From: Treponemataceae bacterium
GTDB lineage: Bacteria > Spirochaetota > Spirochaetia > Treponematales > Treponemataceae
NCBI GenBank assembly: GCA_024680915.1
Contig: JAILBN010000016.1
Span: forward strand, 1 to 54,656
Reading direction: 5' to 3'
DNA length: 54,656 bases
The notes under the pieces are model-generated. The model had not been told where the DNA came from and made no database searches. It saw only the letters and a list, made by a program, of their open reading frames with translations. A program made the translations under genes and the position numbers. The number at the start of each line of letters is the position of its first letter. Position 1 is the first letter of the stretch. Below, in pieces: positions 1 through 54,656 of this stretch.

Positions 1-1
1 C

Positions 2-1513
2 AACGTAAACGACCCTCGCATAAAAAAATGGCTTGGAGAAGTCGTCGGAAAAGAAAGCGAAGATTTTACCCGCCACGATAAATGGCTTTGCATGATGTAC
101 CCACGACTCAAACTCTTACAGAAACTTCTGAGCGAAGACGGGTGTCTTGTTATAAGTATTAGTTTTCATGAACTAAATAATTTAGTTCTATTATTAAAAG
201 AACTTTTTTCAACTCGTCAAATTGTAACAATTACCGTTCAAACATCAGGCGGCAAACCTTCCAAGGGGTTTAATTATGCACAAGAATATTTAGTATTTGT
301 TGTTTCTCAAGACTTTAAACCAAACTCTATGAGTTTTAATGGAGGTAATGTCAGAACTCCTTTTGAAGGTCTTACTCTTGCAACCTTTGATAAAACACAA
401 CGTCCAAATCAGGTTTATCCAATATTTATAAATGAAGAAAAAGGAACTTTTGAAGGTGTTGGCAAGTCTTTACAACAATTAATCGACGAAGGACTGTATA
501 AGGATGATAAAGCAAATTTTAAATACGATTACTCTGTTGCACCAAAAGGTTGTGTTGCAGTATGGCCAGTTACATCAAAAGGAAAATATTGTGTATGGAG
601 ACAAATATCTTCTAGATTACAAAAAGATTGGGAAAAGGGATATATAAAGGTTTCAAGAAACAAGTCTAATTCAAATCAAAATGAATTTAGTATTCAATAC
701 CTTCCTGCAGGTGTAATAAAAAAAATCTCAACAGGAGAATTAAAAGTTATAGGAAAGGAAGAAGATTGTCCAACATTATGTTTTGGTGAAAATCAAACAG
801 TTGGTAGTCAAATACCGACGATATGGACAGAAAAAGATTTTTATACCGTTAAAGGTACTGAATTATTAAAAGAGATTTTTCCAGATAATCCACAAACTTT
901 TTCTTATCCAAAACCTTTACAACTTGTTCAAAATGTTATTGAAGCCATTTCGGACAAAGATTCCATCATCCTTGACAGCTTTGCCGGTAGTGGAACAACT
1001 GCCCATTCAGTACTCAATATGAATAAAGCCGACGGCGGCAACCGTAAATTTATCTTAATAGAAATGATGGACTATGCAGATTCAATTACTGCAGAGCGAA
1101 TAAAACGAGTAATCAAGGGGTATGCCGACAAAGAAGGTACAGGTGGTGATTTCAATTTCTATGAACTAGGAGAACCTCTCCTCATCAATAATCTTTTGAA
1201 TGAGAAAGTAGATACTCAGACAATACGCAAATACATCTGGTTTACGGAAACAAACACAAAAATGGTGGTTTCGACGGGCTCAACCACCGCAAGCGAAAAC
1301 AAATATTTCCTTGGTAAAAATTTTGGTGCTGCTTACTGGTTCTATTATGAAAAAGACAAAACCACAACACTTGATATTGATTTTCTCTCGACAATAAAAG
1401 GCAAATACGACCAGTACATAATTTATGCGGATATCTGCCTTATTCCACAAGAGTTGTTACAGAAGAACAACATCATCTTTAAGAAAATTCCAAGGGATAT
1501 AAAGAAGTTTTAA
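2..1513 (+). CDS. mod: Type III restriction-modification DNA methyltransferase (Mod), 5' partial
   Basis: N-terminally cut by the window edge: the frame is open from base 2, so the first ATG pair near 89-92 is internal. This is the Mod subunit of a type III R-M system, which methylates adenine in an asymmetric site and gives the Mod-Res complex its specificity. Motif I (FAGSGTT, encoded at 980-1000) lies in the C-terminal third, after a long variable target-recognition region. That is the order of beta-class amino-methyltransferases; their DPPY motif would lie upstream of the window. The recognition region (about 150-950) is visibly more AT-rich than the flanks. The partner res gene lies downstream, separated by a toxin-antitoxin pair. 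Family assignment is firm; the target site is unknown. Confidence 0.93.
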   Translation, partial: NVNDPRIKKWLGEVVGKESEDFTRHDKWLCMMYPRLKLLQKLLSEDGCLVISISFHELNNLVLLLKELFSTRQIVTITVQTSGGKPSKGFNYAQEYLVFVVSQDFKPNSMSFNGGNVRTPFEGLTLATFDKTQRPNQVYPIFINEEKGTFEGVGKSLQQLIDEGLYKDDKANFKYDYSVAPKGCVAVWPVTSKGKYCVWRQISSRLQKDWEKGYIKVSRNKSNSNQNEFSIQYLPAGVIKKISTGELKVIGKEEDCPTLCFGENQTVGSQIPTIWTEKDFYTVKGTELLKEIFPDNPQTFSYPKPLQLVQNVIEAISDKDSIILDSFAGSGTTAHSVLNMNKADGGNRKFILIEMMDYADSITAERIKRVIKGYADKEGTGGDFNFYELGEPLLINNLLNEKVDTQTIRKYIWFTETNTKMVVSTGSTTASENKYFLGKNFGAAYWFYYEKDKTTTLDIDFLSTIKGKYDQYIIYADICLIPQELLQKNNIIFKKIPRDIKKF

Positions 1514-1522
1514 AAACTGTGA

Positions 1523-1528
1523 TATAAT
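1523..1528 (+). promoter_or_regulatory. Consensus -10 box (TATAAT) ahead of the antitoxin gene
   Basis: A perfect TATAAT lies 22 bp before the antitoxin start, followed by a strong AGGAGG-type ribosome binding site. No good -35 hexamer is seen at 16-18 bp. It suggests the toxin-antitoxin pair has its own promoter between mod and res. Confidence 0.45.
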
Positions 1529-1549
1529 AATCCAAACAGGAGGTGTACT

Positions 1550-1819
1550 ATGAGCGCTACTAAGTTGAAGAATGAAGTTACAACAATGATAAACTCTATG
1601 TCTGAATCCCAATTAATGTATGTTTTGCAATTTATGCGTTTTATAAATCAGCAGGGTGAAGCTTTGGATGGCCGACAAAAACAAAACAAAAAGAGCTTTA
1701 AATTTAAGAATAAAACTCCTGTTACTATGGAAAAACTTGAATCTTTCGCTATTGTTTCAGGCAATGCGGATAACGCTCAGAATTATGTCAATAAAATGAG
1801 GGCAGATCGTGCCTTCTAG
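1550..1819 (+). CDS. VapB-like antitoxin partner of a PIN toxin
   Basis: An 89-residue protein with a strong ribosome binding site (caggaggtg) before its ATG. Its last 11 bases overlap the start of the PIN-domain gene, the classic antitoxin-first, translationally coupled arrangement. The N-terminal half is predicted helical (rich in Met, Leu, Gln and Phe). The C-terminal half is basic and then polar, as expected of an antitoxin tail that wraps the toxin. I recognise no named DNA-binding motif, so the antitoxin role is inferred from position, size and overlap. It sits between mod and res of a type III R-M system. Confidence 0.72.
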   Translation: MSATKLKNEVTTMINSMSESQLMYVLQFMRFINQQGEALDGRQKQNKKSFKFKNKTPVTMEKLESFAIVSGNADNAQNYVNKMRADRAF

Positions 1820-2228
1820 ATTTTTTTTGGATACAGCTCCGCTTATTTATTTTCTTGATAAATCTTCATTGTATTTTGAAAAAATGAAACATTTTATTTT
1901 TAAAAGTGCAACAGAGGATTCTCAGTTTTATACTTCCGTCATTACTGATATGGAATATTCTGTAATTCCATATCGGAATGATAATAAAAAAAAACTGGAT
2001 AATTACTATGCATTCCAGAATTATCTCGGTATAAAAAAAATAGATATAAATACTGAAATTGCCAATTATGCGGGATTTTTACGTTCAAAATATGATTTTC
2101 TAAAAGGACTTGATGCATTACAGCTTGCTTCAGCTCACTTTTACGAATGCGATTTTTTTGTAACAAATGACAAGTCCTTGTTGCAGGTTCAGGAAATAAA
2201 GAATTCTCTTCTAGTCAGCAATATGTAA
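1809..2228 (+). CDS. PIN-domain toxin, VapC type
   Basis: A 139-residue PIN-domain protein with the four acidic positions of the family: Asp8 (FFLDTAPLIYFLD), Glu49 (TDMEYSV), Asp102 (LKGLDALQLASA) and Asp121 (FVTNDKSL). PIN toxins are Mg-dependent ribonucleases that typically cleave tRNA or rRNA and are neutralised by the co-expressed antitoxin. The start is a GTG at 1809 that overlaps the antitoxin gene by 11 bp. All catalytic residues are present and the frame is intact, so it is probably active. The RNA target cannot be read from sequence. It is followed after 17 bp by the res gene. Confidence 0.88.
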   Translation: MPSRFFLDTAPLIYFLDKSSLYFEKMKHFIFKSATEDSQFYTSVITDMEYSVIPYRNDNKKKLDNYYAFQNYLGIKKIDINTEIANYAGFLRSKYDFLKGLDALQLASAHFYECDFFVTNDKSLLQVQEIKNSLLVSNM

Positions 2229-2245
2229 TATTTAAAGGTCATTTT

Positions 2246-4945
2246 ATGGAACTTAAATCATATCAGGCACGAACAATACAGGAACTCAAAGAATTTATTA
2301 GTTTTACTAAAACTTCAAAGAATGCAGCCGAAGCTTATGAAAAATACTGGAAATCAAAAGGAATTATTCCTACCTCAGATGCAAATATAAAACCTTACAA
2401 CGATTCTGTAAAAAATGCTCCTCATGTTTGCCTTAAAGTTCCAACCGCCGGTGGCAAAACTTTTATTGCCTGTAGTTCCCTAAAAGCCATTTTTGATGAA
2501 TATTCTGCAATTCAGAAAAAAGCTGTTGTCTGGCTTGTCCCATCAGATTCGATTCTGGAACAGACAAAAGTTGCCTTAAAAAATCCTAATCATCCATACC
2601 GACAGCGTATTAACATTGATTTTGCAAACCGTGTTGAGGTTTATGAAAAACATGAACTCTTACAGGCACAGGGATTTTCTGTTACTTCGATAAATGAAAA
2701 TTTGAATATTTTTGTTCTCAGTTTTGATAGTCTTCGTACAAGTAAAAAAGAAGGCCGCAAGGTTTATCAGGATAATGGTTCCCTTATGGGCTTTGCAGAT
2801 GAAATTGGAGTTGATATTAACTCTGGCGAAGAAATAAGCCTTATAAAAGTTATTTCTTCATTACATCCAGTTGTAATTGTTGATGAAAGCCACAATGCAG
2901 TATCGGAACTTTCGATTGACATGCTCAATGTTTTACAGCCATCTTTTGTTCTCGATTTTACAGCAACACCGCGCGAAAGTTCAAATATCATAAGTTTTGT
3001 AACCGCTCAGGAATTGAAAAATGAAAACATGGTAAAGCTGCCGGTTATCATTCAGAACAATTCTAAAATCGAAGGAGTAATTGGAAATGCACTTCATCTT
3101 CGCCGAGTACTTGAACTAAAAGCAAAAGAATGTGAAAAGAATTATGGAACTCCATATATACGCCCTATTGTTCTTTTTCAGGCACAGCCAAAATCAGGTG
3201 AAGAAGCAACAACCTTTGAAAAACTTAAACAGATTCTTATTACCGCAGGCTGTAAAGAAGAAGAAATTGCAATTAAAACTGCTGATATCAACGAGCTCAA
3301 AAATATAAATCTTATGAGTAATCGTTGTAAAATCAAATATATCATAACAGTTAATGCCCTAAAGGAAGGTTGGGACTGTCCTTTTGCTTACATTCTTGCA
3401 AGCGTTGCAAATCGTAGTGCAGATGTAGATGTGACCCAGATTCTTGGTCGAATTTTACGTCAGCCTTATGTTCAGCACTTACCGGATGAAAATCTAAACA
3501 CAAGTTATGTCCTTACAAACTCAAATGACTTTTTCAAAACTGTAGAAAGAATTGCTTATACTCTTAACCAGAATCATTTTACTGGAAAAGATTTCAGAGC
3601 TTACGAAGAAAACGAAAAGATTATAGAAACTCCTGCAGCTGTTCCAGAACAATCAGAATTAGACTTTACATCGCAAACAGTTGATTCAAAAATTACAGAT
3701 AATTCAAATACTCAAGGAAGCGATGATCTTAATAATGCCGATTCTTCTTTAATCGGTTTCTATGATGATTTAGATACTGAGGATACTGCGAGTGTTCCAA
3801 CTTCTGTAACAGGCTATGAAAACTCAATTCCTGAATGCACAAAGTCGATTTTGGAACAGGCTCAGAACGCCGCAAGCCAATCTACACAGGAAAAAGAAGA
3901 AAATAAAAATCAGCAAATAGAGGTGCCCGAATTGCAGAGTCAGCTTAAAAAGAATCAGTATGCAATGAAAGAAGAATTCAAAGATTTTGCTTCATCATTA
4001 AAAATACCTCAGTTCAGTCTGCCGGGAAATTTTCCGCAACAGTTCAATTTTGATAATTTTGATTTAGAAAACAGTGGAACTAAATTCTATAAGTCATATC
4101 TTTTACAGGGGTTTGAACTTAGTAAAGAAGATACAAAAATCAACTTTGCCGCTGATATAGAAATGTATGAAATTGATTCAAGCGAAAACCAGTATCAACA
4201 GATGACTTTCAAGCGCATAACAGGAACAGAACTTGAAAACATAAAAAAGATAATCTGTGACAAAAACCAAAAAAAAGAATCAAGAATTGAAATCGCAAAA
4301 TCTCAAGTTATGGAAATTATGGGTAGTAAATATCCAATCGATGATAAGGAACTTGCCACATACATTGAACATATTCTCAAAAACTTTACAGGAGAAGAAT
4401 TTGAAAAGTTTGCATCGAACATCCTGCTTTATTCAAAAACAATCAGTGATAAAATCGATGAACTAAGCGATGCATATTGCGAACCAAAATTCTATAACAA
4501 TGTGGAAGCAGAAAAAATACAATTAAACTACTGGTATGAGCTTCCTGAAATAATGACAATTCCTAATCCAACAACTTTATCAATTCAAAAATCCCTTTAT
4601 GAAAAAGAAGGCGAGATGAATGATTTTGAAAAACTAGTGATTTCAGAAGTTGCCGCTTTACCAAATGTAGAATGGTGGCACAGAAATCCTTCCAAAGGCG
4701 AAGGCTTTGAAATCAACGGTGTTACAAATCATTACCCCGATTTCATTATCAAAACAACAAGCGGAAAAATTATCATACTCGAAACAAAAGGGGATCATTT
4801 AATAGCGACTAAGAAAATCAAACTCGGAAATACCTGGGCACAAAATGCCGGAAAGCAATTCAAGTATTTTCTTGTATATGATAAATTGCAAGTAGAAGGA
4901 ACAAAAACAAAAGAACAATTCTTGGACTTGATGAAAGAATTGTAA
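2246..4945 (+). CDS. res: Type III restriction endonuclease subunit (Res)
   Basis: An 899-residue ATP-dependent restriction subunit that pairs with Mod. Superfamily 2 helicase motifs are clear: motif I PTAGGKT (Lys71), motif II DESH (about 213), motif III TAT (about 240) and motif VI with QILGRILRQ (about 400). A PD-(D/E)xK nuclease core sits at the C-terminus, with the Asp of YPDF near 831 and ETKG near 846. The middle (about 470-580) is a Ser/Asn/Gln/Glu-rich low-complexity linker between motor and nuclease. The ATG follows a modest ribosome binding site (aaagg). Length and motif order fit the family, and the gene appears intact. Base composition is AT-rich like the rest of the island. Confidence 0.95.
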   Translation: MELKSYQARTIQELKEFISFTKTSKNAAEAYEKYWKSKGIIPTSDANIKPYNDSVKNAPHVCLKVPTAGGKTFIACSSLKAIFDEYSAIQKKAVVWLVPSDSILEQTKVALKNPNHPYRQRINIDFANRVEVYEKHELLQAQGFSVTSINENLNIFVLSFDSLRTSKKEGRKVYQDNGSLMGFADEIGVDINSGEEISLIKVISSLHPVVIVDESHNAVSELSIDMLNVLQPSFVLDFTATPRESSNIISFVTAQELKNENMVKLPVIIQNNSKIEGVIGNALHLRRVLELKAKECEKNYGTPYIRPIVLFQAQPKSGEEATTFEKLKQILITAGCKEEEIAIKTADINELKNINLMSNRCKIKYIITVNALKEGWDCPFAYILASVANRSADVDVTQILGRILRQPYVQHLPDENLNTSYVLTNSNDFFKTVERIAYTLNQNHFTGKDFRAYEENEKIIETPAAVPEQSELDFTSQTVDSKITDNSNTQGSDDLNNADSSLIGFYDDLDTEDTASVPTSVTGYENSIPECTKSILEQAQNAASQSTQEKEENKNQQIEVPELQSQLKKNQYAMKEEFKDFASSLKIPQFSLPGNFPQQFNFDNFDLENSGTKFYKSYLLQGFELSKEDTKINFAADIEMYEIDSSENQYQQMTFKRITGTELENIKKIICDKNQKKESRIEIAKSQVMEIMGSKYPIDDKELATYIEHILKNFTGEEFEKFASNILLYSKTISDKIDELSDAYCEPKFYNNVEAEKIQLNYWYELPEIMTIPNPTTLSIQKSLYEKEGEMNDFEKLVISEVAALPNVEWWHRNPSKGEGFEINGVTNHYPDFIIKTTSGKIIILETKGDHLIATKKIKLGNTWAQNAGKQFKYFLVYDKLQVEGTKTKEQFLDLMKEL

Positions 4946-5016
4946 CGAAAATTGGTTGTACGCGACTGTATGTGCAACCGCCAATAGTAATTGATGCAAA
5001 GAATTATGTGGACTAA

Positions 5017-5745
5017 AACAAGCTGATAAATTTCAGACTTGTAAAGATAGAGCAAAGTTCATTTCCTTATGCTTTGAATTTTGGAAACGATACAAAAGAA
5101 ATCTTGGATTATCTTCAAGGGATTTTCAGTACAATCGTTTTGAAAGATGTTGTTGCCCGAAACAAAATCGCAGACCCAGAAATGCTTGAAAGTGTCGTCC
5201 GTTTTATTTTCAGCAGTATAGGCAGCCCTATTTCCGCAAAAAAAATCGCCGACACAATGGTATCTTCAGGTCGAAAAATCGATGCAAAAACTATAGAAAA
5301 ATACATTTCTGCATTGCAAAACAGCTTTATCATCTACGAAGCCAAACGATACGACGTTAAAGGCAAGAAATACTTAAAACTTCTGGAAAAATACTATTCT
5401 GTTGATATAGGTTTCCGTTTCCTTCTTTTGGGACAAAAGGCGAACGATATTGGTCATATTCTGGAAAATATCGTATATCTAGAACTAATCCGCCGGCGTT
5501 ATGAAGTCTATGTGGGTAAATTCGATGACATGGAAATTGATTTTGTCGCACAGAATCAAGAAGGAAACCTATACGTTCAAGTTGCTGCAACGGTCAGGGA
5601 CCAAAACACACTGGAAAGAGAACTGCGCCCTCTTAATATTTTGAGGGACAGTTACCCCAAACTCCTTCTAACGCTGGATGATGACCTTGTGGCAGATTAC
5701 GATGGCATAAAAAGAAAGAACGTCCTAGAATGGCTTATGGAGTAA
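5017..5745 (+). pseudogene. C-terminal remnant of an AAA-type ATPase with DUF4143 domain
   Basis: The open part (TTG at 5074, about 223 residues) matches only the C-terminal half of the widespread AAA ATPase/DUF4143 family: helical linker (YLQGIFSTIVLKDVVARN), winged-helix part (SSIGSPISAKKIADTM) and DUF4143 nuclease-like end (GHILENIVYLELIRRRYEV, IDFVAQ). In-frame similarity (SSFPYALNFG) continues upstream of the TTG to a stop codon at 5014-5016. The Walker ATPase half is absent from the res-ATPase gap. It is best read as a truncated relic joined to the end of the R-M operon by deletion. There is no ribosome binding site at the TTG, so expression is doubtful. Confidence 0.8.
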
Positions 5746-5771
5746 AAGCCATAGTATCTCGCGTAGGTTCC

Positions 5772-8700
5772 CTAAATACTCTTTCTAACGAGGCGCAGAA
5801 TATCTTTTTTCGTCAGAGTCTGGGCAGGCTTGAAATCAGCGGATTTCATGTACTCCAAAATACTGTGAAGATACTGACGCCGTACAGGATCCAGACCAGT
5901 ACAGGCGGATGCGACCATTTCCGGGGACAGAGGGGAAGAGGCAACGACAAGCCGTCCCTTTCCTACCCTGCACTCAAAAAGCATTGCAAGCTTATGGCTT
6001 CTGAACCAGGTATCCACTGGCTGAACAAGGGGCTCCAGGCTCTCAGGAAGCTGATCCAAAACCATGGAGGAGGCATCGTGCATCAGGTACCACCACTGCC
6101 AGTCCGCCCAATTTTCTGTGGGGAAGGCTTTGAAAATCGGGTGGGAATTACGGCATAGGACTCCTAAAGTATGGGGGCCCTGTCCTTCCGTCCAAGCTGT
6201 ATTCCAAAAAACTGAGGAAAAGCCTGTCTTTACGTCAGTTTCGACCCTTTCTGAAGGCAGAAGCAGCAAGGCACTGCCGCCATTTTCAAGGGTCTCAAAG
6301 AGCTTTTCATCAGGTCTGTCAGAGACGTAAAGTCCCGCCCTATCCAAGTCCACAGTCTTAGGATAAAGCCAGAAATTCCAGCTGTTACGGCATTTCACGG
6401 AACTTGGCGCAGCTGACTCATTACTGGCAGCTGCGGAATCTGGCGCACCCGACAGGCCGTTAGAATCTGGTGCATCCCATACGTTGCGAGAATCTTCCAC
6501 AAGCTCCACGGTGAAGGTATAGCCGCATGGGGCAGAAAGCTTATTCAGCGGAACAGAAACTTGGCCCGCATCATAAACCCCACACGAACCGGCAGAAAAG
6601 CTGAACTCGCCAGTTAGAACAGCCGCCGGAATATCACCCCTATGGGGAACCGGCCCTGCAGCAATGGGGCTTACATACCATTTCACAGTAAGGCTTTCCT
6701 GATCAGCTGCCTGGGACTCGCCCACTCCTGCCTTTGCCTTACCAGACTTCTCGTAGCGATATAGCTTTATATTGAATACCGCCTTCTCATCCTCTGTAAA
6801 TACACGTTTTTCCATAAGGCAGAGGAGGACGCTGCTTCCGCAGAAGGCATGAAAATCCTCCTTGGAGCAATAGCCCTTCTCCTTCCAGAAGGCATTTAAC
6901 ACACCCACAAGAGCAGTTCCCTGCCCCGGAAAATCGTTAAGACCCAAAAGCTGGAAGCCGCTGGAAAGCCCTGTCCTAAGGTTTTTCTCCACTTCCTCCT
7001 TATAGCAGAGCAGCTGATGCTTGCCGGAAACCTCAAGGAATTTATCCGCCAGAGGAAGAAGACCCCTTCTTTCCAAAATATCCTTGAAAACCTCATAATT
7101 TCTGGGCTTAAGGTAGCCAGTATACAAAGCCATCTCCTTAAAATCCGGGAAGACACACCACTGCCCCATCTCGTGAACGATGGCTGGCTTTTGGAATTTC
7201 CCGAAAATATCAGAGAAATCCGAAGAGGTTTCAGGCGGCAGGGAGTTTATCTCTGAGGACATCTCCGCACCCCACTGCTGAAGACGGGGGTCAGAGTTGA
7301 CCTCAAACTGGTTCTCCGGGTTCACAGGCCAGCAGGAGGAGGCATTGTACAAGCGGCGGCCATCCTTTTTCTTCCAGAACTCCGTCCACAATCCCAATAT
7401 GTCATGGTAAGAGCCGTCAGGCTCATTGCCACTGTTGAAAAGGATAAAGGAAGGATGATTACCATATTCATCCACTATGCGCTCTGACTCCGCAAATAAC
7501 CAGCTGTTAAAGGCTGGGTCCCCGTCAAAGGGTGAGCCCTGGTTCTTCCACAAGGGGCATTCCACCTGCAGATAGATGCCTTCCTCATCGGCCAAATCGA
7601 AGGCAACCTCAGGCGGACACCAGGAATGAAAGCGGATATGGTTGAGTCCGCAAGCCTTAATCACACCGTATATCCGCCGCCATTCCTCAGCTGTGCAGGG
7701 GGGATATCCAGTCTTAGGGAATACGCAGCAGTCAAGAGTACCACGTAAAAAGAGAGGCCTGCCGTTGATAAGAAGCTTGTGCCCTTCCGTTGAAAGCTCA
7801 CGGAGTCCGCTTCTTATACTTTTCTCATCAAGCTTTTCCAGTTTTTTCCCATCTTCAGAGCATTTTTCCAGACTGACGTCCACTTTTATAAGTGAAGGCT
7901 TGAATTCATCCCATAAAAGAGTATCTTCGGAAAGGCTTGAAGCTCCAGCAGGAAGCACACAGCCTACGGCATTACCGCTGTCAGACCCACCGATGGCAGA
8001 AACTCTAGGATCCGCATCAACAGACACATCAGCTTCTACTTTCACTCCTGGCAAGACTGGCTTTATTTCCCTGTAAACTGAGACTGTTCTGAAGGGCGGT
8101 ACAGATACCGTCACACTCTTTTCCGCCCCGGAGACTGGCTTTCGCTCTCCAGGCTTTCCCTTGTCCTCAAGCAAGGGGAGGAATTTGAGCTCATTCCCTC
8201 CCTTCTTACCCTCTGAAAAGGAGGCTTCTGTACTTACACATACGGTTTCCGCCCTTTCAAACCTATTTATAAGCTCTGTTTTAACCACAAAAGATTTTCT
8301 TACAATATCAGGATATACGGTAATTTTTCCTATTTCCACGGGAGCTATGCGCGTAATCTCCATACGGCCGACGATTCCGTTCCAGTTTCCCTGGGTATGA
8401 TCCGACATACTGTGGGCGTTAGGTCCCACATCATGAATAAGACTGTTGTCTATGCAGATTATTAGCTTATGCCGGCCAGGTACAGACTTGAAAACATAAA
8501 CATGAGGCAGGCAAAGATTGTCACAATCGCCAAGGAGCTCTCCATCAAGCCAGACCCTACTTTTCCAATGGCAGCGCTCAAGAAAAAGCTTGTAAAAAAG
8601 AGGTCGGGCAGAGCCGGCATCAGAACTTTCGTCGCAATGAAGCTTGAAGTCACCTTTGCCATTGGCAACAGCTCCCTTGTTCTCACTGGACCATTCTCCG

Positions 8701-9113
8701 GGGAGTTTCACCTCCCTCTCATAAAAGGCCTTCCCCATAAAACGGGTTTCCGGCTGCAGCCAGTAAGGATATTTATAGTTTTCTGCCCTTCTATAGGGCT
8801 CATATAAGTCATCTCTGGAAAACTCCTTGCCGAACTCGGAGCCTATCCATTTTGTATCAGGCCCTATGGGGTCACCCAGACCTATTTCAGCCGTACAGCC
8901 TGGCAGCTGTATGACTGTATCCGTGAATTTCGGACTTCCCTTACCCCGGCAGTCAGGCTGCTGTACCCTATCAACGTCACTAGAACCGGAGGCTGCTTTC
9001 TCTGTCATAGATCCGCAGCTTTCTGCCGCTTGTCCTGAAGCATACTTGCCACAAGAGACAGTATCTCTTTCCAACCATACACGCCACTGACCGGATATAT
9101 CTATTTTTTTCAT
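5772..9113 (-). CDS. Glycoside hydrolase family 2-type enzyme
   Basis: A 1113-residue protein with GH2 architecture: N-terminal jelly-roll sugar-binding domain (about 75-260, with FYEREVKLP and the RVWLDGELLG loop), an immunoglobulin-like region, then a TIM barrel from about 440. The likely acid/base is the Glu of NSGNEPDG (about residue 562) and the likely nucleophile the Glu of VHEMGQW (about 647). The start has a good ribosome binding site (GGGAG). There is no signal peptide, so it probably acts in the cytoplasm on imported oligosaccharides. Ser/Gly/Ala-rich inserts interrupt it near residues 20-60 and 890-920. Substrate (galactoside, glucuronide, mannoside or other) cannot be fixed from sequence. 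It is markedly more GC-rich than the island next to it. Confidence 0.85.
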   Translation of the reverse strand: MKKIDISGQWRVWLERDTVSCGKYASGQAAESCGSMTEKAASGSSDVDRVQQPDCRGKGSPKFTDTVIQLPGCTAEIGLGDPIGPDTKWIGSEFGKEFSRDDLYEPYRRAENYKYPYWLQPETRFMGKAFYEREVKLPGEWSSENKGAVANGKGDFKLHCDESSDAGSARPLFYKLFLERCHWKSRVWLDGELLGDCDNLCLPHVYVFKSVPGRHKLIICIDNSLIHDVGPNAHSMSDHTQGNWNGIVGRMEITRIAPVEIGKITVYPDIVRKSFVVKTELINRFERAETVCVSTEASFSEGKKGGNELKFLPLLEDKGKPGERKPVSGAEKSVTVSVPPFRTVSVYREIKPVLPGVKVEADVSVDADPRVSAIGGSDSGNAVGCVLPAGASSLSEDTLLWDEFKPSLIKVDVSLEKCSEDGKKLEKLDEKSIRSGLRELSTEGHKLLINGRPLFLRGTLDCCVFPKTGYPPCTAEEWRRIYGVIKACGLNHIRFHSWCPPEVAFDLADEEGIYLQVECPLWKNQGSPFDGDPAFNSWLFAESERIVDEYGNHPSFILFNSGNEPDGSYHDILGLWTEFWKKKDGRRLYNASSCWPVNPENQFEVNSDPRLQQWGAEMSSEINSLPPETSSDFSDIFGKFQKPAIVHEMGQWCVFPDFKEMALYTGYLKPRNYEVFKDILERRGLLPLADKFLEVSGKHQLLCYKEEVEKNLRTGLSSGFQLLGLNDFPGQGTALVGVLNAFWKEKGYCSKEDFHAFCGSSVLLCLMEKRVFTEDEKAVFNIKLYRYEKSGKAKAGVGESQAADQESLTVKWYVSPIAAGPVPHRGDIPAAVLTGEFSFSAGSCGVYDAGQVSVPLNKLSAPCGYTFTVELVEDSRNVWDAPDSNGLSGAPDSAAASNESAAPSSVKCRNSWNFWLYPKTVDLDRAGLYVSDRPDEKLFETLENGGSALLLLPSERVETDVKTGFSSVFWNTAWTEGQGPHTLGVLCRNSHPIFKAFPTENWADWQWWYLMHDASSMVLDQLPESLEPLVQPVDTWFRSHKLAMLFECRVGKGRLVVASSPLSPEMVASACTGLDPVRRQYLHSILEYMKSADFKPAQTLTKKDILRLVRKSI

Positions 9114-9334
9114 ATTTCTCCCTTATTACTCACCCATTCCTCTTTAAAGTAATGCATGAGTTTTGAATATTAATAATAACAGAGCTTACATAGTTAGGAA
9201 AGAAAAACTTTTGAAAGGACATAATATCTGATATACCCCTCGCATGTATTCCTGTTTTATGGTATATTTATGAAAACTTTGTCATTTTTGAGTTGCCTGC
9301 AATTCGCCGCGCACCTCATGAGGAGAAATGAGAA

Positions 9335-10999
9335 ATGAAAAAACGTGCACTTATGAGTGTTTTTATCAAGGACGGAATTCTGGAACTGGCACAGTTTCTT
9401 AATTCAGAAGACTGGGAAATCCTTTCGACAGGTGGAACCGCAAAGTATCTTACACAAAACGGTATTCCCGTAACCGATGTCAGTTCAGTAACAGGCTTTC
9501 CAGAATGCCTTGACGGCAGGGTAAAAACCCTTCATCCCGCAATTCACGCTGGTATTCTTGCCATGCGCAGCAATGAAGAGCACATGAAAAAAATCGCAGA
9601 ATTAGGTGTACAGCCTATCGATCTTATCTGCGTCAATCTCTACCCCTTCTTTGAGAAAGTACAGGCAGGTCTCACTTTCTCTGAGACAGTTGAATTCATT
9701 GATATCGGTGGTCCTACTATGATACGTGCCGCCGCAAAGAATTATCAGGATGTCCTTGTTCTTACGGATCCTGCGGATTATCAGGCCGCAATAGAAGAAA
9801 TCAAGTCTGGAAAGAAAGATATAAAGCTTCACCGCCGGCTTGCAGGTAAGGTTTTCAATCTTACATCAGCTTATGATGCTGCAGTAAGCCGCTTCATGCT
9901 TGAAGAAGAGCTGCCCACATACTACGATATGCCGCTGGTAAAGGCTCAGGAGCTCCGCTATGGAGAGAACAGCCATCAGAAAGCCGCTCTCTACGTAACG
10001 GCAGACAAAAAAGGTGCTATCGGAGGAATGAAGCAGCTTCAGGGAAAGGAGCTTTCATACAACAACATACGCGACCTTGACGTTGCGTGGAAAGGAGTTT
10101 GTGCTTTCAACCGCTTCGTAAAGAATGCATCCCCTGTAAATGGAACAGATTTCTCCAACTATGAGGGAATTATCTGTGGAAAGGATAAGGACGGCAACAA
10201 GGCAGAGCCAAAGGGTTCCCCTGTAACGGCAAGCTTCAGCGGTGCAGCTTCAAGCGTATTCACAATCGCCCTTAAGCATAACACCCCATGTGGAGCATCT
10301 CTCGGCAAAACAGTCCTTGAAAGCTACAAACAGACCTATGATTGCGATCCGGTTTCTATTTTCGGCGGTATAGTAGGCTGCAGCGCCGTAATCGACAAGG
10401 CCGCGGCAGAAGAAATGTCCAAATGCTTCCTTGAGGTTATCGTGGCACCAGGCTTTACAGATGAAGCTCTTGAAGTTTTTGCCGCAAAAAAGAATCTCCG
10501 CCTTATGACTGCTGATATTGATGCCGATGATACATACGAATGCATGAGTGTTGCCGGCGGTCTGCTCGTCCAGAACCGGGACAATGAGCTTTTCAGCAAA
10601 TGGGATATCGTTACAAAAGCAAAGCCCACTCAGGCTCAGATTGATGAAATGGCTTTCGGCATGACAGTGGCCATGTTCGCAAAATCAAACGCGATTCTTG
10701 TAATAAAGAACCGAACTGCCTACGGTATAGGATGCGGACAGACAAACAGAATCTGGGCTGCGGAACAGGCTCTTTCCCGGGCAAAAGAAAAAACAGATGC
10801 CCTGGGACTTGGAAATGCTGAAGTCCTTATAAGTGATGCCTTCTTCCCCTTTGCCGACTGCGTTGAGAAAGCGGCTGAATATGGAATAAAAGCTATTGTT
10901 CAGCCAGGTGGTTCAATCCGTGATCAGGAATCGATCGATACCTGCAACAAATACGGAATTGCCATGATTTTCACAGGTACGAGACACTTTAAACATTAA
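9335..10999 (+). CDS. purH: Bifunctional AICAR formyltransferase / IMP cyclohydrolase
   Basis: Catalyses the last two steps of purine biosynthesis: formylation of AICAR with 10-formyl-THF, then ring closure to IMP. The N-terminal IMP cyclohydrolase (MGS-fold) part shows STGGTAKYL, VTGFPECLDGRVKTLHP and IDIGGPTMIRAAAKN. The C-terminal transformylase part shows LRYGENSHQKAALY, KHNTPCGASLG (about 314-324) and DPVSIFGGIVG. At 554 residues it is somewhat longer than usual, mainly from a charged, Gly/Ser-rich insert around residues 270-305. The ATG is preceded by tgaggag. It reads towards mraY, 60 bp downstream. No purine riboswitch is visible upstream. Confidence 0.97.
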   Translation: MKKRALMSVFIKDGILELAQFLNSEDWEILSTGGTAKYLTQNGIPVTDVSSVTGFPECLDGRVKTLHPAIHAGILAMRSNEEHMKKIAELGVQPIDLICVNLYPFFEKVQAGLTFSETVEFIDIGGPTMIRAAAKNYQDVLVLTDPADYQAAIEEIKSGKKDIKLHRRLAGKVFNLTSAYDAAVSRFMLEEELPTYYDMPLVKAQELRYGENSHQKAALYVTADKKGAIGGMKQLQGKELSYNNIRDLDVAWKGVCAFNRFVKNASPVNGTDFSNYEGIICGKDKDGNKAEPKGSPVTASFSGAASSVFTIALKHNTPCGASLGKTVLESYKQTYDCDPVSIFGGIVGCSAVIDKAAAEEMSKCFLEVIVAPGFTDEALEVFAAKKNLRLMTADIDADDTYECMSVAGGLLVQNRDNELFSKWDIVTKAKPTQAQIDEMAFGMTVAMFAKSNAILVIKNRTAYGIGCGQTNRIWAAEQALSRAKEKTDALGLGNAEVLISDAFFPFADCVEKAAEYGIKAIVQPGGSIRDQESIDTCNKYGIAMIFTGTRHFKH

Positions 11000-11007
11000 A
11001 AAAATAT

Positions 11008-11041
11008 GGTACACACAGGTAGAAGCAAAGCTGTGTGTACC
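11008..11041 (+). repeat. Perfect 11-bp inverted repeat between purH and mraY
   Basis: GGTACACACAG (11008-11018) and CTGTGTGTACC (11031-11041) are perfect inverted copies around a 12-nt loop. No T-run follows, so it is not a standard terminator. The mraY ribosome binding site begins only 10 nt downstream. It may modulate read-through from purH or stabilise mRNA, or be an operator; all of these are inference. Confidence 0.7.
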
Positions 11042-11059
11042 TAATACTATGGAGTAAAT

Positions 11060-12124
11060 ATGATTTACGCTTTCGCTTCTTGGCTTATTGATTTTTTCAG
11101 CCCCTTAAGATTACTTCAGTCATACACCGTACTTATAACCCTCGCTCTTTTCGTGGGCTTTCTACTTACAGTTTTGCTGCTTCCAAAATTCTACAACAAG
11201 CTTCCACACGACAGGGGACGGGAATTCACAGCTACGGCAGAAGCCGCAAAAGGAAAACCAACAGGCAGCGGAGTCGTTTTCATTACCATATTTGTATTCA
11301 TCTCGGTTCTTTTCATTCCTCTGGACTGGGGGCAAATCATCATAGTCGTACTGACATGGCTCACAATGCTTACTGGTTACCTTGACGACAGAAGCGTAAA
11401 AAGCTGGGGAGAATACAGAAAAGCCCTTCTTGACCTGATTCTTTCAATTGCTGCCGCTTTCACCTTGTACTACGCTTGCAGTACAGAAAACGGCGATATT
11501 TATTTCTGGCTGCCATTTACGACAAAGCCCATTCCCGTCGCTCAGTGGCTTTATATATTGATTGCCGTCATAATCATATGGGCTTCTATAAATACAACTA
11601 ACTGTACGGATGGCGTAGACGGACTCTCAAGTACCTTAGTCCTTATAGGACTTATTACTCTGGGTACTATTTTTTATGTTATCCTGGGACACGTGAACAT
11701 AGCAAAATATCTGCTTGTACCCCATCTGGCAGACGGAGCACAATGGGCCGTGCTTGTTTTCTCACTTTCAGGTGTTTTGATGGGTTATCTATGGCATAAT
11801 GCCTTTCCCAGTAAAGTTCTTATGGGCGACGCCGGCAGTCGTGCTTTAGGATTTTTTACAGGCGTATGTGTAATGGTAACCGGGAACCCATTCCTTCTTC
11901 TTGCCACATCATCAATAATTCTTGTAAACGGTGGGATGGGATTGCTCAAAGTAGCCCTGCTCCGTTTCTTCAAGATAAAAATCTTTTCAACAATAAGATT
12001 TCCTCTCCATGATCATATGCGGCAGAAACGCAACTGGTCTGCTACACAGGTTCTTGTGAAATTCATGATATTACAGCTCTTGATTACGGTAGCTATCATT
12101 GGAATTGTATTCAAGATAAGATAA
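11060..12124 (+). CDS. mraY: Phospho-N-acetylmuramoyl-pentapeptide transferase
   Basis: An integral membrane enzyme that transfers phospho-MurNAc-pentapeptide to undecaprenyl phosphate to make lipid I, the first membrane step of peptidoglycan synthesis. It is 354 residues with about ten hydrophobic segments. Family motifs are present: PHDRGRE and KGKPTGSGV in the first cytoplasmic region, GYLDDRS, NTTNCTDGVDGLSS (about 180-193), GDAGSRALG (about 256-264) and the FPLHDHMRQ loop before the last membrane helix. The start has GGAG seven bases before the ATG. Here it stands outside a mur/fts cluster, next to purH. Confidence 0.96.
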   Translation: MIYAFASWLIDFFSPLRLLQSYTVLITLALFVGFLLTVLLLPKFYNKLPHDRGREFTATAEAAKGKPTGSGVVFITIFVFISVLFIPLDWGQIIIVVLTWLTMLTGYLDDRSVKSWGEYRKALLDLILSIAAAFTLYYACSTENGDIYFWLPFTTKPIPVAQWLYILIAVIIIWASINTTNCTDGVDGLSSTLVLIGLITLGTIFYVILGHVNIAKYLLVPHLADGAQWAVLVFSLSGVLMGYLWHNAFPSKVLMGDAGSRALGFFTGVCVMVTGNPFLLLATSSIILVNGGMGLLKVALLRFFKIKIFSTIRFPLHDHMRQKRNWSATQVLVKFMILQLLITVAIIGIVFKIR

Positions 12125-12151
12125 TACTTTCAATTACTTTCCCTTTACCTG

Positions 12152-12222
12152 AAAAAAACCCCGTAAGCTGGAATGAAGCGAAATATACTTCACCAATCAG
12201 TCTTACGGGATTTATAATTTTA
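12152..12222. terminator. Bidirectional terminator between mraY and the LPP20-family gene
   Basis: Inverted arms CCCGTAAG (12160-12167) and CTTACGGG (12202-12209) extend inwards with CTG/CAG and an inner TGAAG/CTTCA hairpin. Seven A residues precede the left arm, which gives a T-run after the hairpin on the minus strand. An AT-rich tract follows on the plus strand. It lies between two convergent genes. Confidence 0.82.
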
Positions 12223-12251
12223 AAACCTATGTACTGGAAAATATCAGTTTC

Positions 12252-13292
12252 CTAATACTCTCCATTTAAGAAAGCACCGAATTGCTCGTTGAACTTCTGG
12301 TTTATAGCCTGCTCTGTTGTACGCAAGGCCCTTTGTATCGCCTCAGATTCCGTTAAATGTGCTTCCCTTCCATTCTCATTGAAGGTGAACACAGTGTTTC
12401 CCGTGGCACTTTCAACCATAGCGGCATCAAGAACATAACGGGCATACTTATTTGCGACATCCGGCATTTCAAAAGGAGTAAAACTAACGTTCACAACAAG
12501 TGTATAAGATGCAGTTTCCTTATCAAGGGAAGTCGTTACGTTATATTTTTTCAGTATAGCTTTAAAGGCAGCCTCCAAGCGGCCGTTTACATCTTGATCT
12601 ACATCTATGTATACATTCACGGCGGCACGCATCTGACGCTCAAGCTCAGCTACAGCCTGGGCATTTTTATAATCTGGAACAATTATACTGCGCATTTTAT
12701 TATTTACTACACTAAGGATATCAAGATAAAGATCTGTCTCTGCCGCAAGTTCCGCAGCTTCATGAAGAATCTCAGCAGAACTGAAAGTATTAGGATTCTT
12801 ATATGCCTCGACTATTTTTGCGTTTATAACATCAATATTGCCCTGGGCTTTCGACTTGTAATAGCTGCCTGTCTGCTGCCGGTCAATAAGAGCAAGAGCA
12901 TAATAATCCATTTCCTTTCCGTGTTTTACACTATATACTTCCTGAATCGTTATGCCGGAAATCTCCACATCTGAGGTAGTATCTACAGAGGAAGCAAGCG
13001 TATTTGTCTGTGACCAGCCCATTTCCCCATGAACGAGGCTCTCTTCTGCAGTAACCTGAGCCTGTACCCTCTGCCTTATCTCACGGGTAAGTGCCGCTGT
13101 AGCATCCCTTTCCGCATCCTGACGAGAGACACCCATACCAACCGCACTGACATAATCAGAATCCGGATATACAGTAGACGGACTTAATATCCAATCAGGA
13201 GCTTTTTCAGAACCTCCGGCACAGGAAACTAACAAAAAACACACCAAACCACATACTGATAGTATTTTTATTAAACTTTTCATCTTGGACAT
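12252..13292 (-). CDS. LPP20-family lipoprotein
   Basis: A 346-residue lipoprotein with a signal peptide ending in the lipobox LLVSC (Cys24). The mature N-terminus (PDWILSPSTVYPDSDYV, then AVGMGVSRQDAERDA) is typical of the LPP20/COG3018-like family, in which a helical segment with alternating Ala and charged residues follows. The start at 13292 is supported by a GGAGG ribosome binding site and overlaps the preceding gene by 13 bp, so it is translationally coupled. It is the last gene of a three-lipoprotein operon with a COG3014-like protein and an LpoB-like protein. Function is unknown; an envelope or peptidoglycan-synthase support role is inferred from the LpoB neighbour. Confidence 0.82.
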   Translation of the reverse strand: MSKMKSLIKILSVCGLVCFLLVSCAGGSEKAPDWILSPSTVYPDSDYVSAVGMGVSRQDAERDATAALTREIRQRVQAQVTAEESLVHGEMGWSQTNTLASSVDTTSDVEISGITIQEVYSVKHGKEMDYYALALIDRQQTGSYYKSKAQGNIDVINAKIVEAYKNPNTFSSAEILHEAAELAAETDLYLDILSVVNNKMRSIIVPDYKNAQAVAELERQMRAAVNVYIDVDQDVNGRLEAAFKAILKKYNVTTSLDKETASYTLVVNVSFTPFEMPDVANKYARYVLDAAMVESATGNTVFTFNENGREAHLTESEAIQRALRTTEQAINQKFNEQFGAFLNGEY

Positions 13293-14866
13293 ATTGCCTC
13301 CACTAAATTTATTGACTTAGCCGATACGTTCACATTTTCATAGGTGTTCGAAGACAGAACCTGCCCTGAATTGCCTCTGAATGTAACAACAATCGTATAT
13401 ACACCTGGATCAAGAGTAAGCCCACCGACATATATATTCGCAGGGAAGAATCTTGATGTTCTCAGGTCTGCCTGTTCCGTAATCTCATCAGAAACTTGAG
13501 ATGCCGCTGAAAGCAAAGAAAAAACCAAAGAAACCGTCGAATCATCTGAAAATTCAGAAGCAAGGCTTAAAGCCCCTGTTTTCAGAGTCTTGCCTATCGC
13601 CCTTATCATGCCCCTGGAATATATCACATTAGAATGCTGTATAAAGGTATCCAAAGCTATGTTTTCTATACTTTCGATTTTCTCAAGCATCGTGGTACAC
13701 TCCACATCCAATCCTTCAAGAGAAACAGCAGGCGTTTTTGTCTCTTCTTTTTTCTTCCACGAAACAGTCTCCCTTCTTTTTAGAGGCTCCTCCTCTTTTA
13801 TACCCATAGCCAGAGCTCTAGCCCGGGCAGCAGATGAACGTGAAGAAGCATCATCGCTCTCAACGCCTGTCTCTTTCTCCATTTCTTCTTTTACAAGAGA
13901 AGCAGACTCCTCCGCAGCAGAAACAGGAATCTCGACTACCCGATCATCGGGGTCCGCAGCCACAGAAGATATGACTTCACCAGAAGCATCATATACATCC
14001 ACAGAAATGGAACTGACAGAACTTCCTCTGTCGATCATAAGAGGAAAAGCAATTTTGCAATAAACTCCATCTCCTATGTATATACGGGAGACATCCTCTA
14101 CCTTTGTCGGAGCCTGCCCTGTGAAGCAGATAAAGTTCAAGCGGGCTTTTCCCCTTGGAACTGAAAGCTCCTCATTTACACAAGAAGGTATATTAAAGTC
14201 ATAAAGAGAAGGCTGATCCTCGAAGGCCCTGACCAGAAGCTTTCTATCCACTTCCGCTGAATCACTCTGACCATTAGCCCTGTAAAGGAGCATGCTTAAA
14301 TAACGTGCGGCAGCAGAATTCTGAAATTGTATGGATACGTCAGAATAATCTGACCCCAGCTCCTGAGATGCATATTCAAGCTCTGCATCATATTTTGTGG
14401 AAAGTAATTTCTGCTTGTTGTCAAAGCGACGAATCTCTACCATCGCATCATCGAATTTTCCCAGCTGGATATAATTCAAGGCCATAAAAAAATTGGTATA
14501 TATATCCTCATAGTCCTCACCTGCATAGTCGATGACCATATCATTCACAAAATAAGAACTAATTCCCTGAGAAATACTTTTCGAATAATACATCTCAATA
14601 AGCTTTTCTGCTGTAGCCAGGTTATTATTGGACTGATCCCATTCTCCAGCATAGTGAGAAAGAACCCCTGAATCCAGATTATAAAGAACCAGGTCATTTT
14701 CCGTATAAAGATTCTCTTTCTGAGCCTCAAGAGCTTTTCTCGCGACGGAATAATTCCCCCTGATCACAGTGGAATTAATCTCTGAGAAATCAACTGTCGA
14801 GCAGGAACACAATAGAAAAACAACAGATAAGAGAGGAATAAAAAAATATTTGTTTTTTTTACGCAT
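13280..14866 (-). CDS. COG3014-type lipoprotein with TPR-like N-terminal region
   Basis: About 528 residues, with a lipobox FLLCSC at the end of the signal peptide. The first ~200 mature residues look like TPR-type helical hairpins (NYSVARKALEA, DIYTNFFMALNYIQLGKFDDAMVEIRR). A beta-rich domain follows, then a Lys/Glu/Ser-rich stretch around 330-385, and a C-terminal domain ending in a beta-sandwich-like segment (VGGLTLDPGVYTIVVTFRG). I chose the ATG at 14866; an in-frame TTG at 14872 immediately follows the upstream stop. It belongs to the conserved but uncharacterised COG3014 family that travels with LpoB-like proteins. Outer-membrane attachment facing the periplasm is likely. Confidence 0.8.
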   Translation of the reverse strand: MRKKNKYFFIPLLSVVFLLCSCSTVDFSEINSTVIRGNYSVARKALEAQKENLYTENDLVLYNLDSGVLSHYAGEWDQSNNNLATAEKLIEMYYSKSISQGISSYFVNDMVIDYAGEDYEDIYTNFFMALNYIQLGKFDDAMVEIRRFDNKQKLLSTKYDAELEYASQELGSDYSDVSIQFQNSAAARYLSMLLYRANGQSDSAEVDRKLLVRAFEDQPSLYDFNIPSCVNEELSVPRGKARLNFICFTGQAPTKVEDVSRIYIGDGVYCKIAFPLMIDRGSSVSSISVDVYDASGEVISSVAADPDDRVVEIPVSAAEESASLVKEEMEKETGVESDDASSRSSAARARALAMGIKEEEPLKRRETVSWKKKEETKTPAVSLEGLDVECTTMLEKIESIENIALDTFIQHSNVIYSRGMIRAIGKTLKTGALSLASEFSDDSTVSLVFSLLSAASQVSDEITEQADLRTSRFFPANIYVGGLTLDPGVYTIVVTFRGNSGQVLSSNTYENVNVSAKSINLVEAICPR

Positions 14867-14872
14867 AAACAA

Positions 14873-15481
14873 TTATCTTCTGGTTGCTGACCGATTTATA
14901 ACTTTTTTTATCTCGGAATTCTCGCCCATCCATAACTTTTTGTTAGTTTCTATATCGATAAGTTCAGCATAAACGTAATATGTTCTTGTGGATTTACCAG
15001 CTACACTATCAATAATCGTTTTTACGGATCCAATAAGCATGAAATCTGCTGCAGTTTCATTGGCAAGACGCTTGGCAGTATCCTCGCTGGCCCAAAGCTG
15101 CTGCTCACTTCTTTCCTCACGAATCTCGGTACGCTCAGAGGAACTGGCTACGAATTCGACTCTGCCGCTGTTTATAAGGGCCGCCTCGAATTTCTTCGCA
15201 AGTATAGAAGTATCAAGATGCTCATCGCTCTCGTTTCTGAAAGATCCGACTATAACAAGAGGTTCTTTTCCGTTTTTGTTTATATAGTTTGTAATGGATC
15301 CAGCATTCACACATTCGTTGACAATAGATTCTGCGACAATACGGACATCTGTATCGTTCCAATAACCGCTCAAATCAGTAACAGTATCAGCACTGACACG
15401 TTCTACAGTCACAGGGTTGGACATACAGGAAATACAGAAAAAAGCTGCAAGAACAGCTGCCATGAAAATAAACTTTCTCAT
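14873..15481 (-). CDS. LpoB-like penicillin-binding-protein activator lipoprotein
   Basis: A 202-residue lipoprotein with lipobox FCISC. The start at 15481 is chosen because AAAGGAG lies just upstream and the signal peptide begins there; a longer frame from 15523 lacks both. The mature protein resembles the LpoB/COG3417 fold: SGYWNDTDVRIVAESI, a strand plus PLVIVGSFRNESDEHLD, DTSILAKKFEAALINSG, and a C-terminal ADFMLIGSVKTI repeat with YYVYAELIDIETNKKLW. In Gammaproteobacteria LpoB is an outer-membrane lipoprotein that activates PBP1b. First gene of the three-lipoprotein operon. The family match is good; the partner synthase in a spirochaete is unknown. Confidence 0.82.
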   Translation of the reverse strand: MRKFIFMAAVLAAFFCISCMSNPVTVERVSADTVTDLSGYWNDTDVRIVAESIVNECVNAGSITNYINKNGKEPLVIVGSFRNESDEHLDTSILAKKFEAALINSGRVEFVASSSERTEIREERSEQQLWASEDTAKRLANETAADFMLIGSVKTIIDSVAGKSTRTYYVYAELIDIETNKKLWMGENSEIKKVINRSATRR

Positions 15482-15529
15482 ATAAACTCCTTTCCTTTGT
15501 TTTGGAATAATAAGTGTGATCACCCTTCT

Positions 15530-15553
15530 GCACAGCCAGTTTCCCGGCTGTGC
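15530..15553. terminator. GC-rich hairpin downstream of the M20 peptidase gene
   Basis: GCACAGCC (15530-15537) and GGCTGTGC (15546-15553) form a perfect 8-bp stem with an 8-nt loop. It lies 7 bp past the M20 peptidase stop and before the LpoB-like gene on the same strand. No T-run follows on the minus strand, so termination efficiency is uncertain. Confidence 0.5.
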
Positions 15554-15560
15554 GAAAAGT

Positions 15561-16784
15561 CTAAAACATAACTGTCGCTAATATTTTAGCATCATTTATC
15601 AAATTTTCAACTATACAATATTCATTCGGCTGATGAGCAGTCTCATCAAGAGTTCCCCAAACAACAGCCTGGTAACCTTCTATACGAAGATAAGCACCCA
15701 CAGTTCCTCCACCTATACCGATAGGTCTTGCCTTTCTGCCATAAACCTTTTCGATAGCCTCGGAAAGCTTCTTCACGACAGGAGCATCCACCGGTGTAGC
15801 CGGGCTTTCCACAGCCTGCTCTTCCGTAGTCTCAATCTTTACGCCATATTTTTTCTCTACATCAGCGATTATCCGCTTGAATTCCCCGCGGACAACATCA
15901 AGCTTATAGCATGGCAAAATACGGCAGTCCATATAGAAGACATCTTCTCCAGGAATTGTGTTTATATTAGGGACATTGGCCTCTTTCTTTGTCGGCTGGA
16001 TAGTAGAATGATCCGGCTCGAAAAGAGAATTCTTTTCATTGAAAACAGTCTTCTCCAGCTCGTTCAAACGCATTGCCAGCTCACAGTTGGCAAGGAAGGC
16101 ATTGGCCCCTTCATCAGGACGGGATCCATGGCTTTGCTTGCCCAAGGTCCGGACCTTAAGCCAAACAATGTTCTTTTCCGCGACTTCCACAGTCTCGCCC
16201 TTGGAATCGCCTCCATCAGGGATAATTATAAGATCCTGGGGTCTGAAAAGCTTATGCTCCTTAAGCAGATACTGAATACCATAAGCAGAACCGACTTCTT
16301 CATCTGCGACAAAAAGCAGCTTGACCGTATGGGCCGGTTTCACTCCGTTCCTTATAAAGGAGAGAGCAGCAAATACTCCGGCCACAAGGCCCTGCTGATC
16401 ATCCTCTACTCCACGACCAATAATTTTTCCATCCTTTTCTATAACTTTCCATGGATCCGAATTCCACAAAGAAAGCTCTCCCACAGGAACGACATCAAGA
16501 TGAGCCATAATCCATACGGAAAGGTCATCATCCTCACCTTCGATAGTAGCAACAAGATTCGGTCTTATTCCGTTTTTTGCCCGGCTGTCAGGAGCATCAA
16601 AGCGCTCCAGATTCGTAATTCCGTTCTTTTTGAGCCATCCTTCAAGTGCAATACACTTGTCAAGCTCTCCTACACCACCGCTTTCAGGGGCAAGTGCTGG
16701 TACTGATGTCATAAGAGTCTCAAGCTCAATCATCTCTTTTCTGCTGGATTCTATAGTTCCAACAATTGTTCCTAAATCTTTCAT
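15561..16784 (-). CDS. M20-family metallopeptidase (dipeptidase-like)
   Basis: A 407-residue zinc hydrolase of the M20 family (ArgE/DapE/CPG2/dipeptidase group) that probably cleaves dipeptides or N-acyl amino acids in the cytoplasm. Motifs: AHLDVVP (His95, Asp97), GRGVEDDQQG (metal Asp near 128), DEEVGS (Glu162/Glu163, general base and metal ligand) and a C-terminal His in DETAHQPNEY. A lid domain separates the two halves of the metal site (HGSRPDEG). No signal peptide. The ribosome binding site AGAGG precedes the ATG by 7 bases. The exact substrate is not evident. Confidence 0.9.
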   Translation of the reverse strand: MKDLGTIVGTIESSRKEMIELETLMTSVPALAPESGGVGELDKCIALEGWLKKNGITNLERFDAPDSRAKNGIRPNLVATIEGEDDDLSVWIMAHLDVVPVGELSLWNSDPWKVIEKDGKIIGRGVEDDQQGLVAGVFAALSFIRNGVKPAHTVKLLFVADEEVGSAYGIQYLLKEHKLFRPQDLIIIPDGGDSKGETVEVAEKNIVWLKVRTLGKQSHGSRPDEGANAFLANCELAMRLNELEKTVFNEKNSLFEPDHSTIQPTKKEANVPNINTIPGEDVFYMDCRILPCYKLDVVRGEFKRIIADVEKKYGVKIETTEEQAVESPATPVDAPVVKKLSEAIEKVYGRKARPIGIGGGTVGAYLRIEGYQAVVWGTLDETAHQPNEYCIVENLINDAKILATVMF

Positions 16785-16797
16785 CTCACAACCTCTG

Positions 16798-16825
16798 TAT
16801 ATAATTACAACACATAATGGGGCAA
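16798..16825 (-). promoter_or_regulatory. Promoter candidate for the M20 peptidase gene
   Basis: On the minus strand: TTGCCC (plus 16820-16825), a 16-bp spacer and TATATA (plus 16798-16803), followed by the ribosome binding site and ATG. Moderate match to the sigma-70 consensus. Confidence 0.4.
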
Positions 16826-16878
16826 AAATCGTGACCCCGCCCTTAGAATCGTTTAAAGGCAGGAACTCCTGCAGTCCA

Positions 16879-17853
16879 TTATTTGTCTATATTTTTGTAC
16901 ACATTCCATGTGGAACTGAGGAGAGTATCAACATCAGAATGCTCTGCCTTCCATCCCAGTTTTTCATATGCATATTTTGATGTCGCATAAAGACAAGCAG
17001 GATCTCCAGGACGACGACCTACATATTTTGCAGGAATCGGCTTGCCGGTTATGCGGCGTGCGGCCTCAAGCATCTCCGTTACAGATACGCCCTTCTCACT
17101 TCCCAGATTGACGGTGATACTCTCTTTCTTAGTATTGATGTAATCAAGGGCCAGCACATGGGCTTTAGCGAGGTCGGTAACGTGAACGTAATCACGTATA
17201 CAGGTTCCATCCCTCGTATCATAGTCGTTTCCAAAAACCTGAAGCTCTTTTCTCATTCCGGCCGCAACTTCCATAATGACAGGCAGCAAGTTAGCTGGAT
17301 TCTGCTCCAGTCCGCAAAGGACACCGTCAACATCGTATCCGGCCGCATTGAAATAGCGCAGAGCAGCGAATTTCAGACCTTTAAGCTTGTCATACCACGC
17401 CATGAAATGCTCTATATCCAGCTTTGTGTAACCATAGTAGTTCTCTGGATCAGTAGGATGCTTCTCGTCAATCGGAAGATATTTCGGGCTTCCGAAAACA
17501 GCTGCAGAAGATGAGAAAACCATATTAAGACAATTATGTTTTACCGCTGCATTAAGGATATTCAGAGTTCCAGTTATGTTATTGACCGAATATTTCTCAG
17601 GCTTGATCATTGATTCTCCGGCAGCCTTGAAGGCGGCAAGATGGATAAAGGCGTCAAAGCCCAGTGCGAATGCATTGTCCAGAGATTCTGTGTTCAGTAT
17701 ATCACCGTAAATAAAAGCATTTTCCTTGAAAAGATTCTGCCTCAAACCAGAGCTGAGGTTGTCAAAGACCGTAACCTCATGGCCTTTTGCCATAAGCTCT
17801 TTCACCACATGGCTGCCTATATAACCTGCACCACCTATAACTAAAACTTTCAT
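16879..17853 (-). CDS. galE: UDP-glucose 4-epimerase
   Basis: Interconverts UDP-glucose and UDP-galactose (Leloir pathway and surface glycan precursors). It is an extended short-chain dehydrogenase of 324 residues, the normal GalE length. The NAD-binding GGAGYIG is at 7-13, DN at 31-32, FSSSAAVFG around 113-121 holds the catalytic Ser, and the catalytic pair is Tyr140/Lys144 (YYGYTK). RYFNAAG, GTCIRDYVHVTDLA and RRPGDPA are all GalE hallmarks. The start follows AAAGGGGG. A good promoter lies about 75-100 bp upstream, and a CRP-like palindrome lies further upstream. Confidence 0.95.
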   Translation of the reverse strand: MKVLVIGGAGYIGSHVVKELMAKGHEVTVFDNLSSGLRQNLFKENAFIYGDILNTESLDNAFALGFDAFIHLAAFKAAGESMIKPEKYSVNNITGTLNILNAAVKHNCLNMVFSSSAAVFGSPKYLPIDEKHPTDPENYYGYTKLDIEHFMAWYDKLKGLKFAALRYFNAAGYDVDGVLCGLEQNPANLLPVIMEVAAGMRKELQVFGNDYDTRDGTCIRDYVHVTDLAKAHVLALDYINTKKESITVNLGSEKGVSVTEMLEAARRITGKPIPAKYVGRRPGDPACLYATSKYAYEKLGWKAEHSDVDTLLSSTWNVYKNIDK

Positions 17854-17926
17854 ATTATGTTGCCCCCTTTACCTTTTACAGTACGTGAATTTGCAAGATA
17901 AAACGACAGACTGCAAAAGTGCTGAT

Positions 17927-17955
17927 ATTATACAGGTTTTTTGAGATATACACAA
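17927..17955 (-). promoter_or_regulatory. Promoter of galE
   Basis: On the minus strand: TTGTGT (plus 17950-17955), a 17-bp spacer and a perfect TATAAT (plus 17927-17932). The predicted start gives a leader of roughly 65 nt before galE. Confidence 0.6.
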
Positions 17956-18012
17956 TTATTTTCTGGAATCGGGTAGGTCTCCCCTAAAACCCCAAGAAAC
18001 TTTCTATTAATT

Positions 18013-18028
18013 TGTGATGGTCATCACA
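18013..18028. promoter_or_regulatory. CRP-like palindrome TGTGA-N6-TCACA
   Basis: TGTGATGGTCATCACA is a perfect 7-bp inverted repeat with a 2-bp centre and contains the exact CRP consensus halves TGTGA and TCACA six bases apart. Its centre is about 100 bp upstream of the predicted galE transcription start, and it lies beyond the 3' end of the ABC-F gene. A CRP/FNR-family activator site is plausible but unproven. Confidence 0.4.
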
Positions 18029-18100
18029 TTGACCGGCATGAACATACAAAGCCCCGGACCCATACAAAAAGCTCCCGCGGAAACGAACGGCATGTCGCCA

Positions 18101-20158
18101 TTATCCCAGCTGAGCGCTGACTTCTTCCCACTGAGCGGTTGTTTTTTCTATTGCGGCGGCGGTTTCTTCTATCTCCTGCTGGATCTTACGGCTTTTCGCA
18201 CCATCGCTATAAACAGCCGGTAGCGAAAGCTGATACTCAAGCTGTGATTTCTTGTCCTCAAGCTCACTTATCTCGTTCATAAGCCGCTCTTCTTCTTTCT
18301 CAAGCTTTCGTCGCTCGCCTTTAAGACGCTTCTGTTCCTCCCAGGAAGCCGCTCCGTCGTTAGCCATCACACTGTTTGCAGCAGCATTCGCGGCTTTATT
18401 CCCTTTTGCACCACCAGCCCCGCCGACAGACTTCACGCCGTTCACGCCACCATGCCCCCCGGATGCAGCCGCCACATCAGCCTGCGTGAAGCTTTCTTTT
18501 TCAAGCTGCTCCATGTAATAGCCGTATGTCCCAGGAAACTCCCTGGAATGACAGGGAGTAAGCTCCAGAACCCGGGTCGCCAGGCTTTCTATGAAACCAC
18601 GGTCATGGGAAACGAAAATAACAGTTCCGCCAAAATCACGGAGGGCTGAAAGCAGGACATCTTTCGAATGCATATCAAGGTGGTTGGTAGGCTCATCAAG
18701 GATGAGAAGGTTCACCGGGCGCAAAAGCAGGCGTAAAAGAGCGAGCCTGCTTTTTTCTCCGCCGGACAGGACATCTATAGGCTTGTATACGTCATCACCA
18801 CGGAACAAAAACGCACCCAGCATATCACGAAGCTTTGGTATCAGCTCCAGGGGGGCTTCTCCTTCAAGCATCTCAAGCATGGACATGCTTCCTTTCATGA
18901 CCTCGGCGTTGTCCTGGGAGAAATAGCCGATGGAAACTCCGGCACCCAGACGGAAAGAACCTGTATAGTCAGTGTCATGACCAGCAAGTATACGGAGAAG
19001 GGTTGTTTTTCCGGCACCGTTGCGTCCCACAACCACAAGCCTGTCTCCATTCTCAACGACCAGGTTCAAATCACGTAAGACCTCATGTGCCGCTCCTGAA
19101 TCAGCGGCTGAACCGCCCTCTGAAGCCGAGTTTCCCGCAGTAGGGTATGTCTTCCCGATGCCTTCCGCCGTAAGCACAAGCCTGCCGGAATGAGGAGCAG
19201 GAGGGAAAGAAAAATGGATTTTCTTTAAGGTCTCCGGGATTTCAATTTTATCAGCCAGTATTTTATCAAGCATTTTCTGCCTTTCCTGAGCCTGAGCCGC
19301 TTTCGTTGCCTTATAACCAAAGCGTCTTATGAAATCCTCCAGCTTGTTTATCTCTTCCTGCTGCTGCTCGTACCGCGCCATAAGAGTCTGAAGCTCCACC
19401 TTGCGGACTTCCTCATAATGAGTGTAGTTTCCTGCATAACGTTTTAAGTCGCCGTTAAAAAGCTCGTAAACCTCATTTATAGTCACATCAAGAAAATAGC
19501 GGTCATGGGAAACAAGAAGAAAACCACCTGTATAATCGTGAAGGAATTTCTCAAGCCAGTCACGGGCTTCTATATCAAGATAGTTTGTCGGCTCATCAAG
19601 GAGCAAAATATCAGGCTTTTCAAGAAGCACCTTTGCCAGAGCTATTCGCATCTGCCAGCCCCCGGAGAACTCCTCGACACTTCTGTTCATGTCTTCCGGC
19701 TTAAAACCAAGCCCTTCAAGAGTCTGTCTGGCAAGAACCTCCCGCCTGTTCCAGCCGGATTCCTCAAGCCAGGTGATAATCTCATGCTGTCTTTCCAGCA
19801 AAGCCATAGCACCGGAAGAATCGGGCTGCTCCGCAAGCTTTGAGCCTATCTCCTCCATCTCTTCGTGAAGACTGTAACCGTAAGAAAAAGCCCTGTCTGC
19901 TTCTTCCAAAAGCGTACATCCGTGATGCACAATGCCCGACTGAGGCAGATAGCCGATGCGGCAGTTTTTTTGAACGGCCCTGTCGCCAGAATCGCATTCC
20001 ATGAGACCAGCCATAACCTTCATCAGCGTGGATTTTCCAGAACCATTTGCTCCCGTAAGAGCAGCTTTTGAACCAGCGGAAAGATTCACCGAAACATTTT
20101 TGAGTATATCCCTGTCACCAAATGCAAGCGAAACTTTTGAAAATTGAACGAAAGCCAT
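18101..20158 (-). CDS. ABC-F family ATPase (ribosome-associated type)
   Basis: A 685-residue protein with two ABC ATPase domains and no membrane segments, the ABC-F layout (Uup/EttA/YdiF group) acting on ribosomes. Domain 1: Walker A GANGSGKST (36-43), signature FSGGWQMR, Walker B LLLDEPTNYLD. The interdomain arm is helical and charged. Domain 2: Walker A GRNGAGKTT (about 380), signature LSGGEKSR and LILDEPTNHLD. The C-terminus has a Gly/Ala-rich spacer (about 570-605) and a coiled coil typical of the ABC-F C-terminal extension. A second short Ser/Gly/Ala insert lies just before Walker A of domain 2. Follows the SH3-type lipoprotein gene after 12 bp. Confidence 0.92.
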   Translation of the reverse strand: MAFVQFSKVSLAFGDRDILKNVSVNLSAGSKAALTGANGSGKSTLMKVMAGLMECDSGDRAVQKNCRIGYLPQSGIVHHGCTLLEEADRAFSYGYSLHEEMEEIGSKLAEQPDSSGAMALLERQHEIITWLEESGWNRREVLARQTLEGLGFKPEDMNRSVEEFSGGWQMRIALAKVLLEKPDILLLDEPTNYLDIEARDWLEKFLHDYTGGFLLVSHDRYFLDVTINEVYELFNGDLKRYAGNYTHYEEVRKVELQTLMARYEQQQEEINKLEDFIRRFGYKATKAAQAQERQKMLDKILADKIEIPETLKKIHFSFPPAPHSGRLVLTAEGIGKTYPTAGNSASEGGSAADSGAAHEVLRDLNLVVENGDRLVVVGRNGAGKTTLLRILAGHDTDYTGSFRLGAGVSIGYFSQDNAEVMKGSMSMLEMLEGEAPLELIPKLRDMLGAFLFRGDDVYKPIDVLSGGEKSRLALLRLLLRPVNLLILDEPTNHLDMHSKDVLLSALRDFGGTVIFVSHDRGFIESLATRVLELTPCHSREFPGTYGYYMEQLEKESFTQADVAAASGGHGGVNGVKSVGGAGGAKGNKAANAAANSVMANDGAASWEEQKRLKGERRKLEKEEERLMNEISELEDKKSQLEYQLSLPAVYSDGAKSRKIQQEIEETAAAIEKTTAQWEEVSAQLG

Positions 20159-20170
20159 TAAAAATCACCA

Positions 20171-21490
20171 TTATAACTGAGGCAACTCAGAGGAGAATGA
20201 AAAATAGACAACATTACTATTCGAAGCCCTCTGCCGTATTATATTGTCTTTTATCGTCGCCTTTGTGGCATCTTCAATTCTCAGACCGTCTTCCTCGATG
20301 GAATAAAGGAATATCATCTCCTTACCACCGTCAAACTTAAGTGAGATAGCCCCATCATAAGAGAAGGTCAAAGAAGAGGAAAGGAAATAGGACAAGCTTA
20401 CGCTTCCTGTGTTCCCAGAGCCATATGGAATGACAGAAGGAGTCAAAGCTCCGTATCCTGTCCATATAAAGGTATTATTCTCATCAAAATATAAAGTTCC
20501 GTAATTAGAGCTTATAAAATACGGTCCTAAACTGCGCAAATTTTCATAAACATCGGCACGGCGCGTTATCTCACTGTCAATGATTTCCCCGACAGGCTTG
20601 TTCAATGTCACCAGATTGTATGAGACAGGCATTCCTCTTTCACCAATGTACTGGACAACGATGAAGTTGCTCTTGCGGACAGTAACCGTCAAAGGAGTTC
20701 CATTAAACTTGTACACGTTTTCGGAAGTCTTTGTCACACCGTCATAAGGATATTTGACTGAAATATCTTCTATGGTGAGTCTTATTTCTCCTGAACGGAA
20801 TCCCGTATCAAAGGCTGACGTCCTTTTCATCTTGGAAAGATCCACCATCCCCCGCTCTTCCATATCCTTATATTCCTCAGGATACCACACAGATTCAAGC
20901 ATATTATCACGTACGGAATCCGCTTCCTCGATATCCGCATTATCCAGTCCATCATTCTGCACCGTCTCATCAAACAGACGAAGGTTATATGAGAAACACC
21001 AGCCGGTCGTTCCGTCGGATGCTATCACACGAAGCCAATCTCCGGCCATTGCGGTACTGCCGGACATTACCGCCTGACCTTTTCCCTTATATAGAACCTT
21101 TATGACCTCATTTTTCCTCAGACGATATACTTGCTTTGATGTATTCACAGCTTCAGCCCTCATAGGAAGACCATCAAGCACAACCCTCGCGTACATATGC
21201 TTGTAGTCAGCATATTTTTGTGAAGTGATCTCAGCATTTTTACTTGATTCAGGTTCTGTTATCTGCCACAGGGGAACCTCTATCTTATCCTCAGTGCCAG
21301 GAAGTCCTATAACATAAACTCCGCTTATCTTGGACTTTATATATACAGGAACGACATCGCCATCCGAAAGCCCGTTCTCTGGTACAGACCACAACAAGAC
21401 CCCATACCCCATGATCTTTGAACAAGAAGAGAGGCAGAAAAGCAAGAATATCACAAGAACGAAAAGACAGCGTGAAAAAACAGTTTTCAT
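20171..21490 (-). CDS. Lipoprotein with bacterial SH3-like domain
   Basis: A 439-residue lipoprotein. The start at 21490 is chosen because the signal peptide (MKTVFSRCLFVLVIFLLF) begins there and ends in lipobox CLSSC. Residues about 95-165 form an SH3b-like unit (YARVVLDGLPMRAEA, VYRLRKNEVIKVLYKG, DWLRVIASDGTTGWCFSYNLR), a fold often used to bind cell-wall peptides. The C-terminal half is beta-rich and of no family I recognise. No clear ribosome binding site. Probably envelope-located; function unknown. Transcribed towards the ABC-F gene 12 bp away, so likely co-transcribed. Confidence 0.75.
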   Translation of the reverse strand: MKTVFSRCLFVLVIFLLFCLSSCSKIMGYGVLLWSVPENGLSDGDVVPVYIKSKISGVYVIGLPGTEDKIEVPLWQITEPESSKNAEITSQKYADYKHMYARVVLDGLPMRAEAVNTSKQVYRLRKNEVIKVLYKGKGQAVMSGSTAMAGDWLRVIASDGTTGWCFSYNLRLFDETVQNDGLDNADIEEADSVRDNMLESVWYPEEYKDMEERGMVDLSKMKRTSAFDTGFRSGEIRLTIEDISVKYPYDGVTKTSENVYKFNGTPLTVTVRKSNFIVVQYIGERGMPVSYNLVTLNKPVGEIIDSEITRRADVYENLRSLGPYFISSNYGTLYFDENNTFIWTGYGALTPSVIPYGSGNTGSVSLSYFLSSSLTFSYDGAISLKFDGGKEMIFLYSIEEDGLRIEDATKATIKDNIIRQRASNSNVVYFSFSSELPQL

Positions 21491-21548
21491 GGACAGAAGG
21501 ATACCATACAATGCGTTTTATTTCCACACCGGCAAGAAAAAAGAATAA

Positions 21549-21577
21549 TTTACAAAACAATTATAATTAAGTTATAC
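21549..21577 (+). promoter_or_regulatory. Promoter overlapping the pepF start region
   Basis: TTTACA (21549-21554), 17-bp spacer, TTATAC (21572-21577). The -10 ends 8 nt before the ATG at 21586 and there is no Shine-Dalgarno sequence, so the transcript would begin at or next to the start codon. Confidence 0.6.
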
Positions 21578-21585
21578 TTGTGAAT

Positions 21586-23379
21586 ATGAAAACTGACAGA
21601 GTACCGAGCAGAGACGAAATTCCTGCAAAAGACAAATGGGATCTTTCTTCCCTGTACATGAAAGAATCTGAATGGGAAGACGATCTTTCACTTATTCCCA
21701 TTCTTGCCGATGAGTTATTGAGCTACAAAGGGAAGCTTGCTGAGAATGCCGACACCCTGCGTAATTCTCTTGATTCTTACTGCAGATTGCAAATGATTGC
21801 AGAAACCACAGGATCCTACGCATTCCTTCTTACAGCAGGCGATGCCGAGAACAGCACGAATCAGGATAAATACGGAAGATTCGTAATGGCTGCTTCTGCT
21901 GCGGAAGCAAAGACAAGCTTCTATATTCCAGAGATACAAACAATTCCAGAAAATACATTAAAGGAATGGATTGAACGTCCGGATTTTAATGACTATAAAG
22001 TTTTTCTTACTAAATTACTCAGGTTGAAGCCCTTCATTTTAAGTGAAAAAGAAGAAAGGCTTTTCTCTCTTGAGGGAGAGAGCGGCTCTACCGCAAAAAA
22101 GACCTTCTCAATGCTTACCAATGTCGATTTTAATTTTGGTTCAATAAAAACCCAGGATGGCTCCAAACAGCTGACACAGTCAACCTGGTCTTCTTTCATG
22201 CAAAACCAAGACAGAGACATACGAAAAAGAGCTTACGCGAAATTCTACAAAACCTTCGACTCTCATAAAAATACCCTGGCTTCTCTTTATGCCGGCAGTG
22301 TCAACCACGACATATTCGAAGCAAGAGCCAGAGGCTATGAATCAGCAAGGGCAATGGCTCTTTATCCTGACAATGTCCCAGAATCAGTCTATGACAATTT
22401 GGTCAAAACCGTTCACGAGAATCTGGCGCCACTCCATAAATATTATGCCATACGAAAAGAACTGCTCGGTGTGAAAGACTTGCGGTTATACGACGTATAT
22501 GTTCCTTTAGTAAAGGATATAAAAAAAGTCACCCCTTACAATGACGCAGTAGAGATAATAAGAAAGGCTCTCGCTCCTCTCGGAACAGATTATACGGACA
22601 CTCTTTGTGACGGACTGCAAAATGGTTGGGCAGACAGATATGAGAACAAAGGAAAGCGTTCAGGGGCTTTCTCCGCAGGAGGCTTCGTCGGATATCCCTA
22701 TATACTTTTGAACTATAAAGAAGATGTCCTTAGGGATGTATTCACAATGGCCCACGAAGGCGGACACTCCATGCATTCCTGGTATTCCGTCCATTCCAAT
22801 CCCTTCATGCATTACAGCTATACAATATTCGAGGCAGAGGTCGCTTCTACCTTCAATGAACAACTTGTATTCCAGTACTTCATGAACAATGCGGATGACA
22901 AAAACCTAAGGAAATACTTAATCGCAGAGCGCGCCGGAGACATACTGGCAACCTTATACCGACAGACTATGTTCGCAGAGTTCGAACATACGGCACACGC
23001 CCTTGTAGAAAGCGGGACTCCCCTTACACTGGATTTACTCCGGTCTGAATACAGGAAGCTTCTGGAAGCTTATTTCGGTCCGGAGGTCAAGCTGGAAAAA
23101 ACGAGTGATTTGGAAGGCTTACGTATTCCGCACTTTTACAATGCCTACTATGTGTATAAGTATGCGACAGGCATATCGGCTTCCCTGGCACTTGCAGAAA
23201 GAGTCACGAAAGGCGGAGAAAAAGAAAGGTCTGATTATTTCAAATTCCTCTGCTCCGGAGGTTCCCGCTATCCAATAGATTCATTGAAAGTAGCAGGCGT
23301 AGACATGACCTCCACGGCTCCTGTCCAAGCTGCCTTGAACGTATTCTCCTCCCTTGTGGATCAAATGGAAAACTTCTGA
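21586..23379 (+). CDS. pepF: Oligoendopeptidase F
   Basis: An M3-family zinc endopeptidase that degrades oligopeptides in the cytoplasm. About 597 residues, the usual PepF length. The zinc site is AHEGGHSMHSWYS (HEXXH near residue 390), with the third ligand Glu in FEAEVASTFNE. The C-terminal helical half carries ERAGDILATLYRQTMFAEFE and RIPHFYNAYYVYKYATG, all PepF signatures. I prefer the ATG at 21586; an in-frame GTG at 21580 is only 2 bp from the -10 box. No ribosome binding site is visible, which makes this one of several candidate leaderless genes in the window. Confidence 0.95.
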   Translation: MKTDRVPSRDEIPAKDKWDLSSLYMKESEWEDDLSLIPILADELLSYKGKLAENADTLRNSLDSYCRLQMIAETTGSYAFLLTAGDAENSTNQDKYGRFVMAASAAEAKTSFYIPEIQTIPENTLKEWIERPDFNDYKVFLTKLLRLKPFILSEKEERLFSLEGESGSTAKKTFSMLTNVDFNFGSIKTQDGSKQLTQSTWSSFMQNQDRDIRKRAYAKFYKTFDSHKNTLASLYAGSVNHDIFEARARGYESARAMALYPDNVPESVYDNLVKTVHENLAPLHKYYAIRKELLGVKDLRLYDVYVPLVKDIKKVTPYNDAVEIIRKALAPLGTDYTDTLCDGLQNGWADRYENKGKRSGAFSAGGFVGYPYILLNYKEDVLRDVFTMAHEGGHSMHSWYSVHSNPFMHYSYTIFEAEVASTFNEQLVFQYFMNNADDKNLRKYLIAERAGDILATLYRQTMFAEFEHTAHALVESGTPLTLDLLRSEYRKLLEAYFGPEVKLEKTSDLEGLRIPHFYNAYYVYKYATGISASLALAERVTKGGEKERSDYFKFLCSGGSRYPIDSLKVAGVDMTSTAPVQAALNVFSSLVDQMENF

Positions 23380-23395
23380 TAGAGGGAAAAAATGA

Positions 23396-23466
23396 CTCGA
23401 TATCGGCAGTAATAATTTATTCTTGAGTTTTTTTTCAAGAAAATCGTGAATTCTGCCGATATTGAG
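23396..23466. repeat. Two-tier hairpin downstream of pepF
   Basis: The outer arms 23396-23409 and 23453-23466 pair over 14 bp (one G-U), including CGGCAG/CTGCCG. Inside is a second hairpin, TTCTTGA (23420-23426) with TCAAGAA (23435-23441), around a run of eight T residues. It may terminate pepF or be a structured RNA; no T-run follows the outer stem. The rest of 23467-23638 contains no gene I can support. Confidence 0.6.
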
Positions 23467-23638
23467 ATTACAATATAGTATTATCGCCTGAGAAAAATAT
23501 TTTTTTTCAAGTGAGTATTTCTTGTTTTCCAAAGTTACCTCCGAAACTTATGTTTATGGAGTTTCACTATAGAATTATTACTAGTTCTTGCAGATTCATA
23601 TCTTTAGGAACAGAAAAAACTTGGAGTATTAAACAAAC

Positions 23639-24547
23639 ATGAGTTCTGTTAGTGATTTCGTTTCGCATAAAAAAGTTGAAGCACACAACCATTTAAACTT
23701 AGGAATGCGCTATGCCTCTTATGTACCTTGGGCTGGTTTCTATATTCCAGATTTTCCTAAAAAAATATATGAGGGTGGTCTTGCCGAGATGCACCAGTAT
23801 ATCGGTAATTACACACGTCCAAGAGTTTCTTGTGGTAAAGATGCACAAGATCTTATAACCCTTTCTGTACAGGATGCAATTGCAGACGGGATAACAGTGC
23901 TGGAAGGCAGTGTGGACATTCAGTTTGTAGGCCACTGGGGTAACAGCATAGACAAATTCCTTGACATGGTTCAAGGTATAAAAGACAAGTTTGCTGATAA
24001 AATTGATTTCAGACCGGAATTGGGAATGGGAAAGCTTTTCCCTGCCGACAAGATAAAAGCATGGGCACCTGCCTGCATAGAAAGCGGTGTTTTCAAAAGC
24101 ATAGACCTCTATGGTCCGGAAGTATTCGAAGGCTTGGAAACCTTCAAACCGATGTACGACTTGGCAGGTAAATTGGGAATCAAGAAAAAGGCCCATGTAG
24201 GAGAAGTGTCAGATGCCCTGTCTGTTAAGCAGTTTGTGGATTATTTCGAGCTTGACGAAGTTCAGCATGGAATAGGCGCTGCTCAAGATGACAAGATCCT
24301 CCAGTATCTTGTAGACAAGAAAATACGCTGCAACATCACTCCTGCAAGTAATGTAATGCTTTGCTCGGTTCCTTCCCTTAAGGAACATCCTATCCGTAAG
24401 ATGTATGACGCAGGCGTACGCATGACAATTTGCACAGATGATCTTCTTTTCTTCAACAGGAGTGTCAGCGAACAATGCCAGGATATGGTCGACTGCAAGC
24501 TTTTCACAAAAGAAGAGATTTTCAAAATCTTTGATTCAGAACTATAA
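23639..24547 (+). CDS. Adenosine deaminase-like metal-dependent hydrolase
   Basis: A 302-residue TIM-barrel amidohydrolase of the adenosine/AMP deaminase family. Metal and catalytic motifs are recognisable but variant: EAHNHLN (His16, His18), KAHVGE (His186, Glu189), VQHGIG (His210), ITPASNV in place of CPTSN, and CTDD (Asp267/Asp268). It is shorter than typical adenosine deaminases (about 330-350), and the substrate-binding loops differ, so the base or nucleoside it deaminates is uncertain. The start has GGAG rather far away (13 bases). It is followed by a tRNA dihydrouridine synthase after 32 bp and an HD-GYP protein overlapping that. Confidence 0.82.
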   Translation: MSSVSDFVSHKKVEAHNHLNLGMRYASYVPWAGFYIPDFPKKIYEGGLAEMHQYIGNYTRPRVSCGKDAQDLITLSVQDAIADGITVLEGSVDIQFVGHWGNSIDKFLDMVQGIKDKFADKIDFRPELGMGKLFPADKIKAWAPACIESGVFKSIDLYGPEVFEGLETFKPMYDLAGKLGIKKKAHVGEVSDALSVKQFVDYFELDEVQHGIGAAQDDKILQYLVDKKIRCNITPASNVMLCSVPSLKEHPIRKMYDAGVRMTICTDDLLFFNRSVSEQCQDMVDCKLFTKEEIFKIFDSEL

Positions 24548-24579
24548 GAAGAATTTCTGTTCTCTCAGACAAAACAAGC

Positions 24580-25569
24580 ATGAAACTCCTTCTTGCACCT
24601 ATGGCAACTCTTAGTCATGAAGCTTTAAGACGGGCTATATACAGACATGGCGGTTGCGATGAGTACTATACAGAAATGATAAATGCGGCTTCACTCGTAA
24701 ACGGAGGGAAGTTCGAGAAATTCTATATTCTTTCAGGACCAGAACCAGAAAAAATCGTATGGCAGCTTACAGGTGAAAATGCAGATAAGCTGGCGCATGC
24801 TGCATCCATAGTGAAGGAAAAGGGCGGCTTGGGCATAGACATAAATATGGGTTGCTCAGCCCCGGAAATATATAAGCATGGAGCAGGGATAGCCTGGATG
24901 ATGAAACCCCAGACTGAGACCAGGGAAATGCTGAGAAAGGTCAGGAGCTGTATTGGAAACCTGCGCTTCAGTGCAAAAATACGCCTTGGAGACGAGGATT
25001 TTACAGAAGAATCTCTTTTTTCCTTTATCGATATGCTGATTGAAGAAGGAATTACACGCATCGTAATTCATCCCCGTACCCGCAAAGAAAAATATTCACG
25101 TCCACCCCGATGGAATTTTATAAAAAAAATTGTTGACCATATAAAGAATTCGACAAATAATATATCTATTATAGGAAACGGCTGTGTTTCAGATAAGAAT
25201 ATCTTGAACGCACTATATGACGAGGTTCCCGAGATGGATGGTGTTATGATAGGCAGAGCAGCAGTCCAAAAACCTTGGATTTTTTCAGTACTTTCAGACT
25301 CCTATAAAACCAATTTCGTTATAGACTTGTATAAGGAAGCAGAATTATTTACATCTGACCTGCTTCAATACCAACCCAAGGAATTTTACGAAACACGTTC
25401 TAAACGTTTCTTTTCTTTTTTTCTGGACAATTTTATGTATGCCCATTATTTAAGGACGAAAATATTGAACACATCGGATAGGGAGACCCAGCTTTTATCC
25501 CTTCAGGAATATTTTCAGAAAATGCCAGAAGAAAGATTCTGCACAGTGGGGGGAAGGGATGTCTCTTAA
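24580..25569 (+). CDS. tRNA-dihydrouridine synthase family protein
   Basis: An FMN enzyme of the Dus family that reduces uridines in the tRNA D-loop. About 329 residues. LLAPMATLSHEALRRAI is the FMN-binding start of the barrel, NMGCSAPEIYKHGAGI holds the catalytic Cys92, AKIRLG and VIHPRTRKEKYSRPPRW are substrate/FMN loops, IIGNGCVSD and DGVMIGRAAVQKPWIF the phosphate-binding end. The helical C-terminal domain is shorter than in DusA. Which tRNA position it modifies cannot be said. Its 3' end overlaps the HD-GYP gene by 11 bp. Confidence 0.92.
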   Translation: MKLLLAPMATLSHEALRRAIYRHGGCDEYYTEMINAASLVNGGKFEKFYILSGPEPEKIVWQLTGENADKLAHAASIVKEKGGLGIDINMGCSAPEIYKHGAGIAWMMKPQTETREMLRKVRSCIGNLRFSAKIRLGDEDFTEESLFSFIDMLIEEGITRIVIHPRTRKEKYSRPPRWNFIKKIVDHIKNSTNNISIIGNGCVSDKNILNALYDEVPEMDGVMIGRAAVQKPWIFSVLSDSYKTNFVIDLYKEAELFTSDLLQYQPKEFYETRSKRFFSFFLDNFMYAHYLRTKILNTSDRETQLLSLQEYFQKMPEERFCTVGGRDVS

Positions 25570-26743
25570 TAACAAAGACAACTTATTTACGTTACTAACG
25601 ATACTTTCTATTTTTTTCGTATTGTCCCTAACAGTATCTATTCTACTACCCACAGTTTTTGAGACTGGAGAAAAATCAGAGACAATAATCCTCAAACAGA
25701 ATTCTTTAATCCAGCCCTATGGCACACTCTCACAGAATGAACAGAAAAAATGGATGGAGACAGGAAACCCTTTGCAGGGCGCGCAATACGATGGAACCGT
25801 AACAAATCCCACCACATTCGAGATAACATCATGGCAAATACAATTCCAAATTCCAGAAAGAGCCTATATCTCTGATTCATGGAATGGAATTTATGATGTG
25901 GACGATAATATAGTAACCATAGATCCTCCGGAAGAATACAACAGGACGATTCCTTCCGGCAACACGATAACATATGGATTCATCATGTATGCCCCGAAAA
26001 GTTATGTTCCAGGAGATGTGACCCTCTCTTTTAAGCAAAAAGTTGAGATTTCCCACGCATGGTATTATTACGCTATAGTTCTTATAACAATAATCTCAGG
26101 TTCTTCCCTCATTATATGCATACCTTTCGTCATAAAACTGAAAGATTTACAAAAGAAAGAAGAACAGGCCAGTGCTACTATAGAGCAGACCCTGAAACTC
26201 TTTGCGAACACAATAGAAGCAAAAGACCGTTACACTTCCGGCCATTCAGCCAGGGTAAGCTTTTATGTGAAGGAGCTTGCAAAAAGGATGGGGCTTTCAA
26301 AACAGGACCAGCAGTTTATTTATTACACGGCAATCATACATGACATAGGAAAAATAGGTATACCGGATTCGATATTATCAAAACCAGATGCACTTGATAA
26401 GGACGAAATGAAAATAATGATGACCCATGCAGAAAAGGGTGGAGAAATACTAGCTGACTTCGAATCCCTTCCGGGAGCATCAGAAATAGTCCGTCATCAT
26501 CACGAAAGGTACGATGGAACAGGATACCCTGATGGTCTCAAAGGCGAAGAAATCCCGCTTTTCTCAAGAATAATAAGTGTCGCCGATGGATTTGATGCTA
26601 TGACATCAGACCGCTGCTACAGAAAGCGCCTTCCTATGGGCCTTGTTGTAGAGGAGCTCAAGGCAAGCGCAGGAACTCAATATGACCCTAAAATCGTCAA
26701 ATGTATGCTGGACATATTAGAATCGGGGTTCACACCCCAGTAA
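25559..26743 (+). CDS. Membrane HD-GYP phosphodiesterase with periplasmic CBM2-like domain
   Basis: A 394-residue signalling protein. TM1 is about 8-31; a periplasmic beta-sandwich at about 65-148; TM2 about 168-192; a short coiled coil; then an HD-GYP domain (216-390) with His229, HD at 261-262, HHH at 313-315 and GYP at 322-324, which normally hydrolyses c-di-GMP. The periplasmic part aligns by eye with family 2 carbohydrate-binding modules: a TVTNPTT strand, TSWQIQF, SDSWNG and YNRTIPSGNTITYGF, with Trp65, Trp108 and Tyr127 near the positions of the three cellulose-binding aromatics. A purine- and G-rich ribosome binding site precedes the ATG inside the dus gene. The c-di-GMP function is well supported; glycan sensing is inference. 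Confidence 0.9.
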   Translation: MSLNNKDNLFTLLTILSIFFVLSLTVSILLPTVFETGEKSETIILKQNSLIQPYGTLSQNEQKKWMETGNPLQGAQYDGTVTNPTTFEITSWQIQFQIPERAYISDSWNGIYDVDDNIVTIDPPEEYNRTIPSGNTITYGFIMYAPKSYVPGDVTLSFKQKVEISHAWYYYAIVLITIISGSSLIICIPFVIKLKDLQKKEEQASATIEQTLKLFANTIEAKDRYTSGHSARVSFYVKELAKRMGLSKQDQQFIYYTAIIHDIGKIGIPDSILSKPDALDKDEMKIMMTHAEKGGEILADFESLPGASEIVRHHHERYDGTGYPDGLKGEEIPLFSRIISVADGFDAMTSDRCYRKRLPMGLVVEELKASAGTQYDPKIVKCMLDILESGFTPQ

Positions 26744-26746
26744 AGG

Positions 26747-27424
26747 TTACAGCAGCAAAGCTTCTTCAAAAGCATCCGGCAGTCCCTGCCAGACCTGACG
26801 ACCTTCCTTCATTACCCTTATCTCGTCACCAAGAGTACGGGCTTCCTCAATATCGTGAGTAACCACAATACCCGCAAAACCCAGCTGCCTCTGCCACTCC
26901 CGGAGTTCTTCAGAAAGCTTTTTCCTAAGGGGAGCATCAAGAGCAGAAAAGGGCTCGTCAAAAAGGACAAGTCTGGGCTCTGCGATAAGGGTACGGACAA
27001 GGGATACCCTCTGAGCCTCTCCTCCGGAAAGAGAATCCGGCCAGCGTTTCTCGAAGCCTTCAAGACCGAACCTGCAAAGCCATTCCGAAGCCTTTTTGTA
27101 ACGCTCTTTCCGGCCCATTCCGGCAGCGGCAAGAGCGTAAGCGGCATTATCTATAACCCTCATATGGGAAAAAAGCGCAGGACTTTGGAAAACCATTCCA
27201 ATATGACGCTTTCCAGAAGGAAGCTTTGTAATATCCTGACCATCAAGCATAATACGGGCTTTTTTCCCTGCCGGCAAAAGTCCCGTTATCATTTTCAATA
27301 TAGTGGACTTGCCGCTGCCGGAATGCCCCACGATAACCAGCATCTGTCCTTTATCGACACAGCATGAAAAATCTATTGAAAGGGCATCCCAGTCCATATG
27401 CAGGTTATCAGCACTAAAAAACAT
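26747..27424 (-). CDS. thiQ: Thiamine ABC transporter, ATP-binding protein
   Basis: A 225-residue ABC ATPase with Walker A GHSGSGKST (33-41), Q-loop MVFQSPALFSHM, signature LSGGEAQR, Walker B LVLFDEPFSALD and H-loop VVTHD. It follows the permease gene by 8 bp in an operon headed by a TPP riboswitch, so thiamine (or TPP) import is the likely role. Short length and sequence fit the ThiQ type. Its 3' end is only 3 bp from the 3' end of the convergent HD-GYP gene, with no visible terminator between them. Confidence 0.9.
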   Translation of the reverse strand: MFFSADNLHMDWDALSIDFSCCVDKGQMLVIVGHSGSGKSTILKMITGLLPAGKKARIMLDGQDITKLPSGKRHIGMVFQSPALFSHMRVIDNAAYALAAAGMGRKERYKKASEWLCRFGLEGFEKRWPDSLSGGEAQRVSLVRTLIAEPRLVLFDEPFSALDAPLRKKLSEELREWQRQLGFAGIVVTHDIEEARTLGDEIRVMKEGRQVWQGLPDAFEEALLL

Positions 27425-27432
27425 AAGTCCTC

Positions 27433-29103
27433 CTATATTCCCTCAACAGAATTTTTCTTCCGGAACAAAAAATCTTTGTTTGACAGGCCTTTTTTAGGTC
27501 GGCTTTTTCCAGAAATAGAATCAGAAAGGGCAAAAAGAGCCATAGAGGTAAAAATCAATATAGTTCCAGCAGCACAGGCCGCAGAAAACCGATAGGATCC
27601 GGCAAGCCTGTATGTAAACAAAGAGAGGGTCGCAAAACGGGGGATTCCCAGAATAAGAGGCAGGTTTGAATCGCCAGCACTCAAGGCTACACAAAAGGCA
27701 AAGGATGAGAACAAGGCCCTCCTTACCTGAGGCAGCTGAATACGGAAAATAACGTCCAACCTTGAAGGAGACAACAAGGAAGCCGCATCCGTCACGGAGG
27801 AAGGAATCCTCTCCATAGCTCCTCGAATCTGCTGAAAAGCCAGGGGCCAGGTCAAAGAAGCCTGAGCAATTACAAGGAGAAAAGGTGAACCTGCTATGTG
27901 GAATTTTCTAAGCAGATTGGTCAGTCCGAATCCTATTACAATCGATGAAATAGCCATGGGAAGGAGGGGGATAATCCTGAAAACCACGCTTTTCCCGTGG
28001 GGATCTGCCCTGCGGGCCACGCAGGCAAAGAAAAAAGCAGTAAGAACACAAAGAAAGGCACTGCTCAAAGAGGTATATAAAGTATTCAAAAGAGCTGCAG
28101 GGAAACCTTTCTGTCCCATAATCTTAAGCAGCTCTCCGGCTCCCGTAAAAACAATCGCAGCCAGTGGCAGCAATAAGAAAAGAAGGATCAAAAGGCCTGT
28201 GACAGAAAGTCCGACAATCTCTGCGGCTCCACGTACCGGCTTAGGCTGAATAGTACTTACACCTGCATGGGTTCTGCGACCTTTCTTTCCAAGAAGAACA
28301 TAGCATAAAACAAAAGCGGATGCCGCCACAGTCTCCGTAAGGGCAAGTTGGCCGGCATACTTAAAGTCCAGGGTATTCCTAGCAGCCTGGTAGACCTCCA
28401 CCTCCATAGTGGAGCCACCTGCCTGTCCGAAAAGCAGGACTATAATGAAACTGAAAAAGCAATATAAAAATACGATTACTGCACCAGCAGCAACGGAAGG
28501 GGCAAGCTGAAAAAGAGTAATGGTGCGGAATATCCTGAACTTTCCGGCACCAGAAAGGACTGCGGCATTGTACTCATCCTCCGGCAGATTTTTCCAGGTA
28601 TCAGAGACAGTCCTCATTATCACGGGAAAATTATAAAAGCCGTGGGCAATAATTATTCCACTGAAAGAATAAAGAAAGGTAATGGGAGGATTTTTAACTC
28701 CGATCAGAGCCATGACAGCCCTGTTGAAAACCCCGTTCATACCGAAAAAAATCACGTAGCCCAAGGCTATAAGAAGAGGGGGTATACACAAAGATACAGA
28801 AGATAGGGATTCAAGGAAACGCCTGCCTGGAAATTTTCGGCAGGCTGTGAAAAAGGCGGCGGGCAGCCCTATAATGACTGCCACCACCGTGGAAAGGAAA
28901 GCCTGTTTTATCGTATAAAAAAGGATATTCCTTATTGCCGTAATTCGTTTAAAAAAAGAAGTGTCAGCTGAACTACTCGTTCCGTACGCAGAACCTGAGT
29001 CATCGGAAAAAGCCGGTGCAAAGGCGGAGACTGCAGTCACACAAAAGAACAGGACGAGCAGTACAGCAAGAACCGTACCGCAAAAAGCGGTAAACTGCTT
29101 CAT
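27433..29103 (-). CDS. thiP: Thiamine ABC transporter, fused two-domain permease
   Basis: A 556-residue inner-membrane permease with about twelve hydrophobic segments, made of two tandem binding-protein-dependent permease domains. EAA-type loops occur in each half (DEYNAAVLSGAGKFRIFRTI and TDAASLLSPSRLDVIFRI), which contact the ATPase. Such fused permeases are typical of ThiP and of iron-type importers; the TPP riboswitch decides for thiamine. The start codon is 3 bp after the thiB stop, with no separate ribosome binding site, so translation is probably coupled. A Lys/Arg-rich tail ends the protein. Confidence 0.9.
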   Translation of the reverse strand: MKQFTAFCGTVLAVLLVLFFCVTAVSAFAPAFSDDSGSAYGTSSSADTSFFKRITAIRNILFYTIKQAFLSTVVAVIIGLPAAFFTACRKFPGRRFLESLSSVSLCIPPLLIALGYVIFFGMNGVFNRAVMALIGVKNPPITFLYSFSGIIIAHGFYNFPVIMRTVSDTWKNLPEDEYNAAVLSGAGKFRIFRTITLFQLAPSVAAGAVIVFLYCFFSFIIVLLFGQAGGSTMEVEVYQAARNTLDFKYAGQLALTETVAASAFVLCYVLLGKKGRRTHAGVSTIQPKPVRGAAEIVGLSVTGLLILLFLLLPLAAIVFTGAGELLKIMGQKGFPAALLNTLYTSLSSAFLCVLTAFFFACVARRADPHGKSVVFRIIPLLPMAISSIVIGFGLTNLLRKFHIAGSPFLLVIAQASLTWPLAFQQIRGAMERIPSSVTDAASLLSPSRLDVIFRIQLPQVRRALFSSFAFCVALSAGDSNLPLILGIPRFATLSLFTYRLAGSYRFSAACAAGTILIFTSMALFALSDSISGKSRPKKGLSNKDFLFRKKNSVEGI

Positions 29104-29106
29104 CTA

Positions 29107-30138
29107 TTAGTTTTCAGCAAGAACAGCCAATATAATCTCTACAGCCTTATCAAGCTCATCCTGATCAACTGTAAGAACCTTTGAAGGAACTGCAGAAACG
29201 ACCTTGAAGCTATCAGGAAGCTCTACAGAATTGTTGGCCGGGTACATCCACTGTGTTTCGGGTACAATCTCCTGAGCATCTGTACTGATAAGGAAATCAA
29301 GGAACTTCTTCGCGTTTTCTTTATTAGGAGCATTCTTCATAAGACCTGCGCCCTCTGTCTGGTATGTATGACCGTCAGTGAACTCAAGAGCCACGAATTT
29401 ATCGCCTTCGTCATATGCTACATGGTAAGCAGGGCTTGTGGTATAGCTTATTACAAGCGGAGCCTCACCTTCTGTGAAAAGGCCGTATCCTGTACTCCAG
29501 CCAGGGGCCATAGTAAGGATATTCGCCTTAAGGTTACGCCAGTAATCAGCGACTCCATCAAGACCATAAACGGCAAGAGTCCATGCTGCGAAACCAAGAC
29601 CTGGTGTACTTGTCCTTGGGTCCATAAGAATGATTTTCTTGTTGTAGATATCCTTTGTGAGGTCATCAAGACAAGTAGGAGCCTCAAGTCCGCTCTCTGA
29701 ATCGAAAATCATAGCGAAGCTGCTCCAGTCATAAGGAACCAAGAGCCATCCGCCTTCCATAAGTAGTTCATCATCAATGTACTTCTCACCGTCCAAAGGC
29801 TTATATGCTTCCAGGATGTCCGCGGCTTTAGCTTTTGAATAAAGGTTGTTATCAAGACCGATAAGAACATCAGCTTCAGGAGCATCCTTCTCAAGCATAG
29901 CCCTTGAAAGGACCTGCACAGCATCTCCTACTGATATCATGTTGACTTTGATACCTGTTTTTTTCTCGAAGGCCTCGCAAAGAGCAGGACCAGCACCCCA
30001 TTCTGAGGCAAAAGAGTCATGGGCGTAAATAACCACTTCATTAGAAGCAGCATTTTTCTTTGCTTCACGAGAACCAGCCGCGAACACTAAAGAAACAATT
30101 GAAAATAAAAGGAAAAATGTTAAAAGACGAGCTTTCAT
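29107..30138 (-). CDS. thiB: Thiamine ABC transporter, substrate-binding protein
   Basis: A 343-residue periplasmic binding protein. The signal peptide is cleaved near VFAAGSREA. Motifs fit the ThiB/tbpA group: VVIYAHDSFASEWGAG, FEKKTGIKVNMIS, EADVLIGLDNNLY, VPYDWSSFAMIFD and MDPRTSTPGLGFAAWTL. It delivers thiamine or its phosphates to ThiPQ. It is the first gene of the thiBPQ operon. Its ribosome binding site (GGAGGAA) lies directly at the 3' end of a TPP riboswitch, so ligand binding probably blocks translation initiation. Confidence 0.93.
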   Translation of the reverse strand: MKARLLTFFLLFSIVSLVFAAGSREAKKNAASNEVVIYAHDSFASEWGAGPALCEAFEKKTGIKVNMISVGDAVQVLSRAMLEKDAPEADVLIGLDNNLYSKAKAADILEAYKPLDGEKYIDDELLMEGGWLLVPYDWSSFAMIFDSESGLEAPTCLDDLTKDIYNKKIILMDPRTSTPGLGFAAWTLAVYGLDGVADYWRNLKANILTMAPGWSTGYGLFTEGEAPLVISYTTSPAYHVAYDEGDKFVALEFTDGHTYQTEGAGLMKNAPNKENAKKFLDFLISTDAQEIVPETQWMYPANNSVELPDSFKVVSAVPSKVLTVDQDELDKAVEIILAVLAEN

Positions 30139-30143
30139 ACTTC

Positions 30144-30240
30144 CTCCGCCGGCATTATCCGGATCAGGTTAAACCGCCATACGGCAGTTTTTTCGGGTAT
30201 AATCTCAGAGTACCGTCTTACACGATACACACCCCGGTAT
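30144..30240 (-). ncRNA. TPP riboswitch (THI element)
   Basis: On the minus strand the conserved TPP-aptamer blocks are present in order: GGGGTG near the 5' end, CTGAGATTATACCC, and CCTGATCCGGATAATGCCGG at the 3' end, with a GC-rich variable stem (CTGCCG...CGGC) between. The 3' block runs straight into the thiB ribosome binding site. Strong support for control of thiBPQ by thiamine pyrophosphate, most likely at translation. Confidence 0.97.
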
Positions 30241-30259
30241 TTCTGTGTGATTGACAAAA

Positions 30260-30288
30260 AGTATATGACTGAAAAGCCTTCTAGTCAA
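30260..30288 (-). promoter_or_regulatory. Promoter of the thiBPQ operon
   Basis: On the minus strand: TTGACT (plus 30283-30288), an exact 17-bp spacer and TATACT (plus 30260-30265). The predicted start is just upstream of the TPP riboswitch, as expected. Confidence 0.82.
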
Positions 30289-30297
30289 TACGGTATT

Positions 30298-30459
30298 TTG
30301 GAGTTTTCTGTCAAAGGAATGAAAACCATGGACTTCCAAGACACTCAACTTACCTCTATCGCAATTTCTAACAATATAATTTTGGTGACACGGAATTTAA
30401 AGCATTTTGAACCGATAAAAGAGATTTCACCTCTTATGGTCGAAAATTGGTTTGAACAA
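30298..30459 (+). pseudogene. 3' remnant of a vapC-type PIN toxin gene
   Basis: About 54 codons encode only the C-terminal end of a PIN-domain toxin: MDFQDTQLTSIAISNNIILVT then RNLKHFE and VENWF, which matches the last third of VapC proteins (third Asp, LVTRN-x-KHF motif). The N-terminal two thirds with the first catalytic acids are missing, and the frame runs on past the natural end into antisense of the next gene. No antitoxin gene is present. A dead toxin fragment lodged between the thi promoter and the NimA-like gene. Confidence 0.7.
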
Positions 30460-30467
30460 ACCCGCTT

Positions 30468-30944
30468 TCAAGATTCATTCACCAGTTTACCGCTAATATG
30501 TTCCGGGACAAGCTCAAGACATTGCACCCGGGGCAAGGCATTCTGCAATTCTTTTTTCAGGTATTCCTCATCATCGGTAAATTTACGGCAGAGCTTCGTA
30601 CAGATTTCTTTTGCTTTTTCAGCGTCAGTCACAAGACTGATTTTTCCGAAGACCACCACGCTTTTTATATTAAGCGCCCAGTCCCCCTCTTTTCTGTACC
30701 CCTTATCAAACACACAAAAGCTCGCCTTGTTACAAGCCTTGATGGCGTCAATTTTATGACCTTCTTTCGCACCGTGAAAATAGATTTTTCCATCCTCTTC
30801 ACAATACCAATGGCTTAAAGGAATTCCATAAGGATAACCGTCATCACCAAGCAGGGATAAAACCCCGCGAGACTCTTTTTTCAGGATTTCAATACACTCT
30901 TTTTCTTCAAGCTGCTGCTTGAATCTTCGCATTTGTCTGAACAT
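30468..30944 (-). CDS. Pyridoxamine 5'-phosphate oxidase-like flavoprotein (NimA type)
   Basis: About 158 residues with an FMN-binding split-barrel fold as in the NimA/COG3467 group: MRRFKQQLEEKECIEIL, GVLSLLGDDGYPYGIPLSHWY, GKIYFHGAKEGHKIDAI, ASFCVFDKGYRKE, NIKSVVVFGKISLV. Members reduce small aromatic compounds such as nitroimidazoles; the natural substrate is usually unknown. I took the ATG at 30944; another at 30932 (MRRF) would fit the usual family start. No ribosome binding site is seen. It begins 20 bp after the uxuA stop on the same strand, so it may ride on uxu transcription. Confidence 0.82.
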   Translation of the reverse strand: MFRQMRRFKQQLEEKECIEILKKESRGVLSLLGDDGYPYGIPLSHWYCEEDGKIYFHGAKEGHKIDAIKACNKASFCVFDKGYRKEGDWALNIKSVVVFGKISLVTDAEKAKEICTKLCRKFTDDEEYLKKELQNALPRVQCLELVPEHISGKLVNES

Positions 30945-30964
30945 CAATCAGCCAGGACTGTTTA

Positions 30965-32071
30965 TTAACGATATAATTTCACACCGCTGCGGTCTATAGT
31001 CTTTTCACAGGCTTCCCAAAGACCCTGCAGGTAGCAGGCACCAAGGGCACGGTCGTAGAGTCCGTAACCAGGCATAGCCTTCTCACCCCAAATCATACGA
31101 CCATGATCCGGACGGATAACCCCGTCAAAGCCAGTCTCATATAAAGTACGGATAATCTTGAACATATCGAAGCTGCCCTCAGATGACAAATGCGCGGACT
31201 CTTGGAAATCCTGAACTGGATCATCAATCGCTGTATTGAATCTAAGGTTTCTCACATGGGCAAAGTGGATACGTCCTGTAGCAGCCTTGATCATCTCGCA
31301 AAGATCATTCTTACGGTTCGTTCCATAAGAACCGGTACAGAAAGTAAGCCCATTATGGGGATTATCCACAGCCTTAAGCATGCGTACTACATTCTCTTTG
31401 CAGGTGATAATACGGGGAAGCCCGAAAACCGGCCATGCCGGATCATCAGGATGTATCGCCATATCGATATCATACTTATCACATACGGGCATTATTGCCT
31501 TCAAGAAATAAACCAGATTCTCAAAAAGCTTTTCATTGGTCATGCCCTTGTACAGGTCAAAAAGCTCTTTTACCTTTGCCATGCGTTCAGGTTCCCAGCC
31601 AGGAAGGACAAATCCGTTAGAATCTTTATCTATTGAATCGAACATCTCCTCCGGCTTTATTGAATCAACAGCCTTAGAGCTATAGGCAAGAACCGTGGAA
31701 CCATCTTCGCATACGCGGGCAAGCTCACTGCGGGTCCAGTCAAAAACAGGCATGAAGTTATAGCAGACCAGACGGATATCATTTTTTCCAAGAACCTCCA
31801 GTGTTTTTATGTAGTTCTCGATATATTCATCGCGTCTGCCATTTCCCATTTTTATATCATCATGTATATTGACGCTTTCAATACCTGATATCTCCAGTCC
31901 ATGACTCTCTGCTTCAGCTTTTAAGGTTTTTACTTTTTCATCAGCCCAAGCTTCTCCTGGAACACTATCATACAAGGTGGTAATAACGCCTTTAACACCC
32001 GGAATCTGACGGATCTGGCTCAACGAAACGGAATCAAAGCCTGTCCCGAACCACCTAAAAGTCATTTTCAT
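30965..32071 (-). CDS. uxuA: D-mannonate dehydratase
   Basis: Dehydrates D-mannonate to 2-keto-3-deoxy-gluconate in the hexuronate (glucuronate) pathway. A 368-residue TIM-barrel enzyme. Recognisable parts: MTFRWFGTGFDSVSL at the start, GIESVNIHDDIKMG, IHPDDPAWPVFGLPRI, LTFCTGSYG, IHFAHVRNL and the C-terminal VIRPDHGRMIWGE, with His and Cys/Asp metal ligands. A strong GGAGG ribosome binding site precedes the ATG. It lies 35 bp downstream of uxuB on the same strand; together they convert fructuronate to keto-deoxygluconate. No kdgK or kdgA is in the window. Confidence 0.96.
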   Translation of the reverse strand: MKMTFRWFGTGFDSVSLSQIRQIPGVKGVITTLYDSVPGEAWADEKVKTLKAEAESHGLEISGIESVNIHDDIKMGNGRRDEYIENYIKTLEVLGKNDIRLVCYNFMPVFDWTRSELARVCEDGSTVLAYSSKAVDSIKPEEMFDSIDKDSNGFVLPGWEPERMAKVKELFDLYKGMTNEKLFENLVYFLKAIMPVCDKYDIDMAIHPDDPAWPVFGLPRIITCKENVVRMLKAVDNPHNGLTFCTGSYGTNRKNDLCEMIKAATGRIHFAHVRNLRFNTAIDDPVQDFQESAHLSSEGSFDMFKIIRTLYETGFDGVIRPDHGRMIWGEKAMPGYGLYDRALGACYLQGLWEACEKTIDRSGVKLYR

Positions 32072-32106
32072 TTCAAAACCTCCAAAAAAAGTAAAGCACT
32101 GAGGGA

Positions 32107-33738
32107 TTATTTCAAGTATTCTTCAAGAACAGCTTTAACAGAACCTACTCCAGAAATAAGCTTACAGAATATCTCCTCAATTTTATCCGTAAGTCTTACG
32201 GAATATGGGGAAGAATATAAATCCACTCCAAATATAACAGGATTCGACAACAAGGGTTTCAGCACTCCCTTGGCAGTTTCCGGTTTTCCGAAAACAACAT
32301 CCTTCAAACTTGATTTCAACTCATTCAACATAGGATCGGAGGACAATGCCATCTCCGCCCCGTCATCATCAAGAGCAATAAGATATCGTAACCAGCCGGC
32401 AATCGCCAAAGGAATTCCTATCATGAAATCTATATTTTTTTCGGCTTTTATGTAAGCCTTTATTGTCTCTCCATAGCGGACAGGTATTTTCTGAGAAGTA
32501 TCAGTAGCTATACGCTGCGGAGTATCAGGGATATAGGGATTCGGTACTCTTTCCTCCACGACCTCATTGATGAAATCAAGCGGATTCAATATACCAGGAT
32601 TCACAACTACAGGTAATCCTTCATCGTATCCGATTTTCTTTATAAGCTTTACAAGAAGAGGATTCTTCATCTCCTCAGCTATAGACTTATATCCCAAAAG
32701 ACAACCATACACAGCCAATGCGGTATGAAGAGGATTCAAGCATGTAGTTACTTTCATCTGCTCCGTGCGGTTCACAGTATCACGGTCAGTGATATAAACG
32801 CCACAATCCTTGAGCTTCTCGAAAGCAGGACGGCCGGCAGGGAAAGAATCTTCTATAACGAGATACTGAGGTTTTTCAGAATTCACAAAAGGAGCGATGA
32901 AGGTACCTTTTGAAGTTGTTATAGGATCCATGCCAACGATGCCAGCTTCCTCCAGCTGTTTCTGAACAGCAGCCGCCGGACGGGGGGTAATCTTATCAAT
33001 CATGGACCAAGGGAAAGCTACTTTCTTCTCGTCATGAAGCCATTCCACAAAATCCTTAGAGACGAAACCATTCCTGAACCAAGCTTCTGCAATGGCATAA
33101 ACTGAATTACTGAGTTTTTCGCCATTATGAGAGCAGTTATCCATACTGACAAATGCTATAGGATAGGCTCCATTACAAAATCTTTCATAAGCAAGAGCGG
33201 TAACGATACTCATGGCATGTACAGGATGGGCAGGACCTGACTGCATATCGGCAGAAGCAAGCTTATTGATGCTGCCATCCATGTTCGTTATTGAATATCC
33301 TTTCTCTGTTATAGTGAAACTGACCATTTTCAGGGAAGAAGAACGGAAAATCGTTTTCATACGCTCCCATGAAGAAAAATCAGATGAATCAGCATGTACA
33401 GCCTCTGAGACTGATGCAACAATCTCTTTCTCCAAGGATCCATCTGCTTTCATAAGAACAAGCAGGGAGAGATTGTCATGGGGAGCATAAATTTTATCCA
33501 ATATCTCGTAATCAAAGGTATCTGACGCAATTATTCCTTTATCTGCCAGTCCTTCATTCAGCAATCTCTGCTGGAGCACAGCGATAAAACCACGGAAAAT
33601 ATTACCTGCACCAAAATGAAGCCATTCCGGAGCCTCGAAAGTTTTTTTATTCACTTCATCTACATTAAATGAAGGGAGAGAAACTTTTGCATCTTTCCAA
33701 CTTTCAGAAAAAAGAAATCTCTTGTTCAATTCTAACAT
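32107..33738 (-). CDS. uxuB: Fructuronate reductase / mannitol dehydrogenase family
   Basis: An NAD-dependent long-chain dehydrogenase that reduces D-fructuronate to D-mannonate, the substrate of the neighbouring UxuA. 543 residues, the usual length. The nucleotide-binding start is EWLHFGAGNIFRGFIA; FVSMDNCSHNG, KITPRP, the catalytic-region KVTTCLNPLHTALAVYG and the C-terminal helical domain (FMIGIPLAIAGWLRYL) all match the mannitol dehydrogenase family. UxuB rather than a mannitol enzyme is chosen from the uxuA context. The ATG has no ribosome binding site and lies inside an 18-bp palindrome exactly 7 nt after a -10 box. Confidence 0.93.
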   Translation of the reverse strand: MLELNKRFLFSESWKDAKVSLPSFNVDEVNKKTFEAPEWLHFGAGNIFRGFIAVLQQRLLNEGLADKGIIASDTFDYEILDKIYAPHDNLSLLVLMKADGSLEKEIVASVSEAVHADSSDFSSWERMKTIFRSSSLKMVSFTITEKGYSITNMDGSINKLASADMQSGPAHPVHAMSIVTALAYERFCNGAYPIAFVSMDNCSHNGEKLSNSVYAIAEAWFRNGFVSKDFVEWLHDEKKVAFPWSMIDKITPRPAAAVQKQLEEAGIVGMDPITTSKGTFIAPFVNSEKPQYLVIEDSFPAGRPAFEKLKDCGVYITDRDTVNRTEQMKVTTCLNPLHTALAVYGCLLGYKSIAEEMKNPLLVKLIKKIGYDEGLPVVVNPGILNPLDFINEVVEERVPNPYIPDTPQRIATDTSQKIPVRYGETIKAYIKAEKNIDFMIGIPLAIAGWLRYLIALDDDGAEMALSSDPMLNELKSSLKDVVFGKPETAKGVLKPLLSNPVIFGVDLYSSPYSVRLTDKIEEIFCKLISGVGSVKAVLEEYLK

Positions 33739-33750
33739 ACTAGTATGTTA
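33733..33750. promoter_or_regulatory. 18-bp perfect palindrome over the uxuB start codon (operator candidate)
   Basis: TAACATACTAGTATGTTA reads the same on both strands. On the minus strand its left arm is the -10 box and its right arm contains the uxuB ATG, so a bound repressor would cover the -10 and the start of the message. Size and symmetry suit a GntR- or LacI-type regulator; no such gene is in the window. Confidence 0.65.
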
Positions 33751-33773
33751 TTACAAGCTTTTATGGATGTCAA
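33745..33773 (-). promoter_or_regulatory. Promoter of uxuBA
   Basis: On the minus strand: perfect TTGACA (plus 33768-33773), 17-bp spacer, TAACAT (plus 33745-33750). Six bases separate the -10 from the uxuB ATG, so transcription should start at the A of the start codon. Confidence 0.78.
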
Positions 33774-33823
33774 GCGACAAATCAAGGGAAACTTGCATTA
33801 TAATAAAGAATTATTTCAATTTT

Positions 33824-34519
33824 TCAGCTAATTATCCTATGCCAGGAAGCAGGTTCCGGGACATCAAAAGCAAGATGTTCCTCCGTATAGGGGTGTATAA
33901 AGTCCAGTGTACGGGCATGAAGACAAAGACGGTGGAAAGGATCCGTACGAGACCGATACTGCCTGTCCCCTGCTATGGGATGCTTCATCGCAGACAGATG
34001 GGCACGGATCTGATTAGTCCTGCCAGTCTCAAGCTCCAGCTGGAACAGGGTGTAAAATTCGTTTCCAGACAACTTCTTGTAATGGGTGACAGCCTGAACC
34101 TCATTTTTCAAAGGTTTACCACCTCTCTTCGTATCAGCGACATAAGAATGGTGCATAGCATTTTTTGCAAGGGGAAGATCTATCACGCCTTCTTCATTCA
34201 GGCAGGAAGCCGCAGGGTTCTCAGCAAGCGCTATATAATAACGGTGTATGACAAGCTTCTGCCAGTTGTCCATAACTTTCTGCCGGCATTCTGGAGACAA
34301 TGCGAACATCATGACTCCCGATGTATCCTTATCCAAACGATGCACAGAGGCCGGACGAAAACTTCCATGAACAAGTCCTCTTTTCCTGCGGATTTCTGTC
34401 AGCACATCCAGGGCGGTGTTTCCCCTGGAGCCAGGATATGATACGGACAGCATATTCTCCGGCTTATTTATAACGGTTATAAACTTATCCTCATACAAGA
34501 TATGTATTTTTCCAGACAT
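33824..34519 (-). CDS. RluA-family RNA pseudouridine synthase
   Basis: A 231-residue pseudouridine synthase with the RluA signature HRLDKDTSG (60-68, catalytic Asp63), the strand YYIALAENP, GRTNQIRAHLSAMKHPIAGDR and LCLHARTLDFIHP. There is no S4 RNA-binding domain, so it is of the short RluA/TruC-like kind; the target could be 23S rRNA or tRNA. The ATG has no ribosome binding site, but a -35/-10 pair ends 6 bp before it. The downstream neighbour on the same strand is uxuB, which has its own promoter. Confidence 0.92.
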   Translation of the reverse strand: MSGKIHILYEDKFITVINKPENMLSVSYPGSRGNTALDVLTEIRRKRGLVHGSFRPASVHRLDKDTSGVMMFALSPECRQKVMDNWQKLVIHRYYIALAENPAASCLNEEGVIDLPLAKNAMHHSYVADTKRGGKPLKNEVQAVTHYKKLSGNEFYTLFQLELETGRTNQIRAHLSAMKHPIAGDRQYRSRTDPFHRLCLHARTLDFIHPYTEEHLAFDVPEPASWHRIIS

Positions 34520-34525
34520 GAAGAT

Positions 34526-34554
34526 ACTATGTCATTTGAAGGCACTTATGGCAA
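34526..34554 (-). promoter_or_regulatory. Promoter adjoining the RluA-type gene start
   Basis: On the minus strand: TTGCCA (plus 34549-34554), 17-bp spacer, CATAGT (plus 34526-34531), then 6 nt to the ATG. No Shine-Dalgarno sequence: a candidate leaderless promoter. Confidence 0.5.
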
Positions 34555-34599
34555 GAAGAAAAACCCTAAAGTCTCTGAAACCATGATATAAAACGTAAC

Positions 34600-35757
34600 C
34601 TAAAGCGTCTCAGCTTTTATGCTTCTTTTATGGATATACATTTCGAAGTCGGCCCTGTTAAGGACATCTCCCAGTGTTTTGTCAGTCTTGCTGTTGAATT
34701 TAGAAAAACCGGCCGCAAATGATATTTTCTCAAGGATAGAACTCTTTTTCCTGACTTGAGCAAGAACGAATTCGTTTATATCTCTTTTTATTTCGTCATA
34801 TCTTTCGTAATCCTCATTCTGAAGAATAATGACAAATTCATCGCCCCCTGTACGGAAGACAGGACTGTGCTTAAAGAAATTACAAATAACTTTACAGCAC
34901 GATTTTATATAGAAATCTCCTGATTCATGACCGTAAGTATCGTTTATTATCTTGAGATTGTTCAGATCACATTCGCAGATCGCAAAATGCATAGCCTGGG
35001 CATCAGCCTGAATATTTGAATTGATTACTCCTGTTTTTCTTTCATAAAGTGACCGGTTTGCGACTCCAGTAAGAGAATCGTGAGCTGATTTTTCTTTCTC
35101 CTGGTCAATTATTTCGATAAGCTGGCACCGCAGAATATCCTGGGTAAATATATATAGTAGGATTGCTGTGAAACAGATTGAAAGATAACCGCTGTAAATA
35201 TGCTCCCACAATATAGAAGCAAGTTGTCCTGAAAGGAAAGTCAGGGAAATCATTACAAGGGTCATATAGTTCTTTGCTTTGACCTTTCTTCCCAAGTGTA
35301 CGAAAACAAAGAGTATAAAAAGAAAAGATATCGCGCAGAAAACGATATAAATCCAGTAATAGGCTCCTCGCTCAAAATGTCCTTCACTATTTACAGAAAA
35401 GATAAAACCGAAGGGAGCCATGGCAATCTCAATGGCCCCATGAAAGACCATCAGGATTATGACAGGCTTCAAGGATACCTTTACACCACAGCTTTTAGCA
35501 AGAAAAATAGTCAGGAAAGGGGAAAGAATATATTCGAGCAGAGTTACAGAAACAAAAAGCCAAGAGGGAATTCTTCCAATATTATTGAAAAGGACTCCCA
35601 AAAACTCACAGACAGCCCCCGCCATCACAAGTATAAAGGTAATTCTGAACCAGCGTATGCTACCCTTATCAAGGATAGTGTTTTTCCCAACAACCACAGC
35701 CAGCGTAACCATACTCATTACACAAGAAAGAATCACTACCCCGTAAAAAGGAACCAT
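34600..35757 (-). CDS. Membrane diguanylate cyclase (7-8 TM plus GGDEF)
   Basis: 385 residues. The first ~205 form seven or eight membrane helices like the 7TM sensor modules of histidine kinases and cyclases. The rest is a GGDEF domain: HDSLTGVANRSLYERK, CDLNNLKIINDTYGHESGD and FRTGGDEFVIIL (active site about 301-305). All catalytic positions are present, so it should make c-di-GMP. No RxxD inhibitory site is seen five residues before GGDEF, which suggests little product inhibition. The ribosome binding site GGAGAGG precedes the ATG. It is 39 bp after the uridine phosphorylase stop and probably co-transcribed. Confidence 0.92.
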   Translation of the reverse strand: MVPFYGVVILSCVMSMVTLAVVVGKNTILDKGSIRWFRITFILVMAGAVCEFLGVLFNNIGRIPSWLFVSVTLLEYILSPFLTIFLAKSCGVKVSLKPVIILMVFHGAIEIAMAPFGFIFSVNSEGHFERGAYYWIYIVFCAISFLFILFVFVHLGRKVKAKNYMTLVMISLTFLSGQLASILWEHIYSGYLSICFTAILLYIFTQDILRCQLIEIIDQEKEKSAHDSLTGVANRSLYERKTGVINSNIQADAQAMHFAICECDLNNLKIINDTYGHESGDFYIKSCCKVICNFFKHSPVFRTGGDEFVIILQNEDYERYDEIKRDINEFVLAQVRKKSSILEKISFAAGFSKFNSKTDKTLGDVLNRADFEMYIHKRSIKAETL

Positions 35758-35796
35758 ATAAGCCTCTCCGCTCTCTTTTATAAAAACATTGACAGG

Positions 35797-36630
35797 TTAC
35801 TTTCTCTTATCCGACAGCTTACCATCTTCCTTAATAAGCAATCTAAGAGCCTCGACTCCTGTGACGATAGCAAGCTCTGTGTCATGAACCTGTGGATTTG
35901 AAAGTCCTGCCTTTGCCCTTTCTTGGTTAGCTACCACAAGAAAGCAAGATCCCACACGGACATGAAGAAAGCTTCCCGCTATGAAGAGCGCCGCAGATTC
36001 CATCTCAGAGGCCAGACACCCCATCCGAAGCCAAGCTTCCCATTTATTCTGCAGCTCATAACTTACAGGCATGACTTCCGGTTCATGCTGCCCGAAAAAA
36101 GAATCCTTACACTGAACCACACCTGCATGATACGGAATACCTTTAGTTTTGGCCGCTGTAATCAGAGCATTAAGCACGTTCACATCCGCTACCGCAGGAT
36201 ACTCAATAGGCGCATACTCGCGGCTTGTTCCTTCCATACGGATTGCACCACTTGCAATTACGATATCCCCGCTCATCACATCCTTCTGCATACCACCGCA
36301 AGTTCCTACCCTTACGAAGGTATGAGCGCCACATTTTGAAAGCTCCTCTATAGCAATCGCAGCAGAAGGACCTCCTATTCCTGTGGAGGTAACACTTACC
36401 TTGACCCCCTCAAGGGTTCCAGTATAAGTCACATATTCCCGACTGTCGGCCACAAGCTTGGCATCATCAAAATGAGATGCGATACTGGCACATCTTTTGG
36501 GATCCCCAGGTAAAATTATATATTTTCCTATGTCGTCAGGCCCTACTCCAGTGTGGTACTGTTTTCCTGAACCTTCTGCATAATCGATCATAATACGCTC
36601 CATAACACCGTACTTATCCAACGGCTTCAT
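35797..36630 (-). CDS. udp: Uridine phosphorylase-type nucleoside phosphorylase
   Basis: Phosphorolyses uridine (possibly other nucleosides) to base and ribose-1-phosphate for salvage. A 277-residue PNP/UDP-1 family enzyme: [14 protein letters not shown] (phosphate site), [43 protein letters not shown] (ribose-binding Glu-Met-Glu) and VVANQERAK. The N-terminus is some residues longer than in the E. coli enzyme, so internal Met10 or Met15 remain possible starts. The chosen ATG has no ribosome binding site but has TAATAC seven bases upstream. Divergent from ybaK. Confidence 0.88.
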
Positions 36631-36637
36631 AAAGATA

Positions 36638-36643
36638 GTATTA
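36638..36643 (-). promoter_or_regulatory. -10 box abutting the udp start
   Basis: TAATAC on the minus strand, 7 nt from the ATG, with no Shine-Dalgarno sequence. The -35 at 17 bp (TGTAAA) is weak. Candidate leaderless promoter. Confidence 0.4.
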
Positions 36644-36708
36644 AGTTTACCACAAAAATTTACACCCTTCCAGAAAAATATTATCTGATATCGATATTAA
36701 TTAGGAAC

Positions 36709-36737
36709 TCCACAAAAAAGAAAAAAAGTGGCATACT
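36709..36737 (+). promoter_or_regulatory. Promoter abutting the ybaK start
   Basis: TCCACA (36709-36714), 17-bp spacer, CATACT (36732-36737), then 6 nt to the ATG at 36744. No Shine-Dalgarno sequence: candidate leaderless promoter. Confidence 0.45.
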
Positions 36738-36743
36738 TTTCCC

Positions 36744-37214
36744 ATGAACAAAACCAACGCCATGAGAATACTTGAGACTGAGAAAATACCTTTCAGCACG
36801 AAGCAATATGAATTTTCAGAGGATAAACTTGATGCCATTCATGCAGCTGAAGCAGCAGGGCTTCCAGTGGAACAAGTTTTCAAAACGATTGTCATGAGAA
36901 ATGAAAGAAATGAGATTTATGTTTTCTGTGTACCTGCAGAAACAACCGTGAATTTAAAAAAAGTTAGATCCCTTACCTCATCTAAAGACATCAACCCGGT
37001 TAAACCTCAGGAGCTTCTCGGTCTTACTGGCTATATCAGAGGAGGATGCTCTCCCCTGGGAATGAAAAAGAAATATCAGACTTATATAGACGAAACAGCT
37101 ATCTTGTTTGACGAAATATATGTCAGTGCAGGCCAGCGGGGTATGCAGATCGCGGTGAACGGGGAAAAGCTTGCTGAGGCATGCAATGCCGAGCTGGCTG
37201 AACTGACCCTTTGA
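36744..37214 (+). CDS. ybaK: Cys-tRNA(Pro)/Cys-tRNA(Cys) deacylase YbaK
   Basis: A 156-residue trans-editing protein of the YbaK/EbsC family that hydrolyses Cys mischarged on tRNA(Pro). Motifs: VEQVFKTIVMRN (conserved Lys in the VFKT strand), CVPAETTVNLKKV, GLTGYIRGGCSPLG and YVSAGQRGMQIAV. Length is standard. There is no ribosome binding site; the -10 box ends 6 nt before the ATG. It converges with trxA, leaving only 3 bp between the stop codons and no room for a terminator hairpin. Confidence 0.93.
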   Translation: MNKTNAMRILETEKIPFSTKQYEFSEDKLDAIHAAEAAGLPVEQVFKTIVMRNERNEIYVFCVPAETTVNLKKVRSLTSSKDINPVKPQELLGLTGYIRGGCSPLGMKKKYQTYIDETAILFDEIYVSAGQRGMQIAVNGEKLAEACNAELAELTL

Positions 37215-37217
37215 TTA

Positions 37218-37526
37218 CTACGCGAGCATGGCAAGGATGCCGGCTTTGTCCTTGGCTCCCATTTCTTGTTTTACGGCTTTTCCATCTTTAAAAACCATAA
37301 GGGTAGGTATACTCATTATATTGAACATACTTGCCAAATCTGGCTCATCATCCACATTTACCTTGCAGAACTTAACATCAGTGCGCTCCTCTGATGCTGC
37401 ATCCACGAAAGGTGCCGTCATTCTGCAGGGACCACACCAAGATGCCCAGAAATCAACGAAAACAGTACCGGAAGACTCCAATACCTCAGATTTAAAAGTA
37501 TCCTTTGTCAAAGAAACTACAGCCAT
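37218..37526 (-). CDS. trxA: Thioredoxin
   Basis: A 102-residue thioredoxin with the WCGPC active site (Cys31, Cys34), the buried Asp in FVDFWASW, and the cis-proline loop SIPTLMVF. It reduces protein disulfides in the cytoplasm. An AGGAGG ribosome binding site precedes the ATG. Upstream, a TATAAT lies about 60 bp before the start, so it may have its own promoter downstream of the lipoprotein gene. Confidence 0.97.
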   Translation of the reverse strand: MAVVSLTKDTFKSEVLESSGTVFVDFWASWCGPCRMTAPFVDAASEERTDVKFCKVNVDDEPDLASMFNIMSIPTLMVFKDGKAVKQEMGAKDKAGILAMLA

Positions 37527-37656
37527 GGTAACCTCCTATAAAACTGCAGGAGCGACAATTGCCCCGGCCGGTACCGATTATATCTAAGAATCTGAATTAT
37601 CCTACAGGTACCACAATTAATATAACAAACAATATTACCGTTGGCTAGAAAAATAT

Positions 37657-38739
37657 TCATTCTAAGCAAAGCTGACAAAAAACAGGAAGATGATCAGAAA
37701 CACCTCTACCAGTCCAAACATCATAAGCATAGGGAATTCCGCCGGAGGTGACGTAATCACCCTCACAAAGAACATGAAAAGAGCTGCAAGACACATCGCC
37801 CGCAAAGAAAAAGTGATCTATGCGGCTCCATTCATCCTGATAAAAATAGGAGCCCGAATCTGAGGAATCAAACCAAGGCGATGACACCGTAACATGATGA
37901 AAACTGCCTTTAAAATCTATACTGCCGGGATTTCTTGAATAACGGAATTCTGCCAAATCCTTGTTAAAGTCACCGCAGGCGACAGCTGAATATCCGTCGG
38001 AAAGAGCCTTTTCTATGCGGCCGGCAAGAAGGGCTTCCTGGCAATTCCTCCAAACCTCGCTTTCCTTAGCTCCTCCCGACTTTGATTTCCAGTGAACCAC
38101 AAAAAGTGCCACTTTCTTCTCTCCTTGCAGATCGGAGCTGCTGAAAGAAAAGCGAATCTCCATAAGGGGGCGTAGGGCTGGTTGAGACAAGGGGTCTCCG
38201 GCCGCGAAGGAGGAAAAAGCTTCTGTCGGGACAGCAGCTTTGCAGCTCAAATCATGAGCAAAAAAGGATTCCGGCTCATAACGGGAAAAAACAGCGCAGC
38301 CTAAAGATGCCCCCTCTTCCTTAGAAAAGAGAGCATAAGGCCAGCTCATACCGGAGATACCTGTCTGCAGGGTATTAGCGATGTCCTGGATTACAGCCAT
38401 ATTCTCCACCTCCATAAAACAGAAAATATCGGCCTTCATGGATGTCATATATGAACAAAGCTTTTCAACTCTTTCCCTATACTTCTCTTCTGTCCATTTA
38501 GATTTTTTCCCTAAGAAATCCTCGTATTCATTCCCAGAGGAAGCAGCATCGAAAAAAGTCTGAAGATTCCAAGAGACTATAGTCAAATCACTTTCCTCTG
38601 CCTTTCTGAACGAAAGGATTCCTGAGGACGACTCAAACAGATTGGAGCAGCCACAACTGAAAAAAAACATGGAGAAAAAAACAAAAGCAGAAAAAATCTC
38701 TTTCCGGGATATAAACAAACTATCTTTACTTTTCATCAT
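37657..38739 (-). CDS. Endonuclease/exonuclease/phosphatase-fold lipoprotein
   Basis: A 360-residue protein with a signal peptide ending at a Cys-rich lipobox (FFSCGC, Cys29 or Cys31), so probably a lipoprotein outside the cytoplasm. The mature part is an exonuclease-endonuclease-phosphatase fold: IVSWNLQTFFDA, FCFMEVENM (metal Glu), VVHWKSKSGG, VACGDFNKDL (catalytic Asp/Asn), WSRIDHFFF and GVSDHLPVFC (catalytic Asp-His). The substrate could be extracellular DNA, a nucleotide or a phospholipid headgroup. A G-rich ribosome binding site (GGGGG) stands before the tandem ATGs. Confidence 0.85.
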   Translation of the reverse strand: MMKSKDSLFISRKEIFSAFVFFSMFFFSCGCSNLFESSSGILSFRKAEESDLTIVSWNLQTFFDAASSGNEYEDFLGKKSKWTEEKYRERVEKLCSYMTSMKADIFCFMEVENMAVIQDIANTLQTGISGMSWPYALFSKEEGASLGCAVFSRYEPESFFAHDLSCKAAVPTEAFSSFAAGDPLSQPALRPLMEIRFSFSSSDLQGEKKVALFVVHWKSKSGGAKESEVWRNCQEALLAGRIEKALSDGYSAVACGDFNKDLAEFRYSRNPGSIDFKGSFHHVTVSSPWFDSSDSGSYFYQDEWSRIDHFFFAGDVSCSSFHVLCEGDYVTSGGIPYAYDVWTGRGVSDHLPVFCQLCLE

Positions 38740-38804
38740 AACCCCCGGAAGGCTTTATTTATATGAATCACACGAGAAAAGTCACCATACGGAGCCCATA
38801 TCCA

Positions 38805-38846
38805 CATAAAAAAACCGTCCAATCTAACTTATACGACCGGACGGTT
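38805..38846 (-). terminator. Terminator of ychF
   Basis: AACCGTCC (38813-38820) and GGACGGTT (38839-38846) form an 8-bp stem. On the minus strand it is followed by seven T residues. It lies about 55 bp past the ychF stop. Confidence 0.88.
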
Positions 38847-38900
38847 AAAAAAATTCAACTTTCAAGCAGTTGATTTCAAAAAAAATTATTGAAGGGAACA

Positions 38901-40007
38901 TCAAACGTTGAAACGGAAGAAGACCACGTCTCCATCCTGAACAATATATTCTTTTCCCTCTATACGGTATTTTCCGGCGGCTTTGATCTCGGCCTCAGTT
39001 CCGTATTTAACAAGATCCTCGAAACTGTAGACTTCTGCCTTTATAAAGCCCTTCTCAAAATCAGTATGGATAACGCCGGCCGCCTTAGGTGCGGTATCGC
39101 CTGCGTGAATCGTCCAAGCGCGGCATTCATCAGGTCCTGCAGTAAGGAAGGTACGAAGCCCCATAAGATGATAGGCGGCACGGGCAAGAACGGCCAGGCC
39201 GCTTTCCTTCAGCCCAAGCTCCCCAAGGAACTCAAGGCGTTCTTCGGCACTGCCCATTTCAGCAAGCTCAGCCTCAAACTTTCCGCAGATGACCACCACG
39301 TCAGAGCCTTCAGCCTCTGCGATTGACTTTACCGTATCAATGTATTTATTCCCCTTCTTAACACCATCCTCATCCACATTGCAGACATACATCTGGGGCT
39401 TCATAGTGATAAGATGACAGTCATAAACAGCCTCTTTCTCATCATCTGTAAGCTCTGCCTGGCGTGCCGGCTTACCGTTCTCCAGAAGAGGCTTGATTTT
39501 GTTTATAGCGGCCATGACTACTTCGGCCTTCTTAGCCTCCTCCTTACTGACACGGGCGGCTTTCTGGCATTTCTCTATACGCCGGTTGACAGTATCCAAA
39601 TCAGCGAAGGCAAGCTCTATATTAATCGTCTCAATATCATCAGCAGGATCAATTTTATTATTGACGTGGACGATATCAGGATTCTCGAAGCAGCGGACTA
39701 CATGAGCGATAACACCCACCTCACGGATGTTGGCAAGGAACTGGTTTCCAAGTCCCTCGCCCTTTGACGCGCCTTTTACAAGTCCCGCGATATCCACAAA
39801 CTCAACAGTCGCAGGAACCTTGCGCTTAGTCGCGAATTTCTCGGCAAGGAAATCAAGTCTTGAATCTGGAAGATCCACAATACCGATATTCGGATTGATA
39901 GTACAGAAAGGATAATTCGCTGCTTCCGCAGGAGCAGCCGTAAGTGCTGAAAAAATGGTTGATTTACCGACATTGGGCAAACCAACGATACCACAGTTTA
40001 TAGCCAT
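38901..40007 (-). CDS. ychF: Redox-regulated ribosome-associated GTPase/ATPase YchF
   Basis: A TRAFAC-class P-loop NTPase of the Obg group that binds ribosomes and prefers ATP. About 368 residues. G1 is GLPNVGKST (8-16), FCTINPN is the G2 region, DIAGLVKGASKGEGLGNQFL is G3, and the C-terminal TGS domain reads LRTFLTAGPDECRAWTIHAGDTAPKAAGVIH. The start at 40007 is chosen because AGGGAAG lies 5 bp upstream and the conserved N-terminus (MAINCGIVGLP) begins there; the longer frame adds 19 non-conserved residues. Confidence 0.96.
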   Translation of the reverse strand: MAINCGIVGLPNVGKSTIFSALTAAPAEAANYPFCTINPNIGIVDLPDSRLDFLAEKFATKRKVPATVEFVDIAGLVKGASKGEGLGNQFLANIREVGVIAHVVRCFENPDIVHVNNKIDPADDIETINIELAFADLDTVNRRIEKCQKAARVSKEEAKKAEVVMAAINKIKPLLENGKPARQAELTDDEKEAVYDCHLITMKPQMYVCNVDEDGVKKGNKYIDTVKSIAEAEGSDVVVICGKFEAELAEMGSAEERLEFLGELGLKESGLAVLARAAYHLMGLRTFLTAGPDECRAWTIHAGDTAPKAAGVIHTDFEKGFIKAEVYSFEDLVKYGTEAEIKAAGKYRIEGKEYIVQDGDVVFFRFNV

Positions 40008-40172
40008 ATTTACTTCCCTGAAAAAAATCGATAGATTCCGCCCTACGCACCGCAAAAATCGCACATATCGTGCAAACCGCAGCCAACACTAAGCAAGACG
40101 CGGAAATCGCCTTATTATATAGACATTCAAGGAAATCCGCAACAGACTAAAAAATGCCGCCCCTGATATATA

Positions 40173-40658
40173 TCAGTATATAAAATGTGACGGAGGAACA
40201 AACTTATATCCCAGTCCGTGAACAGTCTGAATTATGTTAGGAGCATCGCTCATATCTCCCATTTTTTGGCGAAGCCTGGAAATATGAACATCAAGGGTTC
40301 TTGTTGCAGAATCAGGTGAGCGGCCCCATACGTTCTCAAGAAGCTCATTCCTGGAAATAATCCTTCCGCAATTCTCGCTGAAATACCTGAGTAGCTTTGT
40401 CTCCTTCGCAAGAAGAGGAGTTATCTTACCATCAATGATTATTATCTCTTTGTTAAGATCTATGGTTAATTTACTCTTGCTGCTTTTGGAAACGACAGAA
40501 TTATTGATCAAAAGTGCGATTTTCTTAGACAAATCATCGAAAGTATAATTATCCGGCAGATAAGAAGCTCCCTTCACATCCCCATTTTTCACAGATATAA
40601 CGATAGAATCATCATCTTTTACGACCGTAAAAGAACCAAGGTTTATTTTTCTTGCCAT
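40173..40658 (-). CDS. OmpR/PhoB-type winged-helix protein without receiver domain
   Basis: About 161 residues. The C-terminal ~85 are a clear OmpR/PhoB winged-helix DNA-binding domain: LTIDLNKEIIIIDGKITPL, LLAKETKLLRYFSENCGRIISRNELLENVWG, then TRTLDVHISRLRQKMGD and IIQTVHGLGYKFVP. The N-terminal ~75 residues are not a receiver: they lack the phospho-Asp and Lys motifs, and are a small beta-plus-helix region of no family I recognise. The start at 40658 is chosen for its GGGAG ribosome binding site. A TATAAT lies about 25 bp upstream. It is a probable transcription regulator with an unknown input; no kinase gene is adjacent. Confidence 0.88.
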   Translation of the reverse strand: MARKINLGSFTVVKDDDSIVISVKNGDVKGASYLPDNYTFDDLSKKIALLINNSVVSKSSKSKLTIDLNKEIIIIDGKITPLLAKETKLLRYFSENCGRIISRNELLENVWGRSPDSATRTLDVHISRLRQKMGDMSDAPNIIQTVHGLGYKFVPPSHFIY

Positions 40659-40680
40659 TTTGTCTCCCTTAAAAAACACT

Positions 40681-40686
40681 ATTATA
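40681..40686 (-). promoter_or_regulatory. Consensus -10 box for the winged-helix gene
   Basis: TATAAT on the minus strand, 22 bp ahead of the ATG at 40658. The -35 region is AT-rich without a clear hexamer. Confidence 0.4.
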
Positions 40687-40931
40687 AATGTAACAAAAAA
40701 CCTTAAAATAATCTTAAAAATTGAAAAATCCACGCTTTTTTTGAGCTTTTGATTGTGGCTATAAAATACTCTAAGAATAAGGAGAAAGAATCAACCGGGG
40801 CTTTTCAATCCATCCTTGCGATAAATCATTTTTGTATAAAAGAGATGAAACAATGAAAAGATAAATCTGAAGCCAGGGTAAATTTTTCACTGTATTCGGA
40901 TTGTACTTTTATACTGACAGATAATCATCAA
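40687..40931. other. Intergenic region between divergent genes, no gene seen
   Basis: This is most of a 324-bp gap. On the plus strand a TATAAA near 40760 is followed by AAGGAG near 40780, but no ATG, GTG or TTG lies at a usable distance, so no gene is called. No strong hairpin or tRNA is seen. Confidence 0.4.
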
Positions 40932-40960
40932 TTGTTGTTCCTCTGTATTTTTGCTATACT
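40932..40960 (+). promoter_or_regulatory. Promoter of the aconitase-family gene
   Basis: TTGTTG (40932-40937), 17-bp spacer, TATACT (40955-40960), followed by AGGAG and the ATG at 40983. A longer open frame begins with the TTG of this -35, which argues against the longer start. Confidence 0.6.
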
Positions 40961-40982
40961 TCCTAACATAGGAGACCTGTCT

Positions 40983-43262
40983 ATGATAAAACTAAGGAAC
41001 GAAGGAGCTTTCTACAGCGGAAAAGGCTCCTCGCCATTCATCTCAAAGGAAGAAGGTGAAAAACAGGGAGCATCTTGCTCAGTCTGCAAGAAGAATACCA
41101 TTGCATACGGAATACTTCAGGCACATAATACATCAGGCGATGTTGAGAACCTGAAAATAAAATTCGATAAAATAACATCCCACGACATAACCTTTGTCGG
41201 AATAATACAGACAGCCCGGGCTTCAGGACTGGAAAAATTCCCCATTCCCTACGTGCTCACCAACTGCCACAACAGTCTTTGCGCCGTAGGCGGCACAATA
41301 AATGAAGATGACCACATGTTCGGACTTACCTGCGCCCGTAAATACGGAGGAATCTATGTTCCGCCCCACCAGGCTGTCATCCATCAGTTCGCAAGGGAGA
41401 TGCTCAGCTCCTGCGGTGCCATGATTCTTGGCTCTGACAGTCACACCCGCTATGGCGCCTTGGGAACCATGGCTATCGGTGAAGGTGGCGGAGAGCTTGC
41501 CAAACAGCTTCTGGGAAAAACCTACGACATAAAGCAGCCGGAAGTAGTAGCAGTTTACCTTACAGGCTCCCCCCGGCCGGGGACAGGTCCCCAAGATGTG
41601 GCTCTTGCCATAATCGGAGCTGTCTTTGAGAAAGGCTACGTCAAGAATAAAGTCATGGAATTCATAGGGCCCGGAATCAAGAACCTGAGCGCAGACTTCA
41701 GGATTGGAATAGATGTAATGACCACGGAGACTACCTGTCTTTCATCCATCTGGGAAACAGACAGTGCCACCGAAGAATTCTTTGCAATCCACGGACGACC
41801 CGGAGACTACAAAAAACTTTCCGCACCGGCTACGGACAAGCCTGCGGAATATGCCTGGTACGACGGTGTTATCGAGGTCGATTTAAGCGAAATCAAGCCT
41901 ATGATCGCTATGCCCTTCCATCCCAGCAACGTCTACACCATCGATGACGTAATAAAGAATACTGACGACATCCTTACAGAGACAGAAAAACGTGCCAAAG
42001 TAAGCTTCGGAGACAAAGTCGAATACGACCTTCACAACAAGCTGGTGGACGGAAAGCTTTACGTTGACCAGGGAATCATAGCCGGATGTGCAGGAGGTGG
42101 CTTCGAGAACATCTGCGCCGCCGCCGACATAATGAAGGGAGCATCCATAGGAAGCGGAAAATTCACCATGAGCGTTTATCCGGCAAGTATGCCTATTTAT
42201 ATGGAGATTATAAAGAACGGAGTAGCCGCATCCCTCATGGAGACAGGAGCCGTCCTTAAGACAGCCTTCTGCGGTCCTTGCTTCGGCGCAGGCGACACTC
42301 CCGCCAACAACGCCTTCAGTATCCGTCACTCCACAAGGAACTTCCCCAACAGGGAAGGCTCTAAAATACAGAATGGCCAGATAGCCTCAGTAGCACTTAT
42401 GGATGCCCGCTCTATTGCGGCAACAGCCGCAAACAAAGGCTTCCTGGCCTCCGCGGAATACTGCAGCGAGAACGTAAAGCCCCGGGCTTATACCTTCGAC
42501 AGTTCAATCTACAAGAACCGCGTTTATGACAGCAAGGGAATCGCCCATCCGGAGGAAGAAATCCAGTTCGGACCCAATATCAAGGACTGGCCTGAGATTC
42601 CAGAGCTTAAGGATAACCTGCTCCTCAAAGTCGTATCTGAAATTCACGATCCAGTCACGACAACCGATGAGCTTATTCCTTCAGGTGAAACCTCCTCCTT
42701 CCGCTCAAATCCTCTTGGACTTGCCGAATTCACTCTGTCAAGGAAGGATCCTGAATATGTAGGCCGCGCAAAAGCCGTAAGGGACAAGACAGAAAACTTC
42801 GTCAAAGAGGCAGAAGCAGCGACTGCCGCACTTAACAAAGCCCACCCAGAGCTGGCAGACGCCCTGGCAGAAGCTCAGACAGGCAGCACCATTTTCGCCG
42901 TGAAACCCGGAGACGGCTCTGCCCGCGAGCAGGCGGCCTCATGCCAGCGTGTCCTCGGAGGCTCAGCCAATATAGCCATAGAATACGCTACAAAACGCTA
43001 CCGCTCCAACCTTATAAACTGGGGAATGATTCCTTTCCTCTTCAAAGGCTCTGACAAAGAACTGCCCTTCAAGAACGGTGACTTTATTTTCATTCCTGGC
43101 ATCCGTAACAAAATAGCAGATGCCTCCGACTGTATAAAAGCCTATGCTGTCTCTGTTGAGACAGGTGCAGTATCTGAGTTCGTTCTTTCCACAGGAGATA
43201 TGACAGGGGACGAAAGGAACATCATCCTTGACGGTTGTCTTATAAACTTCTATAGACGATAA
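40983..43262 (+). CDS. Aconitase-family hydratase
   Basis: About 759 residues, with an AGGAG ribosome binding site 8 bases before the ATG. The [4Fe-4S] ligands of the aconitase superfamily are in place: Cys in NCHNSLC, Cys in [12 protein letters not shown] and Cys in [11 protein letters not shown]. Other superfamily signatures are [27 protein letters not shown], and a C-terminal swivel domain with [22 protein letters not shown]. Length lies between IPM isomerase large subunit (two-subunit) and AcnA. Citrate/isocitrate aconitase is possible, but no other TCA gene is nearby, so another hydroxy-acid substrate cannot be excluded. Confidence 0.88.
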
Positions 43263-43282
43263 TTTCTGGAAAAGAAAGGGGG

Positions 43283-43313
43283 AAGAGCGCAAGACTTCAC
43301 GTCCTGCGCTCTT
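43283..43313 (+). terminator. Terminator of the aconitase-family gene
   Basis: AAGAGCGCA (43283-43291) pairs with TGCGCTCTT (43305-43313), with an inner GAC/GTC pairing, followed by TTTGTGT. It begins 20 bp after the stop codon. Confidence 0.72.
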
Positions 43314-43332
43314 TGTGTATCCCCCTCGCTCC

Positions 43333-43421
43333 CAAGTCAGAAACATACTCGGTCACCTAAGGCTCCCTCCTTTGTTCCTGACTTGTCCGCTACCCCCTCT
43401 ACGGGGGCTTCCCGCCCCCGT
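43333..43421. repeat. GC-rich intergenic element with two further hairpins
   Basis: Arms 43333-43345 and 43373-43385 form a 13-bp stem with one mismatch (CAAGTCAG/CTGACTTG plus AACA/TGTT) and a 26-nt loop. ACGGGGG (43401-43407) pairs with CCCCCGT (43415-43421). The C-rich composition (runs of five C) is unlike nearby coding DNA and resembles a mobile intergenic repeat or structured RNA; neither is proven. Confidence 0.5.
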
Positions 43422-43487
43422 AACGCCCCTGGAAAGCTTTTTCTGTTTGTCTTCATATAATTACCATGAAAATCGGATTTTTTTCCA

Positions 43488-43517
43488 TTCACAAGAAATA
43501 TACAATTAGTATATACT
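43488..43517 (+). promoter_or_regulatory. Promoter abutting the DUF362 gene start
   Basis: TTCACA (43488-43493), 18-bp spacer, TATACT (43512-43517), 7 nt to the ATG at 43525. No Shine-Dalgarno sequence: candidate leaderless promoter. Confidence 0.6.
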
Positions 43518-43524
43518 TGCCACT

Positions 43525-44682
43525 ATGACGACTATCACAGGGCTTGCAAAATGCCACGAATATAACTTCGATGACGTATACAAGGCACTTCAGAAGCTTA
43601 TCACCCTAGTTCCTCCACCTGACGTAAAAAATAAAACAGTTCTTTTAAAGCCGAATATTCTTTCGCCAAAGAAGCCTGAGTTTGCTATTTGCACACATCC
43701 TGTCGTTGTCGGTGCCGCCGTAAAACTGTTTCTGGAATTAGGAGCTGCAAAAGTTCTTGTAGGAGAATCCCCGGCTGTCGCAAGTTCTCTTTCTGCCGCA
43801 AAGGGCACGGGAATGTTGTCTCTTGTTCAGGACAACGGAGGAGAATGGGTCGATTTCGATACATCTGTGACGGTACAGTGTCCGGACGGACGTATAGTAA
43901 AACAAATTGACTTTGCGGAAGCTTTTGCAAGAGCCGACATAGTTGTTTCTCTTTCAAAGCTTAAGACACATCAATTCATGTCCTATACAGGAGCTATGAA
44001 GAACCTATTCGGTCTTGTGGTAGGACTAAAAAAAGCTCAGACCCACTATAGGTTCTCAGACAAAAAAGATTTCTCAGCATTCATCACTGACCTGAATTTA
44101 GCCGCAAAAGCACAGTATTCGATAATGGACGCAATAGTCGGTATGGAAGGACAAGGCGGCCCAGGCAACGGAGATCCTGTAAAACTGGGCTTTCTGGCTG
44201 CATCCGACAATATTCTTGCCTTGGACTGGGTGTGCTCCTCAATCGTAGGCTATAATCCTCACCAAATTCCAAATTTGGAGGAGGCTCTGAACAGAGGAAT
44301 CTGGCTGAAATCTACGGATGAGATAAAAACCCTGGGATGCACTCCAGAAGAATTGAAGCCCGCTTCCTTTAAAATCGTAAAAGAAGCAAGTGCAGCCGTT
44401 ACCCTGCAAAAAATGCTGCCTGGCTTCTTGAATTCTTTGGCGACACTTGTATTTGTAAAGACTCCCCGCTTTGACAAAAACAAGTGTATTCGTTGTGGCA
44501 AGTGCATAGAAATATGCCCCGCCCATCAGCTCCGCTTCTCCTCCAAAGGAATCGAGGTTGCCCCTGCAGATTTACCGAATTCACAGAAATACGTGTCTAT
44601 CGCCGACAAGAAAAAATGCCTGCATTGTTTCTGCTGTCACGAAATATGTCCTGTCGAGGCTATTACCTTGCACAAATTTTAG
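43525..44682 (+). CDS. DUF362 protein with two [4Fe-4S] ferredoxin motifs
   Basis: 385 residues. The first ~290 are a DUF362 domain (VLLKPNILSPKKPEFAICTHP, VLVGESPA, VSLSKLKTHQFMSYTGAMKNLFGLV, IMDAIVGMEGQGGPGNGDPV). The end holds two ferredoxin clusters, CIRCGKCIEICP and CLHCFCCHEICP, enough for two [4Fe-4S] centres. Such proteins are presumed electron carriers or redox enzymes of anaerobes; no reaction is established. There is no ribosome binding site. No obvious partner gene is adjacent (metF begins 170 bp downstream). Confidence 0.9.
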   Translation: MTTITGLAKCHEYNFDDVYKALQKLITLVPPPDVKNKTVLLKPNILSPKKPEFAICTHPVVVGAAVKLFLELGAAKVLVGESPAVASSLSAAKGTGMLSLVQDNGGEWVDFDTSVTVQCPDGRIVKQIDFAEAFARADIVVSLSKLKTHQFMSYTGAMKNLFGLVVGLKKAQTHYRFSDKKDFSAFITDLNLAAKAQYSIMDAIVGMEGQGGPGNGDPVKLGFLAASDNILALDWVCSSIVGYNPHQIPNLEEALNRGIWLKSTDEIKTLGCTPEELKPASFKIVKEASAAVTLQKMLPGFLNSLATLVFVKTPRFDKNKCIRCGKCIEICPAHQLRFSSKGIEVAPADLPNSQKYVSIADKKKCLHCFCCHEICPVEAITLHKF

Positions 44683-44852
44683 ATTCCGACCTATCTGCCG
44701 GGTTCTTCACAAAAGAAAGCAAAACCTTTATATTATGCCTGAAGCATCTGTCAGTTTCTTCATAAAAGAACAAAGAAGCTGCCGACAGGTCGTTAAAAAG
44801 TAAAGACTCCCTTTTGACACATTAAATTTGCAGTTTTTTTAAGGAATACGTA

Positions 44853-45761
44853 ATGAAAATATCAGACATACTTAAAGAGAAAAAGCTTTCTCTTTCATTT
44901 GAGATTTTCCCACCTAAAAAACAGTCTTCATATGAATCTGTCATAAACGCAGCGATGAAACTCTGTTCCTTCAATCCTGATTTCATGAGCATCACATACG
45001 GTGCCGGCGGAAGTACAAAAAGAAACACAGTCCAGATAGCAGAAGAGCTTCAGTCAAAGGGTAAAGTAACAGCTCTTGCTCATCTTACTTGTGTGGGTGC
45101 CTCGAAATCAGAAATCGAAGCCGCAGCCAAAAAGATGGCTGAAGCAGGAATTGAGAATGTCCTCGCCCTAAGAGGGGATATTCCTCAAGCAGATGAAAGA
45201 GGAAATATGCCAGAGGGATTCGTTGATGCGTGGAAAGAAGAAGGCTTTGCTCATGCATCGGATCTTGTTGCGGAACTGAAAAAAAATGGTGATTTCTGTA
45301 TCGGAGGGGCATGTTATCCGGAGGGACATCCTGAAAGCTATAACCGCGATATTGATATAGACAACGTAAAGTATAAAGTGGAGGCCGGCTGCGACTTCCT
45401 GACCACACAGATGTTCTTCGACAACGACATGCTTTACAGCTTTTTATACAGGCTGCAATCAAAAGGCATCCATGTTCCTGTTCTTGCCGGCATAATGCCG
45501 ATAACACAACCCTCGCAGATAAAACGCATGATAAAGCTTTCAAACGCTTACATTCCCCGCAAGCTGCTGATGATTGTAGACCGCTTCCAAGACAGTCCTG
45601 AAGCTCTTATGCAAGCAGGAATCGCATATGCGACAGACCAGATAATCGACCTGATCTCAAACGGAGTACGCGGCATCCACATCTACACGATGAACAAGCC
45701 CAATGTTGCAGAGGCGATAGTGTCGAACATAAACAGCATAGTCAAGGCAGTAAACGCCTGA
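44853..45761 (+). CDS. metF: 5,10-methylenetetrahydrofolate reductase
   Basis: A 302-residue FAD-dependent TIM-barrel enzyme that makes 5-methyl-THF, the methyl donor for MetH. Motifs: LSFEIFPPKKQSSYESV (catalytic Glu), FMSITYGAGGST, ALAHLTCVGASK, NVLALRGDIPQ, DFCIGGACYPEGHPE, LTTQMFFDN and VPVLAGIMPI. Ribosome binding site AAGGA seven bases before the ATG. It is 22 bp upstream of metH, forming a methionine operon. I looked for SAM- or cobalamin-riboswitch cores in the 170-bp leader and saw none. Confidence 0.96.
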   Translation: MKISDILKEKKLSLSFEIFPPKKQSSYESVINAAMKLCSFNPDFMSITYGAGGSTKRNTVQIAEELQSKGKVTALAHLTCVGASKSEIEAAAKKMAEAGIENVLALRGDIPQADERGNMPEGFVDAWKEEGFAHASDLVAELKKNGDFCIGGACYPEGHPESYNRDIDIDNVKYKVEAGCDFLTTQMFFDNDMLYSFLYRLQSKGIHVPVLAGIMPITQPSQIKRMIKLSNAYIPRKLLMIVDRFQDSPEALMQAGIAYATDQIIDLISNGVRGIHIYTMNKPNVAEAIVSNINSIVKAVNA

Positions 45762-45783
45762 GCCGACGCTTAAGGAAACGCAG

Positions 45784-48393
45784 ATGGCAAATATGGATTT
45801 CAGAACATTTCTTAAGGACAGAATAAAAAAAGGATACCCGATTTTTTCAGACGGAGGAATGGGAACCATGATTCAAGCCTCTGGAATTACGGAATATAAG
45901 ATTCCAGAGGAATTGAATTTCACACATCCTGATATAATCCAAGATATACACCTGCAATACCTCAAAGCAGGCTCAAACCTGATTACGACGAATACCTTCG
46001 GAGCCACCCCCATAAAGATGCATGGGGCTCCATTCTCCGCAGGAGACGCCATAAGAAAAGCGATATCTCTTGTTCAAAAGGCTATAGAAGAATATGAGCG
46101 CAGCCCGGATGCCTCACAAAGACAAGATGCCGGTGATAAATTCGTGGCCCTTGATATAGGGCCCAGCGGAAAGCTTATAGAACCAGCAGGGACGATGACC
46201 TTTGAAGAAGCTTACACATCCTTTGCACAAGCTGCCATTGCCGGAGAAAAAGCAGGCGCTGACCTTGCCATAATCGAGACCATGAGTGACCTGTATGAGG
46301 TAAAGGCTGCTGTTCTGGCCGTAAAAGAGAATACTTCCCTACCGATTATAGCCTCAATAACCTTTCAGGATAATCTGAGGACCCTCTCAGGAGCAGATCC
46401 ACTTACAGTCGTGACTTATATGGAGGCACTGGGAGTAGATGTGGTCGGCATGAACTGCGGAGTAAGCCTTGAGATCGCTGAGAAACTCATTGGACAATTC
46501 ACAGAAGAAGCTTCTATACCAGTGATGGTACAGCCAAATGCCGGACTACCAATCCTTGAGAATGGTAAAACTGTTTTCAAAGTACTGCCGGCAGAATTCG
46601 CAGAATCCCAAAAAAAGAATTATGAAGCAGGGGCAAGTATCCTTGGTGGTTGCTGCGGAACCACCCCCGCCCATATAAAAGCTCTTGTAGATGCTGTAAC
46701 AGGCCGAAAACTCACCTCCCGCCAGGCAGAAAACACCCGCACCCCGGGAAAAGAGGTCACCTGTGTATGTTCCGGTAATACAACTGTACGCATAGGAGGT
46801 CCTGCCGGAGCCGTCATTGTAGGAGAACGTATAAATCCCACTGGCAAAAAAAAATGCAAGGAAGCTCTTCTTTCTGGTGATACACAATTCATACTGGACG
46901 AGGCAGAAAAACAACTGGCGGCAGGAGCCCATGTCCTCGATGTGAATGTAGGACTTCCTGGAATTGACGAGAAAAAAGTCATGTCCGACACGGTTTTTCT
47001 GCTTCAAAAAACTTTTACATGCCCTCTCCAAATAGACTCCAGTGAGACTGAAGTCCTGGCTGCGGCGATGCGCCGCTATAACGGCAAACCTCTCGTCAAT
47101 TCTGTCAATGGCAAGCAGAAAGTAATGGACGCTATATTCCCCTTGGTGAAACAATACGGCGGCAGCATTGTGGCTCTATGTATCGATGAGGAGGGGATTC
47201 CTCCCACAGCAGAAGGCCGCTTGGCAATAGCAGAGAACATAGTCAAGGAAGCAGCAAAATACGGAATAAAACGAAAGGATATCTTCATAGACATGCTTAC
47301 CCTTACCGTATCATCCCAACAAAAAGAAGCCTCCGAGACTATACGCGGAATAAGACTGCTTCAGGAAACCCCCTCCACAAGAGGTGTAAAAACCATATTA
47401 GGAGTCTCAAACATATCCTTCGGTCTGCCCCGCAGGGACATAATAAACTCTCATTTTTTCAGTATGGTCTTGAGCGCAGGTCTGGAAGCTTGTATCATCA
47501 ATCCGCTTTCTCAGTCCATGCTGGATTCCTATAGAACCTACAGGGCTGTATATGCCTTTGATGAAAACTGCATGGACTATATCAGCTCATATGCAGGAAC
47601 GACAGCACCAACTGCCACACTGCCACAAAATTCGGCTGCAGCCCCCGGATCTTCTCCTTCTGCAGCCGGGCAAAGTACGGACCAGACAAAGACAACAGAC
47701 TCAGCAGACAACTCTCAGCCTCCTGCCCCAGCTTCCTCAGCATCCCCACTCTTCCAGGCCATTGTAAAGGGCTACTCCGAAAAAGCGGAGACAGAAGCCA
47801 CCAAGCTTCTGGAAAACCTTTCACCCATGGACATAGTGAACAACTATATAGTCCCTGCTCTTGACGATGTAGGAGAAGATTATGCCTCCGGTAAAAAATT
47901 CCTCCCTCAGCTTTTGCTAAGTGCGGATACAGTCTCAAAAGTTTTTGCCATTCTGAAAAAACACATTGAAAGCAGCGGAAGCAAGAACAAGAGCAAGGGG
48001 CGTATCCTTATGGCTACAGTACAGGGCGATATTCACGACATCGGGAAAAATATAGTCAGCGCGATGCTTGAGAATTATGGCTTCGAAGTAATAGACCTAG
48101 GGAAAGACGTGGCTCCTGAAACCATCATAAAGACAGCCCTTGAAAAAAATATAACCCTTATCGGACTCAGCGCACTTATGACGACGACTGTCCTCAGCAT
48201 GGAGAACACAATCCGTATGCTCAGGGAAACGGAAAAACAAGAGGCAGAAAAGGGAAAGAACATTAAATTCGTGATAATAGCAGGAGGAGCTGTGCTGACC
48301 CCGGAATATGCAAAAAAAATAGGAGCCGACTATTATGGGAAAGATGCAATGGGAACAGTAGCTATTGCCAAAAAGGTACTTCTAAATGAATAG
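45784..48393 (+). CDS. metH: Cobalamin-dependent methionine synthase, without reactivation domain
   Basis: 869 residues: homocysteine-binding zinc domain (about 1-300; Cys225, Cys290, Cys291), pterin-binding domain (about 335-580, VIVGERINPTGKKKCKEAL and VNVGLPGIDE), then the helical cap and cobalamin domain (about 660-869; GDIHDIGKNIV, cobalt-ligating His751). It transfers methyl from methyl-THF through cobalamin to homocysteine. The C-terminal AdoMet reactivation domain of E. coli MetH (about 1,200 residues) is missing; the protein ends right after the B12 domain. A Thr/Ala/Ser/Pro-rich linker of about 50 residues (607-658) separates the pterin and cap domains. Confidence 0.95.
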   Translation: MANMDFRTFLKDRIKKGYPIFSDGGMGTMIQASGITEYKIPEELNFTHPDIIQDIHLQYLKAGSNLITTNTFGATPIKMHGAPFSAGDAIRKAISLVQKAIEEYERSPDASQRQDAGDKFVALDIGPSGKLIEPAGTMTFEEAYTSFAQAAIAGEKAGADLAIIETMSDLYEVKAAVLAVKENTSLPIIASITFQDNLRTLSGADPLTVVTYMEALGVDVVGMNCGVSLEIAEKLIGQFTEEASIPVMVQPNAGLPILENGKTVFKVLPAEFAESQKKNYEAGASILGGCCGTTPAHIKALVDAVTGRKLTSRQAENTRTPGKEVTCVCSGNTTVRIGGPAGAVIVGERINPTGKKKCKEALLSGDTQFILDEAEKQLAAGAHVLDVNVGLPGIDEKKVMSDTVFLLQKTFTCPLQIDSSETEVLAAAMRRYNGKPLVNSVNGKQKVMDAIFPLVKQYGGSIVALCIDEEGIPPTAEGRLAIAENIVKEAAKYGIKRKDIFIDMLTLTVSSQQKEASETIRGIRLLQETPSTRGVKTILGVSNISFGLPRRDIINSHFFSMVLSAGLEACIINPLSQSMLDSYRTYRAVYAFDENCMDYISSYAGTTAPTATLPQNSAAAPGSSPSAAGQSTDQTKTTDSADNSQPPAPASSASPLFQAIVKGYSEKAETEATKLLENLSPMDIVNNYIVPALDDVGEDYASGKKFLPQLLLSADTVSKVFAILKKHIESSGSKNKSKGRILMATVQGDIHDIGKNIVSAMLENYGFEVIDLGKDVAPETIIKTALEKNITLIGLSALMTTTVLSMENTIRMLRETEKQEAEKGKNIKFVIIAGGAVLTPEYAKKIGADYYGKDAMGTVAIAKKVLLNE

Positions 48394-49258
48394 CCATAGT
48401 TATCCTTCTTTGAAAGAATACAAAGCAATAAAAACATATCTCTTCGTCATTTTCAACAGAAAGACTTTCTGGCCTTTTATAAAATGCTTCCATACAGCAC
48501 TTAAGAAATTCTTTATTCCGCAATTCAGTGTGAAAGCAGGATTTCGAAAAACCCCAGTCGTGCAAGTAGACAATGTATTGGACAGGACCATCCCCTTTTC
48601 ACCCAGATATATCTCCATTTACTTGGATTTTATCCATTCCATGGCGCGACCTCTTTCTTTCTGTATATCAAAATTCAACAGAAAACAAAGTTCGGAGATA
48701 GCCGTTAAAATTATCAATGAATTAAGAAACTGCTATGAGACTGCCTACGACATCTATGCTTTCAGAATGTCCACCACGAATCGTCCCAATTATAGGAAAG
48801 ACAGACATTTCCGTATGCTGCATGCCCTTGATCCACACTTTATGTGCGTTCCAAGCCTTCATGTCTCCCTAATGATTATGTCATGGATCCTTTATAGGGA
48901 AATTTTCAATTCCTATCTAGAGGATGAGAAAGAATCGAAATTCTACACTCAAGAAATTTTCAAATCTGCCATAACGATTACAGAAACAGTACTTTATGTA
49001 AAACAACACAGCGTAAACTGCATACCTTCGGCTATATACATGATGACAGAAATATTAAAAGGACGTTTCATACTGACCGATGCGGTTTATTTCATTGATA
49101 ACCTTTTCTCTGAAAATAAAGAAATGTCCGATGGAGTAAAACAAAGTATCCACTCATACATACAGATTCTCTTCGAGCGATTCGTTTTGGAAAATTGCTC
49201 GGAAGAAGATTGGACTGTCCCTATAAAACGATGGCTCACCACATATAAAACGACTTAA
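48386..49258 (+). CDS. Uncharacterised protein, PAP2-like by motif
   Basis: 290 residues; overlaps the metH stop by 8 bp and is therefore probably translated with it. I cannot place it firmly. Three segments resemble the PAP2 phosphatase/inositol-phosphotransferase superfamily: VDNVLDRTIPFSPRYISIYLD (60-81), CVPSLHVSLMIM (154-165, like the PSGH/PSLH motif) and YVKQHSVNCIPSAIYMM (204-220, like the last His motif, but without the usual Asp). Hydrophobicity is modest, with no certain membrane helices and no signal peptide. It could be a degenerate or substrate-shifted member. The link to methionine metabolism is positional only. Confidence 0.55.
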   Translation: MNSHSYPSLKEYKAIKTYLFVIFNRKTFWPFIKCFHTALKKFFIPQFSVKAGFRKTPVVQVDNVLDRTIPFSPRYISIYLDFIHSMARPLSFCISKFNRKQSSEIAVKIINELRNCYETAYDIYAFRMSTTNRPNYRKDRHFRMLHALDPHFMCVPSLHVSLMIMSWILYREIFNSYLEDEKESKFYTQEIFKSAITITETVLYVKQHSVNCIPSAIYMMTEILKGRFILTDAVYFIDNLFSENKEMSDGVKQSIHSYIQILFERFVLENCSEEDWTVPIKRWLTTYKTT

Positions 49259-49342
49259 TTCATCCCTTCCTTTATGGGTATACCCCCTTCTATCCAGGAG
49301 CTTCTGCCATAAAAACAAATAATCGGTATTTTTGGAAACACC

Positions 49343-49371
49343 TTGTTTTTTCCTGAAAAAAAGTTTAATAT
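49343..49371 (+). promoter_or_regulatory. Promoter of the GH130 gene
   Basis: TTGTTT (49343-49348), 17-bp spacer, TAATAT (49366-49371). The predicted start falls inside the left arm of an inverted repeat, giving a leader of about 88 nt. Confidence 0.55.
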
Positions 49372-49372
49372 A

Positions 49373-49407
49373 AAGCATGTTAGTTGCAAAGTTCAACCAA
49401 CATGCTT
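49373..49407. promoter_or_regulatory. Inverted repeat at the GH130 transcription start (operator or hairpin)
   Basis: AAGCATGTT-A-GTTG (49373-49386) and CAAC-C-AACATGCTT (49394-49407) are inverted copies with one internal mismatch and a 7-bp centre. It lies at the predicted +1, so it could be a repressor site or a 5' mRNA hairpin. Confidence 0.6.
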
Positions 49408-49465
49408 ACGACACTTTTTCCATCCCTTGGATACTTTTGTCGCGAAAAATTACAAAGGAGTTACC

Positions 49466-50647
49466 ATGATCCACCCTTCATATTTCGTAGAAAAAGCAAG
49501 ACAGGACGCAATCCTCAACCGTAAAAACAATATAGACAAAGATTTCTATAATGGAATTTTTTCAAGATATGAGTATCCGGTACTTACAAGAGATAGCATC
49601 CCTCTGTTCTGGAAATATGATCTTGATGCGACGACAAATCCCTATTTTATGGAACGTCTCGGCATAAATGCGGTTTTTAATGCCGGTGCCATAGAGCTGA
49701 ACGGAAAATTCTACATTGTAGCCAGGGTAGAAGGTGCCGACCGTAAATCTTTCTTCGCCGTAGCAGAAAGTGAGAGCCCGGTAGACGGCTTCCGTTTCCA
49801 CGATTATCCGATTCAGCTTCCCGACACGGAGCCGAACGAAACAAACGTATATGACATGCGTCTTACCAAGCATGAGGACGGCTGGATCTACGGAGTCTTC
49901 TGCTCAGAAAGTAAGGATACATCATCAAAGGATCTTTCTGCCGCTGTCGCCGCCGCCGGAATAGTGCGCACAAAGGACTTAGAGCACTGGGAACGCCTTC
50001 CAGATCTGAAAACACTTAATTCTCCCCAACAAAGGAATGTCCTTCTTCACCCTGAATTCGTAAATGGAAAATATGCTTTTTATACCCGTCCTATGGATGA
50101 TTTCATAGAGACAGGCTCCGGCGGCGGCATAGGCTTTGGTCTTTGTGACGATATAACAAAAGCAGTAATAGACGAGGAAAAAATAACCAGCGCAAGAAAA
50201 TATCACACAATCACAGAATCAAAGAACGGGGCAGGTGCCGTTCCGATAAAAACTGATAAAGGTTGGATTCATATTGCCCACGGAGTCCGCAATACTGCGG
50301 CAGGATTAAGATATGTAATATACGCCTTTGCCACGGCTCTGGACGATCCCTCAAAAGTCATAGCAGAACCAGGAGGCCTTCTGATAGGTCCAAGGGGATG
50401 GGAACGAGTCGGTGATGTTTCCAATGTAGTCTTTACAAATGGCGCCATAGCCCGTGATAACGGAGATGTGTTCATTTACTATGCAGCAAGTGACACAAGA
50501 CTCCATGTAGCCTCCACGACCATAAACAAACTCACGGACTATGTTTTCAACACTCCCTCTGATCCTCTGCGTTCCGTGGAATGCGTGGCGCAAAGATGCG
50601 ACTTGATAAGGAAAAACATAGACCTTCTGAAAGCAGAAATGAAGTAA
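49466..50647 (+). CDS. GH130 phosphorylase, 4-O-beta-D-mannosyl-D-glucose phosphorylase-like
   Basis: About 393 residues of a five-bladed beta-propeller family that phosphorolyses beta-mannosides (for example mannosyl-glucose to mannose-1-phosphate and glucose). Signatures: [42 protein letters not shown] (catalytic Asp region), [40 protein letters not shown] and [15 protein letters not shown]. The start is moved to 49466, where AAAGGAG precedes ATG. No signal peptide: cytoplasmic. Similarity is closest to the mannosyl-glucose (GH130_1) type, by recall. It suggests use of mannan-derived oligosaccharides. Confidence 0.9.
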
Positions 50648-50676
50648 TATAAAGCGAATACTCTCAATTTCTAAAT

Positions 50677-50700
50677 TTTTTCTTAAATTTTTAAGAAAAA
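50677..50700. terminator. AT-only hairpin after the GH130 gene
   Basis: TTTTTCTTAAA (50677-50687) and TTTAAGAAAAA (50690-50700), an 11-bp perfect stem with a 2-nt loop. Weak in GC, so termination is uncertain. Confidence 0.4.
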
Positions 50701-50734
50701 GTTCTAAAAAATGTCGAAATTGGAGTATATGGAG

Positions 50735-50764
50735 ATTACAATTTTTACAAAAACATTCTATACT
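50735..50764 (+). promoter_or_regulatory. Promoter abutting the SpoIIE-phosphatase gene start
   Basis: ATTACA (50735-50740), 18-bp spacer, TATACT (50759-50764), 6 nt to the ATG at 50771. No Shine-Dalgarno sequence: candidate leaderless promoter. Confidence 0.5.
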
Positions 50765-50770
50765 GTTTTT

Positions 50771-52873
50771 ATGCGGTTTTTCCATGTATCTAAGAAGAGA
50801 ATATTTTTTTCTTCAGTAATCGCAATTCTCATATTTATTAGTATACTGGTGGGGTGCAACAAAAAAGACGATTCCTTATCACGAATATATTTTAAACATT
50901 GCTGGCAGTGGATTCAGGGTGAAGACGACGGAAGTATTCCTGAAACCCTCATGTCTGGCGAAAACTTCAAACTTCTGGAAACATCTGCTGAAAATGATCT
51001 TCGTTCCCTTATACCTGATTCGACCGGATATATTTGGGTCAGGGCAGAATTTCAAGTTCCAGAGGATCTACAGGACATAACCACAGGTATTCTATCAAAA
51101 AGGATACTTTATACAGGATCTATATACGTCAATGGAAATCAAATAGGACAACTGGGATCCTTGCCTCCAAACCAGTTTCTTTCTGGCTATAAAACAGGAG
51201 GTTTCTACATTCCTGAAACAATTCTCAACAAAACAGGAAAAAATGTTCTAGCGATAAAAATATGGGTAGAAGCTTTAGGATGTGTTCCCTCCACCATATA
51301 TTTCGGAAGTTATGATGAAATTTCCTATGAGGCAGAGAAATCAACCTTTTTTTGCTCGACTATAAATTTTTCCTTTTCTTTCTCTCTTATACTTATATCT
51401 CTTCTATATATTTTCTTTTACGTCCAAAGAAAATTCAAGGAATATCTGCTTCATGCAATGCTTAACTTATTCTCTGCAATATTCCTTACACCTTTTTTCC
51501 AAGATCAGTTTACCTTCATGGAAGGTCTTTTCCCCTCATATCTTGTTTTCTGTAAATTCTTTTATGCAATTCCTGCATATATATCGGCCTACTTCGCTTC
51601 GTCCTACATGCGGGAATTCCTTCATGAAAAGGATTCGAGAAATCTGAATATCACACGGTTGGCGATACTTGTAATCCCGATAATAATCACTTTATCAATC
51701 TCAGATCTTGTCTCCCTTATGAAGGCTCAGCCCGTTCTGATTCTCTTCATAGGTGCGCAGATATACTTCGGAATAGAGTCTGTTTTCAAATCACTGCTCA
51801 AAAATCAGAAAGAGGTATATGTCCTGATCGCAGGTTTTTCTCCGGTTATCGTTGCCATACCATTGGATGTGGTAATCCATTCGATATTCCACTTAGATAA
51901 CGTACCTTTTTTAACTATCTTGGGGTGGCAGGGAGTAATTCTTGCCTTTATGTTCATTCTTTCATTCCGTTACAATGAGATTTTCAAGAGGGTAGAATAC
52001 TTAAACACAAATCTTGAGAAAGAAGTTGAAGAAAGGACAATCCGTCTTTCGGAATCAAATGAAAAACTAGAGAATGAAAAAAAGCAGACCAAGGCAGACA
52101 TGGACTTCGCTGTCCATGTTCAAGAAGCTTTCTTCAAACAACCCGATTTTAAAATTGATGGTTGGGATCTTGCGATGAAAACAAGACCGGCGACAGGAAT
52201 ATCAGGCGATATGTTCGACGTCTATCATATAGGAAATGTCCTGGAAGGAATTTCTTTATTTGATGTTTCCGGACACGGAATCGCTGCTGGTCTGGTTACT
52301 ATGCTTTGTAAAAATATCATAGCCCAGAATTTCCGTGATGGTCTGTACAGTGGGGAAACCCATGAAAATCTCAGTGTCGTCATGGAGAATATAAACAGAG
52401 GAGTAATCACTGCAAAAGGTGATATAGAGAATTATCTTACAGGACTTCTTCTTAGAGTCGACAATGCTCCAGAAGGAGCGACATGTCATGCAGAATTAAC
52501 AAATGCAGGCAGCCCCATACCTCTTCTTTATACTCACAAAACAAAAAAATGTACTGAGATAAAGACAAAAATTCCTTCAATTCAGTACGGTATGATAGGT
52601 ATCCGTGGACTGGAAGTCTCCTTCCCGACACAGCATTTCGAAATAGCTCCAGAAGATGCTCTTGTACTATACACAGACGGCATTACGGAAGCCGTAAACA
52701 GTTCAGGAGAACAATTTGGCAGGGAAAGGCTTTCTAAGGCTATAGCAAATGCAGGTTCCACATCCGCACAAACAAGACTGAATTCCATCATGAACGAACT
52801 CCAAACCTTTGCTGAAGGTGTTCCCTACGATGACGATATAACACTGATTATTTTGCAAAGAAAAAAAATATAA
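50771..52873 (+). CDS. Membrane SpoIIE/PP2C-type serine phosphatase with 7TM sensor
   Basis: About 700 residues from the ATG at 50771 (longer frames start upstream of the promoter). A hydrophobic N-terminus ends in a lipobox-like ISILVGC (Cys about 29). Next is a periplasmic jelly-roll domain (about 60-190, with YVNGNQIGQLG, like the 7TMR-DISM or GH2 sugar-binding fold), seven membrane helices (about 200-400), a coiled coil and a PP2C/SpoIIE domain with SGDMFDV, LFDVSGHGIAAGL, LYTDGITEA and DDITLII. It likely dephosphorylates an anti-sigma-factor antagonist; no such partner is nearby. Confidence 0.9.
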   Translation: MRFFHVSKKRIFFSSVIAILIFISILVGCNKKDDSLSRIYFKHCWQWIQGEDDGSIPETLMSGENFKLLETSAENDLRSLIPDSTGYIWVRAEFQVPEDLQDITTGILSKRILYTGSIYVNGNQIGQLGSLPPNQFLSGYKTGGFYIPETILNKTGKNVLAIKIWVEALGCVPSTIYFGSYDEISYEAEKSTFFCSTINFSFSFSLILISLLYIFFYVQRKFKEYLLHAMLNLFSAIFLTPFFQDQFTFMEGLFPSYLVFCKFFYAIPAYISAYFASSYMREFLHEKDSRNLNITRLAILVIPIIITLSISDLVSLMKAQPVLILFIGAQIYFGIESVFKSLLKNQKEVYVLIAGFSPVIVAIPLDVVIHSIFHLDNVPFLTILGWQGVILAFMFILSFRYNEIFKRVEYLNTNLEKEVEERTIRLSESNEKLENEKKQTKADMDFAVHVQEAFFKQPDFKIDGWDLAMKTRPATGISGDMFDVYHIGNVLEGISLFDVSGHGIAAGLVTMLCKNIIAQNFRDGLYSGETHENLSVVMENINRGVITAKGDIENYLTGLLLRVDNAPEGATCHAELTNAGSPIPLLYTHKTKKCTEIKTKIPSIQYGMIGIRGLEVSFPTQHFEIAPEDALVLYTDGITEAVNSSGEQFGRERLSKAIANAGSTSAQTRLNSIMNELQTFAEGVPYDDDITLIILQRKKI

Positions 52874-53018
52874 TTGAAGACAAAAATTATTTTCTTAGCT
52901 CAGAAGGAAAACACCATATTTTTCTTTTCTTTTATGTTCAATAATTTGAAAAATAATGTTATTCTATATAAGTGGCTTTTCTTGCATGCATAGCTGCATG
53001 GCTTGAAGGAGGAAAAAA

Positions 53019-54116
53019 GTGAAGACCCTTGAAATAGGACAGGAAATACAAACCAAAATTGTTGCAGTAACTGATGACTGCGTTTTTCTAGATTTAAATA
53101 CAAAAAGTGAAGGAGTTCTAGACATTGCGGATGTCACCGATGACCAAGGGAAGATAACCGTAAAAGAAGGTGATTCCATAAAAGTGTATTTTTTAGGTGA
53201 ACAGCGTGGGGAAATGCGTTTCACGACAAAAATCTCCGGGGATAAGGCTGATAAGAGTTTGCTGGAAAATGCATGGAAAAACAGTATCCCTGTGGAAGGA
53301 CATGTGGAAAAAGAGATAAAAGGCGGTTTCGAAATCAAGATAGGAGACAGCAGGGCATTCTGTCCTTATTCTCAGATGGGCTTCCGACAAAAAGAGGAAG
53401 CATCTTTTTTTATTGGAAAAACGCTGACCTTCCTTATTCAGGAGTTTAAAGAAAATGGCAGAAACATTCTTGTTTCCAACCGTGCTATTGAAGAAGAAAA
53501 GTATAATGAATACAAGGAAGGACTGAAACAGAAACTTAAAACAGGCATGACAGTAAAAGGAAAAGTCCTTTCTCTTCAAAGCTATGGTGCTTTTGTTGAG
53601 ATAGAAGGCTTTAAGGCTCTACTCCCTATTTCTGAGATCTCCAGGGGCCGTATCAATGATATAAACGAGGTCCTTTCTGTCGGACAGGAAATAGAAGCTT
53701 CAATAATACGTATAGATTGGTCTACGGAACGTATATCACTAAGCATGAAAGCTCTTCTTTCAGACCCGTGGGATACTGTCAGCGAACGCTATGCCCCAGA
53801 TGACAAAGTCACGGGAACAATTTCCAGGATATCAGATTTTGGTCTTTTCATAACTTTGGAGCCTGGAATTGACGGCTTACTACATATTTCTGAAATAGAA
53901 GATGCTGACAGAAAAACAAATCTTCGGAAATTATACAAAACAGGAGCATCAATTTCAGTAGCTATAAAAGAAATTGACCAAGAAGGACATCGAATCTCAC
54001 TTCGCCCGGCAACTACAAAAAAACAGGACAATTCTGCAGAAGAATTCCTTGCAAAGCAGGATGATGAAGCCGGGGAGACATACAATCCCTTTGCAGCTCT
54101 CTTAAAGAAAAAATAA
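53019..54116 (+). CDS. S1 RNA-binding domain protein (ribosomal protein S1-like)
   Basis: A 365-residue protein with about four S1 repeats: about 8-75 (divergent), 85-155 (divergent), 175-245 (GMTVKGKVLSLQSYGAFVEIEGFKALLP, RISLSMKALL) and 260-330 (DKVTGTISRISDFGLFITLEPGIDGLLHISEI, RISLRP). The GTG start is backed by a strong AAGGAGG. It is shorter than six-domain S1 (about 560) and could be S1-like, a translation or RNA-decay factor. A 6-bp repeat CATGCA-TAGC-TGCATG (52985-53000) lies in the leader. Confidence 0.88.
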   Translation: MKTLEIGQEIQTKIVAVTDDCVFLDLNTKSEGVLDIADVTDDQGKITVKEGDSIKVYFLGEQRGEMRFTTKISGDKADKSLLENAWKNSIPVEGHVEKEIKGGFEIKIGDSRAFCPYSQMGFRQKEEASFFIGKTLTFLIQEFKENGRNILVSNRAIEEEKYNEYKEGLKQKLKTGMTVKGKVLSLQSYGAFVEIEGFKALLPISEISRGRINDINEVLSVGQEIEASIIRIDWSTERISLSMKALLSDPWDTVSERYAPDDKVTGTISRISDFGLFITLEPGIDGLLHISEIEDADRKTNLRKLYKTGASISVAIKEIDQEGHRISLRPATTKKQDNSAEEFLAKQDDEAGETYNPFAALLKKK

Positions 54117-54145
54117 ACTCTCTCCCAGCATAAATCTTCCAGCAT

Positions 54146-54201
54146 AAAAAAGCTGCCCGACACTTGTGTGCATCGCACCAAATTACCGGGCAGCTTTTTT
54201 T
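54146..54201. terminator. Bidirectional terminator between convergent genes
   Basis: AGCTGCCCG (54151-54159) pairs with CGGGCAGCT (54187-54195), flanked by five A on the left and seven T on the right, which gives a T-run on both strands. It serves the S1-like gene and the minus-strand gene beyond it. Confidence 0.92.
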
Positions 54202-54224
54202 AATATCCTAGAGCCTGTCTTTTA

Positions 54225-54656
54225 TCAGAATTCGTAGTCAAAGGAATAGGCACTTTCTTCAAGTTCCTTGATATATGCACTTATAACTTCCGGTGATGTA
54301 ATTTCAAGTATTGTTTCCAGCTGGGATGGAGTAAAGTACATAGTCATTATAGGTGAATAAGTATCTCCTGTTGAAGTATCCTCTCCTTGATCCATAAGCA
54401 TACTGAAATAGGGTTTTCCACCAATAATCTCGTAATTAAAATAAACCTTTATATCCGCATTATAACTGAGACCGAACACACCCCATGCAATACCGGGCTT
54501 TATTATTCCATATGAATTCTTCTTGGTAGGTTTATAATTCTTGTCAAAATGACCTGAGTTATAATCTGCCATGTACTTTTCAACGTTTTCTACAAATCCA
54601 GCACAATCTTCCGCATCCATCATCAGGCAGACTTTATTTATGGCCTTACTAAAATG
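54225..54656 (-). CDS. Unknown protein, 5' partial
   Basis: At least 143 codons, open to the right edge of the window, so the N-terminus is missing; the first Met pair at about 54623 is probably internal because the frame upstream stays open and reads protein-like (FSKAINKVC). The visible part has helical, acidic segments (DCAGFVENVEKYMADYNSG) and a beta-rich middle (VFGLSYNADIKVYFNYEIIGGKPYFSMLMDQG), ending in TPSQLETILEITSPEVISAYIKELEES. I recognise no family. It ends at a shared terminator with the S1-like gene. Confidence 0.75.
   Translation of the reverse strand, partial: HFSKAINKVCLMMDAEDCAGFVENVEKYMADYNSGHFDKNYKPTKKNSYGIIKPGIAWGVFGLSYNADIKVYFNYEIIGGKPYFSMLMDQGEDTSTGDTYSPIMTMYFTPSQLETILEITSPEVISAYIKELEESAYSFDYEF

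Follow-up and report, generated by a model that had tools for sequence, protein, structure and literature searches.

Predicted periplasmic CBM2-family domains as putative glycan receptors of HD-GYP and class III cyclase proteins in Treponemataceae

Introduction

Carbohydrate-binding modules of family 2 (CBM2) are known as appendages of enzymes. Described members include the CBM2a of C. fimi Xyn10A/Cex (1exg, 6qfs), the module of C. cellulovorans EngD (3ndy), the xylan-binding CBM2b 1xbd, and the chitin-binding domains 2cwr and 2rtt. Modules of other families are established as sensors in the RsgI anti-sigma factors of Clostridium thermocellum, which carry CBM3, CBM42, PA14 and GH10 ectodomains (PMC12203970). 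RsgI proteins resemble the proteins described here in that a carbohydrate-binding module serves a membrane signalling protein as its external sensor. They differ in acting on a sigma factor via proteolysis and in carrying the sensor C-terminally, on the outside of a Gram-positive cell, whereas the CBM2 sensors have an HD-GYP or a cyclase output. A predicted extracytoplasmic sugar input of c-di-GMP proteins has also been described, the carbohydrate-binding jellyroll 7TMR-DISMED2 (PMC8846402), but this belongs to a family other than CBM2. No CBM input is named in the main-text passages retrieved by term from that review of c-di-GMP enzyme inputs, whose supplementary architecture tables may list one.

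CBM sensors are already known from RsgI; no prior report of a CBM2 domain gating an HD-GYP or cyclase protein was found in the literature searched. Paper searches returned none that combines CBM2 with GGDEF, or a CBM with adenylate cyclase in Treponema, and no title or abstract listed for carbohydrate-binding modules and HD-GYP describes the CBM2 fusion. Most inputs of c-di-GMP enzymes are uncharacterised. The fold described here has ligands well known elsewhere, which makes the ligand of the sensor directly testable.

Results

Organization of the locus

The window analyzed is a stretch of 54,656 nt from a Treponemataceae bacterium (GCA_024680915.1, contig JAILBN010000016.1, positions 1-54,656 of the forward strand). 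An ORF of 394 aa, located at 25559-26743 on the plus strand as expected from the original prediction, encodes a CBM2 - HD-GYP one-component sensor, in which the Pfam CBM_2 and HD_5 domains both score above the cut-offs. The protein includes, in order, a helix, an ectodomain, a second helix followed by basic residues, a linker and an HD-GYP domain. The first membrane helix (about residues 10-33, 25586-25657, plus strand) was read from the sequence as the hydrophobic stretch FTLLTILSIFFVLSLTVSILLPTV; a helix at residues 5-33 is also featured by a single-sequence AlphaFold model of the whole protein (pLDDT 46). The second membrane helix (about residues 170-193, 26066-26137, plus strand), similarly read from the sequence, is followed by the basic motif KLKDLQKK. 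The ectodomain (residues 34-168, 25658-26062, plus strand) was assigned to the CBM2 family by AlphaFold, Foldseek, VIA and a profile search of PDB sequences, and the HD-GYP domain spans positions 26198-26695 (plus strand). The order of the domains, and the HD_5 match reported below, bear out the view that a CBM2 domain between two helices is the periplasmic input of an HD-GYP output.

Spirochaete cells have an outer membrane. As the ectodomain is flanked by two putative inner-membrane helices, and basic residues follow the second, it is predicted to be periplasmic, a topology deduced from the sequence. Neither a secretion signal nor an outer-membrane anchor was seen on reading the 394-aa sequence.

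A gene named by eye as a Dus-like tRNA-dihydrouridine synthase (24580-25569, plus strand) overlaps with its 3' end the start of the sensor gene by 11 bases, and the sensor gene faces an ABC transporter. The dus/sensor/transporter order is kept in the close relatives L002 and L147. The overlap with dus is genomic context, and lies outside the sensor mechanism. No glycosidase gene adjoins the sensor gene. The contig also encodes a membrane GGDEF protein (34600-35757, minus strand), at a distance of 8 kb from the sensor gene. The ORF at 50711-52873 (plus strand) encodes a 720-aa membrane protein in which, by eye, a sandwich-like ectodomain at the N-terminus is followed by several helices and a SpoIIE-like phosphatase end.

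Fold of the ectodomain

The CBM_2 (PF00553) match covers residues 73-148, and scores 36.5 bits (gathering cut-off 24, E 6e-9); CBM2 is thus present according to a curated criterion, and not by eye alone. The 3.15 Mb genome has no other CBM_2 place. CBM49, another cellulose-binding family, scores just under or at its cut-off in the same protein. Since the single-sequence model of the whole protein was poor, residues 34-168 were modelled by AlphaFold along with 36 relatives. The resulting model is a nine-strand beta sandwich (pLDDT 94.9, pTM 0.87). Foldseek ranked first C. fimi CBM2a (6qfs; E 3.5e-7, TM 0.78 by target), and each of the best 12 rows is a CBM2, a chitin-binding domain of that type, or a chitinase bearing one. 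VIA-align superposed 100 residues on the EngD CBM2 3ndy at 2.1 A (Z 12.2) and 97 residues on 6qfs at 1.9 A (Z 12.1), against a Z of about 9 for unrelated sandwiches. A family profile run against PDB sequences hit only chains of the CBM2/ChBD type (best 1exg, 5.9e-8), and a profile-profile comparison with four canonical CBM2s gave E 2.6e-13. Integrin and AP-2 mu domains, which rank further down in both structure comparisons (Z 8-9), have a common sandwich arrangement, lack sequence support for kinship, and were discarded. As modelled, the sensor ectodomain is a genuine CBM2 fold. Both the fold claimed in the original prediction, and the structural comparison proposed there as a check, hold in these data. 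The strands quoted in it are also present, as are residues W65, W92, W108 and Y127. Purifying selection acts on the ectodomain (dN 0.20 and 0.27, dS saturated).

The ectodomain shares with the CBM2s of glycosidases the fold and the order of the strands, the core Trp (W92), and residues corresponding to Cex W54, W17 and N24. In contrast, it is anchored by two membrane helices, has an extra N-terminal strand and a longer loop after W65, carries the family motif GAQYDG, is not joined to a glycosidase catalytic domain, and does not conserve the third aromatic of the face.

The putative binding face

Positions were compared to what we take to be the Cex reference sequence, the numbering of which agrees with the coordinates for 1exg. 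Every alignment puts W108 opposite W54, and does likewise for W92 with the core residue W38 and for D78 with N24. W108 (25880-25882, plus strand) is invariant in the 73 family members; D78 (25790-25792, plus strand) is Asp in 62/73 of them, and Glu, Asn, Thr or Ser in the others. W65 (25751-25753, plus strand), located at the end of the preceding strand in the AlphaFold model, is Trp in 60 of the 62 members aligned at this position, Tyr and Phe in the remaining two. In each of the three MAFFT modes it matches the Trp that three canonical CBM2s have at the W17 position; W17 of Cex itself is matched in the global mode only.

Y127 (25937-25939, plus strand) lies opposite W72 in the pairwise phmmer alignment, but is one column off or faces a gap in MAFFT. 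It is retained by a minority of the 73 members, the nearest relatives included. Of the three face aromatics originally proposed, two are hence placed at W54 and W17, while the assignment of the third varies with the alignment; a flat face made by three aromatics would fit the 25559-26743 protein and its nearest relatives, but not the rest of the family, in which the third position is variable. Viewed across the aligned members, constancy is limited to two of the three face aromatics. A face with two aromatics is typical of the xylan-binding CBM2b, which binds soluble chains.

The HD-GYP output

The HD_5 match (residues 214-379) scores 130.4 bits, versus a cut-off of 27.2 (E 7e-38). The metal-ligand motif is complete (H229, H261-D262, H290, H314-H315, D343), and is accompanied by G322-Y323-P324. 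Only HD-type domains were detected by Pfam in the cytoplasmic part, with no anti-sigma domain. The closest PDB relatives are 5z7c (V-cGAP3, named a 3'3'-cGAMP-specific phosphodiesterase) and 4mcw (PmGH), which share with the sensor all HD-GYP metal and GYP motifs but differ in the sensor domain. In PmGH a third metal is bound by the Glu of the motif DPETxxH. This position is occupied by Tyr (Y225) in the 394-aa sensor, as in V-cGAP3; the shared residue points to a probably binuclear metal site, and leaves c-di-GMP and other cyclic dinucleotides as possible substrates. A c-di-GMP network is present in the genome, as denoted by 21 GGDEF and 4 PilZ places over the cut-offs.

Distribution and architecture of the family

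Relatives of the ectodomain were found in 69 of the 195 Treponemataceae genomes sampled; a scan of contigs with the single 394-aa protein as query identified one close relative only. Among 393 Spirochaetota genomes a single one outside Treponemataceae has the sensor-type domain, in a protein of the cyclase type (G238, L082); it belongs to another family. The remaining match outside Treponemataceae, a CBM2 in G264 (L102), was rejected as an ordinary enzyme module, linked to a GH8 recognized by eye. Plasmid records searched for the sensor domain gave no match.

Pfam CBM_2 occurs at 24 places in the 195 genomes. Of these, 22 correspond to HD-GYP sensors, and none resides in a glycosidase. The remaining two form a tandem within a single large secreted protein encoded by G189, a fragmented genome. 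This protein (L066:1173-4871, minus strand, 1232 aa) has calcium-type repeats and a lipase-like region in addition to its two canonical CBM2s, and the L066 contig is possibly a contaminant. Three N-terminal repeats resembling the sensor domain were identified in a GH5 enzyme of G013 (L141:320-2680), one of which weakly matches the family profile (E 4.8e-5); relatives carried by enzymes therefore exist below the Pfam threshold.

Two types of output have been distinguished. HD-GYP domains are carried by about 46 proteins of the set examined. The HD motif is found in all, and HHE-x2-[DN]G-x-GY in 45/46, the remaining protein being cut by the end of a contig. Members L056, L057 and L064 (632 aa) have an insert in the CBM2-like domain, WCG in place of WNG, and an unassigned region before HD-GYP. 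The second output is a class III nucleotide cyclase (Guanylate_cyc, E 1.4e-56) behind a multi-helix N-terminus. Proteins of this type measure about 705 aa, and are made by the multi-helix N-terminus, the CBM2-like domain, a transmembrane helix and the cyclase; they were observed at L015:547-2661 (plus strand) and about 26 further loci. No Pfam CBM_2 match was obtained in the cyclase-type members scanned, the domain being too divergent. In the domain tree the cyclase group forms one clade (support 100/96) lying among HD-GYP members, with the position of the root not fixed. This branching fits a single transfer of the domain from HD-GYP to cyclase proteins.

Genes adjoining the paralogues

In four orthologous loci of four genomes (L181, L186, L187, L188) a GH9 cellulase gene, the product of which includes CelD_N and CBM_4_9 domains, is directly upstream of an HD-GYP sensor gene, on the same strand. 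The two genes are separated by 61-85 bp or overlap by 18 bp, and are candidate sensor-enzyme operons. A GH5 gene is found 61 bp upstream of the sensor gene on the same strand in G116, and 76 bp apart in divergent orientation in G188. Within 62 neighbourhoods, immediate neighbours of a sensor are 6 of the 8 GH5/GH9 ORFs, versus 124 of the 598 non-sensor ORFs. Four of the six adjacent GH5/GH9 ORFs are orthologous, so that just three independent arrangements support the association. Most paralogues have no glycosidase neighbour. GH5 was found in 63/69 sensor-bearing and 83/126 other genomes (raw counts, kinship ignored). In two instances the HD-GYP sensor gene is immediately followed by a gene which, by eye, encodes an MCP-like chemoreceptor (L165:4143-6227, 17 bp gap; L172:1176-3287, 16 bp overlap).

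Discussion

We lean slightly towards viewing the 394-aa protein as a membrane one-component receptor, in which a periplasmic CBM2 domain would bind a glycan and tune the activity of HD-GYP; topology, glycan binding, ligand and signalling are all predicted features of this reading. A cell-envelope argument bears on the nature of the ligand. A periplasmic ectodomain is unlikely to meet insoluble cellulose directly, unless fragments enter, and soluble oligosaccharides are likelier. The input would most likely be soluble beta-1,4-linked oligosaccharides freed from plant cell walls and admitted via the outer membrane. The glycan would dock on the face made by W65, W108 and D78, with the addition of Y127 in the 25559-26743 protein, and the C-terminal strand along with the second membrane helix would relay binding to the cytoplasmic HD-GYP, altering its cyclic-dinucleotide phosphodiesterase activity. 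The c-di-GMP level, and with it the alternative between motility and residence on the fibre, might in this way be tied to the products of fibre breakdown. As to the sign of the response, a guess marginally favours a ligand that inhibits the phosphodiesterase, keeping cells near the fibre.

The CBM2 fold, the conservation of W108 (73/73), of an aromatic residue at W65 (62/62 aligned) and of a mostly acidic residue at D78, and the purifying selection all speak for a receptor, as do the placement of 22 of the 24 CBM_2 places in HD-GYP sensors, the adjacency of GH9 and GH5 genes in paralogues, the higher frequency of GH5 in sensor-bearing genomes, and the c-di-GMP network. Against it, the 25559-26743 gene and most paralogues lack a glycosidase neighbour, few neighbouring genes were counted and some of these are orthologous, conservation does not extend to the third aromatic, and a conserved surface-type Trp could serve dimerisation.

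One alternative is that the CBM2 fold has been kept as a structural, dimerisation or protein-binding module with a dead sugar site, the signal coming from a partner protein or from the state of the membrane. The loss of the third face aromatic in most members would fit such a role, as would the motifs GAQYDG and SSWNG, missing or partial in the four enzyme-type CBM2s compared, the lack of a known ligand, and the many members with no glycosidase neighbour. Yet few residues are better conserved than the two face aromatics and D78, even across members less than 30% identical, and cellulase genes are neighbours in several lineages. We consider the alternative rather unlikely.

The ectodomain might otherwise sense a glycan of the cell itself, for example peptidoglycan or an exopolysaccharide that crosses the periplasm while being made, and feed back on c-di-GMP. 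Both glycans share the compartment of the sensor, and chitin-binding modules are found among the CBM2 relatives. The cellulose synthase family PF03552 is however absent from the genome, while control genomes do match it, which speaks against self-made cellulose as the ligand; moreover, GH9 and GH5 cellulase genes adjoin paralogues, and no exopolysaccharide cluster recurs among the sensor neighbours. Sensing of an own glycan seems improbable.

Direct binding of insoluble cellulose, by which the cell would touch the fibre through the 25559-26743 protein, is suggested by aromatics putatively at all three face positions, but is very improbable for a domain flanked by inner-membrane helices, the second of which precedes a basic stretch, hence behind the outer membrane, and with no secretion or outer-membrane anchor seen; the plant-polymer contact originally envisaged is accordingly doubtful.

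In treponemes of plant fibre, CBM2 may have changed from an appendage of enzymes to a periplasmic receptor dedicated to glycans, with dozens of paralogues and two second-messenger outputs (c-di-GMP breakdown by HD-GYP and cyclic nucleotide synthesis by class III cyclase). Some of the paralogues would share an operon with cellulases and read the products of these; we regard this broader proposal as tentative, its chances falling a little short of even. A CBM2 match need not denote a carbohydrate-active enzyme: in Treponemataceae nearly all Pfam CBM2 matches are sensors, which we read as receptors. If true, a CBM family has been recruited as a receptor for second-messenger enzymes, and the products of plant-wall breakdown would be linked to the choice of rumen-type spirochaetes between the motile and the attached state.
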